DNA of 50,583 bases from the NCBI GenBank assembly GCA_019694855.1, contig JAIBBD010000010.1, positions 1 to 50,583 on the forward strand, written 5' to 3'. The position numbers and the translations under genes are program-made. The notes under the pieces were generated by a model. It made no database searches. It was not told where the DNA came from and worked only from the letters and a program-made list of their open reading frames with translations. Shown here piece by piece: positions 1-50,583 of the stretch (positions within the stretch are counted from its first letter, which is position 1; every line of letters begins with the position of its first letter). Origin of the DNA: Dehalococcoidia bacterium (GTDB lineage: Bacteria > Chloroflexota > Dehalococcoidia > UBA2979).

Positions 1-477
1 CCCTGGTTGATCCAGATGGGCGGTGACCGGGCCGGCTGGTACTCCTGGGATCACCTCGATAACGGAGGGCACTCAAGCGCCCGGCAGTTGCACCCGGAGT
101 GGCAGAACTTGGCGCTGGGCGATCACATTGCAGCTTGGTCCCCCACAGGACTCATCGCCGACGCGTGGGAAGTCGTCGCCCTCGAACCAGCACGGTTCCT
201 CGGCCTGCGTGGACGCTCGGAGCTCCGATCCCGGACGACGCGTTCCGGATCATCGCGCCCTGCGGCGTACACCGAAGGCCTCTGGGGCTTCCTGTTGGAA
301 GAAGTCGACGCCGGGCGAACGCGGCTACTGGTCGGCGGGTACCAGGTGATGCGCCCCCGCTGGCTCGAGCGCATCGTCGACTTCTGGGTGTACCCACCGG
401 TGCACTGGGTCATGCAGGCGCGTCAGCTCCACAACCTCAAACGCAACATCGAAGGGGCGCACGCGTCGAAACAATGA
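1..477 (+). CDS. SRPBCC-family protein, 5' truncated by window edge
   Basis: The frame is open from base 1 and reads PWLIQMGGDRAGWYSWDHLDN, so the gene starts upstream of the window. The visible 158 residues have the pattern of SRPBCC/START-fold proteins: W-Q-M-G...RAGWYS near the start, a HPEWQ-L-GD block, a TRLLVGGY strand, and a terminal helix with aromatic residues. SRPBCC proteins bind hydrophobic ligands in a helix-grip cavity; no ligand can be named here. Nothing suggests a frameshift. The family assignment is by recalled motif only, so the fold is fairly likely and the function unknown. Confidence 0.6.
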   Translation, partial: PWLIQMGGDRAGWYSWDHLDNGGHSSARQLHPEWQNLALGDHIAAWSPTGLIADAWEVVALEPARFLGLRGRSELRSRTTRSGSSRPAAYTEGLWGFLLEEVDAGRTRLLVGGYQVMRPRWLERIVDFWVYPPVHWVMQARQLHNLKRNIEGAHASKQ

Positions 478-600
478 CGCCGCAGCGAAGTGCGCCTTCG
501 ACCCACGACCAGCGGAGGAGTGCCACCCACCCCTGAGACCTGCGCCCGCGCGCGCCCTACCCTCCCTCCACAACCCAACCCCATCGAGGGAGGAGTGCGC

Positions 601-1008
601 CTACCGCTTCCGCTGCAGTTCCATCAACACGAAATTCGAGGCCGTCGGATGCACCCAGATCGCGTCCGTATTCGGCACCCGCGTCACCCGGCCTCCACCG
701 GCCTCGATTTGCTGTGCCATCGCCTCCGGGTCATCCACCTCGCACACCAGCTGGTAGATCCCCTCGCCGTGCGGGTTCAGCGGATTCACGCGCTCCTTCA
801 TCAGCCGCGACACCGGGCTGTTCTCGTCCACTGGCGAAATCAGGTTCAGCACCACCTGGTCCCCGTACCCCATCGCCACCATCCGAAAATTCCCGATCGG
901 GTTGTGCGAGGGCTCACCCATCGCCTGCATCCCGAACCGCGACTCGTGGTTCCGCACCGCCTCCTCGAGGTCGTGCACGGCAATCGTGTGGTACTTCACC
1001 TGCAGCAT
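601..1008 (-). CDS. VOC (glyoxalase/methylmalonyl-CoA epimerase-like) protein
   Basis: A 135-residue protein with the two beta-alpha-beta-beta-beta halves of a vicinal oxygen chelate protein: YHTIAVHDLEEAV opens the first half, GIYQLVCEVDDPEAM the second, and FVLMELQ closes it. His7 and Glu130 sit where VOC metal ligands occur. The second-half His typical of methylmalonyl-CoA epimerase appears replaced (IYQL), so the metal site may be altered. The start at 1008 is chosen over 1095 because GGAGG lies 8 nt upstream of it and the extra N-terminus is not VOC-like. It points away from the acyl-CoA dehydrogenase; a role in acyl-CoA or small-molecule chemistry is only inferred. Confidence 0.7.
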   Translation of the reverse strand: MLQVKYHTIAVHDLEEAVRNHESRFGMQAMGEPSHNPIGNFRMVAMGYGDQVVLNLISPVDENSPVSRLMKERVNPLNPHGEGIYQLVCEVDDPEAMAQQIEAGGGRVTRVPNTDAIWVHPTASNFVLMELQRKR

Positions 1009-1124
1009 CTCGACGTCCTCCTCCGACTCGCACCCGCGCGGCGCGAACGGCCCGCAGTCTAGCGCATCACAACCGGCATCGAGCGCCACCTGCATTCCCC
1101 GCCTACTCGAGGAGACAGAACAAA

Positions 1125-1140
1125 TGTTTCACGTGAAACA
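1125..1140. other. parS centromere-like site
   Basis: The perfect 16-bp palindrome TGTTTCACGTGAAACA matches the bacterial parS consensus bound by ParB/Spo0J in ParABS chromosome segregation. It lies in the 259-bp divergent space between the VOC gene and the acyl-CoA dehydrogenase, outside any likely coding frame. No second copy was noticed elsewhere in the window and parA/parB are not in view. The sequence match is direct; that ParB binds here is inferred. Confidence 0.85.
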
Positions 1141-1267
1141 TATTGTGCACGTCATCACAAATGTCCTCATCGACCCGACCGGATGACGATCGTGGTATCG
1201 TCGGCTCGCCCCCTCGCCCCCGCGCGCGAGGAGCCACGACACACATTGCAGCACTGGGAGGTCATCG

Positions 1268-2479
1268 ATGGAATGGAATGACAGCGAGCAACAGGCCGCC
1301 TTCCGCGAAGACGTGCGCTCCTTCCTGCGCACCCGCCTCCCCGCCTACTACCAGGATCACGAGTCCCGCCGCCACGAGAACAGCGGCCTCGAGAACGACT
1401 GGCAGCAGGACCTCCACAACGGCACGCCCGAACAGCAGGCCGCCGCGAAGGAGTGGGCCGTCGCCCTGTCCGAGAAGGGCTGGGGCCAGCCGCACTGGCC
1501 CGCCGAATACGGCGGAGCCAGCCTCTCCCCCTTCGACCAGTTCATCCTCAAGCAGGAGTTCGCCCTCGCCGAGGCCCCCGAGATCGGCGGCTCCCTCGTC
1601 GGCTCCACCTTGCTCGTTCACGGCACCGAGGAGCAGAAGGAGCGCTTCCTCAAGCCCACGCTGACCGGCGAGATCCGCTGGGCCCAGGGCTTCTCCGAGC
1701 CCGGTGCCGGCTCCGACCTCGGCTCCCTCCAGTGCCGCGCCACCCGTGACGGCGACGAGTGGGTCATCAACGGCCAGAAGCTCTGGACCTCCGCCGGCCA
1801 CAAGGCCAACTGGATCTTCGGCCTCTTCCGCACCGACCCCGACGCCCCCAAGCATCGAGGCATCACCTTCCTCCTCCTCGACGCCACGAGCCCCGGCGTC
1901 TCCGTCCGCCCCATCATCTCGATGGGCTGGGAGCACGCCACGAACGAGACCTTCTACGAGGACGTACGAGTCCCCTCAAATCAGGTCGTAGGGGAGGTCA
2001 ACCGCGGCTGGTACGTCGGCATGACCCTCCTTGACTACGAACGCTCCGGCATCGGCGGCGCCGTCGCCCACCGCCGCAACCTCCAGGAGCTCATCGCCGA
2101 CGTCCGAGGTGGGAGCGGCACCCCGAATCGCGCCCGCCTCGAGCGCTTCGAGATCACGGACCGCTACATCGAGTCCGAGGTCATGTTCAACCTCGCTCTC
2201 CGGGTTGCTTCCATGCACGCCGCCGGCACCCTGCCGAACTACGAGGCCTCCATGGGCAAGCTCTACTCCACCGAGCTCGCCCAGCGCGTCGCCCGCACCG
2301 GCATGCGCACGTACGGCCTCTACGCCAACTGCTGGTCACCCACCGAGGAGTACGCGCCGCTCCACGCCAAGCACACCCAGAACTGCTGCCACACCGTCGT
2401 CGGCACCATCGCCGGCGGCTCCAACGAGATTCAGCGCAACATCATCGCCACCCGCGGTCTCGGCCTGCCCCGAGGCTAG
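1268..2479 (+). CDS. Acyl-CoA dehydrogenase
   Basis: A 403-residue flavoprotein of normal family length that would oxidise an acyl-CoA to the 2-enoyl-CoA and pass electrons to ETF. Visible signatures are GFSEPGAGSDLGSL (about 141-153), INGQKLWTSAGHKANW (167-182) and the C-terminal GGSNEIQRNIIATRG. The usual MCAD-type Glu just before the GG is Ala here (TIAGGSNE). Glu258 in LDYER aligns with the catalytic base of isovaleryl-CoA/long-chain dehydrogenases, which suggests that subclass. GGGAGGT lies just upstream of the ATG. A strong hairpin ends the gene. The substrate is unknown. Confidence 0.93.
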   Translation: MEWNDSEQQAAFREDVRSFLRTRLPAYYQDHESRRHENSGLENDWQQDLHNGTPEQQAAAKEWAVALSEKGWGQPHWPAEYGGASLSPFDQFILKQEFALAEAPEIGGSLVGSTLLVHGTEEQKERFLKPTLTGEIRWAQGFSEPGAGSDLGSLQCRATRDGDEWVINGQKLWTSAGHKANWIFGLFRTDPDAPKHRGITFLLLDATSPGVSVRPIISMGWEHATNETFYEDVRVPSNQVVGEVNRGWYVGMTLLDYERSGIGGAVAHRRNLQELIADVRGGSGTPNRARLERFEITDRYIESEVMFNLALRVASMHAAGTLPNYEASMGKLYSTELAQRVARTGMRTYGLYANCWSPTEEYAPLHAKHTQNCCHTVVGTIAGGSNEIQRNIIATRGLGLPRG

Positions 2480-2500
2480 TCAGCACCCCTCGAGGGACAA

Positions 2501-2535
2501 GACGAGAGGCGGGCCATTCGGGCCCGCCTCTCGTC
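2501..2535. terminator. Bidirectional hairpin terminator
   Basis: A perfect 15-bp stem (2501-2515 with 2521-2535) around the 5-nt loop ATTCG lies between the converging acyl-CoA dehydrogenase and binding-protein genes. There is no U-tract, so termination is inferred from position and stem strength. Confidence 0.75.
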
Positions 2536-2557
2536 TGACTGCCGGAAGGTCCGCTGG

Positions 2558-4336
2558 CTACTTGTCGAGCCAGAGGTTCTTCGCCTGCGCCCCGATGTCG
2601 TAGAAGTACGAGTTGGCGCCCAGCACGCCCGAGTAGCGGACGCCGCGCATCCAGGGCTGGTACGTCACCGTCCCGATGTTCGCCGGCTTCTCCACGCGGT
2701 ACATCTGGTCCAGTGCCTTGTCCCAGATCTTCCGCAGGATCTCCTTGCGGGCCTGCGGGTTGATCTCCGACCGCTGCTGCTCCGCCCATGCGTCGATCTC
2801 CGCGTCCTTGATCCGCCAGCGGTTGCCCGTCGAGTCGGACCGCATGTGCTGGTAGAAGAAGTTGTCCGTGTCGAAGCCCTGCGCCGCCCAGCCGTCAGCG
2901 ACCTCGGCGAACTTCGCACCGATCCACTGCGAGTTGAACTCCGTGTAGTCGGTCTTCTTCGCCTCGAAGTTGATGCCGGCCCGCCGCATCTGGTCGACCA
3001 GCACCTCGTTCGGGCGCGTGTTCGTCGCGTCGTTGTAGTTGTAGTAGATCATCGGCACGCTCAGGTTCGGCTGACCGGCCGCGTCGAGGAGCTTCTTCGC
3101 CTCTGCCACGTCCGTCTTGAACCACTTGCCGAGCAGCCCCGACTCCACCGTCGGCTGCTGGTCGAACAGGAAGATCCAGGGGAACGTCGGCAACGCGACG
3201 CCGTTGCCCTGGAACACAAGCTGGATCAGCTCGTTGCGGTCCATCGCGAGGCTGATCGCGCGCCGAATGCGCACGTCCTGCCACTTCGGGTTGTCGAGGT
3301 TGAACGAGATCGCGAACGTGGTGTTCACCGGCCGCGACGCCGTCGCCTGCACGTCCGGATTCGTCTTCAACAACGTCTCGAGGTCAGCCGGAGTCGCACC
3401 GACCACATAGCCGAAGTCGATCTGCTTCGCGCGGAACGCCGCGAGCTGCGCGGCGCCGTCCGTCATCACCCGGCAGTCGATCCCGTCGACGTAGACCTGA
3501 CCAGCCCAGTACTCGGGGTTCTTGACGAAAGTCGCCCCGGTGCCCGACTGCGCGTCTTTCAAGATCATCGGCCCCGTGCCGATGACCTTCTTCTCGATAT
3601 CGCCGGAGTCGACGAGCTCCTTCGGGTGGATGGTCGTGTAGCGGCTGGCGATCGGGATCAGGAAGTCCGGCTGAGGCTTGTTCAGCGTGATCTTCAGCGT
3701 CGCGTCATCGACGACGTCGATCGACTTCACGTTCGTGTAGTACGGCTTGTGCACGCCCTCGGTCTTGTAGCGGTCGAGGGCGAACTTCGCGTCAGCCGCC
3801 TTGAACGCCCGCCCGTTCAGCGGGGCCACGTTCTGCCATTTCACGTTCGGCTGCAGCTTGAACGTGTACGTCAGGCCGTCCGGTGACGTTTCCCACGACT
3901 TCGCCAGCTCCGGCACCAGGTCGAGCTTGAATGGATCGGCGTCCGGACCGCGCTTGAAGCCCAGCAGGCGGTCGTACACGGTGTTCGGCACCGTAATCGT
4001 GCCGCCGGCGGCCGACTTCGTCGGGTCCATCGTCGACACGTCCCAGGTGACGCCGAAGACCGCCGTGCCGCCCGCCTTCGGCGTCTTCCCCGCCGGCTCC
4101 GCGAACGCGTACGGGATCGTCTTGCCGCCGACCTGGATGCCCGCGACCGGCGTCGCGCCCGCGGTCGCCGAGGCGCCTCCGCCGCTCGTCCCGCCGGACG
4201 GCTGGTCGCCGCCGTCATCGTCGCTCCCGCATCCGATGAGCGCCGCCGCGGCCACGCCTCCGGCCGCCAGCGCTCCGCCACGCAGCACGCTGCGGCGGGT
4301 AAGCAGCGATTCCTTGTCCCCCAGCAGACTGCTCAT
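2558..4336 (-). CDS. ABC transporter substrate-binding lipoprotein (SBP family 5, oligopeptide/nickel type)
   Basis: A 592-residue extracytoplasmic binding protein. The N-terminus has a Tat-like TRRSVLRGG (Arg14-Arg15), a hydrophobic stretch and a lipobox ending at Cys36 (ALIGC), then an acidic Gly/Ser linker. The mature part shows family 5 features such as VPELAKSWETSPDGLTYTF, IRRAISLAMDRNEL and a C-terminal RVEKPANIGTV. The start at 4336 is preferred to 4438 because GGGAG lies 9 nt upstream and it places the Tat motif near the N-terminus. No permease or ATPase gene is adjacent, so the transporter partner must be elsewhere. The ligand could be a peptide or another solute. Confidence 0.92.
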   Translation of the reverse strand: MSSLLGDKESLLTRRSVLRGGALAAGGVAAAALIGCGSDDDGGDQPSGGTSGGGASATAGATPVAGIQVGGKTIPYAFAEPAGKTPKAGGTAVFGVTWDVSTMDPTKSAAGGTITVPNTVYDRLLGFKRGPDADPFKLDLVPELAKSWETSPDGLTYTFKLQPNVKWQNVAPLNGRAFKAADAKFALDRYKTEGVHKPYYTNVKSIDVVDDATLKITLNKPQPDFLIPIASRYTTIHPKELVDSGDIEKKVIGTGPMILKDAQSGTGATFVKNPEYWAGQVYVDGIDCRVMTDGAAQLAAFRAKQIDFGYVVGATPADLETLLKTNPDVQATASRPVNTTFAISFNLDNPKWQDVRIRRAISLAMDRNELIQLVFQGNGVALPTFPWIFLFDQQPTVESGLLGKWFKTDVAEAKKLLDAAGQPNLSVPMIYYNYNDATNTRPNEVLVDQMRRAGINFEAKKTDYTEFNSQWIGAKFAEVADGWAAQGFDTDNFFYQHMRSDSTGNRWRIKDAEIDAWAEQQRSEINPQARKEILRKIWDKALDQMYRVEKPANIGTVTYQPWMRGVRYSGVLGANSYFYDIGAQAKNLWLDK

Positions 4337-4501
4337 ACGATGCCACTCCCTCTCGAGCTGCCCGTTTCGATGAACGGATTTCATGACGATACGGCCCGTT
4401 ATTTCCTCCGGATGTATCGCGAGCAGTCGCTTCAACAAACATTTTGAGGGGCGCCCTGCGCCGATCGACTCATGGGGAATCGAGAGACAGCGTTCGTCCG
4501 C

Positions 4502-4553
4502 TGCTATAGAGTGACGCCATTCCTGCGGACGCGTACGAGGCGTGTGCTAGAGT
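4502..4553 (+). promoter_or_regulatory. Two candidate extended -10 promoters for the crotonase gene
   Basis: TGC-TATAGA (4502-4510) and TGC-TAGAGT (4545-4553) both fit an extended -10 (TGN plus hexamer) on the plus strand, 20-65 nt ahead of the start at 4574. Neither has a convincing -35. The second lies well placed for a short leader carrying GGGAGGG. Confidence 0.45.
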
Positions 4554-4573
4554 CGGCCACCGGGAGGGCATGT

Positions 4574-5362
4574 ATGACGTACGAAAACCTTCAGCTCGAA
4601 CGCGACGGCCACGTCGCCATCATCCGTTTGAACCGCCCCGAGCGGCTGAACGCCCTGAGCGGTGGCCTGGTGCGCGACCTCAACGACGTCTGGGACCAGC
4701 TCGACACGGAGTTCCCCCAGATCCGCGCCATCATCCTCACCGGCAACGGTCGTGGCTTCTGCTCCGGCGCTGACCTGAGCGCGCAGATCGCGGGCGTGAG
4801 CGGCGAGGCCCCGCGTCCCGCCTGGGACCCCCGCTCGAGCATCCCGCCGCTGGCGCCCCGCATGCGTCTCGTGCAGCAGCCCATCATCGCCGCCGTAAAT
4901 GGCGTCGCTACCGGCGCCGGCCTGTCGCTGTCGCTCGCCTCCGACATCCGCATCGCCTCCACCGAGGCGCGCTTCGCCAGCATCTTCGTGAAGCGCGGCC
5001 TGGTCCCCGACACCGGTTCCTCGGTCTCGCTGGTCGACCTCATCGGCCTCGGCGCGGCGTCCGAGATGGCGTACACCGGCCGCCTGGTGGACGCCCAGTG
5101 GGCGCTCGAGAAGGGCCTTGTAAACAAGGTGGTCCCGCCCGACCAGCTGATGGACTCCGCGATGGCCCTGGCGCAGGAGATCGCCGGTAACCCGCCCCTG
5201 ACCGTGCGCGCGAGCAAGCAGCTCATCCACCGCCGCCAGCGCCTCGACGACGCGCTGCCGTACGAGCACGACGCGAACGGCCCCTCGATGCCCAGCGACG
5301 ACCGTATCGAGGCGCTTCGCGCCTTCGTCGAGAAGCGCGACCCGGTCTACTACGGCCGGTAA
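4574..5362 (+). CDS. Enoyl-CoA hydratase/isomerase family protein (PaaG-like)
   Basis: A 262-residue crotonase-fold enzyme. The oxyanion-hole regions are RAIILTGNGRGFCSGADLS and VNGVATGAGLSLSLASDIR. Both hydratase glutamates are absent: the GGGxE position reads GAGLS and the PE position reads FVKRG. Instead Asp146 in RGLVPDTG matches the catalytic Asp of PaaG-type ring-oxepin/enoyl isomerases, so isomerase chemistry is more likely than hydration. GGGAGGG sits 5 nt before the ATG at 4574; the longer frame from 4472 has no crotonase homology in its extra residues. The two CoA-transferase genes follow after a hairpin. Confidence 0.88.
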   Translation: MTYENLQLERDGHVAIIRLNRPERLNALSGGLVRDLNDVWDQLDTEFPQIRAIILTGNGRGFCSGADLSAQIAGVSGEAPRPAWDPRSSIPPLAPRMRLVQQPIIAAVNGVATGAGLSLSLASDIRIASTEARFASIFVKRGLVPDTGSSVSLVDLIGLGAASEMAYTGRLVDAQWALEKGLVNKVVPPDQLMDSAMALAQEIAGNPPLTVRASKQLIHRRQRLDDALPYEHDANGPSMPSDDRIEALRAFVEKRDPVYYGR

Positions 5363-5376
5363 CGATGAGTAGCGCG

Positions 5377-5400
5377 GGAGGCGGGCTGGAGCCCGCCTCC
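5377..5400. terminator. Hairpin between crotonase and CoA-transferase genes
   Basis: A perfect 10-bp GC-rich stem (5377-5386 with 5391-5400) has a TGGA tetraloop and no U-tract. It may attenuate or terminate transcription, or protect a processed 3' end, between two co-directional genes. Confidence 0.55.
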
Positions 5401-5417
5401 ACTCAAGGCGGCGCCCT

Positions 5418-6626
5418 ATGTCCGGTCCGCTCGAAGGCTGGCGCGTCCTCGACCTGACTCAGGGGATCGCTGGTCCGTACGTCACCAAGCTCTGCTCCGA
5501 CTACGGCGCTAACGTCCTCAAGGTCGAGCGACCGGGAGTGGGCGACGCGTCGAGGAATATCGGCCCCTTCCCGGGCGACCACCCGAACGTGGACGCGAGC
5601 GGGATGTTCCTCACCCTCAATACGGGAAAGCACAGCGTCACCCTCAACCTGAAGACGAAGACGGGTCGCGAGATCCTCCTACGGCTGGCGAAGGAGGCGG
5701 ATCTCGTCGTCGAGAGCTTCCGCGCCGGGACGCTGGAGCGGCTCGACCTCGCCCCGGAGCGTTTTGCCGAGGCCAACCCGTCGGCCGCGCTCGTCCGCAT
5801 CTCGAACTTCGGCCAGACCGGCCCCATGCGCGACTTCAGCGCTGACGACCTGACCGCCTACGCCGCAGCCGGCATCCTGCAGGTCACCGGCGAGCCCGAC
5901 CGCGAACCGGTAGGCCTCGGTATCTATACGCCGCTCTTCCTCGCGGGGGCGATCGTGGCGCCGATGGCCCTCGCGGCCATGCGAGCCGCCCACCGCGACG
6001 GACAGCAGGAGGTCGTGGATTTCTCGATCCAGGAGGGGCTCGCCGGATCCATGGACCGAGGCGGCACGAACCTCGTCAGCTTCCAGTACAGCGGGGCGCT
6101 CATGGTCGAGCGCCGTGAGCGCGTCCTCATCAACTCCCTGCCGAATGGAGTCTTCCCCTGCGCCGACGGGTACATCCAGGTCACCACGCAGGTGAACTGG
6201 TTCGACCGCTTCTGCCGCGTCATCGGTCGTCCGGAGTGGATCACCGATCCGCGCATGACCTCCAACCTCAACAACCCGCTCGAAATCGGCGGTGAGGTGG
6301 AGGCGGCGTTTTACGAGTGGCTGTTGCCGAGGACGAAGCAGCAAGCCATGGAAGAGGCCCAGGCGGTCGGCTGGCCCCTTTCGGCGCTGAATACGCCCGC
6401 CGATGTCATCCGCGACCCGCACTTCCGCGAGCGCGGCTTCTTCGTTGGCATCGACCATCCACAGGCCGGCCACATCGAGCTGCCCGGGCTCGCCGTCCGC
6501 TTCAGCGACACCCCCGGCGAGGTGCGCCGCCCGCCCTTGCTCGGCGAACACACCTTCGAAGTGCTGGCCGGCCTCGGGTACGCGCCGCAGGAGATCGCGG
6601 CGCTACGCGCCGAGAGCGTCATCTGA
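5418..6626 (+). CDS. Family III CoA-transferase (CaiB/BaiF), catalytic Asp position substituted
   Basis: A 402-residue CaiB/BaiF protein: N-terminal GWRVLDLTQGIAGPYVTKL, then GANVLKVERPGVGD (30-43), LNTGKHSVTLNLKT (67-80) and VRISNFGQTGP (126-136). Family III enzymes move CoA between acids through an aspartyl-CoA mixed anhydride. The loop that normally reads GD before the next helix reads VGLGIYTP (165-172) here, so the nucleophile appears to be missing. The adjacent paralogue keeps it. A heteromeric enzyme in which this is the non-catalytic subunit, as proposed for benzylsuccinate-type transferases, is an inference. It ends 10 nt before its partner. Confidence 0.88.
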   Translation: MSGPLEGWRVLDLTQGIAGPYVTKLCSDYGANVLKVERPGVGDASRNIGPFPGDHPNVDASGMFLTLNTGKHSVTLNLKTKTGREILLRLAKEADLVVESFRAGTLERLDLAPERFAEANPSAALVRISNFGQTGPMRDFSADDLTAYAAAGILQVTGEPDREPVGLGIYTPLFLAGAIVAPMALAAMRAAHRDGQQEVVDFSIQEGLAGSMDRGGTNLVSFQYSGALMVERRERVLINSLPNGVFPCADGYIQVTTQVNWFDRFCRVIGRPEWITDPRMTSNLNNPLEIGGEVEAAFYEWLLPRTKQQAMEEAQAVGWPLSALNTPADVIRDPHFRERGFFVGIDHPQAGHIELPGLAVRFSDTPGEVRRPPLLGEHTFEVLAGLGYAPQEIAALRAESVI

Positions 6627-6636
6627 GGAGGAGTCG

Positions 6637-7941
6637 ATGAGCGACCGCAGGCCTCCACTGGACGGCGTCCGTGTCCTCGCACAGGGCCTCGTCTGGGCCG
6701 GGCCCTTCTCGACCGTGATCCTGTCCGACCTCGGCGCAGAGGTGATCGAGGTGGAGTCGATCCAGCACCTCAACCCCACCCGCACACAGATGCGTCACAT
6801 CCCTGACGTCGTCATGGAAAGCGTCGGTGGCACCTACTACGTGAACCGCGACCCCTCCGAGGGCTTCTGGAACCGCCAGGCGTGGTTCAACTACGGCAAG
6901 CGCGGCTGCAAGTCGGTTACGTTGAACCTCCACAGCGCCCGTGGCCGTGAGCTCTTCCTCGAACTGGTGAAGCAGTCGGACGCGTTCATCGAGAATAATG
7001 CCGCGGGCGTGGTCGACTCCCTCGGCATCGGCTGGGACGTACTCCACGCCACGAACCCGCGCCTGATCATGGTGCGCTTCCCCGGTTTCGGCATCACGGG
7101 CCCCTACAGCCACCACAAGGGCTACGGCTCGAACATGGAGGCTGTCGCCGGCCACACGATGGTGCGCGGCTACGCCGACGCCGACCCCTCGCTCACGCCC
7201 GCTTCCCTGCACGGCGACCCGAACGCGGGCGCACACGTCGCATGGGCGGTGCAGGCGGCGCTCCTGGCCCGTGAGCGCACAGGCGAGGGCCAATTGATCG
7301 AGATCTCGCAGTCCGAGGCCGTGCTTCACCACATCGCCTACGACATCCTCGACTACACCCTCAACGGCCGCGAGACGGGGCAGCGAGGGAACAACCACCC
7401 GGCCTTCGCGCCATACGGGGTGTTCCCCTGCGCGGGCCACGACCGCTGGATCGCGATCGCAGTGACCTCGGATGAAGGGTTTGCTGCGCTGTCCGAGGTC
7501 ATCGGGGCTCCCGAACTCGCCTCGGATGAGCGGTTCGCCACGACCATCGACCGCCTCCGCCACCGCTCCGAGGTAAACGCGGCCGTCGGCGAGCGGACAG
7601 GCGCGATGCAGAACGAGCAGCTCGCGAAGGCGCTGCAGGAGCGCGGCGTCACCGCATCGGCACTGGCGCACCAACAGGAAATGCATGAGGACGAGCACCT
7701 CCGTTCGCGCGGCTACTTCAACTCGATCACGCACCCCGAGGCCGGGACGCACCTGTACCCTGGCCCGCTCGCGAAGCTCGAGCGCACGGTGGCGGTGCCG
7801 CCGTTCCAGCCGGCGCCCACGCTCGGTCAACACAACGAGTATGTGCTGAAGGACCTGCTGGGCCTTGATGACGCGGCGTATCAACAGCTCATCGAGGAGC
7901 AGGTCATCGGGGACACGTACCTCGAAAGCGCGACTGCCTGA
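6637..7941 (+). CDS. Family III CoA-transferase (CaiB/BaiF), Asp retained
   Basis: A 434-residue CaiB/BaiF paralogue of the preceding gene. Features are VRVLAQGLVWAGPFSTVIL, LGAEVIEVESIQH (32-44), YGKRGCKSVTLNLHS (86-100), RFPGFGITGPY (147-157) and LHGDPNAGAH (191-200), where Asp194 is the expected nucleophile that becomes acylated. The start is the ATG at 6637, preceded by GAGGAGGAG that overlaps the end of the upstream gene, so the pair is probably translationally coupled. The longer frame starting within the upstream gene is rejected. The likely role is activation of a carboxylic acid to its CoA thioester for the neighbouring beta-oxidation-type enzymes; donor and acceptor are unknown. Confidence 0.9.
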   Translation: MSDRRPPLDGVRVLAQGLVWAGPFSTVILSDLGAEVIEVESIQHLNPTRTQMRHIPDVVMESVGGTYYVNRDPSEGFWNRQAWFNYGKRGCKSVTLNLHSARGRELFLELVKQSDAFIENNAAGVVDSLGIGWDVLHATNPRLIMVRFPGFGITGPYSHHKGYGSNMEAVAGHTMVRGYADADPSLTPASLHGDPNAGAHVAWAVQAALLARERTGEGQLIEISQSEAVLHHIAYDILDYTLNGRETGQRGNNHPAFAPYGVFPCAGHDRWIAIAVTSDEGFAALSEVIGAPELASDERFATTIDRLRHRSEVNAAVGERTGAMQNEQLAKALQERGVTASALAHQQEMHEDEHLRSRGYFNSITHPEAGTHLYPGPLAKLERTVAVPPFQPAPTLGQHNEYVLKDLLGLDDAAYQQLIEEQVIGDTYLESATA

Positions 7942-8001
7942 CGAGGCGCGGGCGCGCGGAGATTGGTTGGGCTCAAGCGTCCCACTGCGCCATCGGCGGC
8001 G

Positions 8002-8007
8002 TAGTAT
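8002..8007 (+). promoter_or_regulatory. Candidate -10 for enoyl-CoA hydratase gene
   Basis: TAGTAT lies 37 nt before the start at 8045 in a 103-nt gap, followed by a strong GAGGAGGAAACAG ribosome-binding site. No clear -35 is visible. Confidence 0.35.
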
Positions 8008-8044
8008 GACGCTCGGCATGCAAGGGACTTAGAGGAGGAAACAG

Positions 8045-8815
8045 ATGCCAGACCTGCTGTACGAGAAGAAGGACTTTTACGCCGTCTTCACGATGAACCG
8101 GCCGGAGCGCCTGAACGCGCTCGGTGGGACGATGAACGCCGAGCGTCAGGCCGCGCTCGACGACTTCAACTCGGACCCGAAGATGCGCGTGGGCATCGTC
8201 ACGGGTGCGGGCCGGGCGTTCTGCGCCGGCGCCGACCTGAAGGAGATGGCCGAGCGCAACGCCTCGGGCGTCGCCCAGAACCGCCGCATCGTGGGCTCCG
8301 CTTCGATGGGCTACGCGGCCAGCCCCAAGCCGTTCATTGCGGCCATCAACGGACTCGCCATCGGCGGCGGCTTCGAGACCTCGATGGACTGCGACATCCG
8401 CATTTGCTCGACCGAGGCCTACTTTGGCCTGTTCGAGCCGAAGCGCGGCATCCTCGCCGGCTACGGCATGCACCACCTCCCGCGCATCATCGGCCTGACG
8501 CACGCCGCCTACATTCTGCTGACGGCCGACCGTGTGAGCCCTGAGCAGGCGAAGGAATGGGGCATCGTCAGCGAGGTCACCGAGCCCGACCGGCTGCTCC
8601 CGCGTGCCGTCGAGATCGCCGAGATGATCGTCGCGAACGCCCCGCTGTCCATCGAGGGCACGAAGGCGATGCTCCAGGCCTGGCGCATGGCGAAGATCGA
8701 CGACTCGTACCGCCTCGGCGCCTGGGTGTCCGACCGCGTCCTGCTGTCCGACGACGCCAAGGAGGGCCCGAAGGCGTTCGCCGAGAAGCGCGCCCCCAAC
8801 TGGGTCGACGGCTAG
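8045..8815 (+). CDS. Enoyl-CoA hydratase
   Basis: A 256-residue crotonase with both catalytic glutamates: Glu111 in IGGGFETSMDCD and Glu131 in FGLFEPKRG. The oxyanion-hole segments are VGIVTGAGRAFCAGADL and the GGG turn. It should add water across 2-enoyl-CoA in the cytosol, giving the (S)-3-hydroxyacyl-CoA. The C-terminal EGPKAFAEKRAPNW is the usual family tail. The start is firm: GAGGAGG lies 5-8 nt before the ATG. It differs from the PaaG-like crotonase at 4574, so the cluster carries two distinct crotonase activities. A 36-bp perfect palindrome follows. Confidence 0.92.
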   Translation: MPDLLYEKKDFYAVFTMNRPERLNALGGTMNAERQAALDDFNSDPKMRVGIVTGAGRAFCAGADLKEMAERNASGVAQNRRIVGSASMGYAASPKPFIAAINGLAIGGGFETSMDCDIRICSTEAYFGLFEPKRGILAGYGMHHLPRIIGLTHAAYILLTADRVSPEQAKEWGIVSEVTEPDRLLPRAVEIAEMIVANAPLSIEGTKAMLQAWRMAKIDDSYRLGAWVSDRVLLSDDAKEGPKAFAEKRAPNWVDG

Positions 8816-8844
8816 TCCGTCCTCGCCTCGTACGTCACGAGGTC

Positions 8845-8880
8845 ACGAACGCTGCTCCGGGATCCCGGAGCAGCGTTCGT
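8845..8880. terminator. Long perfect palindrome, probable terminator
   Basis: All 36 bases form one perfect palindrome, giving a stem of about 16 bp with a minimal loop, 29 nt after the enoyl-CoA hydratase stop. There is no U-tract afterwards. Confidence 0.7.
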
Positions 8881-8923
8881 CGTCTACCCGGAACCCGCAG
8901 CCCCTTCCCGCACGAACGAGGGT

Positions 8924-8932
8924 TGCTATCAT
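8924..8932 (+). promoter_or_regulatory. Extended -10 promoter of the MaoC pair
   Basis: TGC-TATCAT is an extended -10 located 33 nt before the start at 8966. No -35 match is seen, as is common for extended -10 promoters. The same TATCAT hexamer precedes two minus-strand genes near 44.6 and 46.9 kb. Confidence 0.5.
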
Positions 8933-8965
8933 CGCGTACGGCATCAAGCAACGGAGAGGAAGACG

Positions 8966-9496
8966 ATGACGACAGAGCAGCCCGAGACGCTCGTAACCCA
9001 GGAGATGATCGACACCCGCGACAAGTGGAGCGAGCCTCGGAAGTCGTGGCCGGTGTCGGCCTCGGACATCCGCCGCTGGGCGCAGGGGGTGTACTGGCCG
9101 GAGGTCCCGCCCCGTCTCTACTGGGACGAGGAGTACGCGAAGAACACGAAGTGGGGCGGCATCATCGCTCCGGAGGAATTCAACCCGTTCGCGTTCCCGC
9201 TGGAAGGCGCGTACGGCCAGGAGGCGGCCCTCGCCGAGGTGCAAGGGCGTCCGGCTCCCTCGACCGGCACGATGGGTAGCGGCCCCGGCTCCAACGCCAT
9301 GAACGGCGGCCAGACGATCCGCTACCACGCTCCGATCCGCCCGGGTGACGTGATCTCGACCACGAGCGCGCTGGTGGACTGGAACGAGCGCCAGACGCGC
9401 CTCGGCCTCACGATGTTCGTCACGAACGAGACGCGCTGGACCAACCAGAACGGCGAGCTGGTCTGCGTGAAGACGCAGGTCAGCATCCGCTACTAG
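8966..9496 (+). CDS. MaoC-like N-terminal hot-dog (FAS1-type dehydratase) subunit
   Basis: A 176-residue protein like the N-terminal half of MaoC/hydratase 2 enzymes: GVYWPEVPPRLYWDEEYA, WGGIIAPEEFNPFAF, then the hot-dog helix-strand region GGQTIRYHAPIRPGDVI and TRLGLTMFVTNETRW. In hydratase 2 enzymes a substrate-binding hot dog without catalytic residues pairs with a catalytic one. The next gene, 24 nt downstream, encodes the catalytic half, so the two likely form one heteromeric (R)-specific enoyl-CoA hydratase, as in split mycobacterial pairs. An extended -10 precedes it. The substrate is unknown; the linked CoA-transferases suggest an unusual acid. Confidence 0.82.
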   Translation: MTTEQPETLVTQEMIDTRDKWSEPRKSWPVSASDIRRWAQGVYWPEVPPRLYWDEEYAKNTKWGGIIAPEEFNPFAFPLEGAYGQEAALAEVQGRPAPSTGTMGSGPGSNAMNGGQTIRYHAPIRPGDVISTTSALVDWNERQTRLGLTMFVTNETRWTNQNGELVCVKTQVSIRY

Positions 9497-9520
9497 ATCG
9501 CCGAAGGGGAGGCATTTCCG

Positions 9521-9955
9521 ATGGCCTACAACGTGTACTTCGAGGACGTGAACGTCGGCGACGAGCTGCCCGGGTTCAAGCGTCGCACGGACCTGATGAA
9601 CTGGAACCGCTACGCGGCGATTAACGACGAGTTCATCCCGATCCACATGGATGACGCGGCCGGCCGACAGGGCCAGAACGAGCAGGGCGCCTTCGGCATG
9701 GGCAACCTGCGGACCGCGTACATCCACAACATGCTGCGCAACTGGGCCGGCGACGAGGCGGAGATCCGCGAGGTCGGCATCCAGTTCCGCGCGATCAACC
9801 AGAAGAATGACCAGCTGACGACGACCGGCAAGATCGTCGAGAAGTACGTCGATGGAAACGACCACCTCGTGCGCATCGAGACCAACGTCGTGAATCAGGA
9901 GGGCGCTGGTACGGCCCCGGGGCACGCGATCATCTGCCTGCCGTCTCGAGGCTAG
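9521..9955 (+). CDS. MaoC-like catalytic hot-dog (enoyl-CoA hydratase) subunit
   Basis: A 144-residue hot-dog protein. The segment YAAINDEFIPIHMDD (31-45) corresponds to the hydratase 2 motif, with Asp36 and His42 as the catalytic pair; the usual Gly and Asn of the motif are Asn35 and Ile39, so it is a variant. GGGGAGG stands before the ATG. With the preceding N-terminal-type subunit it should hydrate 2-enoyl-CoA to the (R)-3-hydroxyacyl-CoA, opposite in stereochemistry to the crotonase at 8045. A perfect hairpin terminates this two-gene unit. Dehydration in the reverse direction, as in fatty acid synthesis, cannot be excluded. Confidence 0.83.
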   Translation: MAYNVYFEDVNVGDELPGFKRRTDLMNWNRYAAINDEFIPIHMDDAAGRQGQNEQGAFGMGNLRTAYIHNMLRNWAGDEAEIREVGIQFRAINQKNDQLTTTGKIVEKYVDGNDHLVRIETNVVNQEGAGTAPGHAIICLPSRG

Positions 9956-9981
9956 TCCGAACCTTCTCGACAGCGCAGCAC

Positions 9982-10014
9982 CGAAGCGGGGAGGGCCAGA
10001 CCCTCCCCGCTTCG
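9982..10014. terminator. Hairpin terminator after the MaoC pair
   Basis: A perfect 14-bp stem (9982-9995 with 10001-10014) with loop CCAGA lies 26 nt after the stop codon. No U-run follows. Confidence 0.7.
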
Positions 10015-10027
10015 CGTCACCGTCACT

Positions 10028-10038
10028 TGTAAATTACA
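10028..10038. promoter_or_regulatory. AT-rich inverted repeat upstream of secreted protein gene
   Basis: TGTAAATTACA is a perfect palindrome around a central A, in otherwise GC-rich DNA, 68 nt before the start at 10106. It could be an operator or part of a promoter; nothing more can be said. Confidence 0.25.
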
Positions 10039-10105
10039 GACCCTTCAACAATTCCGGCGACTCGCGCAACACCTCGGACGTACCTTCGAATCGAAGGAGG
10101 TGCGT

Positions 10106-10723
10106 ATGCGAACACGAGTCGCGTTGCTTGGAGGCGTAGCGGCGGCGGCATTGCTCGTCGCGGGCGTGGTCGGAGTGGCTGCGCAGACAGGCGACAGCGG
10201 TTCAGCCAACCCGGTGAGCACGTTCATGGACCGGCTGGCGTCCAACCTCGGCATCGGGAAGGACCAGTTGCAGGCGGCGGTCGACAAGACGCGCGGGCAG
10301 ATGCTCGACGACGCCGTGCAGCAGGGACGGTTGACCCAGGACCAGGCCGACCAGCTGAAGCAGCAGAGCGCTGGCAAGGGCCTCGGGGAGGGCCTGGGAC
10401 GGTTCCACTCTGGGGCCGGCGCCGAGGGTAACCACGATGGCCAGCCATTCGGCCGGGGCGGCCCCGGCATGCGAGGACTGGCGGGCGCCGGGCTCGATGC
10501 TGTGGCCAGCGCAATCGGCATCGACAAAGCGACCTTGATGCAGGAGCTGGCCTCCGGCAAGTCGCTGGCTCAGGTGGCGCAGGCGCACGGCGTAAGCCGT
10601 GACCAGCTGAAGCAGAAGCTGACGGACGCCTTCGGATCGAAGCTCGACGAGCTGCTGGACCAGACGTTCCAGTTCGGAGCTCACGGCGGCAACCCCAGCG
10701 CGACGCCGACGCCGTCGTCCTGA
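10106..10723 (+). CDS. Secreted protein with two related helical modules
   Basis: A 205-residue protein with an N-terminal signal sequence (RTRVALLGG, a hydrophobic run, cleavage probably after VAAQ). The body holds two similar modules. The first reads LASNLGIGKDQLQAAV followed by QGRLTQDQADQLKQQ. The second reads VASAIGIDKATLMQEL followed by GKSLAQVAQAHGVSRDQL. A Gly-rich linker (about 90-130) separates them and the C-terminus is Thr/Pro-rich. There is no cysteine, transmembrane anchor or sorting signal. The ATG at 10106 has AAGGAGG 5 nt upstream; the GTG at 10100 overlaps that site and is rejected. The function is unknown. It is monocistronic, with hairpins on both sides. Confidence 0.75.
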   Translation: MRTRVALLGGVAAAALLVAGVVGVAAQTGDSGSANPVSTFMDRLASNLGIGKDQLQAAVDKTRGQMLDDAVQQGRLTQDQADQLKQQSAGKGLGEGLGRFHSGAGAEGNHDGQPFGRGGPGMRGLAGAGLDAVASAIGIDKATLMQELASGKSLAQVAQAHGVSRDQLKQKLTDAFGSKLDELLDQTFQFGAHGGNPSATPTPSS

Positions 10724-10753
10724 CGAACCCGTCTCTTCGAGACGACTGAGAGG

Positions 10754-10776
10754 GAGGGGCCCGCGGAGGGCCCCTC
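10754..10776. terminator. Convergent hairpin terminator
   Basis: A 9-bp perfect stem of G/C with one A-T pair (10754-10762 with 10768-10776), loop GCGGA, lies between the converging secreted-protein and dihydropteroate synthase genes. Confidence 0.6.
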
Positions 10777-10778
10777 TC

Positions 10779-11627
10779 CTATTCGCGCTCCATCAGCCGC
10801 GACCGCGCTGCGTTCACGACGCGGATGGCGCGCACAACCTCGCGGACGTCATGAACACGCACGACGTGGACCCCGGACCAGGCGGCGAGCACGTTGAACG
10901 CGATGGTTGCTTCGATCAGGCCCTCGACGTCCTGCCGATCACCCGCGCCCAGTAACTCGGCGAGGAACCCTTTCCGCGAGGCGGAAACGAGTACGGGTCG
11001 TCCCACCGAGGTCATGCGAGGAAGGGCGTTCAGCAACCGGAGGTTGTCCGCGGCGGACTTGCCAAAGCCGAACCCGGGGTCGAGCCAGACACCGGCGACG
11101 CCGGCGGACTCGAGGGCGTTCGCCTGGCGGGTCAGGAAGACCTCCACGTCGTGAGCGATGTTGTCGTAGGTCTGGTCGGCCTCCCGGTGGTGCTTCGGCG
11201 CGCCGCGCATGTGCATCGCCACGACGGGGAGCCGGCAGCGGACGGCCACGTCGACCATCGCTGGATTGGTGAAGCCGGTCACGTCGTTCAAGAGATGGAC
11301 GCCCGCGCGGGCCGCCTCGTTCGCGACGGCAGGCGTCCAGGTATCGACAGACACAGGAATACCGGCAGCGGCGATCGCCTCGATGGCCGGGCAGACGCGA
11401 TCTACCTCCTCCTGCGCGGTCAGGTCACGGCCGCCCGTCCGCGTGGAGTGCGCACCGACATCGATGATCTCGGCACCCGCCTCCCGGAGCTCGAGCGCGC
11501 GCTCGAGTGCCTGACCGGGCCGGACGATCGACTCGCTGATCGGCGAGTCGTAGGACACGTTGAGAATGCCCATGACCACCGTGCGGTTGGTGCAGTCGAT
11601 CGTATGGGGACCGAGCTGCAGCAGCAT
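10779..11627 (-). CDS. folP: Dihydropteroate synthase, with atypical substrate loops
   Basis: A 282-residue TIM-barrel of DHPS type, which joins pterin diphosphate and p-aminobenzoate in folate synthesis. Conserved blocks are VVMGILNVSYDS (18-28), IPVSVDTW, LLNDVTGF, VWLDPGFGFGKS, SASRKGFL and VVRVHDV. The two flexible loops deviate: loop 1 reads NVSYDSPISES instead of the usual NvTPDSFSDGG, and loop 2 reads GAHSTRTGG instead of ESTRPGA. The Asn, Asp, Lys and Arg of the pterin/phosphate sites remain. It starts 3 nt after the upstream DUF2520 gene stops, forming an operon. DHPS is the most likely role; a related pterin enzyme is possible. Confidence 0.82.
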   Translation of the reverse strand: MLLQLGPHTIDCTNRTVVMGILNVSYDSPISESIVRPGQALERALELREAGAEIIDVGAHSTRTGGRDLTAQEEVDRVCPAIEAIAAAGIPVSVDTWTPAVANEAARAGVHLLNDVTGFTNPAMVDVAVRCRLPVVAMHMRGAPKHHREADQTYDNIAHDVEVFLTRQANALESAGVAGVWLDPGFGFGKSAADNLRLLNALPRMTSVGRPVLVSASRKGFLAELLGAGDRQDVEGLIEATIAFNVLAAWSGVHVVRVHDVREVVRAIRVVNAARSRLMERE

Positions 11628-11630
11628 CGG

Positions 11631-12497
11631 TTAGCCCGCCCCCGCCGCGAAGGCATCGCGCAACGCGGACGAGGTGGCCGCGTCGTGCGGAAGGTCGAGC
11701 GTGAGTAGTTCGGCTCCGAGCCGCCGGTAGAGCGCACCGAGTTCGCTGTCACCGAGCACCGCCAGGTGCCGCCTGACCGTGTCGACGTCGCCCCGTGCGA
11801 CGGGCCCAGTCAACGCGTCGCGCAGGTCGTGCTCGGCGACGTTCTGCGCGGCGCCAAGGAGCAGCGGAACGAGCGACGTCCGTGCGGAGGCAGCGGATAG
11901 GCCGGCAAGCGTCCATGCCTCGCGAGCGGCAGCCATGAGAGCCACGACGTCGTTGCTGGCGAAGACCGCGGCGGCATGATACGCGGCGCGGTCGACTCCC
12001 TCGAGACGAACGACACTCGCCCCAAGGCGCCCGACCAGCTCTTCCAGGACGCGACCGAGCGGATTCGATCCCTCAACGCCGCAGGTGATGCCCCGGAAAC
12101 GGGCAGCGCCGCCCTCGCGGGAGGGAAACGACTGGAGGGGGTGCAGGCAGCCCACGAGCGCACCCTGGCGGACTGCGCCGGACAACGGACCGAGGTCGAG
12201 GGCGCCGCTGCAGTGGACGACCCACTGTCCCTCGCGCCAGCGAATCTCGGATGCCAGCGCGGCGATCGCGGCATCCGGCACCGTCAGGAACACGAGGTCA
12301 CAGGAGTCGGCGACCGCCTGCGGCGCGAGCACGGCGACGCCCGCTCCCAGCGCCGTCGCGAGATGTTCCGCCGAGCGGACGGTCCGGCTCGACACTGCCT
12401 TGACCTGTTCGCCAGCGGCGACCAGCGCGGTCGCGAGCGCTGAACCGAGGCGGCCGGCGCCGAGGATCCCCACGCGCACAGGTTCGTCGGCACCCAC
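11631..12497 (-). CDS. DUF2520 Rossmann-fold protein
   Basis: A 288-residue protein. The N-terminal NAD(P)-binding motif is RVGILGAGRLGSAL (Gly13-x-Gly15), followed by AVSSRTVRSAEHLA and DLVFLTVPDAAI as in NADP oxidoreductase/F420-like domains. The C-terminal part (HPLQSFPS, GRLGASVVRLEGVDRAAYHAAAVFASNDVVALM) is the DUF2520 helical domain. A GTG at 12497 is taken as start because the Rossmann strand begins 7 residues later; the longer frame to 12887 runs over the divergent gene. The biochemical role of the family is not settled. It precedes folP by 3 nt, so a link to pteridine or CoA-precursor metabolism is conceivable. Confidence 0.83.
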   Translation of the reverse strand: MGADEPVRVGILGAGRLGSALATALVAAGEQVKAVSSRTVRSAEHLATALGAGVAVLAPQAVADSCDLVFLTVPDAAIAALASEIRWREGQWVVHCSGALDLGPLSGAVRQGALVGCLHPLQSFPSREGGAARFRGITCGVEGSNPLGRVLEELVGRLGASVVRLEGVDRAAYHAAAVFASNDVVALMAAAREAWTLAGLSAASARTSLVPLLLGAAQNVAEHDLRDALTGPVARGDVDTVRRHLAVLGDSELGALYRRLGAELLTLDLPHDAATSSALRDAFAAGAG

Positions 12498-12515
12498 CTT
12501 CGGAGCATAGCGGCT

Positions 12516-12545
12516 TTGCCCTACTCGGCGCTTCCTGCGTACAGT
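12516..12545 (+). promoter_or_regulatory. Candidate promoter of the ROK-like gene
   Basis: TTGCCC (12516-12521, -35-like) and TACAGT (12540-12545, -10) are 18 nt apart, 27 nt ahead of the start at 12573, in the 75-nt divergent gap with the DUF2520 gene. Confidence 0.45.
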
Positions 12546-12572
12546 CGCTGAACGAGTCGAGACGGAGCGTAC

Positions 12573-13352
12573 ATGGACGACGACGAGGTCCTGGTTGGCA
12601 TCGATTTCACCGCCGATCGGCTGCGCATCGTGCTCGCCAACCTGGAGGGCGAGCCGATTCACCGCGGTGAATGGCCGCTCCCCGAACTGAACGACGCGGC
12701 GGCGTGGTCGTGGGAAGTCGGCGGCCGCATCGCGACGTCCTTTGCTGAGGAAGGAAACGGGCGCTCTGCCCTCGCGATCGCGGTGGCAGCTCCGGGCTTT
12801 GTCGACCCTGTCGCCGGGTGCATCGTGCGCGGCAGCGGTCAACCGGCGTGGGACGGGCTGGCGGTGGTCGACGCGCTGCGCCGTCATATCGACGCACCAA
12901 TCGCCGCAGAGAGCCGCGTGAAGGCCGCGCTGCTGGGTGAAACCTGGCAGGGGGCGGCCGCCGGCCTCGACGATGTGCTGTATGTGACGCTGCGCGGCGT
13001 GCCGGAGGCCGCCGCCCTATCCGGTAGCCGGGTCGTGCGTGGTGCGCACTCCCGCGCGGGCGCGCTGCCGGCGTTTCCGGAGGTGCCACCAGTCGCGGCC
13101 CTCCCCTCGGAAACGGTGGAGCAGGCAGCCGGGCTCCTGGCGGACGCAGCGGCGCTCGTCGACCCCGAGGCGCTCGTACTGTACGCACTCCCCCAGCACC
13201 TCGACGCGCTCGTTCCACTCACTCAGCGTGTGCTCGACGAGGTCGCTCCCGGGGTGCGCGTGCTGCGCGCCGGACTGGGTCACCAGGCCGCGGTAATCGG
13301 CGCCCTCCGTATTGCGGGGACGATCGCCTTTGAAGGACATCGGAAGCCATGA
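12573..13352 (+). CDS. ROK-family-like protein lacking the catalytic Asp
   Basis: A 259-residue ASKHA-fold protein. VLVGIDFTADRLRIVLANLEG is the phosphate-1 region; AVAAPGFVDPVAGCIVRGSG and PAWDGLAVVDALRRHI follow the ROK pattern, then APIAAESRVKAALLGE where ROK sugar kinases have the END-x-NAA block. The catalytic Asp is thus replaced by Arg115, and the CxCGxxGC zinc motif is absent. It is therefore more likely a non-catalytic sugar/nucleotide sensor or scaffold than a glucokinase. A transcriptional ROK role is unlikely as there is no HTH. It overlaps the next gene by 4 nt (ATGA), indicating coupled translation. Confidence 0.7.
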   Translation: MDDDEVLVGIDFTADRLRIVLANLEGEPIHRGEWPLPELNDAAAWSWEVGGRIATSFAEEGNGRSALAIAVAAPGFVDPVAGCIVRGSGQPAWDGLAVVDALRRHIDAPIAAESRVKAALLGETWQGAAAGLDDVLYVTLRGVPEAAALSGSRVVRGAHSRAGALPAFPEVPPVAALPSETVEQAAGLLADAAALVDPEALVLYALPQHLDALVPLTQRVLDEVAPGVRVLRAGLGHQAAVIGALRIAGTIAFEGHRKP

Positions 13353-13732
13353 CCTCCAACCGAAGAACGCACTACGCGCTGCGCCTCGACGCCGAGGCGT
13401 GTGGCACGACGCTCGGGACACTGGCCTGGGTGATGGGCGCCCTCGAGATCCTCAAGGACCGCGGCCACGCGACAGGCGATGAGCGCTGGCACGAGCTGTC
13501 CGACCAGCTGATGCCGCGCCTCGAGCGGGTCGTACAGACGATCGCGGGCGCGCGCATGGCGGTCGCCGCCGAAGCCGAGCAGGAGGCTGAGGTCGAAGAC
13601 GCGTACGGGCGCGTCCGGGACGCCTTCGAGCGCTGGATCGAGGTCACGGCCGCAGACACCGTCGAGGCGGCGCTGGGGTTTCGACACCAGCTACACGATC
13701 ACGACGGTGAAGCGGATGCTCCGGCTCAGTAA
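13349..13732 (+). CDS. Unknown small helical protein, coupled to the ROK-like gene
   Basis: A 127-residue soluble protein, predicted mostly alpha-helical from its heptad-like content (LDAEACGTTLGTLAWVMGAL, LERVVQTIAGARMAVAAEAE), with an acidic His/Asp-rich tail (HQLHDHDGEADAPAQ). No family is recognised. Its ATG overlaps the stop of the ROK-like gene, so the two are made together and may interact. Its 3' end overlaps the convergent NAD synthetase gene by 7 nt. Codon pattern matches the neighbours, so the gene is probably real. Confidence 0.6.
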   Translation: MTSNRRTHYALRLDAEACGTTLGTLAWVMGALEILKDRGHATGDERWHELSDQLMPRLERVVQTIAGARMAVAAEAEQEAEVEDAYGRVRDAFERWIEVTAADTVEAALGFRHQLHDHDGEADAPAQ

Positions 13733-15447
13733 GGCTGATAGCGCGAAGCGAGGGGCAGCCGTCGATCGCGACCGAAGGCCCGTGGCGTGATCTTGACGCC
13801 CGGCGCGGCCTGGCGGCGCTTGTACTCGTTGCGGTTGATCATCCCGATGACGCGGCGGACGGTCGCTTCGTCAAAACCGAGCGCCACGATGTCCTCGAAC
13901 GGCATGTCGTCTTCGACATAGGCCTCGATGATCGGGTCGAGGACCTCGTAGGGTGGCAGCGAGTCGGTGTCGAGTTGGCCCGGTCGCAGTTCGGCTGAGG
14001 GCGGTTTCTCGATCGAGTTGCGCGGGATGACCTCGCTCACGCTGTTGCGGTAGTTGGCCAGCTCGTAAACCAGGGTCTTCGGGACGTCCTTGATGACCGC
14101 GAAGCCGCCCGCCATATCGCCGTAGAGGGTGGCGTAGCCGCAGGCATACTCGGATTTGTTGCCGGTGGTGAGCACGATCGAGCCGAACTTGTTCGAGAGC
14201 GCCATCGTGAGCATGCCGCGAATTCGCGACTGCACGTTCTCCTCAGCGGTGCCCGGTTCCGTGCCTCGAAACTCCCGAGCGAGCGCGTCGAGGGTGGCCT
14301 GGTGAATCGCCTCGATCGGCATCGCCGCAAGACGAATGCCAAGGTTCTCGGCGAGGGCCTGCGCATCCGCGATGGAGCCTTCCGAGGAGTAGCGCGATGG
14401 CAGTGAGACGCCCCGCACGTGATCGGCGCCGAGGGCATCCACCGCGATGGTCGCCACGATCGCCGAGTCGATGCCGCCGGAGAGCGCGACGATGGCGTCC
14501 TGGAAGCCAGACTTCCGAATGTAGTCGCGGGTCCCGACAACGAGCGCCTGGTACACCTCGGCGACGTTATCCGGGCGCTGGAGCCGGTAGGCCGGCAAGG
14601 GCGGGCGCTGCCGCGGGGATGGCTGCTGCGTCACGACGATGGGTGTCGGCCGGTCCGAAGCGCGTCGCTCGCGGCGCAGACGAACGTCGTGCAGCTGGCG
14701 TTGCACGACCTGACCGACGGGGATATCGACGAGCAGGAGATCCTCGTCCATCGAGGCGGCGCGAGCCATGACCTCACCGTCGGGCCCGAAGACCGCCGAG
14801 TTGCCGTCGAAGACCAACTCGTCCTGCCCTCCCACCTGATTCACCCAGGCGATTGCGACGGTGTTGTCCGAGGCGCGCGTGGCGACCATTCGCTCGCGGA
14901 AATGGGGCTTTCCGCCATGGAACGGGGAGGCGTTGATGTTGACGACCACACGCGCGCCGGCGAGCGCGAGCTCGCGCATGGGGCCACCGGGGAACCAGAG
15001 GTCCTCGCAGATCGTGATGCCGACCTCGACTCCCGCGATCAGGAAGAGGGGCGCGTGGTCGCCCGGCTGAAAGTAACGGTACTCGTCGAAGACGCCGTAA
15101 TTGGGGAGAAAGTGCTTGCGGTACGTCCCGATGACGCGGCCCGCATGGATGATGGCAGCGGCGTTGTACAGCTGGCCGTCAAACTCGGTGCACCCGACGA
15201 TGAGCGCGGGTAGTCCCTTTGCGCGAGCGGCGAGGGAGTCGAGCGCCCCGGCGGCGTCCTCGATGAAGGCCGACCGGATGAGCAGGTCCTCGGGCGGGTA
15301 GCCGGCCAGGGCCAGCTCCGGGAACGCGACGAGATCAGCGCCGTGCCCGGCAGCATCCCCGGCGGCCGCGACGATCTTCGCGGCGTTGCCTTCGAAATCG
15401 CCCACCGTCGTATTGATCTGGGCGAGCGCCACACGCAGCGTCTGCAT
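13726..15447 (-). CDS. nadE: Glutamine-dependent NAD+ synthetase
   Basis: A 573-residue two-domain enzyme that amidates nicotinic acid adenine dinucleotide to NAD+ using glutamine. The N-terminal nitrilase-type glutaminase shows the Glu44-Lys111-Cys147 triad (AFPELALAGYP, TYRKHFLPNYG, ITICEDLWF). The C-terminal synthetase shows the ATP-PPi loop VALSGGIDSAIV (323-328 core), LTTGNKSEYACGYATLYGD and the usual C-terminal PRAFGRDRRLPLA. The start at 15447 begins directly with the nitrilase strand MQTLRVALAQI; the longer frame from 15504 is rejected. A TATACT -10 lies about 28 nt upstream. It is divergent from ctaG and overlaps the convergent small gene by 7 nt. Confidence 0.95.
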   Translation of the reverse strand: MQTLRVALAQINTTVGDFEGNAAKIVAAAGDAAGHGADLVAFPELALAGYPPEDLLIRSAFIEDAAGALDSLAARAKGLPALIVGCTEFDGQLYNAAAIIHAGRVIGTYRKHFLPNYGVFDEYRYFQPGDHAPLFLIAGVEVGITICEDLWFPGGPMRELALAGARVVVNINASPFHGGKPHFRERMVATRASDNTVAIAWVNQVGGQDELVFDGNSAVFGPDGEVMARAASMDEDLLLVDIPVGQVVQRQLHDVRLRRERRASDRPTPIVVTQQPSPRQRPPLPAYRLQRPDNVAEVYQALVVGTRDYIRKSGFQDAIVALSGGIDSAIVATIAVDALGADHVRGVSLPSRYSSEGSIADAQALAENLGIRLAAMPIEAIHQATLDALAREFRGTEPGTAEENVQSRIRGMLTMALSNKFGSIVLTTGNKSEYACGYATLYGDMAGGFAVIKDVPKTLVYELANYRNSVSEVIPRNSIEKPPSAELRPGQLDTDSLPPYEVLDPIIEAYVEDDMPFEDIVALGFDEATVRRVIGMINRNEYKRRQAAPGVKITPRAFGRDRRLPLASRYQPY

Positions 15448-15472
15448 TACGACCGTCGCTTCCCACGAGCAG

Positions 15473-15509
15473 CCAGTATATCGGTCACCCCGGAGCCGCC
15501 GCATACTGG
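15473..15509. promoter_or_regulatory. Divergent nadE/ctaG promoter region with inverted repeat
   Basis: CCAGTAT (15473-15479) and ATACTGG (15503-15509) are exact inverted copies. On the minus strand TATACT (15475-15480) serves as a -10 for nadE; on the plus strand CATACT (15502-15507) is placed as a -10 for ctaG. The two promoters therefore overlap face to face in 37 bp, and the repeat could also be an operator. Confidence 0.5.
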
Positions 15510-15533
15510 AACGACTGCCTCACGGAGGTGCAC

Positions 15534-16487
15534 ATGGACGCCGACCTGCTGGGCCAGCTCGTCAGCACGGGAACGGCCGCGCACGATACGGTGCGCGAAG
15601 GCCATTCGGTCTGGACCGCGTGGACCCTCGATCTTCCGGTCATCCTCCCAGCATGCATCGTCGGGTTCTTCTACGCGCGCGGGCTGCGTCGCTGGACGGT
15701 CAGGCACCGGCAGCATCCCTGGTGGAAGGTCGCGTCCTACTACCTCGGACTGGGGAGCCTAGTCCTGGCCATCGTGTCGCCGATCGACAGCATCGGCGCG
15801 CACCACTTCTTCATGCACATGATTCAGCACGAGATCATCATGCTGATCTCGATCCCGCTACTGCTGCTCGGCGCGCCGACGACTCCCGTCCTCCGAGGGA
15901 TGCCAAAATGGCTGCGCCTCGGCGTCGTGGCGGGCCTCGCCGCTGACCCAATCGTACGGATGGTGTGGCGGTTCCTGACCCAGCCGCTCATTGCACTCAT
16001 TGTGTCCACGGGCGTCCTCGTGGCGTGGCACCTGATCCCCGGTTGGTATGACGCCGCGGTGCGGAACGCCAACATCCACTACATCCAGCATCTGTCGTTC
16101 GCGGGGACCGCGTTCCTGTTCTGGTGGAACGTGATCGATCCGGCGCCGCTGCGCGCCTCGATGGGGTACCTGTTGCGGATGGTGTACATCCTCGTCGCGG
16201 CGACGGCGCAGTCCGTCATCGCGGCGATGATCACGCTCTCCGACCGCACGCTGTACGACGTGTATGTGACGGCTCGACCGATTTACGACATGTCGCCGCA
16301 CTCCGACCAGGAACTGGGCGGCCTGATCATGTGGGTGCCAGGACAGATGGTGCATCTCATCGTCATCGGCGCGCTGTTCGCGGTGTGGGCGGCGCAGTCG
16401 GAGCGGCGGCAGCGGGAGATTGAGCAGCAGCAGGCGGAGGCGGAGGCAAGCGCTTCGCTGGGTGCCGCCGCGCTCCACGACGCCTAG
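15534..16487 (+). CDS. ctaG: CtaG-type cytochrome c oxidase assembly protein (caa3 class)
   Basis: A 317-residue polytopic membrane protein with about seven hydrophobic segments. Family-typical pieces are WTLDLPVILPACIVGFFYARG, IVSPIDSIGAHHFFMHMIQH, VLVAWHLIPGWYDAA and YIQHLSFAGTAFLFWW, with His-rich turns likely on the outer face. Members of the CtaG_Cox family are needed for assembly of caa3 oxidases, probably for copper insertion. It converges on the ctaCDEF operon that encodes this oxidase. GGAGG sits 5 nt ahead of the ATG at 15534, which is preferred to the GTG at 15528. The C-terminal tail (SERRQREIEQQQAEAEAS) is charged and cytoplasmic. Confidence 0.9.
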   Translation: MDADLLGQLVSTGTAAHDTVREGHSVWTAWTLDLPVILPACIVGFFYARGLRRWTVRHRQHPWWKVASYYLGLGSLVLAIVSPIDSIGAHHFFMHMIQHEIIMLISIPLLLLGAPTTPVLRGMPKWLRLGVVAGLAADPIVRMVWRFLTQPLIALIVSTGVLVAWHLIPGWYDAAVRNANIHYIQHLSFAGTAFLFWWNVIDPAPLRASMGYLLRMVYILVAATAQSVIAAMITLSDRTLYDVYVTARPIYDMSPHSDQELGGLIMWVPGQMVHLIVIGALFAVWAAQSERRQREIEQQQAEAEASASLGAAALHDA

Positions 16488-16543
16488 TCGGCCTCCGATC
16501 GGTAGACGCGCCTCCCCCATTCCTCGGGTTCGGACGCGGCAGA

Positions 16544-16576
16544 CGAAGAGCCGCTGGCAATGCCAGCGGCTCTTCG
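16544..16576. terminator. Convergent hairpin terminator, ctaG / ctaCDEF
   Basis: A near-continuous 16-bp perfect inverted repeat with one central base (16560) lies between the ends of ctaG and ctaF and can serve both strands. Confidence 0.75.
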
Positions 16577-16598
16577 GTGCGTTCCCTGGCCGGTTCGG

Positions 16599-16925
16599 CT
16601 ACTTCAGCGGCAACGTGTGGCTGTCGGCCCAGAACAGGCTGACCAGCGCGACGAGAATCGCGAGTGCCAGGAGGAAGCTGCCCACGAACATTCGCGTGAA
16701 GAGAGCGGAGTCGAAGCGCAGATGCATGAAGTACGCCACAACCACCACGAACTTCACCGCGGAGAGCGCGAGGAGGATGGGGACCATCGCGCTGCCGAGG
16801 TCACTGTAGGAGACGGCCAACTCGATGATCGTGATCACCGTGAGGGCGGCGCCGATCATCAGGTACTGGCGGACGGTCAGCCCGTGCTGCTCGGAGACCT
16901 CGGACGCCTGTTCTGCGTGGCTCAT
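16599..16925 (-). CDS. ctaF: Cytochrome c oxidase subunit IV (caa3 type)
   Basis: A 108-residue protein with three hydrophobic segments (QYLMIGAALTVITIIELAV, MVPILLALSAVKFVVVVAYF and VGSFLLALAILVALVSLFW). The MHLRFDS turn after helix 2 is the hallmark of prokaryotic COX4. It is the small, non-catalytic subunit of the membrane oxidase. It is the last gene of the ctaC-D-E-F operon, 22 nt after ctaE, and is followed by a strong hairpin. Confidence 0.88.
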   Translation of the reverse strand: MSHAEQASEVSEQHGLTVRQYLMIGAALTVITIIELAVSYSDLGSAMVPILLALSAVKFVVVVAYFMHLRFDSALFTRMFVGSFLLALAILVALVSLFWADSHTLPLK

Positions 16926-16947
16926 GGGTGTGCTCCCGCTCTGCTCG

Positions 16948-17571
16948 CTAGGTGGGAATGAGGTAGACGACCGTGAAGATCACGATCCAGACGATGTCGA
17001 CGAAGTGCCAGTACAGTCCCGCCGTCTCGACGTGGAAGCCGGCCTCGGGACCGAGTCCCGAGCGGCGGAACGACGCGAGCAGCAGCGACGAGAGGTAGAT
17101 AACCCCTACGCCGACGTGCGTTCCGTGGAACCCCGTCATGACGAAGAAGGTGGCGCCAAAGATATTCGTGCCGAGGTTCAGTCCTTCGTGCCCGAACGTG
17201 CGGAACTCGTAGGTCTGGAAGCCGAGGAACGTAATGCCGAGCAAGATGGTCGCCAACAGCGACAGCTTCATCATCTTCTGGAGGCCGTGCTGCGCGCCGT
17301 ACACCGCGAGCACCATCGTCACGCTGCTCATGAGCAGCACGAAGGTGCTGGTGGAGGTCACCGGGATATCGAGAATGCCCTTCTCGCCCGCGTGGTCATG
17401 CGGGAAAGGCCCGACGACGGAGTCGCCCTTGAAGATGAGGTAGGTGGCAATCAGGGATCCGAAGAAGAGGCACTCGGAGCCCAGGAAGAACCACATGAGC
17501 AGCTTGCGGTTGTCCGTGCCGGTATTGGTGCGGTGGTGGGCAGGGGCGTGGCCTGCGGTGGCGTGAGCCAT
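16948..17571 (-). CDS. ctaE: Cytochrome c oxidase subunit III
   Basis: A 207-residue membrane protein with five helices, the short form found in caa3 oxidases. Markers are LLMWFFLGSECLFFGSL, HGLQKMMKLSLLATILLG, FVMTGFHGTHVGVGVIYL and the C-terminal GLYWHFVDIVWIVIFTVVYL, where His and Glu residues (FHGTHV, YWHFVD) are invariant in the family. It stabilises subunit I during turnover. The His-rich N-terminus (HATAGHAPAHH) is unusual but short. It follows ctaD after 42 nt and precedes ctaF. Confidence 0.95.
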   Translation of the reverse strand: MAHATAGHAPAHHRTNTGTDNRKLLMWFFLGSECLFFGSLIATYLIFKGDSVVGPFPHDHAGEKGILDIPVTSTSTFVLLMSSVTMVLAVYGAQHGLQKMMKLSLLATILLGITFLGFQTYEFRTFGHEGLNLGTNIFGATFFVMTGFHGTHVGVGVIYLSSLLLASFRRSGLGPEAGFHVETAGLYWHFVDIVWIVIFTVVYLIPT

Positions 17572-17613
17572 GTGCGTCGCTTCTCCTCGTCCTGATCCGA
17601 ACTGCCTGATCGA

Positions 17614-19407
17614 CTAGTCGGTTGGCTCGAGCGCCCAACCCCAGATGCTGTAGATGATGACCACCGCGCCGAGCGCCGTGAGAGCGAGGTGTGAGAGCAC
17701 CCCGATCCCGAGGAGCGCGACGCCGGAGGCCATGAGGATCGGGTAGTACGACGGGGGCGGCATATGAATGTGCTCGCCGGTCGGCTCCGGAGCCTCGATG
17801 CCGTGGTCGCGGTCGTACCAGAGGGGGTCGCGCGCGCGCACGGTCGGGACCACGTCGAAGTCGTGCTCGGGGGGCGGCGACGTCGTGGCCCATTCGAGGG
17901 TGGCGGCGTCCCACGGGTTGTTCGGGGCCGTCTTCGGCTGCCGCATGGAGCGGAAGAAGTTGATGACGAACACGATGATCGAGATACCGATCACGTAGGA
18001 ACCGATGGTCGCGAACATGTTCCAGAAGCCCCAGTCGAGGCCCTGGTCATAGGTGTAGATGCGCCGCGGCATGCCCGCGAGGCCGAGGAAGTGCATCGGG
18101 AAGAACGTCATGTTCATGCCGATGAACATCAGCCAGAAATGCAGTTTACCGAGTCCCTCGCTGAGGAAGCGGCCGGTCATCTTCGGGAACCAGAAGTAGA
18201 TGCCCGAGAAGATGCCCATGACCGCGCCGCCGAAGAGCACGTAGTGAATGTGCGCGACGACGAAGTACGAGTCCTGGTGCTGTCCGTCAATCGGCGGCGA
18301 GGCGTGCATGACGCCCGAGATGCCACCAATCGTGAACGTCACGATGAAGGCGATTGAGAAGAGCATCGCCGTCGTGAAGCGAATGCTCCCGCCGTAGAGT
18401 GTGCCAATCCAGTTGAAGATCTTAATGCCGGTCGGGACCGCGATGATCATCGTGTTCGTGGCGAACACCGTGCGCGGCACCGTGCCCATGCCGGTGGTGA
18501 ACATGTGGTGGCTCCATACGGCCCAGCCGAGGAACGCGATCGCCACACCGGCGAAGACGACGGCCGGATAGCCGAAGAGCGGCTTGCGAGCAAAGACCGG
18601 GAGCACTTCGGACACGATGCCCATGGCGGGCAGGATCAGGATGTAGACCTCGGGGTGTCCGAAGACCCAGAACAGGTGCTGCCAGAGGATCGGGTCGCCC
18701 CCCGCCTCGGGCACGAAGAAGTGCGTGTCGAAGTTGCGGTCAAAGAGGAGCTGGATGAGGCCGACCGTCAGCGGAGGGAGGGCGAGCACGAGGAGGAAGG
18801 AGATGATGAGCGTCATCCAGACGAAGACGGGGAGCCGCATCATCGTCAGGCCCGGTGCTCGCATGTTGATGATGGTGACGGTGAAGTTCAGGGCCGCCAT
18901 CAGCGAGGAGGTGCCGAGGGTAAGCAGGCCGACCACGTAGAAATCGATGCCGAGGTCGGAGGTGTAGGTCTGGCCGGAGAGCGGCACGTAGTTGAACCAA
19001 CCGGCCGAGGGGGCATCCCAGAAGAAGCTACTCGTGAGGATGAGGCCGCCGCCGAGGTAGACCCAGTACGACAGCGCGTTCAGGCGGGGGAAGGCGACGT
19101 CGCGTGCGCCGATCATGAGCGGCGTGAGGAAGTTGAAGAACGCCGCCCCGAGCGGCATGACAGCGAGGAAGATCATCGTCAGCGCGTGCATCGTGAAGAG
19201 CTGGTTGAACCGCTCCGCGTCGATGACCGTCCCGTTCGGGACTGCGAGCTGGGTACGGATGAGGAGGGCCTGGATGCCACCCCAGAGCAGGAACGTGAAG
19301 GCGGTGATGCCGTAGAGGACGCCGATCCGCTTGTGGTCGACGGTCGTGATCCACGACCAGACGCCAACATTCGCCGGTCGTGCGAGCGTCCCCGCTACTG
19401 TCGCCAT
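17614..19407 (-). CDS. ctaD: Cytochrome c oxidase subunit I (A-type haem-copper oxidase)
   Basis: The 597-residue catalytic subunit that reduces O2 and pumps protons. Haem a ligands are His74 and His388, the haem a3 ligand is His386, and CuB ligands are His251, His300 and His301, with the Tyr255 cross-link in HPEVY. The D-channel Asp102 (GARDVAFPRLN), Glu253 and K-channel Lys329 (PTGIKIFNW) are all present, so it is an A1-type pump. The C-terminus extends past the usual core with two more hydrophobic segments (about 550-595). It is second in the operon, 71 nt after ctaC. Its haem A would come from CtaA/CtaB encoded 9 kb away. Confidence 0.97.
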   Translation of the reverse strand: MATVAGTLARPANVGVWSWITTVDHKRIGVLYGITAFTFLLWGGIQALLIRTQLAVPNGTVIDAERFNQLFTMHALTMIFLAVMPLGAAFFNFLTPLMIGARDVAFPRLNALSYWVYLGGGLILTSSFFWDAPSAGWFNYVPLSGQTYTSDLGIDFYVVGLLTLGTSSLMAALNFTVTIINMRAPGLTMMRLPVFVWMTLIISFLLVLALPPLTVGLIQLLFDRNFDTHFFVPEAGGDPILWQHLFWVFGHPEVYILILPAMGIVSEVLPVFARKPLFGYPAVVFAGVAIAFLGWAVWSHHMFTTGMGTVPRTVFATNTMIIAVPTGIKIFNWIGTLYGGSIRFTTAMLFSIAFIVTFTIGGISGVMHASPPIDGQHQDSYFVVAHIHYVLFGGAVMGIFSGIYFWFPKMTGRFLSEGLGKLHFWLMFIGMNMTFFPMHFLGLAGMPRRIYTYDQGLDWGFWNMFATIGSYVIGISIIVFVINFFRSMRQPKTAPNNPWDAATLEWATTSPPPEHDFDVVPTVRARDPLWYDRDHGIEAPEPTGEHIHMPPPSYYPILMASGVALLGIGVLSHLALTALGAVVIIYSIWGWALEPTD

Positions 19408-19478
19408 TGTTGCCTCCCGAGCTCGGCGGTTTCCCGCCGACGACTATCTCTGGTTGCCGGCCGAAGTCTGCCTGTCCG

Positions 19479-20543
19479 CTAGCGCAGACTCAGCAGATAC
19501 GCGGCGATCGCGGCGATCTGGTCATCCGTGAGCGTGCCGCCGGCCGAAGCGCCCTGCGGGGGCATCTTCGAGCCCGGCTTCACGTCCGCGGAGTTGCGAA
19601 TCCAGCGGGCGAGGTTCTGCGCGTTGTTCTCGAGGGTGCCGGCCGCGACCGTCGTGCGCGAGCCGACATGCGTCAGATCGGGGCCGACCTTGCCCTGCGC
19701 GCTCGTGCCTCGCACGGTGTGGCACCCGATGCATGCGCTCTGTGCGAAGAGCTGCTCACCCTCGGAGGCGAGGTCGCCCGTGGCGCTGGTCGAGTCCTTC
19801 TTCTGGTCCGACATCCAGTTGTCGAAGTCCGCCGGCGCCTGCACGAAGACGCGGAAGCGCATGTTGGCGTGCGAGAGGCCGCAGAGCTCGGCGCACTGAC
19901 CGAGATAGGGTTCCGGCCTCGCCTTGGTGGCCGTGAACGAGATGTTGTTGTCGTGGCCGGGGATCATGTCGACCTTGCCGGAGATGGCGGGCACCCAGAA
20001 GGAGTGGATGACGTCGACTGAGCGGAGCGCGATGGTGACGGGCTTGCCTTCGGGGAGGTGCAGCTCGTTCGCGGTGGTGAGGACGGTTTCGCCCTTGTCA
20101 TCGAGGTAGCGGAACTCGAACCACCACTGGTGGCCGATCGCCTCGATCTTCATGGCGTCCGCCGGGGGATCCTTGTCGATCTTGAAGAGAGCGTCGAACG
20201 TCGGGATAGCGATCATGGCGACGATCGCGACGGGAATGAGGGTCCAGATGACCTCGAGACGAGTGTTTCCGTGGATCTGGCGCGCGGGCCGCCCGGGGCG
20301 CTCGCGGAACCAGATGCTGAAGCCAAGCGTGAGCACGAGTACGAGCACGAACACGATGGCCGCGAGCACCAGGACGACCCGGTAGGGTTCCCAGAGCTTG
20401 TCGTTGTTGTTGCCGGCGATCTCCGTGGTGCTCTGCGGCGCGTCACAGGCGACGAGCAGCGCCACCAGGAGAACGAGTGCGAGAAGCGGTAGGAGCCGTC
20501 TGCCGCGGAGAGAGGTCAGACCGAGTCGAGTCGCGCGCAACAA
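19479..20543 (-). CDS. ctaC: Cytochrome c oxidase subunit II with fused cytochrome c domain (caa3)
   Basis: A 354-residue lipoprotein-type subunit II: lipobox LLVAC with Cys33, two membrane helices (54-78 and 97-116), then the CuA cupredoxin domain with ligands His180, Cys217, Glu219, Cys221, His225 and Met228. A C-terminal cytochrome c domain follows with CIGCH (271-275) and the likely axial Met327 in GSKMPPQ. Electrons enter at the haem c, pass CuA and reach subunit I. The start is a TTG at 20543 with AAGGGGG about 6 nt upstream. Its haem c requires the Ccm machinery encoded divergently next door. Confidence 0.96.
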   Translation of the reverse strand: MLRATRLGLTSLRGRRLLPLLALVLLVALLVACDAPQSTTEIAGNNNDKLWEPYRVVLVLAAIVFVLVLVLTLGFSIWFRERPGRPARQIHGNTRLEVIWTLIPVAIVAMIAIPTFDALFKIDKDPPADAMKIEAIGHQWWFEFRYLDDKGETVLTTANELHLPEGKPVTIALRSVDVIHSFWVPAISGKVDMIPGHDNNISFTATKARPEPYLGQCAELCGLSHANMRFRVFVQAPADFDNWMSDQKKDSTSATGDLASEGEQLFAQSACIGCHTVRGTSAQGKVGPDLTHVGSRTTVAAGTLENNAQNLARWIRNSADVKPGSKMPPQGASAGGTLTDDQIAAIAAYLLSLR

Positions 20544-20604
20544 TGTCCCCCTTGCTGGCGTACGGCACGGCCCCGCGTGGCGAATGGGAAAGCGGGCCGC
20601 AGTA

Positions 20605-20634
20605 GCAGTACCATCGGCGCATTATCTGGGTCAA
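20605..20634 (-). promoter_or_regulatory. Candidate promoter of the ctaCDEF operon
   Basis: On the minus strand TTGACC (20629-20634) and TACTGC (20605-20610) are 18 nt apart, about 60 nt ahead of the ctaC start, in the divergent gap shared with the ccm operon. Confidence 0.4.
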
Positions 20635-20681
20635 GTTGGAAACGGGATAGGGCAACCACAGAGCGAGGTTCTGCGCACGCG

Positions 20682-20710
20682 TTGATTGGGTCCACCCAAG
20701 GGTCTAGCCT
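20682..20710 (+). promoter_or_regulatory. Promoter of the ccm operon, likely leaderless transcript
   Basis: TTGATT (20682-20687) and TAGCCT (20705-20710) are spaced by exactly 17 nt. Transcription would begin near 20717-20719, at or just before the ATG at 20719, with no room for a ribosome-binding site. Confidence 0.6.
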
Positions 20711-20718
20711 CGATGCGC

Positions 20719-21276
20719 ATGACTTCCTCGCCGCTTGGACGGACGTTCAGGAACCAGCCGGTGATACTGGTCGCCGTGGCGGTCGTGCTCATCGCTCTCG
20801 CTGGCATCACGTACGCAGTCGCCACGGGGGTGGGCGAGCACACGCCGGGCCAACCGGCGGTCGGAGACGCGCCCCCCTTCTCGATAGCGGCGTTCGACGG
20901 GAGTTCCTTCGACCTCGCGGCGCACGCCGATGGGCCCGTGCTCCTTTACTTCTGGGCTTCGTGGTGTGTCCCCTGCCGGAGCGAGGCGCCGCTCATCCAG
21001 CGGCTGTGGCCGGAGTACCAGGCGAAGGGGTACACGTTCGTCGGCATGAACATCTGGGATACGGACAGCTACGCTCGAAAGTTTGCGCGGGATTTCGAGT
21101 TAACATTCCCAGTGGTGCGCGACCCCGAGAATAAGGTGTACCTCGACTATGGCGTGGAGACGCTGCCGATGGCGTTCCTGATTCGGCCGGGGCTGCAGGT
21201 GGAGCGCCGGTACGTAGGCCAACTCGAGGAGGGCGACCTGCGCAGCATGCTCGACCACCTGCGGGAGCCATCGTGA
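20719..21276 (+). CDS. ccmG: TlpA/CcmG-type thiol-disulfide oxidoreductase
   Basis: A 185-residue membrane-anchored thioredoxin: N-terminal helix (14-37), then a thioredoxin domain with the redox motif FWASWCVPCRSEAP (Cys83, Cys86) and the cis-Pro region ETLPMAFLI. It would keep the apocytochrome CxxCH cysteines reduced outside the membrane before haem ligation. The start is chosen at 20719 because the -10 at 20705 leaves a nearly leaderless message; 20713 is an alternative ATG, and the TTG at 20686 lies inside the promoter. It is first gene of the ccm operon and overlaps ccmE by 4 nt (GTGA). Confidence 0.88.
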   Translation: MTSSPLGRTFRNQPVILVAVAVVLIALAGITYAVATGVGEHTPGQPAVGDAPPFSIAAFDGSSFDLAAHADGPVLLYFWASWCVPCRSEAPLIQRLWPEYQAKGYTFVGMNIWDTDSYARKFARDFELTFPVVRDPENKVYLDYGVETLPMAFLIRPGLQVERRYVGQLEEGDLRSMLDHLREPS

Positions 21277-21710
21277 GCCAACGACTGCGGACGATCTTCT
21301 CGAGCCGGCGAGCGCGCCTGATCGCGATCCTCGTGGTCGCGACCGGGGCGATCAGCGTACTCGCGGTGTCGGCGGCGGGTTCGTCGATGTCGTACTACGT
21401 GACGCCTGACGAGTTCGCGAAGCAGATCGACGTGCAGGACAAGCGGTGGCGAGTCGGCGGCCGGGTCGTCGAGGGGACGATCGTCGAGGAGAACGGGCGA
21501 CCGGTGTCCTTCGTGATTCAGAGCGAAGATGGCCTCCAACAGATGAACATCTCGTATGACGGGATCAAGCCAAACCTATTTGGGCCGCGTGCGTTCGTGA
21601 TCGTCGAGGGGGTGGCGGACACCCCCGGCCATCTGATCGCCTCATCGGTGATCATCAAACATGAGTCAGAATTCGTCACGGGCACCGACCAGGCTTCGAC
21701 ATCGAAATGA
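21273..21710 (+). CDS. ccmE: Cytochrome c maturation protein CcmE (haem chaperone)
   Basis: A 145-residue protein with an N-terminal anchor (16-36) and the OB-fold core SSMSYYVTPDEFAKQ, KRWRVGGRVVEGTI, VSFVIQSEDG and IVEGVADTPGHLIAS. CcmE binds haem covalently through a His in an HxxxY motif. Here the motif is His130-Glu-Ser-Glu-Phe134, so the His is kept but the Tyr that supports the haem iron is Phe. The start is a GTG overlapping the ccmG stop, and the stop overlaps the ccmF ATG. It takes haem exported by CcmABCD and hands it to CcmF/CcmH. Confidence 0.9.
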   Translation: MSQRLRTIFSSRRARLIAILVVATGAISVLAVSAAGSSMSYYVTPDEFAKQIDVQDKRWRVGGRVVEGTIVEENGRPVSFVIQSEDGLQQMNISYDGIKPNLFGPRAFVIVEGVADTPGHLIASSVIIKHESEFVTGTDQASTSK

Positions 21711-23710
21711 ACGTGCTTGCGACGGTCGGGGCCGGCGCGCTGATCACGGCGCTCGCGACCTCGCTGTTCTCCTGCGTGGCCGCGACGGTCGGCCTGCGTG
21801 CACGTCGACCCGGCCTTACGGTGCTCGCGCGTCGCGCGTGGATGACCACGGCGGCGTTTACGTCACTCGCGTTTGGGACGCTCGTGATCGCGCTGCTGAG
21901 AGACGACTTCTCCCTTGCTTATGTCGCATCCGTCTCCTCACGGGAGATGGAGACGCCAATGAAGTGGGCGGCCCTGTGGAGTTCGCAGTCCGGGTCACTG
22001 CTGTACTGGACCTGGGTGATGTCGATCCTGATGGCGGTGTTCGCGTGGGTGACCCTGCCGCGCATTCCATGGGGTGCACCGCACGCGACCGCGCTCGGGA
22101 GCGGCGTGCTGGCGGCTTTCATTGCGGCGCTCGTGTTCCTCGCATCGCCATTTGAGGTGAGCCGGATCACGCCCGACGACGGCATCGGGCTGAACCCCTT
22201 GCTCGTGGACAAAGGGATGCTGATCCACCCGCCGTTCCTGCTTGGCGGCCTGGTCAGTACGTCGATCCCGTTCGTGCTTGGCGGTGCGGCTCTCCTGTCC
22301 GCGCGCATCGACAACGCATGGTTACGGTCGGTGCGCCACTGGGCACTGCTTTCCTGGCTCGTGCTGAGCATCGGCAACTTCCTCGGTGGGTGGTGGGCAT
22401 ACTCGGTGCTCGGATGGGGCGGCTACTGGGGCTGGGACCCGGTCGAGAACTCGGCGATGTTGCCGCTGCTGCCAATGACGGCGTTCCTGCACTCGATGAT
22501 GGTGCAAGAGCGGCGGGGGATGCTGAAGCTGTGGAACCTCGCGCTCGTTGCGGCAGCCTTCGGGCTGGCGGTATTCGGCACCTTCAACGTACGGAGCGGA
22601 CTCGTCGAATCCGTGCACTCGTTCGCGAAGTCGGACGTCGGGTCGTACTTCCTCGTGCTGCTGGGCATCGTGGTGGTGCTGTCGATCGTGCTGCTGGTGT
22701 GGCGGGGGCCGTATCTGAAGCCCGACCACGACTTTGATTCGCTGCTCTCGAGGGAGAGCGGGCTGATCGTGAACAACTACCTGCTGACAGCAATCGCGCT
22801 CATCGTTCTGGGCGGGACGCTGTTCCCGGTGTTCTCGGAGCTATTCGACAACTCGCGCATCACGGTCGGGCCGCCCTTCTACAACCGCGTTGTCGGGCCC
22901 CTGTTGATCGGACTGGTGGTGCTCGCGGCTATCGGCACCGTGCTGCCGTGGCGGCAGGCGGCTCCCGGGCTCCTGCTGCGGCGGTTCCGAACCCCGGTGG
23001 CCGTCCTCGTCGTTTCCCTCGTCATCCTCGGGGTGCTCGGGATGCACGATTCGTTCGCACTAGCCGGAACGGGTTCGGCAATCGTGTTGCTCTACGTCAC
23101 AGCTCGCGAGTACTTCCTCGGCGCACGAGGGGCGAGGCGCGCACGGGGAGCGGACCCACTGTCGTCGTTCTTCGGTCTGTTCTCACGCGACCGGCGCCGT
23201 TACGGCGGTTACCTGGTGCACATCGGCTTCGGGGTGATGGCCATCGCGATCATCGGGTCGAACGTGTACCAGGAGCAGGTGCGCACGACGGTGGCGCCCG
23301 GCGGATCGTTCGAGGCGGGTGGGCGGACGCTCACATATGAGGGGCTGCGCGAGCGCACGGGGACCTCGAATGGGGTCGAGACAGAAATCGTGGCGCCGGT
23401 CGAGATCAGCAAGGACGGGAAGCAGGTCGGGTACCTCGAGCCGGGCCGACGGCTGTTCAAGAACTTCCCTCAGCAGCCGATGGGGATCGTCGCGATGGAC
23501 AGCTCGCTGCGCGACGACCTCTATGTGTTCGTGCAGGGATGGGACAGCAACGGGGTGGCTGAGTTCCACGTGTTTGTGAATCCGCTCATCATCTGGCTGT
23601 GGATCGGCGGCGCCATCTACGTCGTCGGCGGCTTGATCGCGTTTGCTCCGGTTGGGGTCCGGGCGCCCGAGCCAGTGCGCCTGCCGAGCCCCGCCGTACA
23701 GCACTCGTGA
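21707..23710 (+). CDS. ccmF: Cytochrome c haem lyase subunit CcmF
   Basis: A 667-residue polytopic protein of the haem-handling family. The tryptophan-rich WWD signature is LGWGGYWGWDPVENSA (235-250). Other landmarks are MKWAALWSSQSGSLLYW (85-101), the conserved periplasmic His in MLIHPPFLLG (171-180) and GTFNVRSGLVESVHSFAKS. A periplasmic domain near the C-terminus (RTLTYEGLRERTG) precedes the last helix. CcmF with CcmH attaches haem from CcmE to the apocytochrome. Both ends overlap neighbouring genes by 4 nt. Confidence 0.96.
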   Translation: MNVLATVGAGALITALATSLFSCVAATVGLRARRPGLTVLARRAWMTTAAFTSLAFGTLVIALLRDDFSLAYVASVSSREMETPMKWAALWSSQSGSLLYWTWVMSILMAVFAWVTLPRIPWGAPHATALGSGVLAAFIAALVFLASPFEVSRITPDDGIGLNPLLVDKGMLIHPPFLLGGLVSTSIPFVLGGAALLSARIDNAWLRSVRHWALLSWLVLSIGNFLGGWWAYSVLGWGGYWGWDPVENSAMLPLLPMTAFLHSMMVQERRGMLKLWNLALVAAAFGLAVFGTFNVRSGLVESVHSFAKSDVGSYFLVLLGIVVVLSIVLLVWRGPYLKPDHDFDSLLSRESGLIVNNYLLTAIALIVLGGTLFPVFSELFDNSRITVGPPFYNRVVGPLLIGLVVLAAIGTVLPWRQAAPGLLLRRFRTPVAVLVVSLVILGVLGMHDSFALAGTGSAIVLLYVTAREYFLGARGARRARGADPLSSFFGLFSRDRRRYGGYLVHIGFGVMAIAIIGSNVYQEQVRTTVAPGGSFEAGGRTLTYEGLRERTGTSNGVETEIVAPVEISKDGKQVGYLEPGRRLFKNFPQQPMGIVAMDSSLRDDLYVFVQGWDSNGVAEFHVFVNPLIIWLWIGGAIYVVGGLIAFAPVGVRAPEPVRLPSPAVQHS

Positions 23711-24201
23711 CTCGCATCGCTCGTCGTTTCATGCTCCTTCGAGCCGTGCTCGTGGTCGTGATGGTGCTTTCGTTCGGCGCGGCGCTCCACGGGCGCGCAG
23801 GTGCGCAGACCGCGGCAGATGAACGCGCACTACACATCGAACGCCAGTTGCTGTGTCCGCAGTGCACGAACCTGCGGCTCGACGTGTGCGAAACACAGAT
23901 CTGCATCGACATGCGCGCCGTGATCCGCGAGCGGATCGACCAGGGCCAGTCCGACGGCCAGATCATCGACTACTTCACGGGCCGATATGGCGACCGGGTA
24001 CTCGCGGACGTACCTCGCGAGGGGTTCAACCTGTGGCTGTTCGCCTGGGTCGGCGGATCGCTGCTGCTGGTCGCCGCCCTCGGAGGATATGTATTGCTCC
24101 GCTTGCGCCGCACGGCGACGCCTGCCCCGGTGCGGAGTGACCTATCCGACGACCGTTGGCTCGATGAGCAGCTCGCGCACGACCTCGATCGGAGCGGGTA
24201 G
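23707..24201 (+). CDS. ccmH: Cytochrome c maturation protein CcmH
   Basis: A 164-residue protein with a signal/anchor, a periplasmic three-helix domain and a C-terminal helix (about 114-134). The thiol motif is RQLLCPQCTNLRLDV with Cys50 and Cys53, close to the family LRCPxCQN. It continues with IRERIDQGQSDGQIIDYFTGRYGDRVL, the typical second and third helices. It reduces and presents apocytochrome cysteines at the haem lyase. The GTG at 23707 overlaps the ccmF stop (GTGA); the longer frame from 23599 is inside ccmF. A CcmI-like gene follows after 5 nt. Confidence 0.92.
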   Translation: MTRIARRFMLLRAVLVVVMVLSFGAALHGRAGAQTAADERALHIERQLLCPQCTNLRLDVCETQICIDMRAVIRERIDQGQSDGQIIDYFTGRYGDRVLADVPREGFNLWLFAWVGGSLLLVAALGGYVLLRLRRTATPAPVRSDLSDDRWLDEQLAHDLDRSG

Positions 24202-24206
24202 CCGCC

Positions 24207-24488
24207 GTGGAATGGACCGTGTTGATCGTGCTCGGAGTCGTCGCGGCGCTGTTGATCGCGCTCCCGGCCGGGCGACGCGCCGCCGGCGAGGCGAGGTTCG
24301 ACCAAGAGGCCGGACTGCTCGCTGAACGACGACAGCTGCTCGCCGAACTGCACGAAGTAGACGAGGACGCCGCAGCCGGGCGCATCTCGGCGGACGACCG
24401 GATGGCCGCACGACGTTCACTGGGACCTCGGTTACGAGCGGTGACAGAAGCGCTACGTTCGTATGGCGCCGATGAGGACCGGACATGA
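24207..24488 (+). CDS. CcmI-like small membrane protein
   Basis: A 93-residue protein: one N-terminal membrane helix (VLIVLGVVAALLIALPAG) then a charged helical hairpin ERRQLLAELHEVDEDAAAGRI-type segment with a second helix after SADDRM. The helix-turn-helix after the anchor resembles the N-terminal part of CcmI/CycH, which docks on CcmFH; the TPR domain of CcmI that captures apocytochrome is absent. The GTG at 24207 lies 5 nt after ccmH and the stop overlaps the next ATG. A role in CcmFH complex formation is inferred from order and shape. Confidence 0.65.
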   Translation: MEWTVLIVLGVVAALLIALPAGRRAAGEARFDQEAGLLAERRQLLAELHEVDEDAAAGRISADDRMAARRSLGPRLRAVTEALRSYGADEDRT

Positions 24489-25528
24489 GGTGGACCGGAG
24501 CCGTGGCGTGCTCCGCGCTTCTCCTCTTGGCTACCGCGTTCGCCAGTCCGGCCCTGGTAGAGGGGCAGACTCCGACGCCAGCAGCCTCGTTTCCGGCGGG
24601 CCGAGTCAGCGGGACGATCACGAACGGGACGGCGGGGGCGCCAGGCGTTGCGGACGTCCGCATTCAGCTCCTCGCGCTAACCGGTGACGGGAAGGTGACC
24701 TCTACCGACTCGACGGCACAGGACGGCCGCTTCTCCTTTGCGCCGCCGGCGAACCCCAATGTCACCTACGTCCTGCGTGCCACGTACAAGGGGGTCTCGT
24801 ACCTCATCGACCCCCCGATCCTGCTCTCGCCAGAACTGACGACCGAGGAGCGGGAAATCACCGTGTACGAAACCACCGACGTCGCGCCACCGCTCCGGGT
24901 CGACTCAACGGTGGTGTCGGTACAGGGCCTTGACCGCGACCTCGGAGAGTTGTCGCTGCAACGAGAGGACCAGGTGACGAATCCCACGGACCGTGTGTAC
25001 GTGGGCAGCGCCGACCACGTGACGTTGCGACTGCCGGCCCCGGACGGAGTCACGGGCCTCGGAGCGACCGAAGACCTGGACGCCGAGGTACGTCTCGACG
25101 GACTGGTTGCGACGACGACCCAGGCCTTACGGCCGGGGCAGAACCTCGTCGTCACTCGCTATGTCGTCGGCTACGATCAGGGGGCCGACAGCTACCGGTT
25201 GCGGGTGACGACCGCGTTGCCCACCGATGAGATGCAGATCTGGGTGCCAGTGCGCTTCGTGAACGGGGTGCAAGCCGGCGCCGGCGCAATCATGGGAGCC
25301 AACCGCACACTGCAGGGAGAGCAGTGGCGAGTGGTGCAGCGGCTGGACGCCGCCAACGAGGGGGACAGCATCGTCGCATCGTTGAGTGGGCTTACGCGCG
25401 CAAACGAGTCCAATCCGTTCCTCGGCTTCCCGGGCGCGATGGCGGCGTCCGCCGTGGCGCTCACTGCCGTGATCGTAGGAGTCGTGGTGCTGAGTCGGGT
25501 GCGTTCGAGGCTCCGAGGGCTCGCATGA
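24485..25528 (+). CDS. Unknown exported membrane-anchored protein within the ccm operon
   Basis: A 347-residue protein not among the classical Ccm components. It has a signal peptide (1-28), then GRVSGTITNGTAGAPGVADV to about residue 100, with the look of a carboxypeptidase regulatory-like/CnaB beta-sandwich (GRFSFAPP turn). A second beta-rich region (about 140-300) follows, then one C-terminal helix (317-337) with a basic Arg-rich cytosolic tail. There is no CxxC or CxxCH motif, and the only cysteine (Cys9) lies in the signal peptide. It overlaps the CcmI-like gene upstream and ccmA downstream by 4 nt each, so it is co-made with the haem machinery. A scaffold for CcmFH or for apocytochrome is a guess from context. 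Confidence 0.8.
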   Translation: MRWTGAVACSALLLLATAFASPALVEGQTPTPAASFPAGRVSGTITNGTAGAPGVADVRIQLLALTGDGKVTSTDSTAQDGRFSFAPPANPNVTYVLRATYKGVSYLIDPPILLSPELTTEEREITVYETTDVAPPLRVDSTVVSVQGLDRDLGELSLQREDQVTNPTDRVYVGSADHVTLRLPAPDGVTGLGATEDLDAEVRLDGLVATTTQALRPGQNLVVTRYVVGYDQGADSYRLRVTTALPTDEMQIWVPVRFVNGVQAGAGAIMGANRTLQGEQWRVVQRLDAANEGDSIVASLSGLTRANESNPFLGFPGAMAASAVALTAVIVGVVVLSRVRSRLRGLA

Positions 25529-26202
25529 CCGCGACCTTCGCGATCGAAGTGACCCGCTTGAGCAAGCGTTACGGGACCACGACCGTCCTCGACGGGGTCG
25601 AGTTAAGCCTTGTGGCGGGATCGCGGACGGCGCTCACGGGAGCGAACGGCGCTGGGAAGAGCACCCTGCTCGCCATTCTTTCGACGCTTGTGTCCCCGAC
25701 CGGGGGGCAGGTCCGCATTGCCGGCTATGACCTGCAGACGCAGGCCGTGGAGGTGCGCCGGCGGATCGGCGTCCTCGGGCACCGGCCGATGCTGTACGAG
25801 GACCTCACCCCCCTCGAGAACCTGCTGTTCTTTGCGAAGCTGTATGGCGTCGCGAACCCGCGGCCGCGAGCGGAAGCGTTCCTCGAAGTGCTAGGACTGT
25901 GGTCGCGGCGATTCGAGCCTGTCTCCGTGCTCTCGCGCGGGTACCACCAGCGCCTCGCCATCGGACGAGCGCTGATCCACAGCCCCGAGATCCTGCTGCT
26001 CGATGAGCCGGAAACCGGGCTCGATGCGGAGGGCATCGAATTGCTTGATGCGCTCATGCTGCGCGAGCCGGCGTTCACGGTGCTGGCAGCGACGCACCGC
26101 CTGGACCGCATCGCAGGGTGGGCCGACTCGACAGCCAACATCGAACGAGGGCGGCTCGTTTCGCATCAGGTATCCGCGGAAGCGCTGGCCGCTTCCCGGT
26201 GA
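25525..26202 (+). CDS. ccmA: Haem exporter ABC ATPase CcmA
   Basis: A 225-residue ATP-binding subunit. Walker A is GANGAGKST (39-47), the signature LSRGYHQRLAIGRALIHSP, and Walker B ILLLDEPETGLD, followed by the switch His in AATHRLDR. With CcmB and CcmC it drives release of haem-loaded CcmE. The ATG at 25525 overlaps the stop of the unknown gene upstream; the frame continuing back to 25324 lies within that gene. Its stop overlaps the GTG of ccmB. Confidence 0.93.
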   Translation: MTATFAIEVTRLSKRYGTTTVLDGVELSLVAGSRTALTGANGAGKSTLLAILSTLVSPTGGQVRIAGYDLQTQAVEVRRRIGVLGHRPMLYEDLTPLENLLFFAKLYGVANPRPRAEAFLEVLGLWSRRFEPVSVLSRGYHQRLAIGRALIHSPEILLLDEPETGLDAEGIELLDALMLREPAFTVLAATHRLDRIAGWADSTANIERGRLVSHQVSAEALAASR

Positions 26203-26855
26203 ACGGGGCCCTGACCGTAATGCGGAAGGATCTCGTGCTGCTGTGGCGACACCGCAGCGGCTGGCTGTCGGCAGCCACGTTCGCGACGATGAGCGTGCTC
26301 ACCTACTCGTTCGCGTTCGACCTCGTCACCGATGACGTGCGACCGCTGCTGCCGGGGGTGCTGTGGGTGACGTTCCTGTTCGCGGGCATCATCGCATGCA
26401 GCCGCTCATTTGCCGACGAAGTAGAGCAGGGGACGTTCGACGCCATGCTCGTCGCTCCGATCCCTCGGAGCTCGCTCTACCTCGGGAAAGCGGTCTCGAA
26501 TCTGGCCGCGCTACTCACGATCGAGGTGGCGGTCATGCTGATGGCGACTATCCTGTTCAATACGACACTGCTGACTGCGGAATTGGCGTTCATCGTGGGC
26601 GTCGGGACGGTCGGGTACGTGAGTCTCACCACCCTGCTCGCGACACTCGGATCGAGAGTACGGTCGCGGGAGGTGTTGCTCCCTGTGCTCGCGTTACCGC
26701 TGCTGGTGCCCTTGCTGATCGCGGGCGTGCGAGCAACGGGCGGAGCGCTCGACGTCCCCAACGGGGACGGGCCGTGGCTGCTCCTTATCGTCGTGTTCAC
26801 GATCTGGAGCGCGGTCGGCAGCGCACTGCTGTTCCCCATGGTCGTCGAACAATGA
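26199..26855 (+). CDS. ccmB: Haem exporter ABC permease CcmB
   Basis: A 218-residue membrane protein with six hydrophobic segments. The start is the GTG overlapping the ccmA stop; TVMRKDLVLLWRHRSGWLS is the cytosolic amphipathic start typical of CcmB. FADEVEQGTFDAMLVAPIPRSS is the family block that couples to the ATPase, and SREVLLPVLALPLLVPLLIAG follows later. The length matches the family (about 220). The stop overlaps the ATG of ccmC. Confidence 0.92.
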   Translation: MNGALTVMRKDLVLLWRHRSGWLSAATFATMSVLTYSFAFDLVTDDVRPLLPGVLWVTFLFAGIIACSRSFADEVEQGTFDAMLVAPIPRSSLYLGKAVSNLAALLTIEVAVMLMATILFNTTLLTAELAFIVGVGTVGYVSLTTLLATLGSRVRSREVLLPVLALPLLVPLLIAGVRATGGALDVPNGDGPWLLLIVVFTIWSAVGSALLFPMVVEQ

Positions 26856-27580
26856 ACAGCGTTGCGCGCACGGCAACTCGTGTTTACGGCTGGCGCTGGA
26901 TCGTGCTCCCGCCCACGGTGGGCATCGCGATGCTGGCCATGATCGTCGGCGCGATGGTGGTGGCGCCTCGTGAGGCCGTCGAGGGCGAGGTGCAGCGCAT
27001 CTTCTACATCCACGTGCCGTCCGCGATTGCCGCGTACCTTGCGTTCTTCATCGTCTTTGTGTCCTCGATCGCAGTGCTGTGGCGGCGGGACATGCGATTC
27101 GACGTGGTCGCGCGTGCCGCAGCCGGGGTGGGCGTGCTCTTCACCGGCCTCGTGCTGGCGACGGGGGCGATCTGGGGACATCCGATCTGGGGGACGTGGT
27201 GGGCATGGGATGCGCGCCTGACCAGCACCCTGATCCTGTTCCTGATCTTTTCGGGGTACCTGCTGGCGAGGAGTCTCTCGGATACGTCCGACGAGCAATC
27301 CGCCCGCTACGGCGCGGTGTTCGCCATCATCGGGTTCCTCGATATTCCGATCATCAACATGTCCGTGCGCTGGTGGCGGACGTTGCATCCCCAACCGATC
27401 GTGCTGAAGATGCCGGGCGAGCAGGCGCTACCGGGGTCGATGCTGGCCGTGCTGTGGCTCGGCATGGTCGCGATCCTGCTGCTCGCGCTCTGGTTCATCG
27501 TGCTTCGCTCCGAAACCGAGCGAATCGCTACACGGGTCAATGAGCTGCGTGTCGCACTCGACCGCGACGACGAGGGTTAA
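26852..27580 (+). CDS. ccmC: Haem-handling protein CcmC
   Basis: A 242-residue six-helix protein. The WWD haem-binding motif is WGTWWAWDARLTS; conserved periplasmic His residues occur in FYIHVPSAIAAY and RTLHPQPIV. CcmC loads haem onto CcmE. The ATG at 26852 overlaps the ccmB stop, and the longer frame from 26363 is inside ccmB. The ccmD-like gene follows after 3 nt. Confidence 0.95.
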   Translation: MNSVARTATRVYGWRWIVLPPTVGIAMLAMIVGAMVVAPREAVEGEVQRIFYIHVPSAIAAYLAFFIVFVSSIAVLWRRDMRFDVVARAAAGVGVLFTGLVLATGAIWGHPIWGTWWAWDARLTSTLILFLIFSGYLLARSLSDTSDEQSARYGAVFAIIGFLDIPIINMSVRWWRTLHPQPIVLKMPGEQALPGSMLAVLWLGMVAILLLALWFIVLRSETERIATRVNELRVALDRDDEG

Positions 27581-27583
27581 GCC

Positions 27584-27814
27584 ATGGACCACCTCGAGTA
27601 CCTGTTTGCCGGCTTCGCGGTCTTCTGGGCCGGACTGTTCGTGTACCTGCTCTGGCTCCAGGCCCGGTTGCGCACCGTTTCGCGCGAACTCAAGCAGCTG
27701 GAGGAGCGGCTGGCCGAACGCGAGGGCGGGGCGACGACGCCTATCCGAGGTGCGCAAGCGTCCCGGCCTCAGGTCTCGCTGCGAGACATCGCTCCGCAGC
27801 GCACAACTGAGTGA
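27584..27814 (+). CDS. ccmD: CcmD-like small membrane protein
   Basis: A 76-residue protein with one N-terminal helix (EYLFAGFAVFWAGLFVYLLW) followed by a basic/coiled segment (RLRTVSRELKQLEERLAERE). This is the size, topology and position of CcmD, which stabilises CcmC-CcmE and helps release holo-CcmE. The C-terminal 25 residues are longer than in many CcmD proteins and low in complexity. It is the last ccm gene; ctaA follows 20 nt later. Confidence 0.8.
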   Translation: MDHLEYLFAGFAVFWAGLFVYLLWLQARLRTVSRELKQLEERLAEREGGATTPIRGAQASRPQVSLRDIAPQRTTE

Positions 27815-27834
27815 CGTCGTAGCATGGTGAAACC

Positions 27835-28797
27835 GTGAACAGACCGTCGAACAAGTACTTCGCGCTGGCCGCGACGACGGTCGTCGCCACCCTGATCTTG
27901 ATTGCGATCGGCTCGATCGTGCGTACGACAGGATCGGGGCTCGGCTGTCCAGACTGGCCGCTGTGCCACGGGCAGTTGCATCCTCCCCTCGAGAAGACGG
28001 CGATCATCGAGTACAGCCACCGCACGGCGGCGGCGGTTGTGGGCGTCCTGGTTGTCGCGACGGCGGTTGTGACGCTGCGCACACGCTGGACGGACCTCAC
28101 GAGCCGATGGCTGGCTATCGCCTCGCTGCCGCTGCTGGGGTTCCAGGCCTGGCTCGGCAAAGAGACCGTGGAACGTGAGCTACCGCCCGAGGTGGTCACG
28201 TTCCACCTCGCGACGGCCATGATCCTGCTGGCGATCCTCACGATGCTGGCCGGTTTCGCATTCCTCGGCACCGACCGGACTTTGCTCACGGATGGGGCCC
28301 GCGGCCGGGCGTTGCGCGTGGCGGCGATTGGGGCGGCGGTCACGTTTGTCGTGCTGCTGAGCGGGGCCTATGTCGTCGGCGCCAACGCGAGCAATGCGTG
28401 CACGAGCTGGCCGGGGTGTTCCGAGGCGACGGTACCGTTCGCGGACGGCGCTCGGGAACAGTCGATCCACTGGCTGCACCGGTTCGTTGTTGCGGGCGGC
28501 CTCGCCGCCGTCGTTTCCGTCGCGTGGGCGCTGCTCAAGCTCGAGGGGGCCGGGATGCTGCTCAGGCGGGCAGCCTGGCTGCTCGTCGCGCTCTACGCAG
28601 GGCAGATTCTAGTCGGGGCGTCCAACATGTGGACCGACTTCTCGGAGGCGTCACGAGTGGCCCACCTGGCCCTCGGGTCGGCGATCTGGGCGCTGATGGT
28701 GCTGATCGCGGTGGCCGGACGATACCGGGCGGGGGCCCGTGGCGGCGCCAGGATGGAATCGCAGCCGTCGCGATCCGAGGCCGCGGCGAGTGTCTAG
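27835..28797 (+). CDS. ctaA: Haem A synthase
   Basis: A 320-residue, eight-helix protein in two similar four-helix halves. Half one has GSIVRTTGSGLGCPDWPLCHG with the conserved Cys pair and the haem His in IIEYSHRTAAAV. Half two has ASNACTSWPGCSEA with a second Cys pair and the His in IHWLHRFVVAGG. It oxidises haem O to haem A for CtaD. The start is a GTG at 27835 with only a weak upstream ribosome site; a TAGCAT 9-15 nt upstream might give an almost leaderless secondary transcript. It overlaps ctaB. Confidence 0.93.
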   Translation: MNRPSNKYFALAATTVVATLILIAIGSIVRTTGSGLGCPDWPLCHGQLHPPLEKTAIIEYSHRTAAAVVGVLVVATAVVTLRTRWTDLTSRWLAIASLPLLGFQAWLGKETVERELPPEVVTFHLATAMILLAILTMLAGFAFLGTDRTLLTDGARGRALRVAAIGAAVTFVVLLSGAYVVGANASNACTSWPGCSEATVPFADGAREQSIHWLHRFVVAGGLAAVVSVAWALLKLEGAGMLLRRAAWLLVALYAGQILVGASNMWTDFSEASRVAHLALGSAIWALMVLIAVAGRYRAGARGGARMESQPSRSEAAASV

Positions 28798-29725
28798 CGC
28801 CGCCATGGAGGCGGGCGACCTCGCCGAGGTCCAGCCGGGGGCGACGCGCAGCCGAATCTCGCGCACGGTCCGCACGTACATCGCGCTGACGAAGCCCCAC
28901 ATCATCTGGCTGCTGCTGATCACCACCGTCCCGGCGATGGTGCTCGCCGAGCAGGGGTGGCCGAGCACGTGGCTGGTCATCGCGACGCTCATTGGCGGGA
29001 TGCTGGCGGCCGGCAGCGCAAACGCGATCAATCAGTACGCGGACCGGGACATCGACGTGCGGATGCGGCGCACCTCGCGACGTCCTTTGCCCGTGGGCGC
29101 GGTGAGCCCGGGACACGCCGCGGTGTTTGGCCTGGCCCTCGGATTCGTGTCGGTGGTGTGGATGGTCGCCACGGTGAACGTGATCGCCGCGCTGCTGTCG
29201 CTCGGGGCGATCGCGTTCTACGTCGTGATCTACACGTACCTGCTCAAGCGGAACACGTCGCAGAACATCGTGATCGGCGGGGCGGCCGGGGCCGCACCGG
29301 CGCTGATCGGCTGGGCCGCGGTGACGGGCGACCTGGCGAGCCTCGAACCGATCTTCATGTTCCTCATCGTGTTCTGGTGGACGCCACCCCACTTCTGGGC
29401 GCTCGCGCTGGTTCTCGAAGACGATTACCGGGCCGCCGGCGTGCCGATGCTGCCCGTGGTGCGCGGAGTCGAGGAGACCAAGCGGCAGATCCTGCTGTGG
29501 TCGGTGATGCTCGTCGCCCTGACCGTACTCTTCGCAGGGGTGGCCGAGCTGCACGCCGTCTACTGGGTCGTCAGCGTTGCGGCCGGGGCCGTCTTCATCG
29601 GTCTCGCAGCGATGCTGTGGCGCGAGCCCGGCATCACGAAGGCGTGGCCCCTGTTCAAGTACTCGACGTACTACCTCGCGGCGCTGTTCGCCGCCATCCT
29701 GGTCGACCAGCTGCTCAACGCGTAA
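28790..29725 (+). CDS. ctaB: Protohaem IX farnesyltransferase (haem O synthase)
   Basis: A prenyltransferase of the UbiA family with about nine helices. The first Asp-rich motif is NAINQYADRDIDVRMRRT, followed by RRPLPVGAVSP; the second conserved block is VLEDDYRAAGVPMLPVV, with FWWTPPHFWALAL between. It farnesylates haem B to haem O, the substrate of CtaA. A GTG at 28790 with GAGG 9 nt upstream and an 8-nt overlap with ctaA is chosen; the ATG at 28805 is an equally possible start five residues later. It ends 2 nt from the convergent oxidoreductase gene, with no hairpin between. Confidence 0.93.
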   Translation: MSSAAMEAGDLAEVQPGATRSRISRTVRTYIALTKPHIIWLLLITTVPAMVLAEQGWPSTWLVIATLIGGMLAAGSANAINQYADRDIDVRMRRTSRRPLPVGAVSPGHAAVFGLALGFVSVVWMVATVNVIAALLSLGAIAFYVVIYTYLLKRNTSQNIVIGGAAGAAPALIGWAAVTGDLASLEPIFMFLIVFWWTPPHFWALALVLEDDYRAAGVPMLPVVRGVEETKRQILLWSVMLVALTVLFAGVAELHAVYWVVSVAAGAVFIGLAAMLWREPGITKAWPLFKYSTYYLAALFAAILVDQLLNA

Positions 29726-29727
29726 CC

Positions 29728-30723
29728 CTACACGCGGATCACGATTTTCCCGACGTGCGCCTGCGACTCGAGGTAGCGGTAGGCTTCGGGGGCCTGGTCG
29801 AAGTCGAAGACGCGATCGATGACCGGGTGAATCTCGCTGACCTCCATGGCGCGCAGCATGTCCTCGAACATGCGCCGGCTCCCCACGGTGATGCGCGTGG
29901 CGCGCAGGCCGCGGCCGACCAGCGGGACCCCCGCGGCCGGCCGATCCTGTGAGACGCCACCGATGAGGGCGATATGCCCGCCGGTGCGGGCGGCCGCCAT
30001 CGACTGCACCCACGTGCCCTCACCGCCGACCTCGAGCACCTGGTCGACGCCGCGGCCCGCGGTCGCTTCTCGCACCGCTCGATCCCAGTCTTCGCGCTCG
30101 CGGTAGTTGATGGTGGCGGAGGCGCCCAGGGCGCGCGCCTGCTCGAGCTTCTCGTTGCTGCTCGAAGTGATCACGGTGTGCATCCCGGCAGCATGGGCGA
30201 GCTGGAGGCCGGCAATCGACACGCCGCCCGTGCCCAGGAGGAGCACGCTATGCCCCGGGCGGAACTCGACCTGCTCGAAGAGCGAGTTCCACGCGGTGAG
30301 CGCGGAGCAAGGAAGCGTCGCGGCCTCTTCGTACGTGAGTGACGCGGGCAGCTTCACGACGCCCTGCGCCCGAAGGACGACGCGTTCGGCGAGCATGCCG
30401 TCGGTGGACGCGCCTCCCAGCGCGACGCGAATGCCCTCAATCCTCGGGGCTCCGTCGATCCACTCCGGGAAGAAGCAGCCGGCCACCCGGTCTCCGACCG
30501 CGACACCGGTGACCCGGCTCCCAACCGCGATCACGTCGCCGGCACCATCCGACAGCGGGATGATCGCCTCGGGATTCGAGCGAGCGAGCATGAGGTCGCG
30601 GTAGTTCAGTGAGGTGGCGCGGACGGCGACCACGACCTCGTCGGCGGCGGGTTCGGGTTCGGGCAGGTCGAGCAGCTGCAAGCCGTCGATGCCGCCTCCA
30701 GCCGTCAATCTGTACGCCTTCAT
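29728..30723 (-). CDS. MDR-family NAD(P)-dependent alcohol dehydrogenase/quinone oxidoreductase
   Basis: A 331-residue medium-chain reductase. The N-terminal catalytic domain has LNYRDLMLARSN and SDGAGDVIAVGSRVTG; the cofactor domain shows LLLGTGGVSIAGLQLAHAAG, then VITSSSNEKLEQARALGAS. The residues that bind catalytic zinc in alcohol dehydrogenases are largely absent (NYRD in place of the Cys), and there is no structural zinc Cys cluster, so it is of the zinc-free quinone-reductase/enoyl-reductase type. The start at 30723 has GAGGGGG nearby, better than 30774. The substrate is unknown. Confidence 0.88.
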   Translation of the reverse strand: MKAYRLTAGGGIDGLQLLDLPEPEPAADEVVVAVRATSLNYRDLMLARSNPEAIIPLSDGAGDVIAVGSRVTGVAVGDRVAGCFFPEWIDGAPRIEGIRVALGGASTDGMLAERVVLRAQGVVKLPASLTYEEAATLPCSALTAWNSLFEQVEFRPGHSVLLLGTGGVSIAGLQLAHAAGMHTVITSSSNEKLEQARALGASATINYREREDWDRAVREATAGRGVDQVLEVGGEGTWVQSMAAARTGGHIALIGGVSQDRPAAGVPLVGRGLRATRITVGSRRMFEDMLRAMEVSEIHPVIDRVFDFDQAPEAYRYLESQAHVGKIVIRV

Positions 30724-30795
30724 GCTGCCCCCTCTCATCTCGCGCCAATTCGCGGCGCGATCATGCCACGCCACGCCGTGTGCGTCGTGCGGGGG

Positions 30796-31575
30796 TCAGA
30801 GCCAGGCGTCGATGTGGACGAGGAGATCGGACAGCCGATCGATGGTCGCGTCGGGGTCGACGTCGTGCGAGGGGACCGCGTTGTTACGCCGCAGCACGGC
30901 GCGCATGCCCGCAGCGCGCGCGCCGGAGATGTCGTCGTACGGGCGGTCGCCAACGAACACGGCCTGACCCGGATCGTGCACATCGAGCGCGGCCAGGGCC
31001 GATCGGAACGCCTCGATGTGCGGCTTTGTGTGCTGCATCTCGCTCGTGTACAGGCGGGCATCGAGCAATTCGTTCAGGCCATCGCGCTCGAGAAAGTGCT
31101 CGTGGAACGCTCGCGGCCAGTGGGTATTGGAGAGCAGACCGAGGCGAAGCCCGCGAGCCCGCAGTGCCTGCAGCACCTCGACGGCATCCGGCTCGTGACG
31201 GATGTGGGGCGTCCATGCATCGAGGTAGAGGACGCCGGCCTCCTCGAGCAGCGCCTCCGCCACGTCGACGCCAATGGAGGAACGTGCGGCCGCGAGCAGC
31301 TCGGCGAGCGCCCAGGCTCGATGGTCGCGGCTGGAGCGCTCCCAGAAGGACTCCTCGATGGCAGCAAGCTGCGTGGCCACCTCGCTCTCGCGCCCCGGGG
31401 CGAGGTGACGCGCGGCGAGGCGCCAGAGGTCCTCGAGGTCGATGGTGGCGAACTGAGCGAGCGTCCCGCCCCAGTCGAAGATGACGGCTGTCAGCCCCCG
31501 ATCCGATCCGCCGCCGTCTTCCAACGCGGGGACGCCTCTCGGCGACTTTGCGTCGGGCTCATCGTCGATCGTCAT
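30796..31575 (-). CDS. HAD-superfamily hydrolase with a variant DxD motif
   Basis: A 259-residue haloacid-dehalogenase-like protein. Motif I is IFDWGGTLA (Asp34), where the second Asp expected at position 36 is Gly. Motif II is GLLSNTHWP, motif III the Lys of HTKPHIEAF, and motif IV VFVGDRPYDDISGARAAGM. A helical C1 cap lies between motifs I and II. Loss of the +2 Asp, usually the general acid/base of phosphatases, suggests altered chemistry such as dehalogenase-like or slow phosphatase activity. AAGGAGAAGAGG precedes the ATG, and a TATACT -10 lies about 60 nt upstream. Confidence 0.87.
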   Translation of the reverse strand: MTIDDEPDAKSPRGVPALEDGGGSDRGLTAVIFDWGGTLAQFATIDLEDLWRLAARHLAPGRESEVATQLAAIEESFWERSSRDHRAWALAELLAAARSSIGVDVAEALLEEAGVLYLDAWTPHIRHEPDAVEVLQALRARGLRLGLLSNTHWPRAFHEHFLERDGLNELLDARLYTSEMQHTKPHIEAFRSALAALDVHDPGQAVFVGDRPYDDISGARAAGMRAVLRRNNAVPSHDVDPDATIDRLSDLLVHIDAWL

Positions 31576-31633
31576 GCTGCCTCTTCTCCTTGCGTGGGGA
31601 CCGGGCCCGACAAGGGATCTTCTGACAGCGGCG

Positions 31634-31639
31634 AGTATA
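31634..31639 (-). promoter_or_regulatory. Candidate -10 of the HAD hydrolase gene
   Basis: TATACT on the minus strand, about 59 nt before the start at 31575, is close to the -10 consensus. No -35 is clear. Confidence 0.45.
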
Positions 31640-31684
31640 GGCAGGGCGAAACGAGCGACGCGTGTTCATGGTGTGTTGGGCGCA

Positions 31685-31690
31685 TAGGAT
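31685..31690 (+). promoter_or_regulatory. Candidate -10 of the MscS-type channel gene
   Basis: TAGGAT lies 23 nt before the GTG at 31714, and TGTTCA 16 nt further upstream may be its -35. It is in the divergent gap with the HAD gene. Confidence 0.35.
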
Positions 31691-31713
31691 CGGTGGTCGG
31701 AAGCGAGGGCGTT

Positions 31714-32733
31714 GTGCCGGACCTCACGGTCACCCGCTCACAGGCAATCGAGGCAATGGTCGCGCTTGCCATCCTGCTGGCGGGTGGCGCCGTCGCATGG
31801 CTCGTGCAGGCCTCGCTCACCTCGCTCGTGTCGCGAATTAACCGTTCGACCTCGCGCAGCGGAGTAGAGACGCTCTCGCGCGCACTTCGGCTGCCGGTGG
31901 CGACGCTGATCGTCGCGACTGGGGCCTTCATTGCGTTGCGGACGATGTCCTGGCTGGACCCGCATCGGGAGGAGCTCGAGCGGGCGTGGACGATCGCCGT
32001 CCTCGTGGTGGCGGTCGTGCTCCTGCAGCGGGTGGCGGCCACGTCCCTTGGGCGGCTGGGGGAAGGGCGCGCCGGTCGAGCTGGCGCACTGCGCCAGCTG
32101 ACACCGCTGGCACAGCGGGCGGCGAACCTCGCGATCCTGCTGATTGGCACGCTGGTCGTGCTGGACCAGCTCGGCGTCTCGATCAGCCCGCTGCTGGCGG
32201 GCCTAGGGATCGGCGGCCTCGCGGTCGCACTGGCGCTGCAGCCGCTGCTGACGAACCTGTTCGCGGGGTGGTACGTGCTCTCGGATGCCTCGATTCGCGA
32301 GGGTGACTTTATCACCCTGTTGAACGGGCCCGCGGGCAACGTAACGGACATCGGGTGGCGAGCCACGCGGCTGCGCAGCGCGGACGGCGAGTCGGTCATC
32401 GTGCCGAACGGGATGCTGGCGGCGGCCGTGGTCACGAATGCCGGCGCCGAACTGGCGCGCCCCGTGGTGGTGTCGTTTCCGGTGTCGCTGCGCAGTGACC
32501 TCGGCCGCGTCGAGCAAACGATGCTCGCCGTCCTCGACAGTGTCGTAAACGACGCTGAGGGCGCGGCGCCCGAGAGCGCGCCACAGGTCCGATTTCAGCG
32601 CGTGATGGACGGGCGCGTCGAGTGCGTGCTGACCATTCGTGCGCGCACGGCCTCGGATGTCCCGGCGCTCACCCACCTGGTGATCAAGCACGTCCAAGCC
32701 CGGCTGCGAGCGGAGGGGCTTGAAATCGCTTGA
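31714..32733 (+). CDS. MscS-family mechanosensitive ion channel
   Basis: A 339-residue membrane protein. Three or more N-terminal helices lead to the pore helix and beta domain: GVSISPLLAGLGIGGLAVALALQ is the TM3 pore segment rich in Gly and Ala, followed by NLFAGWYVLSDASIREGDFITL and GNVTDIGWRATRLRSADGESV, then VPNGMLAAAVVTN. This matches MscS, which opens on hypo-osmotic shock. The GTG at 31714 has GAGGG 4 nt upstream; the longer frame back to 30763 is antisense to the HAD gene and is rejected. The C-terminal vestibule domain is complete. Confidence 0.9.
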   Translation: MPDLTVTRSQAIEAMVALAILLAGGAVAWLVQASLTSLVSRINRSTSRSGVETLSRALRLPVATLIVATGAFIALRTMSWLDPHREELERAWTIAVLVVAVVLLQRVAATSLGRLGEGRAGRAGALRQLTPLAQRAANLAILLIGTLVVLDQLGVSISPLLAGLGIGGLAVALALQPLLTNLFAGWYVLSDASIREGDFITLLNGPAGNVTDIGWRATRLRSADGESVIVPNGMLAAAVVTNAGAELARPVVVSFPVSLRSDLGRVEQTMLAVLDSVVNDAEGAAPESAPQVRFQRVMDGRVECVLTIRARTASDVPALTHLVIKHVQARLRAEGLEIA

Positions 32734-32737
32734 GCCG

Positions 32738-34078
32738 TCAGCGACCGGCGGGCGTGGCGCCGGGTTGTCCTCGGCGATCACGAAGTCGCTTCAGCACTTC
32801 GGCGGCGTGATGGCGCGCGGTGTCGCTCAGCACCAAGCGCTCGGCCCGTTCGATCCGTGCCGGCAGCACGGACTGCGCACCTTCGACCTGAACCGAAACG
32901 GTCGACGCGCTTACGGTGACGCGCAGCCGGGCCATGTATGCCGGCGCGATTGCCGGCACCTCGATGCGCTGCTCAGAGGCTCCGGCACGCACCAGTACCG
33001 TACCGGCTCCATCGCCGGTCCGGCGAAGCAGCAGTGTGTAGGTCCCCTCGACGGGCGCGAGCACCATGATGCGCTGGCCGTCCCCCTCGACGCCTCCAGG
33101 GTCCGTCGTGAGCGTGGCCGGTATCTGACGGAATACGAAGCCGTCCGGCGTCGCGCCGGTGGCCAGGCCGCGGGGGCTGACGAGCGAGGCTGCCAGGGGG
33201 CCACTCAGGTGGACGGTGAAGCCGCGGTCCACGGCGAGGGCGTTCAGGCGCACCAGCCGCTGGCCCAGGCGGGCACGGATCACATCGCCCGGCGCGGAGA
33301 GCATCCGCTCGCCCGGGGCCTGCACCTCGACGTTTCCCTCCGGGGCATTGACCGCGGTCTCGCCGTCGCCGACCGTCGTCTCGAAGCTCGCGGCCGCCGT
33401 GGGCACGACGGTGACATCGGCGGTCTGGAGGCGGAACGCGCTGCCGTCAGCGGTCGCAACGTTCGTCCAGACGCGACCGGCGAGCTGGCGGAGCTGGATG
33501 GGCTTGCCCGTGCCTCGGTAGCCACGTTCGAGCACAATCTCCGTCCCCGGGTCGAGGGTGACCGTGCTGCCATCCGAGAACGTGAGCACTGCGCTGCTAT
33601 CAGCAGACGTACGTAGACGGTCGCCATCGTGGAGCGCGGCATCGTCCGGCACGACCTGCCACGCGTTGCCGTCGGTCCGCTCGACCGTGCCGAACGTCGT
33701 GAGGGTCGCCGCCTCGGCGGTCGAAGTGGAACCGAAGGGGCGGAAGAGCACGATCAACAGGGCGACGGTTGCGACGAGTGCCGCGGGTGCCAGCAGGACA
33801 GGCGTGGGGAACGAGAGGCGCGGCGTCCGAAGGCCCCATCGGCGTCGCGATTGCTGTGGAGTGGTGTGCACAGCGGCCATGAACTCGGCACGGCGCGCGG
33901 AGACAGGGGACGCCTCGGAAGTCGCTGACGCCCTGACCGCCATCGCCGTGCGCAGGCTTGCCTCGAGACGATCGGCGTATTGAGGCCAGTCCGCCAGGCA
34001 CGACTCGAAGGTGCGTCGGCCATTGAGCACCTCGTCGAGGCAGTGGTCGAGGACTGACTCGAAATCAGTTGCACTCAT
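32738..34078 (-). CDS. FecR-domain membrane protein, probable regulator of the linked ECF sigma factor
   Basis: A 446-residue protein. The cytosolic N-terminus (1-80) carries the pattern DFESVLDHCLDEVLNGR and CLADWPQYADRLEASLR often found in sigma-linked proteins. One helix follows (about 93-113). The exported part has a FecR-like domain (about 140-245: GDRLRTSADSSAVLTFSDGS, LRQLAGRVWTNV) and a further beta-rich region to the C-terminus. It probably restrains the sigma factor until a surface signal is sensed. It overlaps the sigma gene stop (ATGA). The anti-sigma role is by context; no zinc-anti-sigma HxxxCxxC motif is seen. Confidence 0.82.
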   Translation of the reverse strand: MSATDFESVLDHCLDEVLNGRRTFESCLADWPQYADRLEASLRTAMAVRASATSEASPVSARRAEFMAAVHTTPQQSRRRWGLRTPRLSFPTPVLLAPAALVATVALLIVLFRPFGSTSTAEAATLTTFGTVERTDGNAWQVVPDDAALHDGDRLRTSADSSAVLTFSDGSTVTLDPGTEIVLERGYRGTGKPIQLRQLAGRVWTNVATADGSAFRLQTADVTVVPTAAASFETTVGDGETAVNAPEGNVEVQAPGERMLSAPGDVIRARLGQRLVRLNALAVDRGFTVHLSGPLAASLVSPRGLATGATPDGFVFRQIPATLTTDPGGVEGDGQRIMVLAPVEGTYTLLLRRTGDGAGTVLVRAGASEQRIEVPAIAPAYMARLRVTVSASTVSVQVEGAQSVLPARIERAERLVLSDTARHHAAEVLKRLRDRRGQPGATPAGR

Positions 34079-34797
34079 CGCGACGCCCCCAGTTCTTCCA
34101 TGACGGAACGCAGGGCCTGCAACGCGCGGAACTGGAGCCCTCGGATGGTGCCTTCCTTGCGTCCCATGATGAGCCCGACCTCGGCGGCGGATTTCTCCAT
34201 CAGGAAGCGCAAGACGAGCACGTCGCGGTGATCGTCGGAGAGGTGGCCCAGGGCGTTACGCAGGAGTCGACGCTCGTCCTCGGCGACGGCGTGCGCCTCG
34301 AGGTCGATGTCGGCGGCCGGATTCACGAGGTCAACATCGACGGTAACGCGCCGCCGGCGCTTGAGGTGGTCGAGCAGCTGATTGCGGGCGATGCGATAGA
34401 GCCACGCCCGAACGGGTACGCTTCGCTGTTCGTAGCGGGGGATGGCGCGCCAGGCGTTCAGGAATGCCTGCTGCGTCAGATCCTCCGCGGTATCGCGGTC
34501 TCGGAGCTGGTAGGTGAGGTAGCGGAGGATCTCCGGCTGGAAGCGGTCGTAGAGCCCGCCGAACGCCTCGGCATCGCCTCGGCGTGCGGCCTCGACCAAG
34601 CGCCCGACGATCGCGTCCTCGGCGCCTGCAGCGGCACTCCCTGTTGCGTACGCCGGGGCCGACCCGTCTGCACTCAGATCCACGGCGAGCAGCGTACGAC
34701 CGGGCGGGAGCGAGGGGGAGCGGCGGACTTCACCGGGAATCTCTCGTCGTGCAAACGGGATCTGGGTGGTCCATACGCCGAGCAGTGCCTCCGCCAT
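34075..34797 (-). CDS. ECF-type RNA polymerase sigma factor
   Basis: A 240-residue sigma-70 family protein with regions 2 and 4 only. Region 2 runs from FGGLYDRFQPEILRYLTYQL through RDTAEDLTQQAFLNAWRAI to VRAWLYRIARNQLLDHLKRR. Region 4 is LSDDHRDVLVLRFLMEKSAAE then VGLIMGRKEGTIRGLQFRAL. The first 60 residues are an unusual low-complexity extension. ATGs stand at 34800 and 34797; the second has GAGG 5 nt upstream and is used. The downstream FecR-type membrane gene overlaps by 4 nt, the standard layout of a sigma factor and its membrane regulator. Confidence 0.9.
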   Translation of the reverse strand: MAEALLGVWTTQIPFARREIPGEVRRSPSLPPGRTLLAVDLSADGSAPAYATGSAAAGAEDAIVGRLVEAARRGDAEAFGGLYDRFQPEILRYLTYQLRDRDTAEDLTQQAFLNAWRAIPRYEQRSVPVRAWLYRIARNQLLDHLKRRRRVTVDVDLVNPAADIDLEAHAVAEDERRLLRNALGHLSDDHRDVLVLRFLMEKSAAEVGLIMGRKEGTIRGLQFRALQALRSVMEELGASR

Positions 34798-34916
34798 CAT
34801 CGCCTCGATCGTGGATTGCGGGCCAACCGGCGGCGTCCCAGCGCGCCTCACTCCATGTAACGACCGCGAGGACGATTCGTTCGTCCAGACTCGACTGCCT
34901 GGCGGGCTGCTTCCGC

Positions 34917-34922
34917 TACGAT
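34917..34922 (+). promoter_or_regulatory. -10 element of MFS gene, leaderless arrangement
   Basis: TACGAT preceded by CGC lies so that transcription should begin about 34929, directly at the ATG at 34930. The hexamer overlaps the alternative ATG at 34921, which therefore cannot be the start if this promoter is used. Confidence 0.45.
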
Positions 34923-34929
34923 GCTGTCC

Positions 34930-36357
34930 ATGTCGTTGCCGCCGCAGTTCGACGAACCGGCGTTTCGGGGCCTGCGCCGGATCGACGCCGCCCTGGACCG
35001 GGGACAGACCCGTGTATTTCGAGTGCTGTGGTTCATGCTGCCGGCCGGCTCGGTCGCCCGGCGGCCGCAATTTCAGGCCCTGCTTGCTTCCCGGTTCCTG
35101 AGCGACGTCGCCATCCAGGCCCTGCTCTACGGCTCGCTGATCGCTACGGTGCGACAGGGCGGCACCGAGGTGCTCGCGGCGTTGCTGGGCATCGCGTACT
35201 TACTGCCAGGCGTGGTGCTTGCGCTGTACGGAGGGGCACTCGCCGACGCTCTCCCCAAGCGACTGGCGCTCGTCGCGGCCTACCTCGCGATGGGGCTGCT
35301 CTGCTTTGTGATCACGGGCACGTTCGGCACCGGGTTTCGCTCACTGCTGCTGGTGATCTTTTCAGTGCGCGCGCTGCACCAGCTATCGCAGCCGTCGGAG
35401 GCCTCGGCGGTCCCGCTGGTCGCCACACGCGAGGAGCTTGCCTCGGCGACGTCATTTCTCTCGTTCGCATCATCGGCGGGCGAGGTCGCCGGGAAGGCAC
35501 TCCTCGCGCCGGTGGTCGTCCGCGTCTGGGGTGTCGACCCGGTCATCGTGCTCGCGGGTTGCCTGTTCGTCCTGTCCTCGTCACGAGCCCTAAAGCTCGA
35601 GACGAGGTTGCTCGCGGGCGGGCCGAAGCGGAACCCCTCGCAGATCATGGCGGTGCGCCGGCAGTTCTCGAGCCGGGTGGCCCTGCAGTACCTCGTGGCG
35701 CAGCCCGGCGTGTTGTGGATGTTGCTGCTCGCAGCGATGGCAAGCACGGTCAACGTGGTACTGGGTGTCCTCGGCCCGCAGTACGTGCAATCCGTCCTCG
35801 ACGTCGACCCGTCAAACGCGGTCTACGTCTTCGCTCCAGCGCCCATCGGGCTGCTGCTGGCGCTTGCCCTCGCGCCGATCCTGATTGAGTCGCTGGGCGA
35901 ACGTGTGGTCGCAGGAGTTGGCTTTGGTCTGGTCGCCGTTGCCGGGACGTCCCTGGGTCTGGTCCAGCCACTTTCGAGCCACGCCGGATGGCTCCTCGTC
36001 CTCGACATCCCCGGGGTCAACAGCCGGGTCGAGTTCGCGGCGATGCTCTCGGTACTCCTCGGCGCGGGTATGACGCTGGCAGCCGCCGCGGCGCAGACGT
36101 TCGTGACCCGAAATGTACCGCTCGAAATCCAGGGGAGAACGAATGCGCTCCTCGGCATGTTGAAGGACGGGCTGGCGATCCCGAGCCTGCTGCTACTCGG
36201 TTCGGTTGCCGGGGTTGTGGGGGTGAGGTCGGTGATCACCGTCGCGCCCGGCATCCTGCTCGTCGCCGCGCTCTTCGTGGACCGGTATTCCGCGCGCTGG
36301 CGCGCGGCGACGGGGGAGAATCGCATCCTCGGCCGCGGGCCTGCGGCATCCCGGTAG
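34930..36357 (+). CDS. MFS transporter
   Basis: A 475-residue membrane protein with about twelve hydrophobic segments and a central cytosolic linker (ALKLETRLLAGGPKRNPSQ). The loop after helices 2-3 reads GGALADALPKRLAL, a form of the MFS A-motif (GxLaDrxgrr). It resembles exporters of the macrolide-efflux/enterobactin-exporter type rather than sugar porters. The start at 34930 is preferred to 34921 on promoter position; no ribosome-binding site is visible for either. It is divergent from the ECF sigma gene, so sigma control of this pump is possible. Confidence 0.85.
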   Translation: MSLPPQFDEPAFRGLRRIDAALDRGQTRVFRVLWFMLPAGSVARRPQFQALLASRFLSDVAIQALLYGSLIATVRQGGTEVLAALLGIAYLLPGVVLALYGGALADALPKRLALVAAYLAMGLLCFVITGTFGTGFRSLLLVIFSVRALHQLSQPSEASAVPLVATREELASATSFLSFASSAGEVAGKALLAPVVVRVWGVDPVIVLAGCLFVLSSSRALKLETRLLAGGPKRNPSQIMAVRRQFSSRVALQYLVAQPGVLWMLLLAAMASTVNVVLGVLGPQYVQSVLDVDPSNAVYVFAPAPIGLLLALALAPILIESLGERVVAGVGFGLVAVAGTSLGLVQPLSSHAGWLLVLDIPGVNSRVEFAAMLSVLLGAGMTLAAAAAQTFVTRNVPLEIQGRTNALLGMLKDGLAIPSLLLLGSVAGVVGVRSVITVAPGILLVAALFVDRYSARWRAATGENRILGRGPAASR

Positions 36358-36382
36358 GGGTTGCCGAGGCCCGCGGGGTCCG

Positions 36383-36391
36383 TGCTACGCT
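36383..36391 (+). promoter_or_regulatory. Extended -10 promoter of the LysM/transglycosylase gene
   Basis: TGC-TACGCT lies 53 nt before the chosen start at 36444. No -35 is evident. Confidence 0.4.
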
Positions 36392-36443
36392 ACCTGCGGC
36401 GGGTATTGGATGGACCTTGCGCACTCCCCACTCTGCCCGCTCG

Positions 36444-37448
36444 ATGCGGTTCGCATCGGTGCGTGTCCTCGTCCCGCTTGCACTCATCCTCGTTACGCTG
36501 ATTGCGGTTGTGCCGCACATCTCGGCGTCTGAGCGCGGCCCTTCGACGTACATCGTTCAGCCGGGAGACACACTGTCCGAGATCGCAGACCGCTTCGGCA
36601 CGACCGTCGAGGCCCTGGTTGCGCTGAACGGCCTCGATGACGCCGGACGGATCGTCGCCGGTCAGTCGTTGCGGCTGACCTCTGGCTCGGACGGCGCGCC
36701 ATCGAGCCGCGTATATCGCGTGCAACCGGGCGATACGTTGTGGGAGATCGCTCAGGCACAGGGTGTATCGGTCCCGGACCTCGCCAGCGCGAACGGCATG
36801 AGCATCACCGACGTCCTGCGGACCGGCATGGAGCTGCACATCCCATCGACGGCGCCAATAGGCATTGCGCCGGCGGATCGAATCCACGTGGTGTCGGCGG
36901 GTGAGACTCTGTCGAGCATCGCAGACGACTTCGCGGTTACCGTCGACAGCTTGCGCTCCGCGAACGGCCTTGAGAGCGACCTGATCCGGGTCGGCCAGAC
37001 CCTGCGCGTCCCTCAGCAGGCGCTGCCGCAGCTCTCGAAGCAGACGGCCGCCGCGCTGCACGAGGCCGCATCCGAGTCGGGCGTCGACCCGTACCTCCTG
37101 CTCGCGCTTTCGCTGATGGAGAGCGGGTGGCAAAACCACGTCGTCAGCAGCACCGGAGCGGTCGGGCTGATGCAGCTCATGCCAGAGACGGCGGAGTGGA
37201 CGGTCGACCACCTCGCCACTGGTGCGGATCACTGGGACGGGAGCCTCGAGGACAACGCGCGCGTGGGTGCGGCCTACTTCGGCCACCTGTTGTTCATCGA
37301 GGGCGGCGACGTCGAAGGGGCGCTGGCCTCGTACTACCAGGGCTGGGCCAGCTACAAGCAGTACGGGATGTACGAGGAGACGCGCGACTATGTGGACGAC
37401 GTACTCGCGCTCGAGGCTCGTCTGCGTCCCCGGGGGACGAGCGGATGA
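36444..37448 (+). CDS. Exported lytic transglycosylase with three LysM domains
   Basis: A 334-residue cell-wall protein. It has an N-terminal signal/anchor (VRVLVPLALILVTLIAVV), three LysM repeats (about 34-78, 89-134, 146-190; each with a GDTL or GETL turn) and a C-terminal SLT-type domain. The SLT motif is ALSLMESGWQ with catalytic Glu226, followed by GAVGLMQLMPETAEW and YYQGWASYKQYG. It should bind and cleave peptidoglycan glycan strands, forming 1,6-anhydro ends. This implies a murein wall. The start at 36444 has no clear ribosome site; the TTG at 36417 is an alternative. The longer frame from 35988 lies in the MFS gene. Confidence 0.92.
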   Translation: MRFASVRVLVPLALILVTLIAVVPHISASERGPSTYIVQPGDTLSEIADRFGTTVEALVALNGLDDAGRIVAGQSLRLTSGSDGAPSSRVYRVQPGDTLWEIAQAQGVSVPDLASANGMSITDVLRTGMELHIPSTAPIGIAPADRIHVVSAGETLSSIADDFAVTVDSLRSANGLESDLIRVGQTLRVPQQALPQLSKQTAAALHEAASESGVDPYLLLALSLMESGWQNHVVSSTGAVGLMQLMPETAEWTVDHLATGADHWDGSLEDNARVGAAYFGHLLFIEGGDVEGALASYYQGWASYKQYGMYEETRDYVDDVLALEARLRPRGTSG

Positions 37449-37491
37449 CCGCGGCACGCAGCCGCGGGTAGGCGACAAGACGTAACACCTG

Positions 37492-37497
37492 TACGAT
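37492..37497 (+). promoter_or_regulatory. Candidate -10 of the cysteine-rich small gene
   Basis: TACGAT directly preceded by TG lies 74 nt before the start at 37571. The leader contains a T-rich stretch at 37552-37557. Confidence 0.3.
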
Positions 37498-37570
37498 GTG
37501 AAGACGCTCTTTCGTTTCCCAGTGCCTCAACAAGCGCGCCTCATGTACGTCTCTTTTTGGGAGGCTAGCC

Positions 37571-37912
37571 ATGGACGGCGAGGCACAGTTGCCGCCCTTC
37601 GTGTTCCACGGAACTCCGAACGCATATACCAACTACGGCTGCCGATGCGACGCATGCCGCGAGGCTCATAGCCTGTATCGCAGCGAGCGTCGCGCACGCG
37701 ATCCAGCCAAATACACGACCTATATGCGGGAGTACATGCGGAAGTACCGGGCACGCAAGCGCCAGGAGCGCGAGGCATTGTGCGCCAACTGCGGTGAACA
37801 GCCGTCGGCGGTCATCGCCGAAGATGGCAAGCGCTATTGCCTCGAGTGCGCCGAGCGGCTCGAGGGCATCGGCGCGGTGCGGCCGATTCCCAAGCCGGCG
37901 GCCACCGAGTAA
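37571..37912 (+). CDS. Small cysteine-rich, probably zinc-binding protein
   Basis: A 113-residue basic protein. The N-terminus has HGTPNAYTNYGCRCDACREA (Cys24, Cys26, Cys29), a pattern I recall from small actinobacterial and phage proteins. A very basic helix follows (RSERRARDPAKY, MREYMRKYRARKR). The C-terminus is a zinc ribbon, CANCG (71-75) with CLEC (90-93). It may bind DNA or RNA; no known function is assigned. GGGAGG stands 7 nt before the ATG, and a true intrinsic terminator with TTTT follows, so it is an independent, real gene. Confidence 0.75.
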   Translation: MDGEAQLPPFVFHGTPNAYTNYGCRCDACREAHSLYRSERRARDPAKYTTYMREYMRKYRARKRQEREALCANCGEQPSAVIAEDGKRYCLECAERLEGIGAVRPIPKPAATE

Positions 37913-37933
37913 GCACGAACCCAGGGGAATGCG

Positions 37934-37965
37934 AACAGGGGGAGGTGAGACCTCCCCCTGTTTTC
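37934..37965 (+). terminator. Intrinsic terminator with U-tract
   Basis: A perfect 13-bp stem (37934-37946 with 37950-37962) with a GAG loop runs into TTTT, 21 nt after the stop codon. This is the most classical terminator in the window. Confidence 0.85.
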
Positions 37966-38025
37966 GTGACGCCCGCGGACGTTCACTCGAGGCGCATACT
38001 GTTGTTCGGCGAAGGGGGGGTGCGG

Positions 38026-38229
38026 GTGGTCGGTGGACGAGTCGTGCTGCTCAGCGCCGTCGCGCTCGGATCATTCGTGTATGCGCTGCTATTGGTCGCT
38101 CAGCCCGGTGCGCTGGATAGCGAAGCCGATTCGGACGCTCCGGACTGGCGAGTGCTCGCCAAAGGAGGTGGCGCATTCGGCCTGGCCGTCGTGCTGATGT
38201 TCGTCGCGATCCTGATGATCGACGTATAG
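38026..38229 (+). CDS. Small two-helix membrane protein
   Basis: A 67-residue protein with two hydrophobic helices (VVLLSAVALGSFVYALLLVA and FGLAVVLMFVAILMI) joined by an acidic loop (DSEADSDAPDW). No family is recognised. The GTG at 38026 has a long AAGGGGGG tract about 7 nt upstream; the GTG at 38020 abuts that tract and is less likely. It lies alone between two terminators, just ahead of the convergent groEL end. Subunit of an envelope complex or a stress peptide are both possible. Confidence 0.6.
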   Translation: MVGGRVVLLSAVALGSFVYALLLVAQPGALDSEADSDAPDWRVLAKGGGAFGLAVVLMFVAILMIDV

Positions 38230-38250
38230 GTCCAGCACATCCCCCAAACG

Positions 38251-38282
38251 TGAAGAAGGCCGGCATACGCCGGCCTTCTTCA
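38251..38282. terminator. Convergent hairpin terminator before groEL
   Basis: A perfect 14-bp stem (38251-38264 with 38269-38282) with loop ATAC lies between the small membrane gene and the 3' end of groEL and can act on both strands. Confidence 0.75.
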
Positions 38283-38301
38283 TCATCCTGTGTACCCGCC
38301 T

Positions 38302-39921
<1,620 letters not shown>

Positions 39922-39982
39922 TTACTGCTACCCGTGTGGCTGTCCTGATCGTCCCTGAGTGGCGCACTCACGCTGAGCAGGG

Positions 39983-40012
39983 AGTTTAGCACTCATCATT
40001 CGAGAGTGCTAA
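39983..40012 (-). promoter_or_regulatory. groEL promoter embedded in the CIRCE element
   Basis: On the minus strand TTAGCA (40007-40012) and TAAACT (39983-39988) are 18 nt apart. The -35 is the first CIRCE half-site and the -10 overlaps the second, so repressor and polymerase must compete. Confidence 0.6.
39986..40012. promoter_or_regulatory. CIRCE operator (HrcA binding site)
   Basis: TTAGCACTC-N9-GAGTGCTAA is an exact match to the CIRCE consensus, 77 nt upstream of groEL. HrcA binds it and is released on heat shock. The hrcA gene is not in the window. A weaker GAGTG-GCG-CACTC repeat occurs nearby at about 39957-39969. Confidence 0.95.
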
Positions 40013-40059
40013 GACGTTGTACCGAATCGGCTCTCCTCGCGCAAGAGCAGGTCGCTGAC

Positions 40060-40620
40060 TCAGGCGCCCTCGAGCGTGGGCGTGGCACCGGAACTCGCCG
40101 GGGTGGGGGCTCGAAACCGCCGCCGCGGACGGGCGATACGACCGACGCGGCCGGGCGGCCAGTAGCGAACCCAGGCGACGGCCTCCACACGGGACACAGG
40201 CAACGGACCGAAGTGCCGGCTGTCAGTGCTCGCCACCCGGTTGTCGCCGAGGAGGAAGACCTCGTGCGGGCCAAGCTGGTTCACGCCTCGGAAGTCGGCG
40301 GCGGGAGACGTCCCGAGGACGTAGTCCTCGACGAGCTCGCGGCCGTTCAGCTCAACGTGGTCGCCCACGCGGACGGACTCACCGGGCAGCCCAATGATGC
40401 GCTTGAGAAGCGGGCGTCCGTCAGGGCCTCGAACGAAGGCGATGCGCCCGGCGGCACCGGCCGGAAGGCCACGGCGGAGGAGGATGAATTCGCCCGGCCG
40501 CAGGGTGGGAAGCATGCTCTCGCCCGCGACCTCGACAGCCAGGAAGGCGCGGCGGGCGACTCGGAGCGCAGCGACAAACGCGGCGCACGCCCCCACAGCA
40601 AGGAGCATGCGCCGCGCCAT
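40060..40620 (-). CDS. sodX: S26-family signal peptidase, probable NiSOD maturation protease
   Basis: A 186-residue type I signal-peptidase-like protein: an N-terminal hydrophobic stretch, the nucleophile Ser35 in VAGESMLPTLRPGEF, the general base Lys73 in PLLKRIIGLPGE, and the family box FLLGDNRVASTDSRHFGP. It lies 21 nt downstream of sodN on the same strand. NiSOD precursors need removal of a leader to expose the His-Cys nickel hook, and the S26-like SodX is encoded next to sodN in many bacteria. That role is therefore more likely here than general preprotein processing, though LepB function cannot be excluded. Confidence 0.85.
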   Translation of the reverse strand: MARRMLLAVGACAAFVAALRVARRAFLAVEVAGESMLPTLRPGEFILLRRGLPAGAAGRIAFVRGPDGRPLLKRIIGLPGESVRVGDHVELNGRELVEDYVLGTSPAADFRGVNQLGPHEVFLLGDNRVASTDSRHFGPLPVSRVEAVAWVRYWPPGRVGRIARPRRRFRAPTPASSGATPTLEGA

Positions 40621-40641
40621 GAACGACCTCGAGGAGGAGCG

Positions 40642-41076
40642 TTACGCCTGCTTGGTCTCCCAGAAGATCTTGTCGATCTCGGCGATGGCGTCCAGGAGTT
40701 TCTGGCCCTGCTCGGGGTCGGACGACTTCTTCGCCAGGCCGGCTTCCTTGGTGGCGGACCAGAAGAGCTGGTGCAGCTGCGGGTACTTCTCGAGGTGCGC
40801 GGGGGTGAAGTAGTCGGTCCAGAGCACCCAGAGGTGGTGCTTCACGAGGTTCGCGCGCTCCTCCTTGATGACGAGGCAGCGGGCACGGTAGTCCTCGACG
40901 GTCTGGCCGGCCGTCTTCATCTGCTCAGCGTTCTGGTAGCGCTGCTGGACGGCCTTGACGGACTCGGCCTCGATACGGGCCTGGGCCGGGTCGTAGACGC
41001 CACAGGGGAGGTCGCAGTGGGCGTAAGCGACGGAGTGCGGGCGAATGAGGCGTTCGATCGTGCGGGCAACGTTCAT
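40642..41076 (-). CDS. sodN: Nickel superoxide dismutase
   Basis: A 144-residue NiSOD precursor. After a 19-residue leader (MNVARTIERLIRPHSVAYA) comes the nickel hook HCDLPCGVYDP, in which His20, Cys21 and Cys25 and the new amino terminus bind Ni. The four-helix bundle follows, ending DAIAEIDKIFWETK. It disproportionates superoxide to O2 and H2O2. The start at 41076 has AAGGGA 8 nt upstream; the frame extending to 41232 is rejected. The adjacent sodX-like protease gene would cleave the leader. An extended -10 and an inverted repeat precede the gene. Confidence 0.95.
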   Translation of the reverse strand: MNVARTIERLIRPHSVAYAHCDLPCGVYDPAQARIEAESVKAVQQRYQNAEQMKTAGQTVEDYRARCLVIKEERANLVKHHLWVLWTDYFTPAHLEKYPQLHQLFWSATKEAGLAKKSSDPEQGQKLLDAIAEIDKIFWETKQA

Positions 41077-41119
41077 GAGGCCATCCCTTCGTGCAGGTGT
41101 TGAGAGGTGGATCGCTTCG

Positions 41120-41145
41120 ATAATAGCAGGCACCCGATTGCCTGC
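41120..41145 (-). promoter_or_regulatory. sodN promoter with adjoining inverted repeat
   Basis: On the minus strand TGC-TATTAT is an extended -10 (hexamer 41120-41125), 44 nt from the sodN start. It abuts a perfect repeat GCAGGCA-N6-TGCCTGC (41126-41145) that covers the spacer and -35 area and could be an operator. Which regulator binds is unknown; nickel-responsive Nur controls sodN in streptomycetes. Confidence 0.5.
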
Positions 41146-41213
41146 AGGATCCGCGCGGAGGCTAGCACCGGGGGCTTCTGAACGTCCAGATTCACGGCAA
41201 TTCGCATTCGAGC

Positions 41214-42671
41214 TCACCCGAGGGTCCACCACTGCTCGTCGTGGACGATCTTGCCTCGGCCGATGAACCAGGCGGTGATGGCCGCGCCGAGCATGACGAC
41301 GATGCCGGCCACGAACACCTCGCGGAACGTGCTGACCTGGGCCTGCTCGACCAGGGCGTTGAACTCGGGACTGCCGAACTCAACGTTGCCGGCCTTGGCG
41401 TAGAAGCGGCCCAGGCCCTGCGAGGTGAGCAGCGCCGCGCCTGCGAGCATCCCGATGACACGGCTCATCGTCAGCCAGGCCGCCGCGGTGGCGCGCTCGG
41501 ACTCTTCGACCTGATGGAGGACGGCCGCGCCCAGCGGTGCGATGACGAGGCCGAAGCCAAGCCCTCCAACGAGTAGCGGCAGAGTGCGCAGAGCCTCGGG
41601 GAGGTCGCGGTCCCAGGCCTGCAGTCCGAAGAAACAGGCGGCGGCGAGGAGCATGCCGATGACGGCGGGCAGGCGGAGGCCGAGGCGGCCGGCGAGCCAG
41701 CCACCGGCAAGCGCGCCGACGGGCACCGTGGCGGTGAGCCGCATCAGCGTCCACCCGCCATTGAGCGGGGAGCCCGCGAGGACCAGGTTCACGAAGAGGG
41801 GCACGCTGATCAAGGCCACGATCAGCCCCCCGCCGAGGAGCAGACTGGCGAGGTTGGCGGCGGCGATCGGACGGATGGTGAACATCGATAGGCGGACCAT
41901 CGGGACGGGGGTGCGCAGCTCGTGGCGCACGAACAGCGCGCCGAGCGCGACGCCCACGAGCAGGATGAGGACGGTGAGCACCAGCGGCCTCGGGGCGAGG
42001 GGATCGTCGACGAGGGCGAAGGTGAACACACCGAGCGCCGCCGCCAGCAGCATCGCGCCCGACCAATCGATGCGGCCGGGATGCCCTCCGGAGTGGCGGG
42101 TCAGGCGCCAGCCGAGGAGAGCGATTGGCGCAGTCATCGGCAGGTTCACCCAGAACACCCAACGCCAGCCGGCCAGATCCGTGATGGCGCCGCCCCAGAG
42201 CGGACCGAGCAGGGCGCCAGCCTCGGAGGCCGCGGCGATGGCACCAAGGCCCAGCGCGCGCCTCGACGGTGGGAGCTCGTCGACGACGATGGCCATGGCA
42301 ACGGGAACGACACCACCGCCGCCTACGGCCTGAAATGCCCGCGCGACGACGAGCCAGCCGAAGCTCGGCGCGGTGGCCACGAGCATGCTGCCGAGGATGA
42401 AGATGAGCAGGGTTACGACGAAGACGCGGCCGCGGCCAAACACGTCGGCAACGCGTCCCAGCAGGGGAAGGGCGACGAGGTAGCCGAGCAAATAGCCGTT
42501 CACGACCCAGGAGGAGCGATAGAAGTCGTCCACCGTGATGCCGACGTCACGGATGATCGAGGGGAGCACCGTCACGATCGACGTCTGGTCGTCGGCGGCG
42601 ACGAAGACGCCAAGGGCGACGACGACCAAGAGTGCGATGGAGGAGTCGCGGCTCGACGCCGCGGAGGGCAT
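41214..42671 (-). CDS. MFS efflux transporter, DHA2/EmrB-QacA type (P55-like)
   Basis: A 485-residue, 14-helix transporter. Motifs are VAADDQTSIVTVLPSIIRD in helix 1, the A-motif LPLLGRVADVFGRGRVF, the C-motif region in helix 5 (AASEAGALLGPLWGGAITD) and WRWVFWVNLP. It follows a gene for an LppX/LprG-like lipoprotein by 31 nt. In mycobacteria LprG and the DHA2 pump Rv1410c (P55) form an operon that moves lipids to the outer envelope, and the order here is the same. The start at 42671 has no strong ribosome site. Drug efflux is the alternative reading. Confidence 0.87.
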   Translation of the reverse strand: MPSAASSRDSSIALLVVVALGVFVAADDQTSIVTVLPSIIRDVGITVDDFYRSSWVVNGYLLGYLVALPLLGRVADVFGRGRVFVVTLLIFILGSMLVATAPSFGWLVVARAFQAVGGGGVVPVAMAIVVDELPPSRRALGLGAIAAASEAGALLGPLWGGAITDLAGWRWVFWVNLPMTAPIALLGWRLTRHSGGHPGRIDWSGAMLLAAALGVFTFALVDDPLAPRPLVLTVLILLVGVALGALFVRHELRTPVPMVRLSMFTIRPIAAANLASLLLGGGLIVALISVPLFVNLVLAGSPLNGGWTLMRLTATVPVGALAGGWLAGRLGLRLPAVIGMLLAAACFFGLQAWDRDLPEALRTLPLLVGGLGFGLVIAPLGAAVLHQVEESERATAAAWLTMSRVIGMLAGAALLTSQGLGRFYAKAGNVEFGSPEFNALVEQAQVSTFREVFVAGIVVMLGAAITAWFIGRGKIVHDEQWWTLG

Positions 42672-42702
42672 CGAGGCGGCGTCAGCCGGTGGGGGCGGGC
42701 CG

Positions 42703-43452
42703 CTAGCGCGGCGGGACAATCGTGACGTCCTCGTCGAAGCGGCTGAGGGTGAGCGTGCGGACGAGGTTGTCGGGCTCGCCAGCGCTGACGCCACCTCGGA
42801 ACTGCACCTTGCGGACGAGTTGGTCGTCGACGCCGATCCAGGCGGTGGTCGGGATGGGCTTGCCGGCGGTCGGTGTGCCGGGCAGGAGGTCGAGGTTGCC
42901 GGAGTCGAGGGTGGCTTCTACGCGGTAGCACTTCACGCCGCCGACGTCGTCGATGCCGGCGATGGTCGCGCCTCGAGTCGCGCGCACGAGGGCGATGACG
43001 CCCTGGCGGGGGTCGAAGACCTGGTCGATGGTGATGTTCTCGGACTCCCAGCGCCGGTTGAGCGGGTTCTGGATCCAGGCATCCTTGCCGAGGATGACGA
43101 TGCCGATCTCGAAGTTGACGATGCCCAGTCCGCCTTTGACGGTGGCCTGCATCTGGTCGGGGGTGACGACGTCGCCCTCGGCGCGGTTCATGGCGATGCC
43201 TCGGACGATCTGGGTGGCGCCGTTGTCGTGCTCGAGGAGGAAGTGCATGGAGCGGACTTGCTCCATGCGGGTAGCGGACTGGTCGAGGAGCGTGGAGGCG
43301 TCAGGGAAGGTGCTGGGATCAGCGTCCTCGCCGCCTCCGCAGGCGGCTACGAGGCCCGCACCGAGGAGGAGGAGCACGGCGAGCCCGCGGAGGGATGCGA
43401 TCAGGCGGATGGGGAGTGGGGTCATCGGCGGCTTTCCGGGTGTGCCAACCAT
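42703..43452 (-). CDS. LppX/LprAFG-family lipoprotein
   Basis: A 249-residue lipoprotein: signal peptide with lipobox LVAAC (Cys38), then a beta-sheet/helix domain matching the LppX_LprAFG family (MEQVRSMHFLLEH, MQATVKGGLGIVNFEIGIV, GKDAWIQNPLNRRWE, TTAWIGVDDQLVRKVQF). Family members carry triacylated lipids in a hydrophobic cavity. The pump gene directly downstream completes an LprG-P55-like pair. AGGAG lies 7 nt before the ATG at 43452. The upstream 296-nt gap holds a long hairpin and no clear promoter. Confidence 0.85.
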   Translation of the reverse strand: MVGTPGKPPMTPLPIRLIASLRGLAVLLLLGAGLVAACGGGEDADPSTFPDASTLLDQSATRMEQVRSMHFLLEHDNGATQIVRGIAMNRAEGDVVTPDQMQATVKGGLGIVNFEIGIVILGKDAWIQNPLNRRWESENITIDQVFDPRQGVIALVRATRGATIAGIDDVGGVKCYRVEATLDSGNLDLLPGTPTAGKPIPTTAWIGVDDQLVRKVQFRGGVSAGEPDNLVRTLTLSRFDEDVTIVPPR

Positions 43453-43509
43453 CCTCGCACTCCTCGGAAGGGGGCAGCAACGCGGATTCGTTTCCGGGCT
43501 GCGGATCGA

Positions 43510-43565
43510 AACGAAGGAAACGAATCGCCTCGCTCAGATTCGATCCGTGATTCGTTTCCTTCGTT
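43510..43565. repeat. Large intergenic inverted repeat
   Basis: A perfect 17-bp inverted repeat (43510-43526 with 43549-43565) surrounds a 22-nt loop. The left arm contains GAAACGAA twice (43508-43515 and 43517-43524), and a short CGAATC/GATTCG pair (43521-43526 and 43537-43542) allows an alternative smaller hairpin. It lies in the 296-nt gap (43453-43748) between the SMP-30 gene and the lipoprotein gene; nothing else was recognised in that gap. It may be a terminator, an attenuator or a binding site. Confidence 0.75.
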
Positions 43566-43748
43566 CCATTCGTTTTCGAGGTGTTTTGCGCTGGCCGGAG
43601 GGGTCCGGGCGGAGCGGTATTCCGAGGGCGTGCGTTGATTCCCGTGGCATGCGGCTGTCCTCCGTGCGCGGTCAGAGTACGGCGGTCGGCGGGGGAAGGC
43701 CGATACGCAAGTAGCCCGGGCCGTTCGCGGTGGGTAGCGCGAGGGGGG

Positions 43749-44582
43749 CTACGGGAGACCGGCGCCCGGGATGTCGACGCGGGTGTGGAGGATGCGGCCG
43801 GCGTGTTTGCCGGCGCAGTCTTCGGCGGTGAAACCTCGAGCGGTAAGGATGTAGAGGGTGCGGCGGTCGGGGCCGCCCAGGGCGCAGGCGTAGGCGCCGT
43901 CCTCGGTGTCGAGGGCGTGGGTGACTTCGCCGCCTTCGAGGACGCGGACGACGCGCCGGCCTCCGGGGTCGGCGAGCCAGATGGCGCCAGCGGCGTCGAG
44001 GGCGATGCCGTCGGGGTGGGCGTCGAGGGCGGCCCAGGTGCGGGGGTTGGCGAGGCCACCGTCGTCGTGGATGTCGAAGGCGGTGAGGGCGGCGCCGGCG
44101 GTCTCAGCGACGATGAGGGTGCGACCGTCGGGGGTGATGACAGATCCGTTGGGGAAGCGGAGGCCGCGGGCGGCCTCGGCAACGCGGCCGTCGGGGGTGA
44201 CGTGGGCGAGGGCGGCCTCGGGCGGGCCGCCTGCGGTGGGCGCCCCGAAGTTGCCGATGTAGGCGTGGCCGGTGGGGCTGACGACCATGTCGTTGCAGGG
44301 GCCGGTGGCGATGGGACTGAGGTCCGCGTGTTCGACGAGGTGGCCGCCTTCCTCGAGGCGGAGGAGGCGACGGTCGAGCATGGAGACGACGAGGAGGCGG
44401 CCATCCGGGAGCCAGCCGAGGCCGGAGGGTTGTTGAGGCACCTCGACGATGCGTTCGCGGGCACCTGCGGGGGTGACGGCGTAGACGGCGTGCTGGAAGA
44501 AGTCGGAGTACCAGAGGCGGCCGTCGTGCCAACGGGGGCCTTCGCCGAAGTCGATGCCGTCGATGAGGAGGTCGAGTTGCAT
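43749..44582 (-). CDS. SMP-30/gluconolactonase-family protein
   Basis: A 277-residue six-bladed beta-propeller. FGEGPRWHDGRLWYSDFF at the N-terminus supplies the metal-binding Glu; later blades show TGPCNDMVVSPTGHAYIGNFG with the Asn, and HPDGIALDAAGAIWLAD with the catalytic Asp. Such enzymes hydrolyse sugar lactones or related esters. The start at 44582 has GAGG 9 nt upstream; the frame extending to 44870 contains no propeller sequence. A TATCAT -10 lies 53 nt upstream. The substrate is unknown. Confidence 0.88.
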   Translation of the reverse strand: MQLDLLIDGIDFGEGPRWHDGRLWYSDFFQHAVYAVTPAGARERIVEVPQQPSGLGWLPDGRLLVVSMLDRRLLRLEEGGHLVEHADLSPIATGPCNDMVVSPTGHAYIGNFGAPTAGGPPEAALAHVTPDGRVAEAARGLRFPNGSVITPDGRTLIVAETAGAALTAFDIHDDGGLANPRTWAALDAHPDGIALDAAGAIWLADPGGRRVVRVLEGGEVTHALDTEDGAYACALGGPDRRTLYILTARGFTAEDCAGKHAGRILHTRVDIPGAGLP

Positions 44583-46228
<1,646 letters not shown>

Positions 46229-46897
46229 TCAGGGTTCGGGGACGATGCCGAAGGCGGCGGCGCGCTGGAGGGCGGCGGCTCGCATGTCGGGTTCGACGGG
46301 GATGGGGCCGCCGAGGGGGATGGCGTTGATGGCGTCGCGGGCGGCTTCTTCGACGATGCCGAGGATGTTGACGGCCTGCTCCGGGGTGCGGTGGAAGACG
46401 AGGACGCCGTGGTTGGCGAGGAGGACGGCAGGGGCGCCGCCCTTGATGGCGGCGCGGATGTTGGCGACGGCCTGCGCGGAGCCTCGAGGGCCGTAGTCGG
46501 CGAGGGGGACGCCGTCGGCGAGGCCGAACATGGCGAGGGCTTCGATCCAGCAGTCGATGGGGCGGCGGGCGACGGCGAAGGCGGTGGCGTACGGCGCGTG
46601 CGTGTGGATGACGCAGCCGGCCTCGGGGAGGTCATTGTAGATGGCGGTGTGCATGTCGATGACGGCGCGGTTGATGGGCGGGACTTCGCCCTCGATGACC
46701 GCGCCGTCGAGGGCGATGCGGGCGGCGCCGTGCGCGCCGAGGTTGTGCAGGGTGGGGGCGGTCGAGAAGAGCATCTCCGAGGCGCCGGGGACACGGAGGC
46801 TGAGGTTGCCGTGGCCGTTGGGGGAGATGGCGCCGCTGACGATGACGGCGGCGGCGGTGGCGACCAGCTGTTCGCGAAGGGCGTCGATGGTGGTCAT
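46229..46897 (-). CDS. Class II aldolase/adducin-family protein
   Basis: A 222-residue protein of the class II aldolase fold. The phosphate loop region is SPNGHGNLSLRVPG; zinc ligands are His98 and His100 in CVIHTHAPYATAF and His163 in LLANHGVLVF. The catalytic Glu that stands four residues before a conserved His in fuculose-phosphate aldolases appears replaced by Val (RAVIDMHTAIY, His83), so it may be an epimerase-, decarboxylase- or hydrolase-like member. GAGGAG lies 8 nt before the ATG at 46897; the 586-residue frame overlapping the next gene is rejected. Confidence 0.85.
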   Translation of the reverse strand: MTTIDALREQLVATAAAVIVSGAISPNGHGNLSLRVPGASEMLFSTAPTLHNLGAHGAARIALDGAVIEGEVPPINRAVIDMHTAIYNDLPEAGCVIHTHAPYATAFAVARRPIDCWIEALAMFGLADGVPLADYGPRGSAQAVANIRAAIKGGAPAVLLANHGVLVFHRTPEQAVNILGIVEEAARDAINAIPLGGPIPVEPDMRAAALQRAAAFGIVPEP

Positions 46898-46948
46898 CCG
46901 GGGACTCCTCGGTGCGTCGCTGTACGTTGCGGTGCTGGGCGCAGCCAG

Positions 46949-46954
46949 ATGATA
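46949..46954 (-). promoter_or_regulatory. Candidate -10 of the aldolase-like gene
   Basis: TATCAT on the minus strand, 52 nt ahead of the start at 46897, in the 186-nt divergent gap with the phosphatase gene. Confidence 0.4.
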
Positions 46955-47083
46955 CGAGACGGGCCACTGGCGGTGGAGCGGCCGGGAGGCCGTGGGCCAC
47001 CGGGAGGCAACGGCGCACCTCGATCGGAGGACTGGCGCTCGGTACCGTGATGCCGGGGCGGGGCCCGGAGACGGAGCGGACAC

Positions 47084-48583
47084 GTGCACTCGCGGGTGGC
47101 GGCAATCGACGTCGGTTCGAACTCGATGCGGATCGCGGTGATCGAGACCGACGGGGGCGCCTTCCTGGAGGTGGTGCAGGAAGCGCGGGCGGTACCTCGA
47201 CTGATCCGAGACGTGCGGACGACCGGCCGCCTGAGCGCCGCCTCGATGGAGCGCGTCCTGGACGTGCTGCGGGAGTTCCTGGCGATCGCGCGCAGCTCGT
47301 CGGCGACGGACGTGGCGGCGGTGGCGACCTCGGCGGTGCGGGACGCGGCGAACGCGGACGAGCTGGTGGCGACGGTGCGGTCGCAACTCGGGATCGAGCT
47401 GCAGGTGGCATCGGGCGAAGAGGAGGCCCGGTTCGCGTTCCTCGGCGCACTGCACAGCCTGCCGGTGACGGATGGGGTGCTGGTGGACATCGGGGGCGGC
47501 AGCGCGGAGCTGGTGCGCTTTCGCGGCCGGGCGGCCGAGTCGCTGCTGAGCCTGCAGCTGGGCGCCGTGCGGCTGACCGACGATTTCCTGGGCAACGACC
47601 CGCCGACACCGGAGCAGTTGCGTGCGCTGCGGAAGCACCTCGCGCGGGAATTCTCGCGGGCACACCTCGGGCGGCTGAAGCCGGGGTCGCAGTTCGTGGG
47701 GACCGGCGGGACGGTACGGAACCTGGCGAAGATCGCGCGGGTGCGGTACGGGCACCCACTGCCGCACCTGCATGGGTACAGCCTGAGCCGTGCGCGGCTG
47801 GGCGAGCTGGTGTCGGACCTCAGCGGGATGCCGCGTGCGGCCCGGCTGGAGATCGCGGGACTGAACGAGGACCGCGCGGAGACGATCGTGGCGGGGGCGC
47901 TGGTGATCGAGGCGCTGCTCGAGTCGCTCGATGCCGACGAGCTGGTGGTGTCGGGCCAGGGCCTGCGCGAAGGGGTGGCGCTGGCTCACGCGGGCGGGGC
48001 GTTGCTACCGGTGGACGCGCTGCGCGAGGCGGCGGTGCGGGTGGCGCTGGAGCGGTTCGCGCCGGACGACGGGGCGGCCTCGGCGCGACGGGTCCGCATC
48101 GCGGGCCGGCTGGCGGAGGCGCTGCCCCCGGGCGGCGGGGATGTGGCGGAGATGCTGCCGGTGGCGGCGGCGCTGCTCGACCTCGGCCGGGGCATTGACT
48201 ACTACAACCGGCACCGGCATACGGAGAGCATCCTGCTGGCGCGGGGCCTCGATGGGTTCAGGCATCGGGAGCAGGCGCTGGTGGGCGCGCTGGTGCGGCT
48301 GGCGAACTCGGAACGGTATGACCCGCTGACTTACGCCCCGCTGCTGACGGAGGCGGACCGCCCCCCGCTGGCGCGGGCGGCAGCACTGCTGCAGCTGGCG
48401 GACCAGCTGGAGCAGCGGTTGCCATGGGCGGCGTTCGGGCTGCACGTGGAGGTGGACGCCTCGGCGGGGGTGGTGCGGCTGACGGGGGATCTGCCAGCGG
48501 GGTGGGACGCGGGAGCGGCGCGGAAGCGGCTGTCGCGGGCGTTCGGGTTGAACCTCGTCACTGGCGCGGGGGGCGGGGTATGA
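47084..48583 (+). CDS. ppx: Exopolyphosphatase / GppA-type phosphatase
   Basis: A 499-residue ASKHA-fold phosphatase. Phosphate-1 is AAIDVGSNSMRIAVIETD, the catalytic region ASGEEEARFAFLGAL, phosphate-2 VLVDIGGGSAELVRF, then VGTGGTVRNLAKI. The C-terminal third is an HD-like helical domain containing YYNRHRHTESILL. It degrades polyphosphate and/or pppGpp and so bears on the stringent response. The start is a GTG at 47084 with GGAG 8 nt upstream. Its stop codon lies inside the -10 of the following tRNA gene. Confidence 0.93.
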   Translation: MHSRVAAIDVGSNSMRIAVIETDGGAFLEVVQEARAVPRLIRDVRTTGRLSAASMERVLDVLREFLAIARSSSATDVAAVATSAVRDAANADELVATVRSQLGIELQVASGEEEARFAFLGALHSLPVTDGVLVDIGGGSAELVRFRGRAAESLLSLQLGAVRLTDDFLGNDPPTPEQLRALRKHLAREFSRAHLGRLKPGSQFVGTGGTVRNLAKIARVRYGHPLPHLHGYSLSRARLGELVSDLSGMPRAARLEIAGLNEDRAETIVAGALVIEALLESLDADELVVSGQGLREGVALAHAGGALLPVDALREAAVRVALERFAPDDGAASARRVRIAGRLAEALPPGGGDVAEMLPVAAALLDLGRGIDYYNRHRHTESILLARGLDGFRHREQALVGALVRLANSERYDPLTYAPLLTEADRPPLARAAALLQLADQLEQRLPWAAFGLHVEVDASAGVVRLTGDLPAGWDAGAARKRLSRAFGLNLVTGAGGGV

Positions 48584-48584
48584 T
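48579..48584 (+). promoter_or_regulatory. tRNA-Gly promoter -10, overlapping the ppx stop
   Basis: TATGAT includes the ppx TGA stop and lies 13 nt before the tRNA 5' end. TCGTCA (48556-48561), 17 nt upstream, is a weak -35. Confidence 0.45.
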
Positions 48585-48596
48585 GTCGATGCCCGA

Positions 48597-48672
<76 letters not shown>

Positions 48673-48887
48673 TTTCCCCTCTCTTGGTTTGTATCAGACG
48701 TGGCGATCCTCTACGGCCCGGCACTCTCGACTTCCGGCTGGAGTCGTGATTCATGTCATGCCGGACGCTGACGGAGCGTCGCGCGCCACTCGTCGCCTGA
48801 AGTGAGTGCTTCGGATCGTTTGACGCTACCGGCGCTCCGTTGAAGCGGCGTCACCGTGAGGTGCACCGGAAGCGCGGTTACCTCAAC
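48673..48887. other. Gap after the tRNA, no gene seen
   Basis: This 215-nt stretch after the tRNA shows no convincing coding frame or signal. It leads into the 47-bp direct repeat and marks the start of the less GC-rich right-end patch. Confidence 0.4.
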
Positions 48888-48934
48888 GCGGGCCGCCGGT
48901 GCGGGGTGTCAGCGCCCTGGTGTGCGGAACTCGA
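48888..48934. repeat. 47-bp direct repeat, copy 1
   Basis: This segment is identical over 47 bp to 50447-50493 and in the same orientation; both flanks diverge at once. In copy 2 it covers the last codons of a minus-strand gene and its downstream DNA. Here it abuts the broken 5' end of an M23-like frame. Confidence 0.9.
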
Positions 48935-49278
48935 ATGTGCCGCTCGCCACCGTGCATGCGGCCGGCAATCCAACTGGGTGTGGCTGGACGGGCGCGCACG
49001 CCCACATCGAGGTCTTCAACTGCCACGGGTGGGGTGATCAGTACGAATGGCACAACGACGTTGGGCCGGAATCCTACGCAGGCCTTCCCTATATCAGCGA
49101 CCACGAACATATTTGCAACTGGGGTCAACTGCCTTGTCCCGGTAGTGGTGATGAGCCGAACATGGGTTACGACCAGCAGGTGATCGATGCCGCTTACTTC
49201 GGTTTCAGATATGGATACCTAGGCGACGCTACGACGTCCTTCGCAGCGTTGGAGAATCCCTATTCCGGCACGCACTAA
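48935..49278 (+). pseudogene. 5'-truncated M23 peptidase-like fragment
   Basis: From just after the 47-bp repeat the plus strand reads VPLATVHAAGNPTGCGWTG and AHAHIEVFN, close to the C-terminal motif of M23 endopeptidases (G-x-TG...GxHxHxEv). About 85 further residues with several Cys and Trp follow (CHGWGDQYEW, HICNWGQLPCPGSG). The N-terminal part of an M23 domain, with the first zinc ligands, is absent; the frame continues into the repeat without a credible start or ribosome site. It is probably a remnant of a secreted peptidase cut by recombination at the repeat. An intact short protein of unknown kind is less likely. Confidence 0.5.
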
Positions 49279-49284
49279 GAAGAA

Positions 49285-49315
49285 CAGCAGGCGAACGCCT
49301 TGCGCTCGCCTGCTG
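49285..49315. terminator. Hairpin between M23-like fragment and lipoprotein gene
   Basis: A 10-bp stem (49285-49294 with 49306-49315) around an 11-nt loop, 7 nt after the M23-like stop. There is no strong U-tract. It also falls within the probable signal-peptide codons of the next gene. Confidence 0.45.
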
Positions 49316-49333
49316 CTGGTTAACTTCTGCGTT

Positions 49334-50068
49334 TTGCTTGTAGTTGCCGCATGCCGCGGGGGCTCGAACGGGTCGGGATTGGCGAGTTCGACGACATCGT
49401 CCGCCACGGGTACTACCACACCGAGCGGTAGCCCAAGTCCCGCTACGGGTACGAGCACGCTGGTCGCGAGCGCTAGTCCGGGTGCTCTACCGAGCCCAAC
49501 CGGGGAACCTGCAGCGCCCCCCAACGGCTTTTATCCTCGAGGGTCGCGGACGGGGATCGTAGAGGTCGATCGAATCCTCGCAGGCGTCGATGGCTTGGAT
49601 CCGACTGCGCTGTCCACTGCGGTGAGAATGACTCGCAGGAGCTGCACGACCCAACCATTGCCCATCTCCTCAGATGTGCGATGTCCCGACGGGGTTGCGG
49701 ACCGGACGCTGATCGATGTATTTCCGGGCGGTCGCTGCAACTTGATCTATGCCTTCACGGTTGAGGCGGCGCGGGAGCTGGTTGCCTCAGGCGTAGGGAG
49801 CGGGAAGTGGGTGTATTCCGTCGAGCGGTTACCCAAGGCAAACTTCGCTTGGGCAGAGGGTGATGTATTCGCCATTATCCTCGGAGAGAGTGTCACCTCG
49901 ACGGCCTCTTTCATCGTTTGGGTTGACAGCTCAGATGGCGCGATTATTGAAGCCGCCGGAGGCTGTGCGCCTCCGCCGACGCTTCGGCACCCGGATGCAC
50001 AGCAGGTGCTACCGCCGCGCCAGTCCGGGACAAGGCGTGACCGAGTACCGTGTGGTGAGAGTGTCTAG
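49334..50068 (+). CDS. Putative lipoprotein of unknown function
   Basis: The frame gives LLVVAACRGG, a lipobox, then a Ser/Thr/Pro-rich linker (about 45 residues) and a globular C-terminal domain with Cys residues (RRSCTTQPLPISSDVRCPDG, GGRCNLIYAF, WVDSSDGAIIEAAGGC). The only ordinary start is a TTG at 49334, just before the lipobox, which leaves too short a signal peptide. In-frame upstream codons spell a good n- and h-region (KKNSRRTPCARLLLVNFCV), so translation probably begins earlier, for example at an ATT at 49262 with GGAGA 6 nt ahead, or the 5' end is damaged. No family is recognised. Confidence 0.55.
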   Translation: MLVVAACRGGSNGSGLASSTTSSATGTTTPSGSPSPATGTSTLVASASPGALPSPTGEPAAPPNGFYPRGSRTGIVEVDRILAGVDGLDPTALSTAVRMTRRSCTTQPLPISSDVRCPDGVADRTLIDVFPGGRCNLIYAFTVEAARELVASGVGSGKWVYSVERLPKANFAWAEGDVFAIILGESVTSTASFIVWVDSSDGAIIEAAGGCAPPPTLRHPDAQQVLPPRQSGTRRDRVPCGESV

Positions 50069-50467
50069 GCGCGTTCCGCGTCACTGGGCGTTACGTGAAG
50101 CCGAGCACTGCTCGGCGGCCCCCAACACCAACGGTCGTCGAGAAGCCGAAGAACTACTCGATAGGCTTCATCCTGTCGTCGCGTCGACGGTGTCAGCGAC
50201 CGGGTCCAGAGCCGGTACTCCCGCGATTGACGTGTCGAGTGCGACGTCGACCTTCGCGTCCACCTGGGCGGGCGTGGCCCGGGGCCTGAGCCACGCCCGC
50301 AACGTCGTCGAGTGCGGGCGCTTCCACCGTCGCGGTCACGGTGCGCCGACACCGAGGAGGGTTGGGCTCTCCGCTGCCGCGGTAGCAGCAGTGGGACGGA
50401 GGCGGTGACCGCGGCGACCGATATCGCCGGTTCGGGGCTCGATGGTGCGGGCCGCCGGTGCGGGGTG
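50069..50467. other. Region without intact gene, possible degraded coding remnant
   Basis: Nothing intact is seen in these 399 nt. On the minus strand two short pieces in different frames look protein-like: VTATVEAPALDDVAG upstream, and QVDAKVDVALDTSIAGVPAL with PVADTVDATTG ending at a stop at 50168-50170. A single-base shift would join them, so this may be a decayed gene; the evidence is weak. Confidence 0.3.
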
Positions 50468-50493
50468 TCAGCGCCCTGGTGTGCGGAACTCGA
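50447..50493. repeat. 47-bp direct repeat, copy 2
   Basis: Identical to 48888-48934, 1559 bp away in the same orientation. It contains the last seven codons and the stop of the minus-strand partial gene. Confidence 0.9.
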
Positions 50494-50583
50494 CCTCGAT
50501 CGAGCGATCCTGACGCAGGTCGGTCTGCAGGGGCAGGGCGCTCGCGTTTCCGTCGAGCGTCACGGACCTGACGGTCGCGCCGG
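50468..50583 (-). CDS. 3' end of an unknown gene, 5' part beyond the window
   Basis: The minus strand is open from the window edge to a TGA at 50468-50470 and reads ATVRSVTLDGNASALPL, then TDLRQDRSIEVEFRTPGR. The alternating polar/hydrophobic pattern suggests a beta-sandwich C-terminus of an exported protein. Only 37 or so residues are visible, so no family can be given. Its terminal codons lie in the 47-bp repeat shared with 48.9 kb. Confidence 0.45.
   Translation of the reverse strand, partial: GATVRSVTLDGNASALPLQTDLRQDRSIEVEFRTPGR

Follow-up and report, generated by a model that had tools for sequence, protein, structure and literature searches.

Accessory parS sites of a Dehalococcoidia genome with a GNAC arm that forms a predicted LexA-type box

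A perfect parS palindrome in the window (the whole stretch of 50,583 nucleotides from a Dehalococcoidia bacterium analysed here) carries on one side a short GNAC arm, and the arm and the adjoining parS half read together as a LexA-type box. The earlier note described the palindrome but overlooked the arm. By sequence, this composite of 23 bp (GAACAAATGTTTCACGTGAAACA, 1118-1140) is a recurrent element of accessory parS sites in the same family and is nearly absent from the par-linked ones. We put at about even the chances that such copies are accessory ParB-loading sites with one half doubling as a LexA-type box, which could let LexA gate the loading of ParB. No bacterial centromere is understood better than parS, yet the extra copies that many chromosomes carry away from the par genes still call for an explanation. 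An accessory class with a LexA-type arm, which the par-linked site lacks, offers a test of site-by-site control of ParB loading.

The window site and the parS copies of the host genome

The 16-mer at 1125-1140 matches the parS consensus with 0 mismatches, as the earlier note had reported, and is the only match within the window at up to three mismatches (mean of 0.02 in shuffled sequences). With independent bases at the G+C content of the window, about 1e-6 exact copies are expected per window and about 5e-5 per genome, in agreement with the view of the earlier note that a chance match was very unlikely. Its placement of the site between metabolic genes also holds, parS being flanked by divergent VOC and acyl-CoA dehydrogenase genes. 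The features of the window are as follows.

601..1095, minus strand: VOC/glyoxalase-fold protein (weak methylmalonyl-CoA epimerase match, below the cut-off)
1118..1124, plus strand: arm GAACAAA, with GNAC at -7 to -4 (arm comparison across sites)
1118..1129, no strand assigned: LexA-type box GAACAAATGTTT, GNAC-N4-GTTY, predicted from the arm plus the left parS half (13.3-13.5 bits, 26-operator lexA matrix)
1125..1140, no strand assigned: perfect 16-bp parS palindrome TGTTTCACGTGAAACA (sequence match)
1268..2479, plus strand: acyl-CoA dehydrogenase (its start lies 128 bp beyond parS, on the downstream side)
10779..11627, minus strand: dihydropteroate-synthase-like gene, presumably folP, a name given from the sequence rather than by family search (left end of a block conserved in relatives; synteny anchor)

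The listed start of the VOC gene is 30 bp from parS, and its true start may be further inside. A plasmid look-up with the window locus returned only acyl-CoA dehydrogenase-type cross-hits, covering at most one third of the query.

The host genome (G000) comprises 2.46 Mb in 130 contigs and is 96.5% complete, the window being its contig C9. The genome-wide search with one mismatch allowed that had been proposed as a check yielded six perfect copies, one each on C9, C20, C23, C54, C75 and C79, and two one-mismatch copies on C111 and C118, both inside ORFs. The site, previously called isolated, is therefore isolated inside the window but not genome-wide. Many scattered copies, or the absence of a ParB gene, had been named in the earlier note as what would refute it. 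The copies are indeed scattered over eight contigs, but several parS sites per chromosome are usual for a ParABS system, so the scatter is no refutation. A ParB gene is present: the one ParB-domain gene of G000 lies on C75 with parA and yidC. Judged by its domains (ParB_N, HTH_ParB and ParB_C; TIGR00180 at 166.6 bits; Pfam, NCBIfam), the product is a canonical, full chromosomal ParB, and its nearest solved relatives include the Caulobacter-type ParB 6t1f and Spo0J 6sdk/1vz0. A scan of genome contigs with a ParB alignment gave distant ParBs only, at no more than 51% identity, from Chloroflexota and others.

The par-linked parS is at C75:9133, upstream of yidC and about 6.5 kb from parA and 7.3 kb from parB. 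Because the par copy is found there with parA, parB and yidC, the window site is, as far as sequence can tell, a real parS of the accessory kind, one of five perfect accessory sites in G000. A BamB-like lipoprotein gene just upstream of yidC begins within the C75 parS (L043 9133-9149), which encodes the first residues of the lipoprotein, MFHVKH, there and in most single-site relatives.

The arm of the accessory sites in the family and the class

Sites with at most one mismatch are present in 38 of the 44 genomes of the family, mostly as exactly one site per genome, and ParB is present in 43 of the 44. Where the context was read, single sites usually occupy the same place upstream of yidC. Higher numbers are found in G017 and G041 (nine each), G000 (eight), G002, G010, G047, G048 and G050 (four each), and G011 and G012 (two each). 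The counts below use all 78 sites, 38 accessory and 40 par-linked, in which the site of a single-site genome is taken as par-linked (most, not all, have the MFHVKH/yidC context) and from which five sites of other families (L083-L087) were excluded beforehand.

GNAC at -7 to -4 is present on at least one side of 29 of the 38 accessory sites versus 1 of the 40 par-linked ones (Fisher P 2e-12). Of 76 accessory arms, 31 have GNAC from -7 and at most four have it at any other offset; letter-shuffled arms gave 1.6 sites on average and never more than 7. The arm reads [A/C]G[A/C]AC[A/G]N[A], followed by TGTTTC, with the half-sites GAAC (21), GCAC (9) and GGAC (1). By genus, armed accessory sites number 4/7 in G000, 12/12 in g3, 3/9 in g11 and 10/10 in g12, and the nine accessory sites without an arm are those on C20, C111 and C118 of G000 plus six of the nine in g11. 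Between sister species the GNAC letters are constant while the degenerate letters vary (e.g. L051/L058, L054/L059 and L140/L145/L148), with the distal parS half also changing in several cases, a pattern of constancy amid change which suggests that the arm is under selection. In genus g12 (L070, L140, L141, L148 and L150), a conserved stretch, approximately AGATTCGAT, lies beyond the distal side of the composite parS.

Across the class, the plain core TGTTYCACGTGAAACA occurs in 94 of 393 genomes, and the composite of arm and parS, with at most one mismatch, in 10 of the 393 and in 6 of 226 genera. G092, which belongs to another family, has eight composites among ten perfect sites, with arms that include GAAC, GCAC and GTAC, and G347 has one composite-like single site; by sequence match, no fewer than two families of the class thus have the composite. 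G124 (3.6 Mb), from the same family as G092 (f16), contains 30 perfect cores TGTTYCACGTGAAACA and no composite, indicating that dispersed parS sites need no arm. A literature search for parS in Chloroflexi found nothing, and no parS/LexA-box element was found among the matches listed, including the available part of PMC5521831, preprints and most subscription papers being outside the scope; this is weak evidence that the composite is new to the literature.

A serious rival, to which we give a real though smaller likelihood, is that these are plain accessory parS sites of a multi-site ParABS system and that the unexplained arm is a by-product without a partner, for example one copied with duplicated sites. 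It accommodates the exact core, the presence of ParB, the several sites, and the armless copies, both the nine of the family and all 30 of G124. Copying of parS along with its flank seems to occur in G010, in which three sites (L061 9764; L062 9704 and 9904) share the right flank AATTGCTAAGGC. However, the sequence past the arm is unrelated between most sites, and the arm keeps the letters of lexA operators across genera and recurs in a second family.

The match to lexA operators

LexA itself is encoded in G000 (TIGR00498). According to the available part of PMC3323433, the LexA motif of B. subtilis and M. tuberculosis is GAAC-N4-GTTC. Thirty-two loci were scanned for lexA and 28 had a recognisable lexA core; after two poor best hits were dropped, 26 operators formed the matrix, a small set that is not independent (several species per genus). 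The upstream boxes of these 26 of 28 lexA genes, read on the better strand, are GNAC-N4-GTTC in 25 and AAAC-N4-GTTC in one, and the half-sites over all 28 lexA genes are GAAC (27), GCAC (16), GTAC (9) and four others. In geometry and degeneracy the arm with its adjoining parS half, GNAC-N4-GTTY, agrees with the lexA operators of these genomes, and TGTTTC is common to parS and a LexA-type operator as one half of each.

With the 26-operator matrix, 27 of 38 accessory and 0 of 40 par-linked sites reach at least 8 bits, a level attained by 55 of 352,672 background words. Since the core is near-identical in the two groups, the difference in score comes mainly from the arm. Thirteen of the 38 accessory sites score above the weakest operator (12.9 bits, leave-one-out), and the window box at 1118-1129 reaches 13.3-13.5 bits. 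Within 256 kb of G000, picked for its parS contigs, the six intergenic matches of at least 12 bits include four composites and one lexA operator. In G021 the matrix also picks GAACGTCTGTTC, a box upstream of recA, and this match supports taking it as a matrix for LexA.

By its geometry the window box looks like a LexA-type box and is a predicted LexA site. Its second half is GTTT, so the LexA half-sites (GNAC + GTNC) are not both perfect; the same holds at most accessory sites, GTTC being found at four sites of g12. The box is not at the promoter of an SOS gene, its neighbours being the VOC and acyl-CoA dehydrogenase genes. The stand-alone LexA pattern GAACANNTGTNC gave five forward and five reverse matches in G000 versus five and two for the backwards control, and these matches are unremarkable, the lexA operator apart.

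The LexA geometry would also suit sites that are mainly LexA operators of the SOS regulon, with the parS likeness of the distal half secondary and ParB binding optional. The arm is retained at all ten accessory sites of g12 although eight of the ten cores are mismatched, and in g3 a gene that is dinB-like judging from its sequence (L055) has a site at its start. We nevertheless regard this reading as improbable. The palindrome retains 15 or all 16 of its letters, and the stand-alone lexA operators of the family genomes are without a parS half. In addition, few neighbours of the accessory sites resemble SOS genes. Of the 38 accessory sites, 13 are in divergent, 15 in tandem and 6 in convergent contexts, 3 fall inside ORFs and 1 lacks one side, as called by a simple script in which some long ORFs are probably spurious; 6 of the 34 sites between two called genes are convergent and have no promoter to repress, so promoter repression cannot be the general role.

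Another alternative is that ParB itself contacts the arm, either as a third half-site or as an extension of its contact, which would make the composite a stronger parS. It abuts the half-site tail to tail, and the available part of PMC7022226 reports P. aeruginosa ParB on half-parS sequences (GTTTCAC/GTTCCAC). Read outwards, however, the arm gives TGTTCT or TGTGCT and not TGTTTCAC; at one position it has A or C, and in G092 T as well, which is how lexA operators vary; and 39 of the 40 sites taken as par-linked, to which ParB has to bind, are without it. We consider an additional ParB contact highly improbable.

Chromosomal position and proposed role

Sites of parS are expected in the ori domain, about 20% of the chromosome around oriC (PMC7022226, available part). 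Two genes of G000 encode a full-length DnaA, and each passes the NCBIfam DnaA cut-off.

L047 (G000:C84) 1893-3308: dnaA, next to a presumed dnaN-like gene
L048 (G000:C120) 6601-7968: dnaA, matching the GC-skew turn in G021

A LexA-matrix match of 13.2 bits is found 25 bp upstream of the C84 dnaA. Contig C3 of the relative G021 has its turn of cumulative GC skew near 403-413 kb. The C120 dnaA has its orthologue there, at 412 kb, and parABS, at 518-523 kb, is some 110 kb away. On contig C3 of G050, the same dnaA is 103 kb from parS. In these two relatives (G021 L312-L338; G050 L147 and L339-L350), parABS is therefore about 100-110 kb from dnaA rather than adjoining it.

The earlier note had suggested mapping against GC skew and dnaA and had taken the window site as a possible mark of an origin-proximal region. 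The gene blocks near the accessory sites on C20, C79 and C111 could be placed in G021, on the opposite side of the skew turn from parABS and some 320, 250 and 190 kb from the turn, respectively. C54 maps to the G021 origin contig only in part, and for C23, C118 and the window only single, paralogue-rich genes map to it. The block of the window from folP to cta/ccm is collinear in several relatives and is absent from the 540 kb origin-bearing contig of G021, while the first 10 kb of the window, site included, have no collinear counterpart in the relatives examined. The identification of the site as parS, with a ParB in the genome, is supported by sequence; in a genome this fragmented, an origin-proximal position of the site is a possibility only. 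The idea that C9 and C111 join end to end does not hold: in relatives, C9 near 29.7 kb continues into C111 at 3.6 kb, indicating that the order in G000 is rearranged. Among hand-placed points, from which unmapped sites were left out, 11 of 13 mapped accessory points have a neighbour from another genus within 10 kb (P 0.005), and 7 of 11 after removal of the two weakest mappings (P 0.07), which is only suggestive of a conserved chromosomal position between genera.

At chromosomal parS, ParB loads as a CTP clamp and recruits condensin. The ParB from the single parB on C75 would be expected to bind the window parS and to act there in the same way. In the reading that we prefer, of accessory loading sites with a LexA-type half, ParB and LexA would need the same base pairs of the composite, so bound LexA should exclude ParB and keep it from loading. 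RecA-stimulated cleavage of LexA upon DNA damage might then open the accessory sites, and ParB and condensin could be redistributed along the chromosome. The full form of this scheme, damage-gated centromeres that LexA holds in healthy cells and that receive ParB and condensin only after SOS cleavage, is a tentative extension that we think doubtful. If true, it would couple chromosome folding and segregation to the SOS response, and the composite sites make it possible to test whether DNA damage and the organisation of the chromosome are linked.

Compared with the Gram-positive LexA box (PMC3323433, available part), the composite has the same half-site and N4 spacing, with the degeneracy of the own lexA operators of these genomes; unlike that box, its second half is common to parS and mostly GTTT, and it is often not at a promoter and not next to typical SOS genes. 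Like the chromosomal parS sites of B. subtilis, C. crescentus and P. aeruginosa, the sites described here comprise a 16-bp palindrome, a canonical ParB and several copies, one of them near parAB; they differ in the one-sided GNAC arm of the accessory copies, overlapping one parS half, and in a par-linked copy about 100-110 kb from dnaA in two relatives. The Noc binding site (NBS) is likewise a ParB-family palindrome scattered over the chromosome, whereas the core here is that of parS and G000 carries one ParB-domain gene.

Follow-up and report, generated by a model that had tools for sequence, protein, structure and literature searches.

The LprG-Rv1410c (P27-P55) operon of Mycobacterium tuberculosis is of major importance for virulence and for sealing the envelope; it has been treated as a mycobacterial system (PMC10576003, PMC4709180) and is described as conserved among mycobacteria (PMC10576003). 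For Rv1410 and LprG, a lipid extractor that hands its lipid to a membrane-anchored carrier has been proposed, and the transporter has a Glu(TM5)-Arg(TM11) ion lock that is missing in 46 other characterized MFS transporters (PMC10576003). A full-text search of the open-licence literature found no paper linking LprG with Chloroflexi or Chloroflexota. The locus described here lies in a stretch of 50,583 nucleotides (the window; contig JAIBBD010000010.1) from a member of the Dehalococcoidia (Chloroflexota) and resembles the mycobacterial operon and MHAS2167/2168 in gene order, protein families, and the overlap or adjacency of the two genes. The likeness extends to a predicted LolA-like LprG fold, a 14-helix DHA2 pump, the Asp of TM1 with the Arg of TM4, the Glu-Arg lock, and residues of the cleft and cavity. 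The window assembly contains no 16S sequence; its class was assigned by way of another genome from that class (G047), in which two probe sites for Chloroflexi and two primer sites for Dehalococcoides are matched exactly.

Both genes are on the minus strand, with the lipoprotein gene (positions 42,703–43,452; 249 residues) preceding the pump gene. The longest frame listed for the pump covers 41,214–42,794 (526 residues) and opens with a GTG at 42,794, but the gene probably starts at an in-frame TTG at 42,719, from which a protein of 501 residues is counted (41,214–42,719). The stop of the lipoprotein gene and this start overlap by 17 nucleotides (42,703–42,719), and we infer that translation of the two may be coupled through the overlap. 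The same offset of −17 occurs in five relatives of the same family (L032, L035, L037, L039, and L040), and offsets of −4 are found in others. An SMP-30/gluconolactonase gene is the 5′ neighbor of the pair. On the 3′ side comes the nickel superoxide dismutase gene sodN (162 bits), then the gene of a type I signal peptidase (together 40,060–41,232, minus strand), and beyond these two the gene for GroEL. sodN and the peptidase gene make up a SodX-like pair, which most relatives from the family do not have at this place; there, GroEL comes closest to the lipid pair. The window also encodes, at 45,002–45,793 on the plus strand, a collagen-like protein (PF01391) with a repetitive tract (13 protein letters not shown).

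The upstream protein matches the LppX_LprAFG family (PF07161) over its full length (positions 1–192 of 192; E = 1.5e-18; 67.8 bits versus a cut-off of 24). A motif scan places a predicted lipobox, VAAC, at residues 35–38 (43,339–43,350, minus strand), in which Cys38 would carry the lipid anchor; the corresponding column is at least 90% conserved among relatives. The best PDB match in a phmmer search is LprG (3mh8, 4zra), with LprF and LppX ranking after it, and a profile built from 26 relatives scores 76 bits for LprG, 48 for LprF, and 44 for LppX. With the AlphaFold2 model (pLDDT 88.7) as the query, the seven best Foldseek matches in the PDB are all LprG, including the PIM-bound 3mha and the TAG-bound 4zra, with TM scores of 0.63–0.66 by query length and 0.79–0.81 by target length; the comparison is one among LprG, LprF, and LppX, no LprA structure being among the fold matches. 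Sequence identity to LprG over the structure is ~20%. At the cavity and entrance positions of LprG as named in PMC4709180, the equivalents of V64, I68, L71, L73, V91, L95, I100, L115, and Y130 are non-polar, and those of V91, I68, L71, L73, L95, I100, and L115 are hydrophobic. Other features differ from mycobacterial LprG: the head-group serine, Ser72, is replaced by Ala and I129 by Asn, F123 falls in an alignment gap, and the lid loop is shorter. The model and the aligned residues suggest that the lipoprotein is likely to have a hydrophobic lipid cavity. LppX is likewise a PF07161 carrier of a large hydrophobic lipid, but its partner is an RND-type transporter, MmpL7, and it is a weaker match to the profile than LprG.

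The downstream protein matches Pfam MFS_1, and its best PDB match as a single sequence is 8pnl, the structure of MHAS2168, the Rv1410 homologue of M. hassiacum (200 bits, as compared with 108 for EfpA and 79 for EmrB). The ranking is the same with a profile, which gives 351 bits for MHAS2168, 168 for EfpA, 144 for EmrB, and 127 for QacA. The AlphaFold2 model (mean pLDDT 89) comprises 14 membrane helices, two of which are the linker helices TMA and TMB (residues 219–236 and 246–269; 41,913–42,065) between TM6 and TM7, and its top Foldseek match is again 8pnl (TM 0.82/0.85), at ~34% sequence identity. The mycobacterial DHA2 protein EfpA shares this fold (TM 0.80/0.84) but has no ion lock in the alignment, and EmrB and QacA have the 14-helix DHA2 fold in common with the window pump. 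In the model, TM11 and TM12 are long (residues 406–443 and 451–486; 41,262–41,504) and likely form a periplasmic extension. The TM11–TM12 stretch measures 42 residues versus 58 in MHAS2168, being shorter by 16, in a length range that overlaps other DHA2 pumps; the periplasmic extension is 31–38 residues in mycobacteria, and QacA also has an element between these helices (PMC10576003). The length of this stretch was rejected as a diagnostic because of the overlap with ordinary DHA2 pumps. The TM9–TM10 β-hairpin of MHAS2168 is absent from the window pump, in which there is a 10-residue alignment gap and no strands are modeled; its deletion reportedly left transport unaffected in mycobacteria, and the hairpin was not counted among the defining features of the transporter type. 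Taken together, the sequence and model comparisons support the assignment of the two proteins to the LprG and Rv1410/P55 types and argue against a generic lipoprotein beside EmrB. The preliminary description of the locus, made from its sequence, had proposed an LppX/LprAFG lipoprotein followed by a 14-helix DHA2 pump, the same partners in the same order as in LprG-Rv1410c; the reading frames, the two Pfam families, and the models agree with this proposal, and the closest solved sequences and folds are indeed LprG and MHAS2168.

Functional residues were compared in an alignment of 147 pump sequences. Asp44 in TM1 (42,588–42,590) corresponds to D35 of MHAS2168 and D22 of Rv1410, the proposed proton-coupling carboxylate, and is Asp in all 133 paired pumps from the loci; Arg127 in TM4 (42,339–42,341) corresponds to R118 and R108, the partner of this carboxylate. 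The ion lock is represented by Glu166 in TM5 (42,222–42,224; E157 and E147) and Arg420 in TM11 (41,460–41,462; R426 and R417), all four codons being on the minus strand. At nine positions of MHAS2168 (D35, R118, Q121, G150, E157, N184, L299, A420, and R426), the window pump has the identical residue. Substitutions at D35, E157, R426, G150, or A420, or the change of L299 to Arg, abolish or impair function (PMC10576003). The lock glutamate is kept in 24 of 26 relatives from the class and in each of the 80 Actinomycetota pumps that are the best of 539 relatives, and in none of the 11 further DHA2 sequences that the window genome encodes. The arginine is likewise present in all of these 80 but also in four of the 11, and only the combination of the two residues is therefore diagnostic. 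Two class relatives (L049 and L050) have lost both sides of the lock (D/Q and N/W), and in Chloroflexus- and Roseiflexus-like pumps (L180–L195; the chlorosome-bearing family f49 and genome G220) it is replaced by Thr/Arg; the lipoprotein partner is kept in both groups. As these variants show, not every member of the family has the lock.

The two genes occur together much more often than chance would explain. In a set of 60 related genomes, both are present in 28, one has only a pump, which is a fragment at a contig edge, none has only the lipoprotein, and 31 have neither (Fisher p = 3e-16 for co-occurrence of the lipoprotein and an Rv1410-like pump); wherever the contig reaches, the two genes are adjacent and in the same order. 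Across the phylum, PF07161 was found in 115 of 301 Chloroflexota genomes, and a pump adjoins the lipoprotein in 27 of the 30 strongest of these matches. Three Chloroflexota PF07161 lipoproteins (L193/L210, L194/L211, and L203/L212) have no pump within the surrounding several kilobases; their partner may be elsewhere or missing. When species genomes of GTDB were scanned with an alignment led by MHAS2168, 539 relatives emerged, of which the best 80 were kept; ordering by similarity to MHAS2168 biases these toward Actinomycetota, and all 80 belong to that phylum (Mycobacteriaceae, Pseudonocardiaceae, Segniliparaceae, Micromonosporaceae, Streptomycetaceae, Nocardiaceae, and others), with a lipoprotein directly upstream of the pump in every one. 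The pairs of Pseudonocardiaceae, Micromonosporaceae, Streptomyces, Rhodococcus, and Segniliparus within this best 80 of 539 resemble the window pair in the upstream lipoprotein and the ion lock but differ in that the pumps form a separate clade and have a longer TM11–TM12 stretch of 48–57 residues. The pair is thus no rarity outside mycobacteria; it is general in Actinomycetota and frequent in Chloroflexota, and the window pair is a typical representative of this widespread family. Some genomes of the window family encode a second, divergent pump (L058, positions 115–2195; L059; L060) that is 35–37% identical to the window pump and clusters with the pump of another Dehalococcoidia family; that of L058 has a lipoprotein of its own.

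Family membership, the predicted fold, the key residues, and the obligate pairing are documented here. Our preferred reading, to which we assign a probability of about 0.78 as a whole, is that the two-gene operon encodes a lipid exporter that is driven by protons, belongs to the LprG-Rv1410 type, and has been inherited vertically within the Dehalococcoidia; its cargo and direction are argued by analogy with the mycobacterial proteins. The DHA2 pump would draw a very hydrophobic, multiply acylated lipid out of the core of the membrane and admit it by way of lateral clefts to a greasy cavity, and the Glu166-Arg420 lock would shut beneath the lipid while the pump turns outward, with Asp44 and Arg127 helping to couple proton influx. 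The lipid could then slide along the extended helices TM11 and TM12 and enter the cavity of the LprG-like carrier. From this membrane-anchored protein it would pass to the wall or to the outer surface of the membrane.

The inheritance of the pair was assessed with a 70-row maximum-likelihood tree of pumps, in which EfpA and nine further DHA2 pumps from the window genome served as the outgroup. The paired pumps of both phyla fall on one side of a 100/98 branch and the nine other pumps and EfpA on the other, a result that applies to this chosen outgroup. The window pump is inside a 99/99 clade of 17 Dehalococcoidia rows, and its nearest relative, at 69% identity, is from its own family; the Actinomycetota pumps make up a clade (100/100) that lies nested among lineages of Chloroflexota. 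The gene order and family common to the two phyla could suggest that the pair was acquired recently by horizontal transfer from mycobacteria or another actinobacterium, but the grouping of the window pump with its own family, far from the separate actinobacterial clade, and its ~34% identity to MHAS2168 make such an event extremely improbable, and transfer from mycobacteria was rejected on the basis of the tree. Of the two origins offered in the preliminary description, ancient or transferred, the tree thus favors the first and speaks against the second in its recent form; a shared ancestral module or an old exchange between Chloroflexota and Actinomycetota may account for the distribution.

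The same branch bears on the function of the pump, which might be drug or toxin efflux of the DHA2/EmrB type with the lipoprotein as an accessory that has no role as a lipid carrier. The pump does have the DHA2 fold and matches the EmrB subfamily model TIGR00711, and P55 itself was initially reported as a drug pump (PMC3146831). However, its TIGR00711 score of 182.4 bits is below the curated cut-off of 230.2, which five other pumps of the window genome exceed, and MHAS2168 is a far better match, so that the close homologue of drug-only EmrB envisaged as an alternative in the preliminary description was not found. In addition, EmrB pairs with the adaptor EmrA, and no periplasmic adaptor adjoins the pump at the window locus; its partner is always of the LprG type, in the best 80 of 539 relatives from Actinomycetota as in the 27 of 30 Chloroflexota matches; the ion lock is present; and the drug phenotype in mycobacteria is now explained by envelope sealing (PMC10576003). 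An EmrB-type drug pump was rejected as a candidate, since the protein is below the subfamily cut-off and outside that clade, and we regard drug or toxin efflux in general as improbable. The pair might instead serve lipid uptake, with the carrier bringing outside lipids to the pump: in simulations lipid moves in both directions between pump and LprG (PMC10576003), and Dehalococcoidia genomes are rich in genes for lipid transport and metabolism (PMC10608941). Uptake is nevertheless very improbable, because the DHA2 relatives are proton antiporters and knockout of the mycobacterial pair causes TAG to accumulate inside the cell (PMC4709180).

Within the lipid-export reading, the special case of a triacylglyceride exporter as in mycobacteria has evidence on both sides. 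The lipoprotein fold matches TAG-bound LprG (4zra), the cavity leucine and cleft residues of the pump are kept, and the enzyme family WS/DGAT (PF03007) is encoded in several pair-bearing genomes: the same search gave two matches each in the Chloroflexota G059 and G220, nine in a Mycolicibacterium, and matches in Lentzea and Streptomyces, the last three serving as controls. On the other hand, no WS/DGAT was detected in the window genome or in 11 pair-bearing relatives from its family, in three Chloroflexus-type genomes, or in Catelliglobosispora koreensis (G355, Micromonosporaceae), which has the pair at locus L159. A TAG cargo is doubtful because no recognizable WS/DGAT is present in the window genome and the 11 relatives; the cargo is probably not a triacylglyceride made by WS/DGAT, such a cargo is unlikely in C. 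koreensis as well, and the triacylglyceride exporter as a whole appears unlikely. A search for Omp85, which gave matches in seven control genomes, found none in the window genome, and this agrees with reports that Chloroflexota have no genes for BAM or LPS (PMC13319060, PMC7332563). The lack of both WS/DGAT and Omp85 suggests that neither the cargo nor its destination is the one known from mycobacteria, and without Omp85 the lipid would end in the outer leaflet, in the wall, as shed lipid, or in an outer layer yet to be recognized. The transport of triacylated lipids that had been proposed for the pair was accordingly not supported, given these two results and the changes at the LprG head-group serine and lid loop.

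The presence of the pair and its ion lock in Chloroflexota may also inform the history of the mycobacterial envelope. Some of the actinobacterial genera that bear the pair are generally regarded as lacking mycolic acids. This distribution suggests that the lipid-export module arose before the mycomembrane and was recruited to it later. More speculatively, the module could be ancestral to Chloroflexota and Actinomycetota as a system of lipid export, and in Chloroflexota its cargo could be an acylated lipid other than TAG that goes to a lipid layer on the outside hitherto unrecognized. An example would be the enigmatic layer resembling an outer membrane that cryo-ET revealed in Chloroflexus aggregans, an organism without LPS and BAM genes; we consider this extended proposal unlikely. 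A simple link between the pair and an outer layer in the Chloroflexales was not supported. The pair is found together with CsmA in the chlorosome-bearing family f49, but also in the photosynthetic G220, which appears to be Roseiflexus-like because both reaction-centre domains are in one frame and CsmA is lacking, and Roseiflexus castenholzii appears by cryo-ET to have no outer membrane (PMC7332563).

The interest of the window pair lies in the breadth of its family and in the ancestral cargo, and it raises the questions of which lipid was originally moved and of whether an outer lipid layer is built at all in Chloroflexota, whose cells are without LPS or BAM machinery. The family also supplies natural variants with which the published mechanism could be probed, namely pumps in which the lock is lost or changed, the β-hairpin is absent, or the TM11–TM12 stretch is shorter. 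A search of plasmids for pumps gave none at 1e-20. Plasmids of Mycolicibacterium alvei (L089) and Tsukamurella tyrosinosolvens (L090) each carry an LppX_LprAFG lipoprotein gene without a pump, followed by a DUF4189 gene, and this combination constitutes a different recurring pair.
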